Part shown: positions 1 to 21,503 of the stretch, in pieces
Position numbering within the stretch: the stretch's first letter is position 1
Layout of the letters: each line of letters opens with the position of its first letter
DNA from: Candidatus Hydrogenedentes bacterium CG07_land_8_20_14_0_80_42_17
GTDB taxonomy: Bacteria > UBA8481
Assembly: GCA_002780065.1 (NCBI GenBank)
Contig: PEWQ01000056.1
Location: 1 to 21,503 of the forward strand
Reading direction: 5' to 3'
DNA: 21,503 nucleotides
Position numbers and translations under genes: made by a program
Notes under the pieces: generated by a model
The model's database searches: none
The model's input: only the letters and a program-made list of their open reading frames with translations
What the model was told of the DNA's origin: nothing

Positions 1-557
1 ATGAAACCAAAAATAATAAATGAAATAAAAGTTACTGCAGAATTTTTGAGAGGAGATTCCTCTTCGCTTACAATAGATAATTCCTCAACCATCATAATGT
101 CGACCCAAGCAGACGGATATTTCGAAATCGTATCTACAATTTTATTTGCATCTTCCAAATCGATACCTTTCTCTCGGTATATCTCGATCAATTCCTGTTT
201 TTCTCCTGCCGGATGGTTCTCGACCTCCCATGATTCACGATCTCTTTCCGAACGATTGTACTCATTCTGAGCTTTAGTGCTTAGAAAGTCTCCCACAGCC
301 ATTGAGAGCCCGTCTGCAATTAAGTTAGCAAAACCTAAAATAAGAACGACACATGGAGAAAGAGAAGCCCCTGAAACTCCAGCAACAACTGCAAACGTCG
401 TGACTGTGCCATCAAGCCCGCCATAAATTAAACTTTATAAATATTCGCCGTGAGAGATGTGAGTTTCAACTGCAGGTTTATCGTGAGCACTCTTCGACAA
501 TTCAAAATCGCCACTCTTCCATGCTTCTCTAGCATTATTTAAATTTCTTGTTAGCAT
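1..557 (-). pseudogene. VIT1/CCC1-family iron/manganese transporter, 5' part, interrupted by TAA
   Basis: The minus strand encodes the N-terminal part of a VIT1/CCC1-type vacuolar-iron-transporter-like membrane protein. Members move Fe2+ or Mn2+ out of the cytosol. Reading starts at ATG 557-555 (MLTRNLNNAREAW...) and passes through family hallmarks: THISHGEYL, then [14 protein letters not shown] leading into helix 1, [20 protein letters not shown] in helix 2, and the acidic cytosolic stretch with [15 protein letters not shown]. The frame is open to base 1, so the C-terminal helices lie outside the window. A single in-frame TAA sits at 437-435, between HGEYL and SLIYGG, where relatives usually have Lys; AAA or AAG to TAA is one substitution. 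The first 40 codons would give only a cytosolic peptide. It may be a pseudogene, a base error, or a protein restarted downstream. The gene is divergent from the cytochrome operon. Confidence 0.75.
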
Positions 558-873
558 AAAAAATACATTACCGGATTTATAAAAAAAGTTAAAGTTTTTT
601 CTTTAATTCCATCACTTCCGCCACACCTAAATAAGTAATTTAAATATTGTGAAATTCCATGCAAATTCATTTGTAATACAAAAAAAAAATTATAATTACT
701 AAATTTATACCAAATTAGTGCTATTTATATTTGGATATATATCTGTAATATAAAGAGTTACAAGCGCTGTGGATAACTTTAAAAAAATAATATTTTAATA
801 AAAAAACATTTGACATTTTTGGGGCAAATTGCTACAAAGTCATTATAAAGATATTTATCTTTGGAGGTATCGT
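558..873. other. AT-rich divergent intergenic region
   Basis: This 316-base gap separates the VIT-type gene from the first cytochrome. It is very AT-rich, with A and T runs near 576-602, 679-688 and 781-806. It contains the perfect 10-base palindrome GATATATATC at 734-743 and the promoter described at 810-838. I see no coding frame, tRNA or riboswitch-like structure in it. Confidence 0.6.
810..838 (+). promoter_or_regulatory. sigma70-type promoter for the porin-cytochrome genes
   Basis: A consensus -35 box TTGACA (810-815) is followed by a 17-base spacer and a -10 box TACAAA (833-838, 4 of 6 matches to TATAAT). Transcription would start near 845, about 30 bases before the first ATG at 874, leaving room for the GGAGG ribosome site at 863-867. 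The position and spacing fit a housekeeping promoter for the cytochrome cluster. No operator is recognisable. Confidence 0.6.
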
Positions 874-1362
874 ATGAAAAAATATGATCTAATAATGATG
901 GCAGTTTCGACTGTGCTCGTTGGCACAGTAATAATGATGGGATCATTTAATACTCCTTCTATTGCCGATGAAACTTCAAACAGTAATTCTAAACTCAAAT
1001 ATGTTGGCGCTGAGAAATGCAAGATGTGTCATATTAAACAATATAAATCATTGGCAGAAACCGGAATGAGTAAAACATGGGATCGAATCAAGGATGCAGA
1101 AGGCAAAGATAAATGTTACGCGTGCCACACAACAGGGTTCGGCCAGCCCGGTGGTTTTACATCATTCGAAGCAACGCCGAATCTTGTCGGAGTTCAATGC
1201 GAAGCATGCCACGGTGCAGGGTCGGCTCACTTAGCAGTTCCGATGTCTGGCAAGGAAGCAGGGCGCGCTACAATTCAGCGCAAAGTAACATCCTGCGTGA
1301 ATTGCCATAATCCTCATGTGCCGGACAAAGCGGCGGCAGTAAGAAATGAAGAGGCTAAGTAA
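874..1362 (+). CDS. tetrahaem periplasmic cytochrome c, c554-like
   Basis: A 162-residue exported tetrahaem cytochrome c. The start is ATG 874, because GGAGG (863-867) lies seven bases upstream and the protein then begins MKKYDLIMM with a clear signal peptide (hydrophobic residues about 6-23, likely cleavage after SIA near 31). Earlier in-frame TTG codons have no such support. Four CXXCH haem sites follow: CKMCH (49), CYACH (81), CEACH (109) and CVNCH (141). The opening YVGAEKCKMCHIKQY and the CEACHGAGSAH segment resemble the cytochrome c554/c-prime family. In the family such proteins are small periplasmic electron carriers. It is the first gene behind the promoter at 810, and its TAA (1360-1362) overlaps the presumed start of the porin gene, which suggests coupled translation. 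A shuttle to the outer-membrane conduit is inferred. Confidence 0.85.
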   Translation: MKKYDLIMMAVSTVLVGTVIMMGSFNTPSIADETSNSNSKLKYVGAEKCKMCHIKQYKSLAETGMSKTWDRIKDAEGKDKCYACHTTGFGQPGGFTSFEATPNLVGVQCEACHGAGSAHLAVPMSGKEAGRATIQRKVTSCVNCHNPHVPDKAAAVRNEEAK

Positions 1363-2746
1363 TAAAATTAGCTTTAGATAGTTCTCGTAAAAGAACTAGT
1401 AGCAAAAAAATATGGAAAGCGTATTTGCCAATTTTAATTCTTCTTACATCAGTCACGTTTGCGCGTGCTGACGAATCTTTAAAAATTCACGGTTCAATGG
1501 ATCTTCGAGTTGACGGCCGTTGGGGGCAAAACTCTTCCGACGTTCGGCAAGATTGGGATGCGTATGGTTATCTCGACCTCTATTCAACTCAACCGAAACC
1601 AAAAATGGTTTCTCATTTGCACTCAGCGGCAGAGTAAGCGGAGATTTAGACGGCAGGCGGCCTGGCCTTAAGCCTGGCATCTACAACGGCATTTACGAAA
1701 CATTCGATCATTCGGTTCAGCCTTGGCTCTACAGAGCAACTATCACTAAGAATTTTGAGGCAGACGGAAGCGGTTTGAAATCTGTGAGAATCGGAAGGCA
1801 GTATCACACCGGTGGAGATTTTCTCTGGTTTGACGGACTTGAAGTTCATTCACTCATCCCGATCGAAAACAATAGTTTAGACATAGCCATATTTGGCGGA
1901 GTGCCGGTTCGATTATATGAAAGCTCATCAAACGACTGGCTGGCCGGCGGCGGCGCAAGTTTAAGATTAGACAAGGTTTACATGGCATTGGAAGGTTATC
2001 ATATTGAAGAGGATGCCAGATTCGGCTGGGTAAGAAAGAACACTGTCGGCAGGTTTGCTCTTGATGCAAATCTCAACGAAAAAATTAATTTCAACGGAGT
2101 AGTAAGAGCGGTTGATGACGAAGAGATTGACGGTAGAACCCGTTTGACAATGAATCTCCCTCGCAATGCAATTGCCAGACTCGATTACCAATTTCAATCA
2201 GATGACAAGAGTTCACACTCTACAGAACTCGATGCGTATTCAATCATCTTAGGGCGCTCGATTGGAGCATCTCGACGCGGATTCAGCGACTTCGGCGGAG
2301 ACATCATGGTTCCGCTTAGCGATCATTTGAGTTTTGATATCGGAGCATCAGCGCGTGACTTTAAAGACTCAGAAGACAGAAACAATCACGATTTCGACAG
2401 GTTCTTCGCGACTTTAATGCTTTCAGATATGAAAATAATAAACCGTTCTACAGACATATCGATAACCGGTGAAGCCTACGAAACTCTGACCGATTACACA
2501 AGAGCAATATCCGGCGATGTCTCAATGAAATACTCTAAGACAGTGACTTTATCGGCAGGCACAAGTTACGCAATTTATTCCTATGACTATGCTACCGACC
2601 AAGTAAAAGACGATGTCAGATTAGGAACTGCAAAGATTACTTGGGAACCAAAATCCAATCTGCGTTTCAATCTAAGATATGACATTGAAGATGACGATTA
2701 CAGGCTTCATCATTTTATAAGTGCGGGGTGCAGATATGCGTTCTAA
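1362..2746 (+). pseudogene. outer-membrane beta-barrel (porin-like), frameshifted
   Basis: This is a beta-barrel outer-membrane protein of about 450 residues split over two frames. The first frame gives a Lys/Arg-rich n-region (KKIWKAYLP), a hydrophobic core (ILILLTSVTFARA) and the mature start DESLKIHGSMDLR. The second frame resumes at NGFSFALSGR and runs to the end with alternating aromatic/polar strands, terminating in CRYAF; a C-terminal Phe is the usual barrel-assembly signal. The shift lies between 1584 and 1605. Removing one copy of the tandem TCAAC at 1584-1593, or adding an A to the run at 1601-1605, restores a single frame. No ATG is available: the best-placed start is ATA 1362, overlapping the previous stop as TAATA, with GAAGAGG (1348-1354) seven bases upstream. 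TTG 1425 would lose the charged n-region. By context it is the barrel of a porin-cytochrome complex, although sequence similarity to MtrB was not seen. Confidence 0.7.
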
Positions 2747-3689
2747 TTCGAAATTGCTCCGAAGTTTCATTTACATCAGCGCAATAGTATTCGCCGTTGC
2801 CGCGCTTTCATGCGATACCGGTATAAAGAACGGGCTTACTTTCAAACATGAGGTTCATGTTTCTTCGGGGCTCAAATGCAACGAGTGCCATTCTGCAGGC
2901 GGAGTTTTACCAACTATTGAAGTTTGCAAAACTTGTCATTCAGAAGCAATCGGCAATATTACTCCTGAAAAAATAGAATCGCTCATGAAATCGGTTTCAA
3001 ATAGAAAAGGAGCATTCGGCCTTACTTTCGAGCATCCGCGTCATTCCACTCTAGAATGTTCAGAGTGCCACAAAGTTGCCGGCAATACGGTTCTCATACC
3101 GAAGATGAATTTCTGTTTAGAGATGTGTCACAGCGAAGCGCAGGCTTTACCTCTGACATGCAATAAATGTCATTCGGAATTGAGCTCAACCGGCAAACCT
3201 AACAATCATCGTGTTGGGTGGGAAGTTAAACACGGCTCTTACGCTTACGCAAATTCAACAGAATGCAAAGTATGCCATCAAGAGAACAAATGTTTTGAAT
3301 GTCATAGAATAAACAAGCCTACGAATCACAATCAGTCATGGAGACTGCGAGGGCACGGCGTAGTTGCTCAGGCAGACCGCGAACGCTGTCAGTCATGTCA
3401 CACTCAGGATTTCTGCACACGTTGTCATCTTGAAACCAAACCGATCAATCACACTCCGTCATGGAACAACTCAGCTTACCAACATTGCAGGCAGTGCCAT
3501 ATACCGGTATCAAATTCAAATTGCGCCGTATGCCATGTTCAAGGAGCTTCACACAGTTCAGCTCCTGCGTGGCCAACTAACATTACTCATGTGACCGGAG
3601 CAAGCTGCAGGACATGTCACATCGGTCCAGGACAAAAGTTAGAGCATCCGGACAATGGAGATAATTGCGAGGTATGTCATGCAAAGTAA
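2736..3689 (+). CDS. 13-haem cytochrome c, probable lipoprotein of the porin-cytochrome conduit
   Basis: A 317-residue multihaem cytochrome starting at ATG 2736, eleven bases inside the end of the barrel gene. An in-frame GTG at 2721 is less likely because it adds MRGAD before the signal peptide. Residues 1-27 form an export signal ending in AALSC, a loose lipobox that suggests lipidation at Cys28. The rest is packed with haem sites from about residue 48 to 311: twelve CX2CH motifs and one CX3CH (CLEMCH, about 129). The HEVHVSSGLKCNECH and HPRHSTLECSECH segments have the F/H..H...C..CH pattern of cytochrome c7-type repeats. Thirteen haems in about 265 residues would make an extended electron wire. 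Next to a barrel and before a larger surface cytochrome, it most resembles the periplasmic or barrel-inserted partner (MtrA/OmaB-like role) of an extracellular electron transfer complex. The role is inferred from context. Confidence 0.85.
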   Translation: MRSNSKLLRSFIYISAIVFAVAALSCDTGIKNGLTFKHEVHVSSGLKCNECHSAGGVLPTIEVCKTCHSEAIGNITPEKIESLMKSVSNRKGAFGLTFEHPRHSTLECSECHKVAGNTVLIPKMNFCLEMCHSEAQALPLTCNKCHSELSSTGKPNNHRVGWEVKHGSYAYANSTECKVCHQENKCFECHRINKPTNHNQSWRLRGHGVVAQADRERCQSCHTQDFCTRCHLETKPINHTPSWNNSAYQHCRQCHIPVSNSNCAVCHVQGASHSSAPAWPTNITHVTGASCRTCHIGPGQKLEHPDNGDNCEVCHAK

Positions 3690-3717
3690 AAAATTAATCA
3701 TCATCAAAGGAAATAAT

Positions 3718-3771
3718 ATGGTTATGAGTTCGAGGTATCATTGTAATAATCCGGAAAGACCGGGGAGGTGA
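3718..3771 (+). CDS. possible 17-residue leader peptide
   Basis: A short frame, MVMSSRYHCNNPERPGR, starts at ATG 3718 with AAAGGAAA (3706-3713) at ribosome-site distance. It ends in a TGA that overlaps the GGAGGTGAGGAG ribosome-site region of the next gene. The hairpin CCGG-AAAGA-CCGG (3751-3763) lies inside its end. It could couple or gate translation of the giant cytochrome. It is very short and its coding status is not shown by anything beyond position and ribosome site. Confidence 0.25.
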   Translation: MVMSSRYHCNNPERPGR

Positions 3772-3776
3772 GGAGT

Positions 3777-6700
3777 ATGAAGCGATTGGTGTTATTTGGT
3801 AAGTCAGTAAAAATCGAAAATGATCTTTTGCGATTGGGAATCATTCTTGGTGTCTTCGCGATCGCAAGCCTTGCCTGCGTATCATCTGGAGACGTTGCTC
3901 CCACAAGCACGAGCTTCGGTGAAACGAATGCAACGATTTCTGGAACCGTTTATGTTGGAGGCAGTGTAGCCTCAGGAGCGCGAATAGCTACCGATAGAGG
4001 TGAATACTCCACCACCACCGGTTCAGACGGTAAATATACTCTGAATGTCGCAGGCGATAAGACCTACAATGTATTTGCTACGTATAACGGATACAAGACC
4101 GTTGTAGCAAAACAAAATAGAATTGTATCCGGAGACGCAAAGACTGTGAATCTAACTTTCACCACTCCCCTAGCCTCCGGTGAAAAAACATATATGGGTT
4201 CATCTCAGTGCAAACTCTGCCATGCAACTCAATACAATCGTTGGTCAAATGCTCCTCACAGATACGGAATTTCAGCTCCAGGCGACAGCCCTGGAATTCT
4301 TTCTACTCCAAAAACTGAATTTGAAGCAGGATATGCTCTCTCTGCAACTTCTGCCTTTTCTGCTTACGGTTCCAATGCTCCAGTTCTAACAAAGAGCGGC
4401 GATACTTATTATATTTCGATAGGGACATGCAGTTATCCTGTGACATACGCGATGGGATGCCAATGGAAACAGAGATACATAACCACAATCGGAGAAGCTC
4501 ATTATATTTTACCTATTCAATACAATGTAGCTACCAGTGAATGGGTGACATACAATGCAAGCGATTGGTATAGCGGAGTAACTCCGAAATATTCTACAAG
4601 TACATCTTTAGAAACCGACATATACAAGAAAAACTCATGGGAACGAAAATGTATCGGATGCCACTCGGTCACAGGAATTCTTTCGCTTGAATATTCAGCA
4701 AGTTCTGCAAGCGGAATTTCACAACACAAATCGGATTGGCTTGAAAAAGGAGTCGGTTGCGAAGCCTGCCACGGTCCAGCTTCTGCTCATGTTTGGGCAA
4801 ATGGATCTACAGGTCCGTCATCCGATCCATACATTGTTAATCCAGCAAAGCTTTCGCGCGACAGACAGCTCGATGTGTGCGGGCAATGCCACTCAAGAGG
4901 TGTTTCCGTAGGAACACTAGGCAGTCAGACAGGCGACACATATACTCTGGAATATTGGTATAACGGCACCAGAACATTCCATCCAGGCGATACGCTAGTC
5001 GCGTATTACACTGACGGCGGCAGTTACTATGCCGACTCATCGGAAGTCAAGACTTCTAAAGGACATCATCAGCAGTGGAATGATCTATGGCAGTCAGCTC
5101 ATCTTGCTTCGAATGCCGCGATCACTACAATCAATTGCGGTTCATGCCACGATAATCACGGACCAGTCGGATACGAGCGGCAATTAAAGCTCGACAATGA
5201 CGACAATTCACTATGTCTTTCCTGCCACGGAGCAGATGGAGCTGCAGAGCAGAAATTTGCAACTGATTCAGCAGTGCTAGACCATACGGGTTCCGGGCAC
5301 ATCACTTACAATCCGCAATCAGGGCCAGGCAGATGTTCACGTTGCCACATGCCGACCACAGCAAAGTCTGCAATCAAACAGGACATTCATTCGCATACGT
5401 TCAGAGTTGTCACTCCTCGTGCGGCATGGAGATTTGCGATGTATTCACCGTCAGATACAATACCAAGCTCGTGCAATCAGAAATGCCACAATCCAAATTC
5501 TTCAAAAGGAACGAGTTGGGGCGATCCGAACACAGCGGCGGCAATGTATCTTGGAGCTCAGTGGTGGGATTCCACCGTCGAGCAACCTGGCGAAGTCATG
5601 CCTGATTCCGGATATGCTCTGATAAAAGGCAAAGTAAGTCTTAGTGCCACAACAGACAAATCGGATACTTTAGGCATTTGGGTCACAGTTCTGAATACGA
5701 ATTATGGAACGGTTACAAATCGTGACGGAACGTATGGGCTATGTGTCAGCGTTCCCGGAACATATACGGTGCAAGCATCGAAATACAATTATGAGACTGC
5801 AAGCTTGACGATATACGTCTCAACAAATCATGAAGTAAAGTCCAATCAAAATCTCACTCTAACTGCAGGCGCCGCATTATTCTCAAAGAGACCGTTGCGT
5901 TGCGGAGCATGCCACGGAGGAATCTGGGGAGCACAATGGAGGAGAAGCGGATTTGAAGGAGTTCAGCAATCCGAGGCAGAAGGCGTTACAGATCTTGCGG
6001 CGGGACACAGTTTAATAGCAAAGCATGCGGCCGGTAACACATCTTGTATAAAATGTCATGAAGGAAGCGCGGCTATCAGCTACCTAATTTCAGCGGATAC
6101 TGATGCAACATATCTCAAGAACGATCCCGCGGCTCGGCGCGGTCAAACATGCGAAGTGTGCCATATGCCGCATCCAAATGCCGGAGATGGAACATACGGA
6201 GAAGAGAATCTCAGGCAGGTTCAGAACTCAACAGGATTCGATACAGGATACTTCTATGTAAAGAATACGTATGGTGGAACCGACAGTTCGATGAATTTCC
6301 CACCTGCATACAGATCAGCGGCATGCATTATGTGCCACAATCAGAGAACTGCTCCAACGGACAGTGGAACAGGAGTAAAAGTATCAGGTGGAAACTATGT
6401 GCCGGTTTCAACTCCACACGTAGGAAACAATTCGGAAGGATTCTTTGGAATACGAAGCGGGCTATCCGGAGCATCACTTAATTTTGACAGTGCGCCAGGA
6501 TTTGTACCAGCCAATTCTTCTCACTCCGACACATTATGGGGAGGAGCCTACAAGTATCAGGCGTATGTCTATGTAAACGGCGCTCCGAAACTTGTTTCTC
6601 AAGACGGAGCTCCCATAACAAGAAGCACAAAGTTCCAATGTATATCTTGCCACATGTTTAGGCAAAATAGCGGCACGTATGGCTCAGGTTCAAATGCCGC

Positions 6701-7400
6701 TCAAGATGCAGGGCATTCGTGGAAGCCTGACATTCGCGCATGCGGAGTATGTCATGACCCCTCTTATATTTTAATCAATCCTTACTCAGCGACCTACACA
6801 TCGATGTGGGCAAAAAGCGGAGCAGGTGACGTTGGATACTGGGGCACGGACTCTTGGGGCGTTTCAGCCTCGGGTTCAGAGCTAGGATTTGACAGGCCCG
6901 TGACAGCACTGCCTCATCAGAAAGACAATGGCGATAGCATGGCTGGAACCACTGCACGACCGGCAGCGGTAGACGGAGTTTCTAATGACTATGACGGAAA
7001 TGGAAGAGCGGAAGGAGCTCACACTGAAGCAAACAAACTTTTCGAGCGTGTAATGGCGGCATTCGAGCAAGGAACGTATGGAACCGAAACATCAGGAATA
7101 CTCGTGTTAGGTTCATCGGTCGGGCTTGGAGATACGTTTACCGGTTCGTATCCATACTTCAAATTCAATGCAACACGGGCGGCAACAGGAGTTACAAACT
7201 TAGCTGATTATCCTCTAACCAAACTGACTCAAGATGAAATGCGAATTGCATGGAATCTTGTTTTCTTAGAGCACGACGAAACAAATCTAGGAGTTCACAA
7301 CTTGAGATTTGCAGTCGAGACACTCAGAAAGATGTGGCAGATTATGGGACAGCTTATAACAAACGATCCAAACTGGAGTCCTCCAGGAGACGATTACTGA
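3777..7400 (+). CDS. 14-haem giant cytochrome c with two carboxypeptidase-regulatory-like domains
   Basis: A 1,207-residue exported multihaem cytochrome. ATG 3777 is the chosen start, since GGAGG (3764-3768) is correctly spaced; GTG 3768 lies inside that site. Residues 15-33 are a hydrophobic export signal ending in SLAC, a weak lipobox. Residues about 45-125 form a beta-sandwich like the carboxypeptidase regulatory (CarboxypepD_reg) fold: ISGTVYVGG, SDGKYTLNV, YNVFATYNGY. Eight haem sites follow at about 145, 292, 328, 368, 454, 481, 521 and 566, the eighth being CX3CH (CNQKCH). A second beta-sandwich (about 610-690: IKGKVSLSA, NRDGTYGLCV, YTVQASKYNY) precedes six more at about 709, 757, 792, 851, 955 and 989. 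The last 200 residues have no haem. The size, beta domains and neighbours suggest an outer-surface terminal cytochrome analogous in role to OmcB/MtrC, though not clearly homologous. TGA ends it just before a terminator. Confidence 0.85.
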   Translation: MKRLVLFGKSVKIENDLLRLGIILGVFAIASLACVSSGDVAPTSTSFGETNATISGTVYVGGSVASGARIATDRGEYSTTTGSDGKYTLNVAGDKTYNVFATYNGYKTVVAKQNRIVSGDAKTVNLTFTTPLASGEKTYMGSSQCKLCHATQYNRWSNAPHRYGISAPGDSPGILSTPKTEFEAGYALSATSAFSAYGSNAPVLTKSGDTYYISIGTCSYPVTYAMGCQWKQRYITTIGEAHYILPIQYNVATSEWVTYNASDWYSGVTPKYSTSTSLETDIYKKNSWERKCIGCHSVTGILSLEYSASSASGISQHKSDWLEKGVGCEACHGPASAHVWANGSTGPSSDPYIVNPAKLSRDRQLDVCGQCHSRGVSVGTLGSQTGDTYTLEYWYNGTRTFHPGDTLVAYYTDGGSYYADSSEVKTSKGHHQQWNDLWQSAHLASNAAITTINCGSCHDNHGPVGYERQLKLDNDDNSLCLSCHGADGAAEQKFATDSAVLDHTGSGHITYNPQSGPGRCSRCHMPTTAKSAIKQDIHSHTFRVVTPRAAWRFAMYSPSDTIPSSCNQKCHNPNSSKGTSWGDPNTAAAMYLGAQWWDSTVEQPGEVMPDSGYALIKGKVSLSATTDKSDTLGIWVTVLNTNYGTVTNRDGTYGLCVSVPGTYTVQASKYNYETASLTIYVSTNHEVKSNQNLTLTAGAALFSKRPLRCGACHGGIWGAQWRRSGFEGVQQSEAEGVTDLAAGHSLIAKHAAGNTSCIKCHEGSAAISYLISADTDATYLKNDPAARRGQTCEVCHMPHPNAGDGTYGEENLRQVQNSTGFDTGYFYVKNTYGGTDSSMNFPPAYRSAACIMCHNQRTAPTDSGTGVKVSGGNYVPVSTPHVGNNSEGFFGIRSGLSGASLNFDSAPGFVPANSSHSDTLWGGAYKYQAYVYVNGAPKLVSQDGAPITRSTKFQCISCHMFRQNSGTYGSGSNAAQDAGHSWKPDIRACGVCHDPSYILINPYSATYTSMWAKSGAGDVGYWGTDSWGVSASGSELGFDRPVTALPHQKDNGDSMAGTTARPAAVDGVSNDYDGNGRAEGAHTEANKLFERVMAAFEQGTYGTETSGILVLGSSVGLGDTFTGSYPYFKFNATRAATGVTNLADYPLTKLTQDEMRIAWNLVFLEHDETNLGVHNLRFAVETLRKMWQIMGQLITNDPNWSPPGDDY

Positions 7401-7411
7401 TCGTTATTTTC

Positions 7412-7445
7412 AGGCCCGGGGATAAAACTCCGGGCCTATTTTTAT
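7412..7445 (+). terminator. Rho-independent terminator after the 14-haem gene
   Basis: A GC-rich hairpin pairs AGGCCCGGGG (7412-7421) with CTCCGGGCCT (7428-7437) around an ATAAAA loop, including one G-T pair, and is followed by TATTTTTAT. It lies 11 bases after the TGA at 7398-7400. It closes the porin-cytochrome transcription unit and shows that UGA is a genuine stop here. Confidence 0.9.
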
Positions 7446-7466
7446 AGGTCATAAATAATTTTATTA

Positions 7467-7494
7467 TTGTAAGATTTATGTGAGAAAGAATAAT
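7467..7494 (+). promoter_or_regulatory. candidate promoter for the NapC/Cbc-type operon
   Basis: TTGTAA (7467-7472) and AATAAT (7489-7494) are separated by 16 bases and match the sigma70 boxes at 4 and 5 of 6 positions. A new promoter is expected after the strong terminator. Transcription would begin around 7501, almost at the ATG 7505, and no Shine-Dalgarno sequence precedes that ATG, so the message would be near leaderless. The region is AT-rich and chance matches are likely. Confidence 0.3.
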
Positions 7495-7504
7495 GGTTCT
7501 ATAA

Positions 7505-9718
7505 ATGCTAAAAGAAATAATTAATCTGCAAAAGCATATTTTTAAATTGATTCTAACAAAACTTTTATCACTATCAAAAGTATCCATTCCAACTGATCGG
7601 CGAGGCTGGATAAAAGCTATTGTCATTGTTTTTGCTATATGCTTTTTTATTGCCGGCGTATGTTTTGCCGTCATCGTCGAGATAACCCAGCAACCTAGAT
7701 TTTGCAAGTCGTGCCACAACATGGAGCCTTACTATCAAAGTTGAAAAAGTTCCGGACATAAAAATGTTAATTGCATTACGTGCCATTATGAACCTGGATT
7801 GCGATCAATGTGGCGCGGAAAAATTCAGGGACTTGTTCAGGTAGTAAAATATTTTACTGCAACTGCCGGCACAAGGCCGTGGGCTGAAGTTGAAGACGCT
7901 TCATGCATGAGGCAGGGTTGTCACCAGACAAGACTTCTTGAAGGAAGAGTAACATTCCATCACAAAAACATCCATTTCGATCATAAGCCGCATCTTTTAG
8001 AGATGAAGCGTGGAAAGAAACTGCGATGCACTTCCTGTCATTCTCAAATGGTGATGGGCTCACACATTTCAGTCACGACATCTACATGCATTCTGTGCCA
8101 TTTCAAAGATCGGCCGCCTGGCAAACCAATCGCGGGCTGTCGAGGATGCCATCAAGTTCCGCAAGATACGATTACACTTCCCAGCGGATTAGAATACAAG
8201 CACTCAAAATATGTCGACAGCGGAGTAGAATGCATATCGTGTCATTATTCTCTGACAACAGGAGACGGTTTTGTTTCAAAGAACAGATGTTTTTCTTGCC
8301 ACAACTTTGATATAAGCAAATATCTCGATAAGCCTGAATTTCTGCATCAAAAGCATGTGACGGAGCACAAAGTCGAGTGCATGGATTGCCACGAAGAGAT
8401 CACTCATGGATACGAATCCGAGCGGCGAGTTGCAAGGCTCGATTGCAATCAGTGTCATTCCAACGCGCATTCAACCGTAAAGATACTGACTGAAGGAAAC
8501 ATTGCGGAGCTTATAGGCGATTCGCGTCCTCACGTAGGGCCGATGTTGTCTGCCAGGGTCGAGTGCATTGCCTGTCACATAAAAGAGATCGGAACCGATA
8601 CGCCTCACAGAGGTTCAAAACTTATCGGTTCAAGTGAGGCATGCGTCAAATGTCATGGAACAAGAGGTTCAGAAATACTAATAAAATGGAGGGATTATTT
8701 TGAAAATAGGATTCATGAAGTAGAGCGTGCGATTAAAAATTCCAGAGTAGATAGAAACAAATTAAACAGAGCGAAAGAATTTCTTGCTGTAGTGAAGACA
8801 GGAAATCCTGACCACAATCCGAGTTTAGCGAGAGAGCTTTTAGAAGCCGCTGAAAATATAGCGAACGGCAAAGAATTTTCGGTGAGGCGTCCAATCGGCG
8901 ATCGAGCGACAGCAGGGCTTGATTGCAGATATTGTCATCTTGATGCTCCTCAAAGTCCTGTAAAGTTCCAGGGGATTTCATTTCCTCACCGACCTCACGT
9001 TAGAGACGCCGGACTATCCTGCGAAAAATGTCATGAGAATGCTCCGACTTCTTTTCCTACAGGCAGACACGGAAGAATAAAACTTACTGTAAATGACTGT
9101 CAGAATTGTCATCACTGGCAGAGAGGTAATTGCAAAGGCTGTCACGGTAGCGGGCCTGAAAATGCTATTTCATGGAATAGAATTTCATTCAAACACAAAG
9201 TTCATATTGAAAAAGGAATCGATTGTTTGAAGTGTCACAGACGGGCTGGAGAGGGCAACAGAATGGGCGTTTCCGTTTCATTGTCGAATTGTATTTCATG
9301 TCATCACACTGTAGGCAACACGAAAGTTTGCTCAAAGTGTCATATCGGTTCCAGATTGCCTGTCACAGTTAATTTCCGTCAGGTGAAAGTTCCTCATTCG
9401 ATGCACGTGAATGATCTTGGGCTCGAGTGCGGTGATTGTCATGCAAGCAGTAAGCAGGGAGTAAAACTTAAACCTAAATGTGGAGATTGTCATCATGAAT
9501 CAGAGATGAAACCTAATTGTCGAGCATGCCACGGTAGAGGGCCTAGTAATTCTATAAGATTCAAAAATGTTAATTTTCCACATTCAACTCATCTCGAATT
9601 AGGATTAGAATGTTCAGATTGTCATGCAAATGGAAAGAGTAGAATTGGTGAGGCGTGCATGACATGTCATGAAGAAGATTTTTTTAAGTCAGATAATTCG
9701 GCAGATTCAGTTAAATGA
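7505..9718 (+). CDS. NapC/NirT-type quinol dehydrogenase fused to a 24-haem cytochrome array; in-frame TGA at codon 80
   Basis: A 737-residue protein if the TGA at 7742-7744 is read through. Residues 1-60 hold a basic cytosolic tail and one membrane helix (AIVIVFAICFFIAGVCFAVI). The NapC/NirT signature follows: CKSCHNMEPYYQS, TGA, then KSSGHKNVNCITCH. Relatives have Trp exactly there (W..S.H...C..CH), so TGG to TGA is the simplest explanation. Downstream are 22 more haem sites, including CX4CH (CMRQGCH, from 7904), for 24 in total. A haem-free helical segment lies at about residues 395-455, and a C-terminal array of c7-like F-x-H-x-x-H repeats follows. The family oxidises menaquinol at the outer face of the inner membrane. 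If translation stopped at TGA the remaining 639-codon frame would have no signal peptide, so its haems could not be attached. Its own TGA overlaps the next ATG (ATGA). The unusual size and the interruption are both real in this sequence. Confidence 0.8.
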
Positions 9719-10275
9719 ATAATTATTTTAAATCGTCATTTGTAATTTTGTCAGCATTAATATTTTTTAGTTGCTCAAAAAGCGGAAAAAGTGAAGAAAC
9801 AATAAAGACGAATTATGAATCTAATAAAGATTCGAATTTGATTGCCGTTGCTTCACCTCCATTTTCAGAATTTATTTTTCCATGTTCCAGATGCCATAAA
9901 AATATCGAGCCGAACCACAAGCGAAGAGAGTTGGTATGGGCGCATGACAATATCAAGCTGGAGCATGATGAAAAGAACAGATGGTGTCTTGACTGTCACG
10001 ATGCAAATAACAGAGACAAACTGCATTTAGCAGACGGACGTCTTTTAGATTTTACCGAGTCATACAAATTGTGCGGGCAGTGTCACGGCCCCACTCTTAG
10101 AAATTGGCTTGCAGGAGAGCACGGAAAGAGAACGGGATCATGGAAAGGGCAAAAGCAATATCTGCTTTGTGTAAACTGCCATAATCCGCATTCTCCGAGA
10201 TTCAAGCCTCTCGAGCCATTGCCAAGACCGATGAAGCCGAGCGAATTGCGCGACACAAATGGAATTAGATTATGA
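9715..10275 (+). CDS. tetrahaem cytochrome c lipoprotein of an Fe-S/NrfD quinol complex (CbcS-like)
   Basis: A 186-residue lipoprotein. The signal is MNNYFKSSFVILSALIFFSC, with Cys20 the likely lipidated residue (a relaxed lipobox), followed by a Ser/Lys/Glu-rich linker. Four CXXCH sites follow: CSRCH (about 59), CLDCH (about 86), CGQCH (about 121) and CVNCH (about 153). It overlaps the upstream TGA by ATGA and its own TGA overlaps the next ATG, so it should be made in step with the Fe-S and NrfD subunits. The trio of cytochrome c, four-cluster ferredoxin and NrfD-type membrane protein has the same composition as the Geobacter Cbc4 (CbcSTU) menaquinol oxidoreductase and resembles NrfB/C/D and alternative complex III parts. 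It probably takes electrons from the Fe-S subunit and passes them to periplasmic cytochromes. Homology to CbcS itself was judged by layout only. Confidence 0.8.
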   Translation: MNNYFKSSFVILSALIFFSCSKSGKSEETIKTNYESNKDSNLIAVASPPFSEFIFPCSRCHKNIEPNHKRRELVWAHDNIKLEHDEKNRWCLDCHDANNRDKLHLADGRLLDFTESYKLCGQCHGPTLRNWLAGEHGKRTGSWKGQKQYLLCVNCHNPHSPRFKPLEPLPRPMKPSELRDTNGIRL

Positions 10276-11177
10276 AAAAAAATACAGATTTAACTCGCAG
10301 AGAATTTATTAAAGGCGCCGCCGGCATTGCCGGTGCTACAGTACTTGCAAGCTGCGGTTTGTCAGGAGATGCTCTGGAAGCCTTTCTACAAAAGCATTTC
10401 AAAGAGTTGTCTAACGATGAAAAGGCAGAAATACTGAAGAGAATCGAAGACGAATGCAAAGCTAAATATGGAAAGGAAGTAGCAGTTGTGGGCACTCCGG
10501 CAGAAGAAGGAGTTCTTTTCGCATATGCGCTCGACATTTCAAGATGTATTGGATGCAGACGTTGTGTTTACGGCTGTTGCGAAGAGAACAACCAATCGAG
10601 GGATCCTCAAATACACTGGATAACAGTTTTAGAAATGGATAAGTCGGAAGGAGTCAATCTCGAAAAAGCAAATTCCTATTATGAAGTCGATAAGGTTCCT
10701 CAGCCGGACAAATTCTATTTTCCTGTTGCCTGCCAGCAATGCGAAAATCCTCCGTGCGTAAAAGTCTGCCCGGTAAAAGCGACATGGAAAGAACCAGACG
10801 GAATAGTTGTAGTTGATTACAACTGGTGTATTGGATGTCGGTGTTGCATAACCGCATGCCCGTACGGAGCGAGGCATTTCAACTGGGCTGAACCGAAAAT
10901 TCCGACTGATGAACTAAATCCAAGCATGCATTATCTTGGAAATCGTCCGCGAATGAAAGGCTGTGTTGAGAAATGCACTTTCTGCATTCAGAGAACCAGA
11001 GGAGAAGAGAAAAAATATCCGAAATGTGTGGAGGTATGCCCGGTGGGAGCAAGGAAATTCGGCAATCTGCTCGATCCTTCAAGCGAGATCAGATACATAT
11101 TGGCAAACAAAAGAGTATTCATCTTCAAAGAAGAACTGAATACTCGTCCTAAATTTTTCTACTACTACGGCCTATGA
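10272..11177 (+). CDS. Tat-exported 4x[4Fe-4S] ferredoxin subunit (NrfC/DmsB/CbcT-like)
   Basis: A 301-residue iron-sulfur electron-transfer subunit. The N-terminus has a twin-arginine signal, TRREFIKG, and a hydrophobic stretch ending in LASC (Cys28), so it may be a Tat-dependent lipoprotein. After a helical linker come four cysteine groups typical of the DmsB/NrfC/PsrB family: CIGCRRCVYGC (about 92), CQQCENPPCVKVCP (about 155), CIGCRCCITACPYG (about 187) and CTFCIQR with a later CVEVCP (about 236 and 255). Together these can hold four [4Fe-4S] clusters. The protein would sit on the periplasmic side of the NrfD subunit encoded next (ATGA overlap) and link it to the tetrahaem lipoprotein encoded just before. 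The need for Tat export fits the tatABC genes a few kilobases downstream. Confidence 0.9.
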   Translation: MKKNTDLTRREFIKGAAGIAGATVLASCGLSGDALEAFLQKHFKELSNDEKAEILKRIEDECKAKYGKEVAVVGTPAEEGVLFAYALDISRCIGCRRCVYGCCEENNQSRDPQIHWITVLEMDKSEGVNLEKANSYYEVDKVPQPDKFYFPVACQQCENPPCVKVCPVKATWKEPDGIVVVDYNWCIGCRCCITACPYGARHFNWAEPKIPTDELNPSMHYLGNRPRMKGCVEKCTFCIQRTRGEEKKYPKCVEVCPVGARKFGNLLDPSSEIRYILANKRVFIFKEELNTRPKFFYYYGL

Positions 11178-12415
11178 TTAAATTTATACGTAATTTTATT
11201 AATTTCATTATTGCAAGTATGCGAATGATAGCAAAAGGCAATATTGCATATTACTGCTGGCTCATATTATTGCTTATCTTAATTTTGCAAGGAGGATTTG
11301 CATATCTTCACCAATTTGAAAAAGGATTGATAGTAACGAACATGCGGGACCAAGTCTCGTGGGCATTTTACATCGGTAATTTCACGTTTCTCGTCGGAGT
11401 TGCTGCGGCCGCAGTAATGCTCGTAATTCCGGCGTACGTCTACAACTGGGGTCCGATAAAAGAGATTGTAGTTTACGGAGAGCTTCTCGCAGTCGCGGCA
11501 ATCTCGATGTGCCTCGGTTTTGTTCTTGTCGATATGGGAAGGCCTGACAGGTTCTGGCATCTCACACCAATTATAGGGATCATGAATTTTCCATCATCGC
11601 TTCTTGCATGGGATGCGATCGTCCTGAACATTTATCTTCTCGTGAACTTGACAGTTGTCACCAACATTCTTTATTCGCTTTTTATGAAGAAGCATTACAA
11701 TCATAAAATAGTTTTGCCGCTCGTTATATTCTCCATCCCGATGGCCGTCAGTATTCACACGGTCACTGCATTTCTGTATAACGGTATGGCGGCTAGGCCT
11801 TACTGGAACTCCGCAATTCTCGCTCCGCGTTTCCTCGCATCGGCATTCTGCTCAGGACCTGCGATACTTCTCATTCTTTTTCAAGTGCTACGCAAAACCA
11901 CATCGTTCCGAATCAAAGATGAAGCAATCCATAAAGTAGCTGAATTGATGGCTTATGCAATGTTCATTAATCTTTTTCTTTTCTTTGCCGAAGTCTTTAA
12001 AGAATACTATTCAAATACTCAGCACATAGTCTACATGAACTATCTATTTTTCGGATTGAACGGCAAGATGAGTCCAATAGCAATCTGGGGCTGGCTATCC
12101 GTATTGTTCGGTGTAATAGCTTTTCTCATCTTTCTGTTTCCAAAAACCAGAAAAAATTTTGTTGCGATGAATATCGGTTGCGTAATGATATACACCTCAG
12201 TTTATATTGAAAAAGGTATTGCTCTAATTATTCCTGGATATACTCCGACAGTACTCGGAGAAATTTACGAATACTTTCCAAGCATTCACGAATTGAGAAT
12301 TTCAGCCGCAATTTTTGGAGTTGGATTCTTACTCTTTACTTTAATGATTAAAGTTTCCAATTCGCTTCTGTTTGAAGAGTTATCAATTGAGACAATAAAA
12401 AATCGTGAGCAGTAA
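11174..12415 (+). CDS. NrfD/PsrC-family membrane quinol oxidoreductase subunit (CbcU-like)
   Basis: A 413-residue integral membrane protein with about ten hydrophobic helices (roughly residues 26-48, 60-91, 96-120, 138-168, 178-204, 219-239, 255-280, 298-320, 326-352 and 370-392). The family (NrfD, PsrC, ActC, CbcU) carries no haem and exchanges electrons between menaquinone and a partner Fe-S protein. Recognisable features are LVDMGRPDRFWHL after helix 3, typical of the NrfD family, and SIHTVTAFLYNG at the fifth helix. Start ATG 11174 overlaps the Fe-S gene stop as ATGA. The reading frame is intact. Since the Fe-S partner is periplasmic and the final carriers are cytochromes, quinol oxidation is the more likely direction, but the sequence does not prove it. 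Confidence 0.88.
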   Translation: MIKFIRNFINFIIASMRMIAKGNIAYYCWLILLLILILQGGFAYLHQFEKGLIVTNMRDQVSWAFYIGNFTFLVGVAAAAVMLVIPAYVYNWGPIKEIVVYGELLAVAAISMCLGFVLVDMGRPDRFWHLTPIIGIMNFPSSLLAWDAIVLNIYLLVNLTVVTNILYSLFMKKHYNHKIVLPLVIFSIPMAVSIHTVTAFLYNGMAARPYWNSAILAPRFLASAFCSGPAILLILFQVLRKTTSFRIKDEAIHKVAELMAYAMFINLFLFFAEVFKEYYSNTQHIVYMNYLFFGLNGKMSPIAIWGWLSVLFGVIAFLIFLFPKTRKNFVAMNIGCVMIYTSVYIEKGIALIIPGYTPTVLGEIYEYFPSIHELRISAAIFGVGFLLFTLMIKVSNSLLFEELSIETIKNREQ

Positions 12416-12446
12416 TAATTCAAAATCCTTATCAGAGTTTTTTTGC

Positions 12447-14585
12447 ATGAGCATTAAGAAAACGCTCATCTTTCTTCTCCCCTTTTTTATTTTTGTTGCC
12501 CCCAACACTGCGGAGAACAATACAAGCAACAGAAGCTGTCTGTCCTGCCACGGACTGACAACCTTCGAATCAAACTCAAATCAGACCATATTTGTCGATA
12601 AATTCATATTTGAGAGGTCAATGCACGGCCGCTTATTATGTACAAGCTGTCATAAAGATATTAAAGAGTATCCGCACGGCGTGGTAAAAAAAATCGATTG
12701 CAAAATATGTCATGATTCCAAACGAAGATATGATGGAAGGTTTCATGCTTCAAGTTTTGTCAATTCTATTTTATTGAGAACTAACGATGGATTTTTTGTG
12801 ACAGCCAGGCCGAGCAGAATAACTTCTCTTTTGAAAGACAATGTTTGTTTAAGCTGTCACTCGGACAGTAGCGTAAACAAATCGATTCACGGTGAAAAGA
12901 GATGCGTCGAATGTCACGCTGATGCAACTGCAAATCACAGTAAACTGAAAAAGGTCGATTGTGGAATTTGCCATATTGATGAAAAAGGAAAATATGCTCT
13001 AACTATTCATGGCAGGCAAAATGCCGGTTGAGATGTAAGAGCTCCTATATGCTCATCATGCCATGGAACTCACGATATACTTTCAGTAGCTGATCCGTTG
13101 TCGAGTGTTTATCCGTCAAAAGTTTCCGAAACTTGTATTGGATGTCACGGCAATAGTAAATTTCAAGGAATTAGTGGAAGCGGAGTCATACTAAATCCGA
13201 AACTGTATCGCTCAAGCGTTCACGGCAGGCCTTCTACATCCAGAAATCTTTCCATCTCTGCGACCTGTGTAGATTGTCATGGAGCCCACTCAATTCTCTC
13301 GAGAAGCGATCCTCTCTCATCAGTCTCTTACACAAATCAAGCGGCAACGTGTAAAAGATGCCATGAGAAGGAAGCCGGAGAGTATGCAAAATCGGCACAT
13401 GGTCAAGCAGTTGCAAAAGGCGCGCATGAGGCTCCGACATGTTCTGACTGTCATGGAGAACACGGAATACTCTCTCACACAAATCCTCTCTCACCAACAT
13501 ATCGACTGGCAATCGCTCAAAATCTCTGCATCGGTTGTCATGACAGACCTGCTCTTCAGCAAAAATTCGGACTCGCCGCGAATCGAAGCTCTACATACGC
13601 AAAATCGTATCACGGGCTTGCGGTAAGAGGAAAAAGCGCAATAGCGGCAGTATGCACGGATTGTCATGAAACGCACAGAATACTTGGAGAGAATGATCCT
13701 GCTTCAAGCATCCATCCGTCCAACAGAGCAAAAACATGTCAGAGATGTCACACAGATGCGGCGTCACGTTTTACATCAGCTGAAAAAATTCATTCCAGTT
13801 ATGAGGATCATTGGTTAACAAATATGGTAAAGATATCTTATCGGTTGATAATAAGCGGAACACTTGGTGGAATGCTTGTATGGGTTGCGATTATCATGCT
13901 ACCAGAATTTAAGAAGAAAGTAACTCGATCACTTTCGAATTCCAGACGAAGATTCTCAGTTTCTGAAACCGTACAGCATATTTTACTATTAACGTCATTC
14001 ATCACTCTAGCAATAACCGGATTTGCATTGGCATTTCCAGATGCTTTTTTGGTGAAAAAACTTTTAGAATTTGGAATATTTGATGAGCGTTCACGAAGTT
14101 TGATTCACAGAATCGCCGGCTTGACACTTTTGGCAGTTGGAGTCTGGCATATCATTTACCTCGCCATAACACGCAGGGGCAGATGGTTTGTCCTGCAGTT
14201 GATTCCGAAGATTGCTGATATCAAAAGTGCAATACAACATCTGCTATATTCTATAGGAATCAAAAAGGAGCATCCTCATTTCAAACATTTTTCATATTTT
14301 GAAAAGGCTGAATATTGGGCATTGGTATGGGGAACGATAGTTATGGCGGCAACTGGAATCATTCTGTGGTTCCCTGAAAAAATGCCGCGACTACTCGTTT
14401 TCGTATGCGAAGCGATTCATTTATACGAGGCAATACTTGCAGTCGGAGCAATAATCATCTGGCATTTCTTCTTTGTTTTCATCGAGCCGAGCGAATTTCC
14501 TTTCAACCCATCGATCTTTACCGGAAGAGCTCCAAAGGATTCCGAACTTGACGAAAGAACGGAAGAGCCGCCAAAAGAAAATTAG
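12447..14585 (+). CDS. CbcL-like fusion: 14-haem cytochrome c plus cytochrome b561-type membrane domain; in-frame TGA at codon 195
   Basis: A 712-residue protein if TGA 13029-13031 is read through. ATG 12447 gives a clean signal peptide (MSIKKTLIFLLPFFIFVAP); GTG 12405, inside the NrfD gene end, is an alternative. Six CXXCH sites precede the TGA and eight follow. The interruption falls in HGRQNAG-TGA-DVRAPICSSCHG. The internal repeat HGQAVAKGAHEAPTCSDCHG aligns without gaps and has Gly at that place, so GGA to TGA is likely. From about residue 460 there are five hydrophobic helices like the cytochrome b of hydrogenase/formate dehydrogenase (HydC/FdnI), with His in VQHILLL, RSLIHRIAG...VWHIIYL and IHLYEA...IIWHFFF as b-haem ligand candidates. 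The same fusion occurs in Geobacter CbcL, an inner-membrane quinol oxidase for metal reduction. Without readthrough the second half has haem motifs but no signal peptide. Confidence 0.8.
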
Positions 14586-14622
14586 GATTACAGATTGACT
14601 AATATATATTCAAGTTATCAAA

Positions 14623-14628
14623 TATAAT
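14623..14628 (+). promoter_or_regulatory. possible -10 box upstream of tatA
   Basis: A perfect TATAAT at 14623-14628 lies 21 bases before the tatA ATG. The best -35 match, TTGACT (14595-14600), is 22 bases away, too far for a normal sigma70 site, and the surrounding DNA is AT-rich. The tat genes may have their own promoter or be read from the cytochrome operon. Confidence 0.25.
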
Positions 14629-14633
14629 TAGTT

Positions 14634-14644
14634 TAAGGAGGTGA
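14634..14644 (+). promoter_or_regulatory. near-perfect Shine-Dalgarno site for tatA
   Basis: TAAGGAGGTGA matches the full anti-Shine-Dalgarno complement and is spaced for ATG 14650, which decides that start over the GTG at 14641 inside the site. It is much stronger than the ribosome sites of the cytochrome genes upstream, in line with the high copy number of TatA relative to other Tat subunits. Confidence 0.85.
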
Positions 14645-14649
14645 CTGAT

Positions 14650-14835
14650 ATGTTTTCAGGATTGCACGGTACAGAATGGATTATTATTTTATTTGTAGTG
14701 TTGCTGATTTTCGGCCCGACTCAACTTCCAAAACTTATGAAAACCATAGGTGAAGGCATCAAAGCATTAAAAAAAGCCAGCAGTGATTCTGACTCTTCTG
14801 AAACTTCTGCTGATTCAAAAGAGAAGAAACAATAA
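14650..14835 (+). CDS. tatA: Sec-independent translocase subunit TatA
   Basis: A 61-residue TatA/E-family protein. The N-terminal helix (WIIILFVVLLIF) is followed by the hallmark FGPTQLPKL hinge, then an amphipathic helix (MKTIGEGIKALKKA) and an acidic/Ser-rich tail. TatA oligomers form the size-variable passage for folded proteins with twin-arginine signals across the inner membrane. The length is short but normal for the family. It starts the tatA-tatB-tatC set and is followed five bases later by tatB. A clear client in the window is the Fe-S protein at 10272. Confidence 0.93.
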   Translation: MFSGLHGTEWIIILFVVLLIFGPTQLPKLMKTIGEGIKALKKASSDSDSSETSADSKEKKQ

Positions 14836-14840
14836 GGTAA

Positions 14841-15080
14841 ATGTTTGATGTTGGTTGGCAGGAAGGTCTTGTAATAGTAATTGCGGCATTAGTTCTAGTG
14901 GGGCCGGAAAAGCTTCCTGAAACATTAAGATGGTTCGCTTCAATTTTAAGAAAAGCAAACCTAAGTTACACTGAAGTAATGCGCGAGATAATGTCAATCG
15001 ATCTTCCTGATAATGGCAATACAATTGCAAGCTCTCCGAAAGCTCCGAATAAGTCTATAGCCACAGAAGAAAAAAAATAA
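14841..15080 (+). CDS. tatB: Sec-independent translocase subunit TatB
   Basis: A 79-residue protein starting MFDVGWQEGLVIVIAALVLVG and continuing PEKLPETLR. The MFD-G-Q-E start and the VGPEKLP hinge are typical of TatB rather than TatA, though the two families overlap and the tail is shorter than in E. coli TatB. TatB joins TatC in the receptor that binds the twin-arginine signal. The start is ATG 14841, with AAGGTAA upstream spanning the end of tatA (14834-14840). TatC follows after four bases. Confidence 0.88.
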   Translation: MFDVGWQEGLVIVIAALVLVGPEKLPETLRWFASILRKANLSYTEVMREIMSIDLPDNGNTIASSPKAPNKSIATEEKK

Positions 15081-15084
15081 TTCA

Positions 15085-15774
15085 ATGAGCATTTTGGTTC
15101 ATCTAATAGAATTGAGAAACAGAATAATAAAAAGTTTAATCGCACTTGGAATCGGTATGGCAATTTCATTCTTCTGGCTCGAGCCAATAGTATTTCGCGC
15201 CGCATTGCTTCCACTAGGAAAAAGAGAATTGCTCTATCTAGGGCTTGGCGAGGCTTTTTCCGTTCATTTGACATTTGCGTTCTATCTCGGAATCGTAATA
15301 GCAGTGCCGATCATTGCCTATCAGGTTTGGGCATTCGTAGCGCCTGGACTTTATCCTAAAGAAAAAAGTTTTGCTTTTAAAGCCTCTTTTCTTTCTGTTA
15401 TCCTCTTTGCCACAGGAGCCGCATTCGGTTACTTTTTTTTACTGCCAACTGTTGTTAAATTTTTTCTTTCTTTCGAGGCAGACGGTTTACGGTATGGCGG
15501 TGCGCTCGAGCCATACCTCAGCCTTGTATCAGGAATTGTATTAGGAGCCGGAATTGCGTTCCAACTCCCTCTTCTGCTTCTTGGCCTCATGAAAGCCGGA
15601 ATAGTTTCAAGAGAAGCCATTGCCAGCCGGCGCAGATACTGGATGTTTGTAATAATCATTGCAGGAGCGATATTGACTCCGACAGGCGATGCAGCAACGC
15701 TTGCAGTCTTTTGTCTGCCTTTATGGTTGCTCTTCGAAATCACTCTTTTCATAGCAAAGCTCGGGCGATACTAA
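15085..15774 (+). CDS. tatC: Sec-independent translocase subunit TatC
   Basis: A 229-residue polytopic membrane protein with the TatC pattern: HLIELRNRI near the N-terminus, GLGEAFSVHL (the conserved Glu after helix 1), YQVWAFVAPGLYPKEK in the second cytosolic region, FGYFFLLP, and later helices ending at about residue 225. TatC recognises the twin-arginine signal and nucleates the translocase. The length is near the family norm of about 240. It lies four bases after tatB and its TAA is followed at once by the ATG of the short DUF2085 gene, so the genes form one unit. Confidence 0.95.
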   Translation: MSILVHLIELRNRIIKSLIALGIGMAISFFWLEPIVFRAALLPLGKRELLYLGLGEAFSVHLTFAFYLGIVIAVPIIAYQVWAFVAPGLYPKEKSFAFKASFLSVILFATGAAFGYFFLLPTVVKFFLSFEADGLRYGGALEPYLSLVSGIVLGAGIAFQLPLLLLGLMKAGIVSREAIASRRRYWMFVIIIAGAILTPTGDAATLAVFCLPLWLLFEITLFIAKLGRY

Positions 15775-15963
15775 ATGTTCTGGAACGAATGCCTGAATTT
15801 TATCGGAGGTTCTGTTTGTGCGCGGAATGCAGATAGAACACTTTTCATTTTCGGCGAAAAAGCTTCTTTATGCGGGCGATGCACAGGAATCTACTTTGGA
15901 GCCTTATTAGGCATTACAGCTATTTTTCTAATTAAAAGTTTTACCACGGTCTATTTTAATTAG
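15775..15963 (+). CDS. short DUF2085-family membrane protein, C-terminally truncated
   Basis: A 62-residue protein that starts immediately after the tatC stop. It shows the core of the DUF2085 family: SVCARNADRTLFIFGEKA, then LCGRCTGIYFGALLG leading into a hydrophobic helix. The conserved cysteines (SVC and LCGRC) suggest metal or redox binding, but the family function is unknown. Relatives are about 100-130 residues long and have further helices; this one ends at TAG after one helix, and no other plus frame continues the family before the convergent L,D-transpeptidase gene. It may be a truncated remnant or a minimal form. Confidence 0.6.
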   Translation: MFWNECLNFIGGSVCARNADRTLFIFGEKASLCGRCTGIYFGALLGITAIFLIKSFTTVYFN

Positions 15964-15991
15964 AAAGAAATTGCATTCAGAAAAAATAATT

Positions 15992-16642
15992 TTAATAAAT
16001 ATAAACTTTAGAGCCTGTATCGACTGCATTGAAAATTATCTTCAAATCCTTATCTCCAACTCGAATACAGCCATGCGAGGTATATCGTCCAATTGACCAC
16101 AGCTGATTCGTTCCGTGAATCGCATAACCGTTTCCAAGTCTCAATGCATACTTTCCCATAACTCCGCGAACTTTTCGCTTCTCTAAAGTCAAATCAAGAG
16201 GCACTGTCTCCCCTTTTTCGTGCCAATTCCAATCCGGAGCTATCCAGACAGGATCTGTCTCTTTTCTCAAAACAGAATAAGTTCCAACCGGAGTAGAAAA
16301 ATCATATTCATGATTCAAAAATTTAAATTTTCTGCCGCTTCCGGTTGCCACAGGCGCAATTCTTAAAATATCATCGCCTTCCATTAGATAAAGTTTATTT
16401 TCCTTAATGCTTACTGCAAGATGTCTATCGGTATCTTTTCGCGATTCCAACTCAGTCTTCACTTGATCGAATTTTCTATGCATTAGCATCAGTTGATTGG
16501 ACGTTTCATTCATTCGATTTGAAAGAAACCAAATTGCTTTAGTTTGAACCGCAATGACTCCAATTCCAAAAACAGTTATGAAAAGCAATGCTGTTGCAAG
16601 AAGAAAAGTTCCAATACGACTGTATAAAGAGATTGACTTCAT
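15992..16642 (-). CDS. L,D-transpeptidase (YkuD domain), membrane-anchored
   Basis: A 216-residue envelope enzyme. Residues about 10-33 are a hydrophobic signal anchor, followed by a helical stretch (about 36-72) and a YkuD catalytic domain. The active-site signature is IHGTNQLWSIGRYTSHGCIRV near residues 173-193, with the catalytic Cys in SHGCIRV and the conserved His in IHG. The family cross-links peptidoglycan at meso-diaminopimelate or attaches lipoproteins to it. The substrate cannot be told here. ATG 16642-16640 overlaps the gpmI stop as ATGA, so it is the last gene of the glycolytic operon, which is an unusual partner. It converges on the tatABC unit. Confidence 0.9.
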   Translation of the reverse strand: MKSISLYSRIGTFLLATALLFITVFGIGVIAVQTKAIWFLSNRMNETSNQLMLMHRKFDQVKTELESRKDTDRHLAVSIKENKLYLMEGDDILRIAPVATGSGRKFKFLNHEYDFSTPVGTYSVLRKETDPVWIAPDWNWHEKGETVPLDLTLEKRKVRGVMGKYALRLGNGYAIHGTNQLWSIGRYTSHGCIRVGDKDLKIIFNAVDTGSKVYIY

Positions 16643-18150
16643 CTTATCAAAGACTCGCCTGTCATCTCCTGAGGCGCTTCTAAACCCATAAGCTCAAGAA
16701 TTGTCGGAGCAATATCCGCCAATCTGCCACCGTCACGCAGTTCAATATTCCCAGCGCCAAAAATTGTAAGAGGAACCAATCCGACCGTGTGTTGAGTATG
16801 AGGTTTACCTGTCTCATACCAAACCATCTGCTCGCAATTTCCGTGGTCTGCAGTGACAATTGCTACTCCGCCTCCGGCAAGCTGAGCCGGAATTATCTTT
16901 TGAAGAGATGCATCAACAGTCTCAACAGCCTTCACTGCGGCAGAGAAAACGCCGGTGTGGCCCACCATGTCTCCGTTTGCAAAGTTAACAAGAATGAAAT
17001 CATACTTCTTACTTTGAATTGCAGAGAGGACTGCTTCAAGAACTTGAGGTGCGCTCATTTCCGGCTGCATATCATAAGTCAGCACTTTCGGAGAAGAAAT
17101 CATTTTGCGGTCTTCACCTTCGAACGGAGCCTCTCTTCCTCCATTAAAAAAGAAAGTGACGTGCGCATATTTTTCAGTCTCCGCAGTCCTGAACTGTTTC
17201 AAACCCAACTTTGATAAATAATTTCCAAGAACATTTAAAAGATTCTGCGGAGGATACACAACAGAAAGTTTAAATGTTTTATCGTATTCAGTCATGCAGA
17301 GATACTTAACTGTCGGAAAGACTTCTCTCTCAAAACCATCGAACTCTTTTTCAGTTAATGCTCTCGTCATCTCTCTTGCGCGATCAGGTCTGAAGTTCCA
17401 GAAGAAGACGCTATCGCCATCAACTATGCGGTCATTCATAGCTTCTCCGATAATTACAGGCTCTATGAATTCGTCGCCTCGGTCATCGCGCTCATAAGCA
17501 GACTCTATCGCAGAAACAGCGCTGGAAGCTACCTGAGCCTTTCCAAGCAACAAAGCAGACCATGCCAATTTTACTCTATCCCATCTCTTGTCACGATCCA
17601 TCGCATAATATCTGCCTGAAATCGTAGCAATTCTTCCAACTCCTATTCTCTGAATTTCCTTTTCCAATTCCCGAATCAAATCTATTCCGGACTTTGGCGG
17701 CATATCTCTGCCGTCCATGAAACAATGAACTGCAACTTTTTTCACGCCGTAAAATTTAGCCGTTTCGAGAATTGCAACTACATGTCTCAACTCGCCGTGA
17801 ACTCCGCCCGTCGAAAGGAGTCCCATGAGATGCAGAGTGCCTGAAGTGTTTTTCAAGAACTCAACTATGCTTTCTTTTTTCTGAAACTTTCCTTCACGAA
17901 TTTCTTTATTAATCAAAGTAAGCGGCTGATAGACGACTCTGCCTGCTCCGATATTCATATGCCCAACTTCCGAATTTCCCATAACCCCCGCAGGCAAGCC
18001 AACATCCTCACCAAAAGTAATAATCGAAGTTGTAGGTTCTTCCTTCCACATTTGCTTCATAAATGGATTATTTGCCATCTCAACTGCATTGAAATCTTTT
18101 CTTGGATTGATTCCAATTCCATCCATGACAACAAGTAAAACATGTTTCAT
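16639..18150 (-). CDS. gpmI: 2,3-bisphosphoglycerate-independent phosphoglycerate mutase
   Basis: A 503-residue metalloenzyme that interconverts 3- and 2-phosphoglycerate in glycolysis/gluconeogenesis. It follows the iPGM pattern: the N-terminal metal site VVMDGIGIN, the catalytic Ser in GVMGNSEVGHMNIGAGR, HCFMDGRDMPPKSG and GRYYAMDRDKRWDR in the transferase domain, FFWNFRPDRAREM, and the phosphatase-side metal ligands in NFANGDMVGHTG, VTADHGNCEQM and HTQHTVGLVPL. The length is typical (about 510). ATG 18150-18148 overlaps the tpiA stop as TAATG, and its own TGA overlaps the next start. The enzyme usually needs Mn2+ and is sensitive to pH. No defect is seen. Confidence 0.96.
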   Translation of the reverse strand: MKHVLLVVMDGIGINPRKDFNAVEMANNPFMKQMWKEEPTTSIITFGEDVGLPAGVMGNSEVGHMNIGAGRVVYQPLTLINKEIREGKFQKKESIVEFLKNTSGTLHLMGLLSTGGVHGELRHVVAILETAKFYGVKKVAVHCFMDGRDMPPKSGIDLIRELEKEIQRIGVGRIATISGRYYAMDRDKRWDRVKLAWSALLLGKAQVASSAVSAIESAYERDDRGDEFIEPVIIGEAMNDRIVDGDSVFFWNFRPDRAREMTRALTEKEFDGFEREVFPTVKYLCMTEYDKTFKLSVVYPPQNLLNVLGNYLSKLGLKQFRTAETEKYAHVTFFFNGGREAPFEGEDRKMISSPKVLTYDMQPEMSAPQVLEAVLSAIQSKKYDFILVNFANGDMVGHTGVFSAAVKAVETVDASLQKIIPAQLAGGGVAIVTADHGNCEQMVWYETGKPHTQHTVGLVPLTIFGAGNIELRDGGRLADIAPTILELMGLEAPQEMTGESLIR

Positions 18151-18908
18151 TAAATCGCGGCTTTGACTATCGCAGAAAAATCATCCGCCTTCAAAGATGC
18201 TCCGCCTACAAGCGCTCCATCAATATCATTTTGTGAAAGAAGCCCTTTGGCATTATCCGGCTTAACGCTTCCGCCGTACTGAATTCGAACTTCTGCGGCA
18301 ACCGCGGCGTCGAACTTTTTCCGCAACAGTTCGCGAATAAAAGCGTGTACTGCCTGCGCCTGCTCCGTGGTTGCAACCTTTCCGGTGCCAATAGCCCAGA
18401 CAGGTTCGTAAGCCACAATCGTTTTCGACATTTCTTCCTTCGTAAGACCATCGAGGGATCCATCAACTTGCTTTCCTACAATTTCTTCAGTCAATCCTGA
18501 CTCGCGCTGGTCCAGTTTTTCTCCAACACAAACTATAGGAATAAGTCCGTGCGAATGCGCAACCTTTGCCTTCTTAGATACAAGCTCATCTGTTTCTCCA
18601 AAAAACTGGCGCCGCTCAGAATGCCCCAGAATCACGTATTTACAGCCTAAGTCCTTGAGTTGTACCGGAGAGACTTCTCCTGTAAAAGCGCCTTTATTCT
18701 CAAAATACATATTCTGTCCGCCAACACCGATATTGCTTTCTTTCAAAGCGTCAATTACTGCAGGCAGAAGAACAAACGTCGGACAGACTCCAATCTCGAC
18801 TCCGCTTACTCCAAGAAATTTCACTTTCAGCGCGCGCACTAACTGAAGCGCGTCTCCAACTGTATTGTGCATCTTCCAATTGCCGACAATCACGGGTGTT
18901 CGCGACAT
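18150..18908 (-). CDS. tpiA: triosephosphate isomerase
   Basis: A 252-residue cytosolic TIM-barrel enzyme that interconverts dihydroxyacetone phosphate and glyceraldehyde 3-phosphate. It has the substrate-binding Lys in VGNWKMHNT (residue 12), the catalytic His in ILGHSERRQFFGETD (about 95), the catalytic Glu and mobile loop 6 in VAYEPVWAIGTGKVAT (about 167-180) and the phosphate-binding IQYGGSVKPDNA and ALVGGASLK. The ribosome site is AAGGAG just before ATG 18908-18906. It sits between pgk (17-base gap) and gpmI (overlap) in the glycolytic operon. All key residues are present. Confidence 0.97.
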   Translation of the reverse strand: MSRTPVIVGNWKMHNTVGDALQLVRALKVKFLGVSGVEIGVCPTFVLLPAVIDALKESNIGVGGQNMYFENKGAFTGEVSPVQLKDLGCKYVILGHSERRQFFGETDELVSKKAKVAHSHGLIPIVCVGEKLDQRESGLTEEIVGKQVDGSLDGLTKEEMSKTIVAYEPVWAIGTGKVATTEQAQAVHAFIRELLRKKFDAAVAAEVRIQYGGSVKPDNAKGLLSQNDIDGALVGGASLKADDFSAIVKAAI

Positions 18909-18925
18909 ATTTTTCTCCTTAGGTT

Positions 18926-20185
18926 CTATTTTTCGTCCAATGCTTTTATTCCGGGCAGTTCTTTTCCTTCAAGAAATTCAATTGAAGCTCCGCCGCCCGT
19001 CGATACGTGAGACATTCGTTTTGCCAATCCCATCTTTTCTACCGCTGAAGCAGAATCGCCGCCGCCGATAACGGAAACAGTTCCTTTATCAGTCGCATCT
19101 GCCAACGCATTTGCGATGGCTTTCGTTCCCTCTACAAATTCTTTCGCCTCAAAAACGCCCATAGGCCCGTTCCAAACCACAGTGCCGGCGGAAGAAATTA
19201 TTTTCGAAAAAGCAGATATCGTCTTTGGTCCTATATCCATTCCCATAAGCCCGTCAGGAATATTTACTCCATCAGTAGCAATCGGTTTTCCTCCTGTCAT
19301 CGACTTAAAGTCGAATGAGTCGGTACAGAGATGATCCAAAGGCAAATGAATCTTTCCTCGAGCTTCCGCAATAAGTTTTTTCATTACTTCAACCTGATCT
19401 TCTTCCACTCTGCTTGCGCCGACTTTTACGCTCTGAGCTTTCAATAAGGTATAAGCCATAGCTCCGCCAATAAGAATCGCATCGACCTTTTGCAGTAGAT
19501 TCGATATCAACTGAATCTTGTCGGAAACTTTTGCTCCGCCAAGTATCGAGACAAACGGCCGTTTCGGATTTGAGAGTGCCATACCGAGATAATTCAGTTC
19601 AGCCTCCATCAAGAGTCCGGAGACAGCAGGTTTGACTACCTCTCCCAAAAGTGCTGTAGAAGCGTGAGCTCGATGTGCAGTGCCGAATGCGTCATTGACG
19701 TAGATGTCGCATAGCCTCGCAAGTTTCTTGACAAAAATCTTTTGTCGTTCCTTCATCTCGGCTTTTGCTTTTTTCTTCTCTTCATCGGAAACTCCGTCAG
19801 GGAGTTTCGGCTTGCCTTCTTCCTCCGGATAAAATCTCATATTTTCGAGAAGAAGAATTTCACCATTCTTCAGAGCCGCAACTGAAGCTTCAACTTTTTC
19901 TCCGACACAATCGTCAACGAATTTAACCTCACAACCTAAAACTTCAGACGCCTTCTTCGCAACAGGCGCAAGAGAAAACTCAGGTCTTCTAACACCATCA
20001 GGTCTACCGAGATGCGAAGCTAAAATTATTTTCGCGCCCTTTTCTCGAAGCAAAGATATAGTCGGAATCGTCGCGCGGATTCTTTTGTCATTCGAGACTA
20101 TTCCATCCTTTAGAGGAACATTGTAATCAACCCTGACGAAGACGCGCTTGCCTTTCGGCTCAATGTCTCTGACAGTCTTTTTCAT
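18926..20185 (-). CDS. pgk: phosphoglycerate kinase
   Basis: A 419-residue two-domain kinase that transfers phosphate from 1,3-bisphosphoglycerate to ADP. The start is ATG 20185-20183 (MKKTVRDIEPKGKRVFVRVDYNVPL), with AGAGG upstream; a longer in-frame start at 20293 lies inside gap and adds non-family sequence. Key parts are VRVDYNVPL, ASHLGRPDG, LENMRFYPEEE, NDAFGTAHRAHAST, ILGGAKVSDK, VVWNGPMGVFE and VIGGGDSASAV. An unusual charged insert of about 22 residues, rich in Lys and Glu, follows RFYPEEE (about 19740-19830), making the protein slightly longer than the usual 390-400. It lies 7 bases after gap. Confidence 0.96.
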   Translation of the reverse strand: MKKTVRDIEPKGKRVFVRVDYNVPLKDGIVSNDKRIRATIPTISLLREKGAKIILASHLGRPDGVRRPEFSLAPVAKKASEVLGCEVKFVDDCVGEKVEASVAALKNGEILLLENMRFYPEEEGKPKLPDGVSDEEKKKAKAEMKERQKIFVKKLARLCDIYVNDAFGTAHRAHASTALLGEVVKPAVSGLLMEAELNYLGMALSNPKRPFVSILGGAKVSDKIQLISNLLQKVDAILIGGAMAYTLLKAQSVKVGASRVEEDQVEVMKKLIAEARGKIHLPLDHLCTDSFDFKSMTGGKPIATDGVNIPDGLMGMDIGPKTISAFSKIISSAGTVVWNGPMGVFEAKEFVEGTKAIANALADATDKGTVSVIGGGDSASAVEKMGLAKRMSHVSTGGGASIEFLEGKELPGIKALDEK

Positions 20186-20192
20186 CTTCGAA

Positions 20193-21260
<1,068 letters not shown>

Positions 21261-21294
21261 TTATTACCTCCGAGCGGATTAAATTGCATAAGAT

Positions 21295-21320
21295 ATTATA
21301 TCCGCAGGAAATATTGTAAA
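21295..21320 (-). promoter_or_regulatory. candidate promoter of the gap-pgk-tpiA-gpmI operon
   Basis: On the minus strand a perfect TATAAT (21300-21295) lies 37 bases before the gap ATG, followed by the ribosome site CGGAGGT (21272-21266). The nearest -35-like box, TTTACA (21320-21315), is only 14 bases upstream, shorter than the ideal 17, so the -35 element is uncertain. Confidence 0.45.
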
Positions 21321-21431
21321 GGATTAATTAATTCGTGCTGCGTGAAGCGTAGTGCGTAGGTCGTGGATACAGAAGTGTAGGGGCGAACCTAAATAACGTC
21401 TTCAGTTATATTTGAAATTGCAAATTGGAAA

Positions 21432-21484
21432 GTGTAAATTGAAAATTTTATTTTTCCAATTTTCATTTTTCAATTATTTTACAC
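21432..21484. repeat. imperfect inverted repeat in non-coding DNA
   Basis: GTGTAAATTGAAAA (21432-21445) is matched by the reverse complement of TTTTCAATTATTTTACAC (21467-21484) with a four-base insertion, and ATTGGAAA (21424-21431) is matched by TTTCCAAT (21453-21460). The whole region 21321-21503 has no gene. Just upstream, 21375-21392 contains GTAGGGGCGAACC, a phrase I associate with dispersed intergenic repeats. The hairpin is AT-rich and lacks a terminal T run on either side of the kind expected for a strong terminator. Confidence 0.4.
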
Positions 21485-21503
21485 GTTCCACGGGAGAGAG
21501 GAA

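Follow-up and report, generated by a model that had tools for sequence, protein, structure and literature searches.

The unit at positions 874–7400 of the analysed DNA very probably encodes, or recently encoded, a porin-cytochrome conduit of the Pcc class, a reading that is given a probability of about 0.82. The window, which is the whole stretch of 21,503 nucleotides, covers almost an entire contig of a draft bin of 207 contigs (87% complete), and the host phylum is represented by two genomes in the search set. Four genes lie in the unit on the forward strand, as do the promoter, the terminator, and the second unit described below: a 4-haem c554-like exported cytochrome (874–1362, 162 aa), a broken outer-membrane beta-barrel of about 460 codons (~1362–2746, open part 1514–2743), a 13-haem lipoprotein (2736–3689, 317 aa), and a giant 14-haem exported cytochrome (3777–7400, 1207 aa). 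The initial annotation had reported these genes with 4, 13, and 14 haems, and both the genes and the counts are confirmed, since shuffled proteins of the same composition contain a mean of 0.01–0.17 CxxCH motifs and never more than two, which places the window proteins far above chance. Its description of a promoter-to-terminator unit is well founded at the 3' end, where a strong intrinsic terminator is present (7412–7437, 10 pairs, −20.7 kcal/mol, z −3.7). At the 5' end, a possible sigma-70-like promoter (TTGACA-17-TACAAA, 810–838) is plausible by eye, but the promoter scan did not list this site and found promoter-like sites no commoner than in shuffles. A search of Rfam gave no matches.

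The c554-like protein, whose gene starts at 874 (a small correction to the initial annotation), carries four CxxCH motifs, matches Pfam Cytochrome_C554 (1e-15), and is a probable periplasmic shuttle. In one of the compared loci (L049), a homologue of it immediately precedes the barrel. The 13-haem protein packs one haem per 24.4 residues, and MtrA one per 25.1 residues (PMC7399161). Here the initial annotation needs another small correction, as one of the 13 motifs is atypical: 12 are CxxCH, and that at residue 127 is CxxxCH (CLEMCH), where aligned relatives carry CxxCH. Of 41 sequences, at least 90% retain the lipobox cysteine, Cys26, and the protein is therefore considered a lipoprotein. It is proposed to be the wire that would insert into the barrel. 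The structure predicted for the protein is of low confidence (pLDDT 61.8) and was left out of the argument. In the family tree, the window sequence forms a long, divergent branch outside the anammox clade, without a well-supported neighbour.

The barrel is homologous to more than 40 other barrels and ends in CRYAF, in agreement with the terminal phenylalanine noted initially. It is broken, as the initial mention of a repaired barrel had implied. The reading frame breaks near 1600, with the N-terminal part in one frame and the remainder in another, and the two frames are collinear on a single barrel profile (positions 55–81, then 92–464). No standard start codon is present; ATA stands where the spacing from a GAGG Shine-Dalgarno sequence would put the start. 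The fold was predicted for a full-length homologue (L070), giving 22–23 strands at a pLDDT of 86.5. Over its whole span (46–472), this homologue aligns best to 22-strand TonB-dependent transporters such as PirA, Cir, and BtuB (Z 17–20, up to 19.9), and it also aligns with pilus ushers; it is as wide as the TonB-transporter barrels and has no plug domain. Simple geometry gives a backbone radius of ~20 Å for a barrel of this type vs ~24 Å for 26 strands. A pore of the width predicted for ~22 strands could therefore hold a folded wire domain, and the pore too small for a conduit, which had been named as grounds for rejecting the idea, is not borne out in the homologue. MtrB is absent among the structural matches listed for the L070 barrel, which proves nothing.

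Evidence for the conduit also comes from the linkage of the two core genes. When 290 genomes were searched for the 13-haem protein, 26 proved to have it, the window's own included, and a search of named genomes yielded 46 loci distributed over Planctomycetota, Myxococcota/Deltaproteobacteria, Methylomirabilota, SAR324, Omnitrophota, Spirochaetota, Marinimicrobia, and others. In 44 of these 46 loci, the gene immediately upstream of the 11–15-haem protein encodes a homologous barrel; of the two misses, one is due to a contig beginning within the gene and the other is a distant relative. In the reverse direction, the barrel profile matched in 34 of 386 genomes, and a multihaem neighbour was present at 14 of 15 strong barrel loci outside the window, the exception lying at a contig end. 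Intact homologues occur in other genomes. The genes do co-occur, contrary to the second ground that had been named for rejecting the idea. A closed 3.0-Mb genome (G376 contig 1) holds four copies of the barrel family. It might be argued that the barrel merely takes up nutrients or exports a substrate and stands next to cytochrome genes by chance, as Foldseek ranks substrate channels such as OpdK and AlgE at the top. However, the best full-length structural matches are the wider 22-strand barrels, and the near-invariant pairing with a dense cytochrome across phyla refutes this explanation as the data stand, and it is considered highly improbable.

The third component, the giant cytochrome, contains 13 CxxCH motifs and one CxxxCH motif, two CarboxypepD_reg domains, and a stretch (residues 284–442) that matches OcwA (6i5b, E 2e-8). 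It is proposed to be a surface reductase, although its lipobox is weak and its location at the surface is presumed. Clear homologues were detected in only three of the loci compared (L089, L094, and L078), with weaker partial matches in L047, L050, and L051, and when genomes were scanned with this protein as the sole query, no relatives turned up. Among the papers searched, none described a multihaem cytochrome with carboxypeptidase-regulatory domains in electron transfer.

A second unit follows the terminator and may supply the conduit with electrons from quinol. It comprises a NapC/NrfH-like anchored multihaem cytochrome with 23 CxxCH motifs (7508–9718), a 4-haem lipoprotein (9715–10275) whose homologue adjoins the DsrO-like gene in L078, a TAT-exported, DsrO-like 4Fe-4S protein (10272–11177), an NrfD-type integral membrane protein of the DsrP family (11174–12415), and a 14-haem cytochrome fused to a b561-type membrane domain (12405–14585). 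The DsrP-like protein scores above the cut-off of its NCBIfam model (NF045798, 401.7 vs 350 bits) and the DsrO-like protein below (NF045797, 172 vs 200 bits). DsrO- and DsrP-like genes also lie beside the conduit in L089 (Planctomycetota) and L078 (Deltaproteobacteria), and three other genomes have all or part of the combination of giant cytochrome and DsrO/DsrP-like module. This partner set is uncommon but recurrent; the initial annotation had called the partner set of the conduit unfamiliar. Directly after the cytochrome island, which encodes a TAT-signal iron-sulfur protein, come tatA-, tatB-, and tatC-like genes (14650–15774). All Cytochrome_C7 matches of the host genome (G000) are on the window contig. 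The haem-ligation genes ResB and CcsA are present in the host genome on another contig (C207).

Based on these components, the DsrO/DsrP-like, NapC-like, and b561-fused cytochrome modules would oxidise quinol at the inner membrane and hand the electrons to periplasmic tetrahaem shuttles, the c554-like protein among them. For comparable quinone modules, a role in feeding periplasmic cytochromes has been proposed (PMC9386147). The 13-haem lipoprotein would then sit in the 22-strand barrel and carry the electrons across the outer membrane; the homology, the near-invariable linkage, and the width of the pore are observed, and the insertion is presumed. At the surface, the giant 14-haem protein may take them up and reduce an extracellular acceptor; its resemblance to an OcwA domain is observed, and its function is deduced. 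The direction of flow is not readable from sequence, and the same chain could in principle work inward, taking up electrons from Fe(II), a mineral, or a partner cell, as MtoAB and PioAB, which have the same architecture without an outer cytochrome, serve Fe(II) oxidation (PMC4245776). However, the giant cytochrome resembles the terminal reductase OcwA, and electron uptake is regarded as unlikely.

The conduit is probably damaged in this assembly. In addition to the broken barrel, an in-frame TGA interrupts the NapC/NrfH-like gene at 7742–7744, where its three closest homologues have Trp, and another lies at 13029–13031 in the 14-haem/b561 fusion gene, with the frame and the homology continuing on either side. 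With interruptions in the barrel and in two inner-membrane cytochromes, the chain may be non-functional here. At the contig edge, a VIT-like transporter fragment (1–470, minus strand) has an in-frame stop near its conserved N-terminus. Genome-wide reading of TGA as Trp was considered and rejected, as TGG is used throughout, 33 ABC-transporter domain matches (PF00005) elsewhere in the genome have no internal stops, and only the site at 7742 falls on a conserved Trp.

This copy of the conduit may be either decaying or misassembled. We see an even chance that the lesions arose as assembly or consensus errors and that the living organism carries an intact conduit, an explanation consistent with the draft state of the bin and with the conserved long reading frames that flank each break. 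It is weakened by the stop-free PF00005 matches and by a crude interrupted-frame scan of 270 kb of the same bin, which turned up mostly ordinary gene junctions. A dead or dying relic, i.e., an acquired island that is now decaying and not used by the organism, is a serious possibility that falls somewhat short of even odds. Five apparent lesions lie within 14.6 kb (the barrel start, the barrel frame, the two TGA codons, and the VIT-like stop), while the tat and glycolysis genes of the window are intact, as are the ABC-transporter domains. The composition of region 1–7400 is also atypical of the bin: its tetranucleotide correlation is 0.77, whereas other contigs reach 0.90–0.98 and the right-hand part of the window 0.92. 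However, the reading frames of the giant gene (3.6 kb), the 13-haem gene, and the DsrOP-like genes are open throughout, a draft metagenome bin could look alike through base errors or mixed strains, and haem-rich coding sequence itself shifts the tetranucleotide content.

Region 1–7400 may have been horizontally acquired, as suggested by its atypical composition, which is to be read with the unusual composition of haem-rich genes in mind, together with a genome of the same order in which neither the barrel and wire nor the giant protein was detected at the thresholds used. The PGK of the host is about equally close to the same-order genome and to others, which neither proves nor excludes correct binning. 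It is tentatively speculated, with more doubt than confidence, that a mobile extracellular-respiration island is involved, in which the Kuenenia-type barrel with its 13-haem wire, the giant CarboxypepD_reg/OcwA-like cytochrome, and the DsrOP-like module travel together between phyla; it would be a three-part variant of a conduit that has been reported from anammox bacteria only in a two-gene form. The anammox-type conduit occurs across many phyla and can be accompanied by a surface cytochrome and a dedicated quinone module. No solved structure was found that covers a ~22-strand barrel with a 13–14-haem wire, and the homologues, including those of cultured or enriched anammox lineages, provide a panel for how such a barrel holds its wire.

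Compared with known systems, the core pair is, as judged from its sequence, a divergent member of the Pcc class, including its two-gene anammox form (Shi 2014, PMC4245776), and is not new. Pcc clusters combine a barrel of 18–22 strands with a 5–14-haem cytochrome in the periplasm and, in most cases, an outer cytochrome, and the two-gene form in Kuenenia and Anaeromyxobacter has a cytochrome of 12–14 haems and 338–344 residues (PMC4245776). As this class already spans such strand and haem numbers as well as the Kuenenia form, the new type of complex suggested by the initial annotation is not supported. In the window, as in 44 of its 46 relatives, the barrel gene is tied to a periplasmic multihaem gene. 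The window cytochrome has 13 haems, within the range of the class; the homologue L070 has 22–23 strands, and the exported 14-haem protein with its weak lipobox follows as a candidate outer-membrane cytochrome. The loci of Kuenenia, Brocadia, and Jettenia are direct homologues of the window pair. The Kuenenia hertensis (L074) cytochrome, with 14 haems in 338 aa, is homologous to the 13-haem protein (E 1e-40), and its barrel shares an identity of 26% over 350 residues with the window barrel (E 6e-17). Extracellular electron transfer has been demonstrated in anammox bacteria, and a porin-cytochrome complex was proposed in the pathway (PMC7188810). In their loci (L074, L077, L080, and L083), a homologous barrel lies immediately upstream of a homologous 13–14-haem lipoprotein of ~338 aa. 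The published Kuenenia cluster, however, is without an outer-membrane cytochrome (PMC4245776), while the window unit adds the giant 14-haem protein.

By description, OmbB-OmaB-OmcB of Geobacter shares the three-part layout of an 18–22-strand barrel, a periplasmic multihaem cytochrome, and an outer cytochrome, but OmaB and OmcB have 8 and 12 haems (PMC4245776), in contrast to 13 and 14 in the window. MtrCAB, MtoAB, and PioAB follow the same working principle with a barrel of 26–28 strands and the 10-haem MtrA, in contrast to ~22 strands (in the homologue) and 13 haems here. Membership of the Mtr family was rejected: the barrel has no match in Pfam or NCBIfam, MtrB/PioB models included; the 13-haem protein does not match TIGR03508 (decahaem MtrA/DmsE), and the giant protein reaches 20 bits against the OmcA/MtrC model TIGR03507, far below its cut-off of 209. 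The initial view that neither cytochrome is a close homologue of MtrA or MtrC is therefore upheld. The similarity of the giant protein to OcwA of Thermincola (6I5B) is confined to the one matching stretch, and the host of OcwA is Gram-positive and has no barrel. The CISM modules of MBNT15 and Melioribacter combine, like the second unit, a 4Fe-4S protein, an NrfD-type protein, and a multihaem cytochrome, and were likewise proposed to feed periplasmic cytochromes (PMC9386147), whereas the window pair scores as DsrO/DsrP-like and adjoins the conduit.
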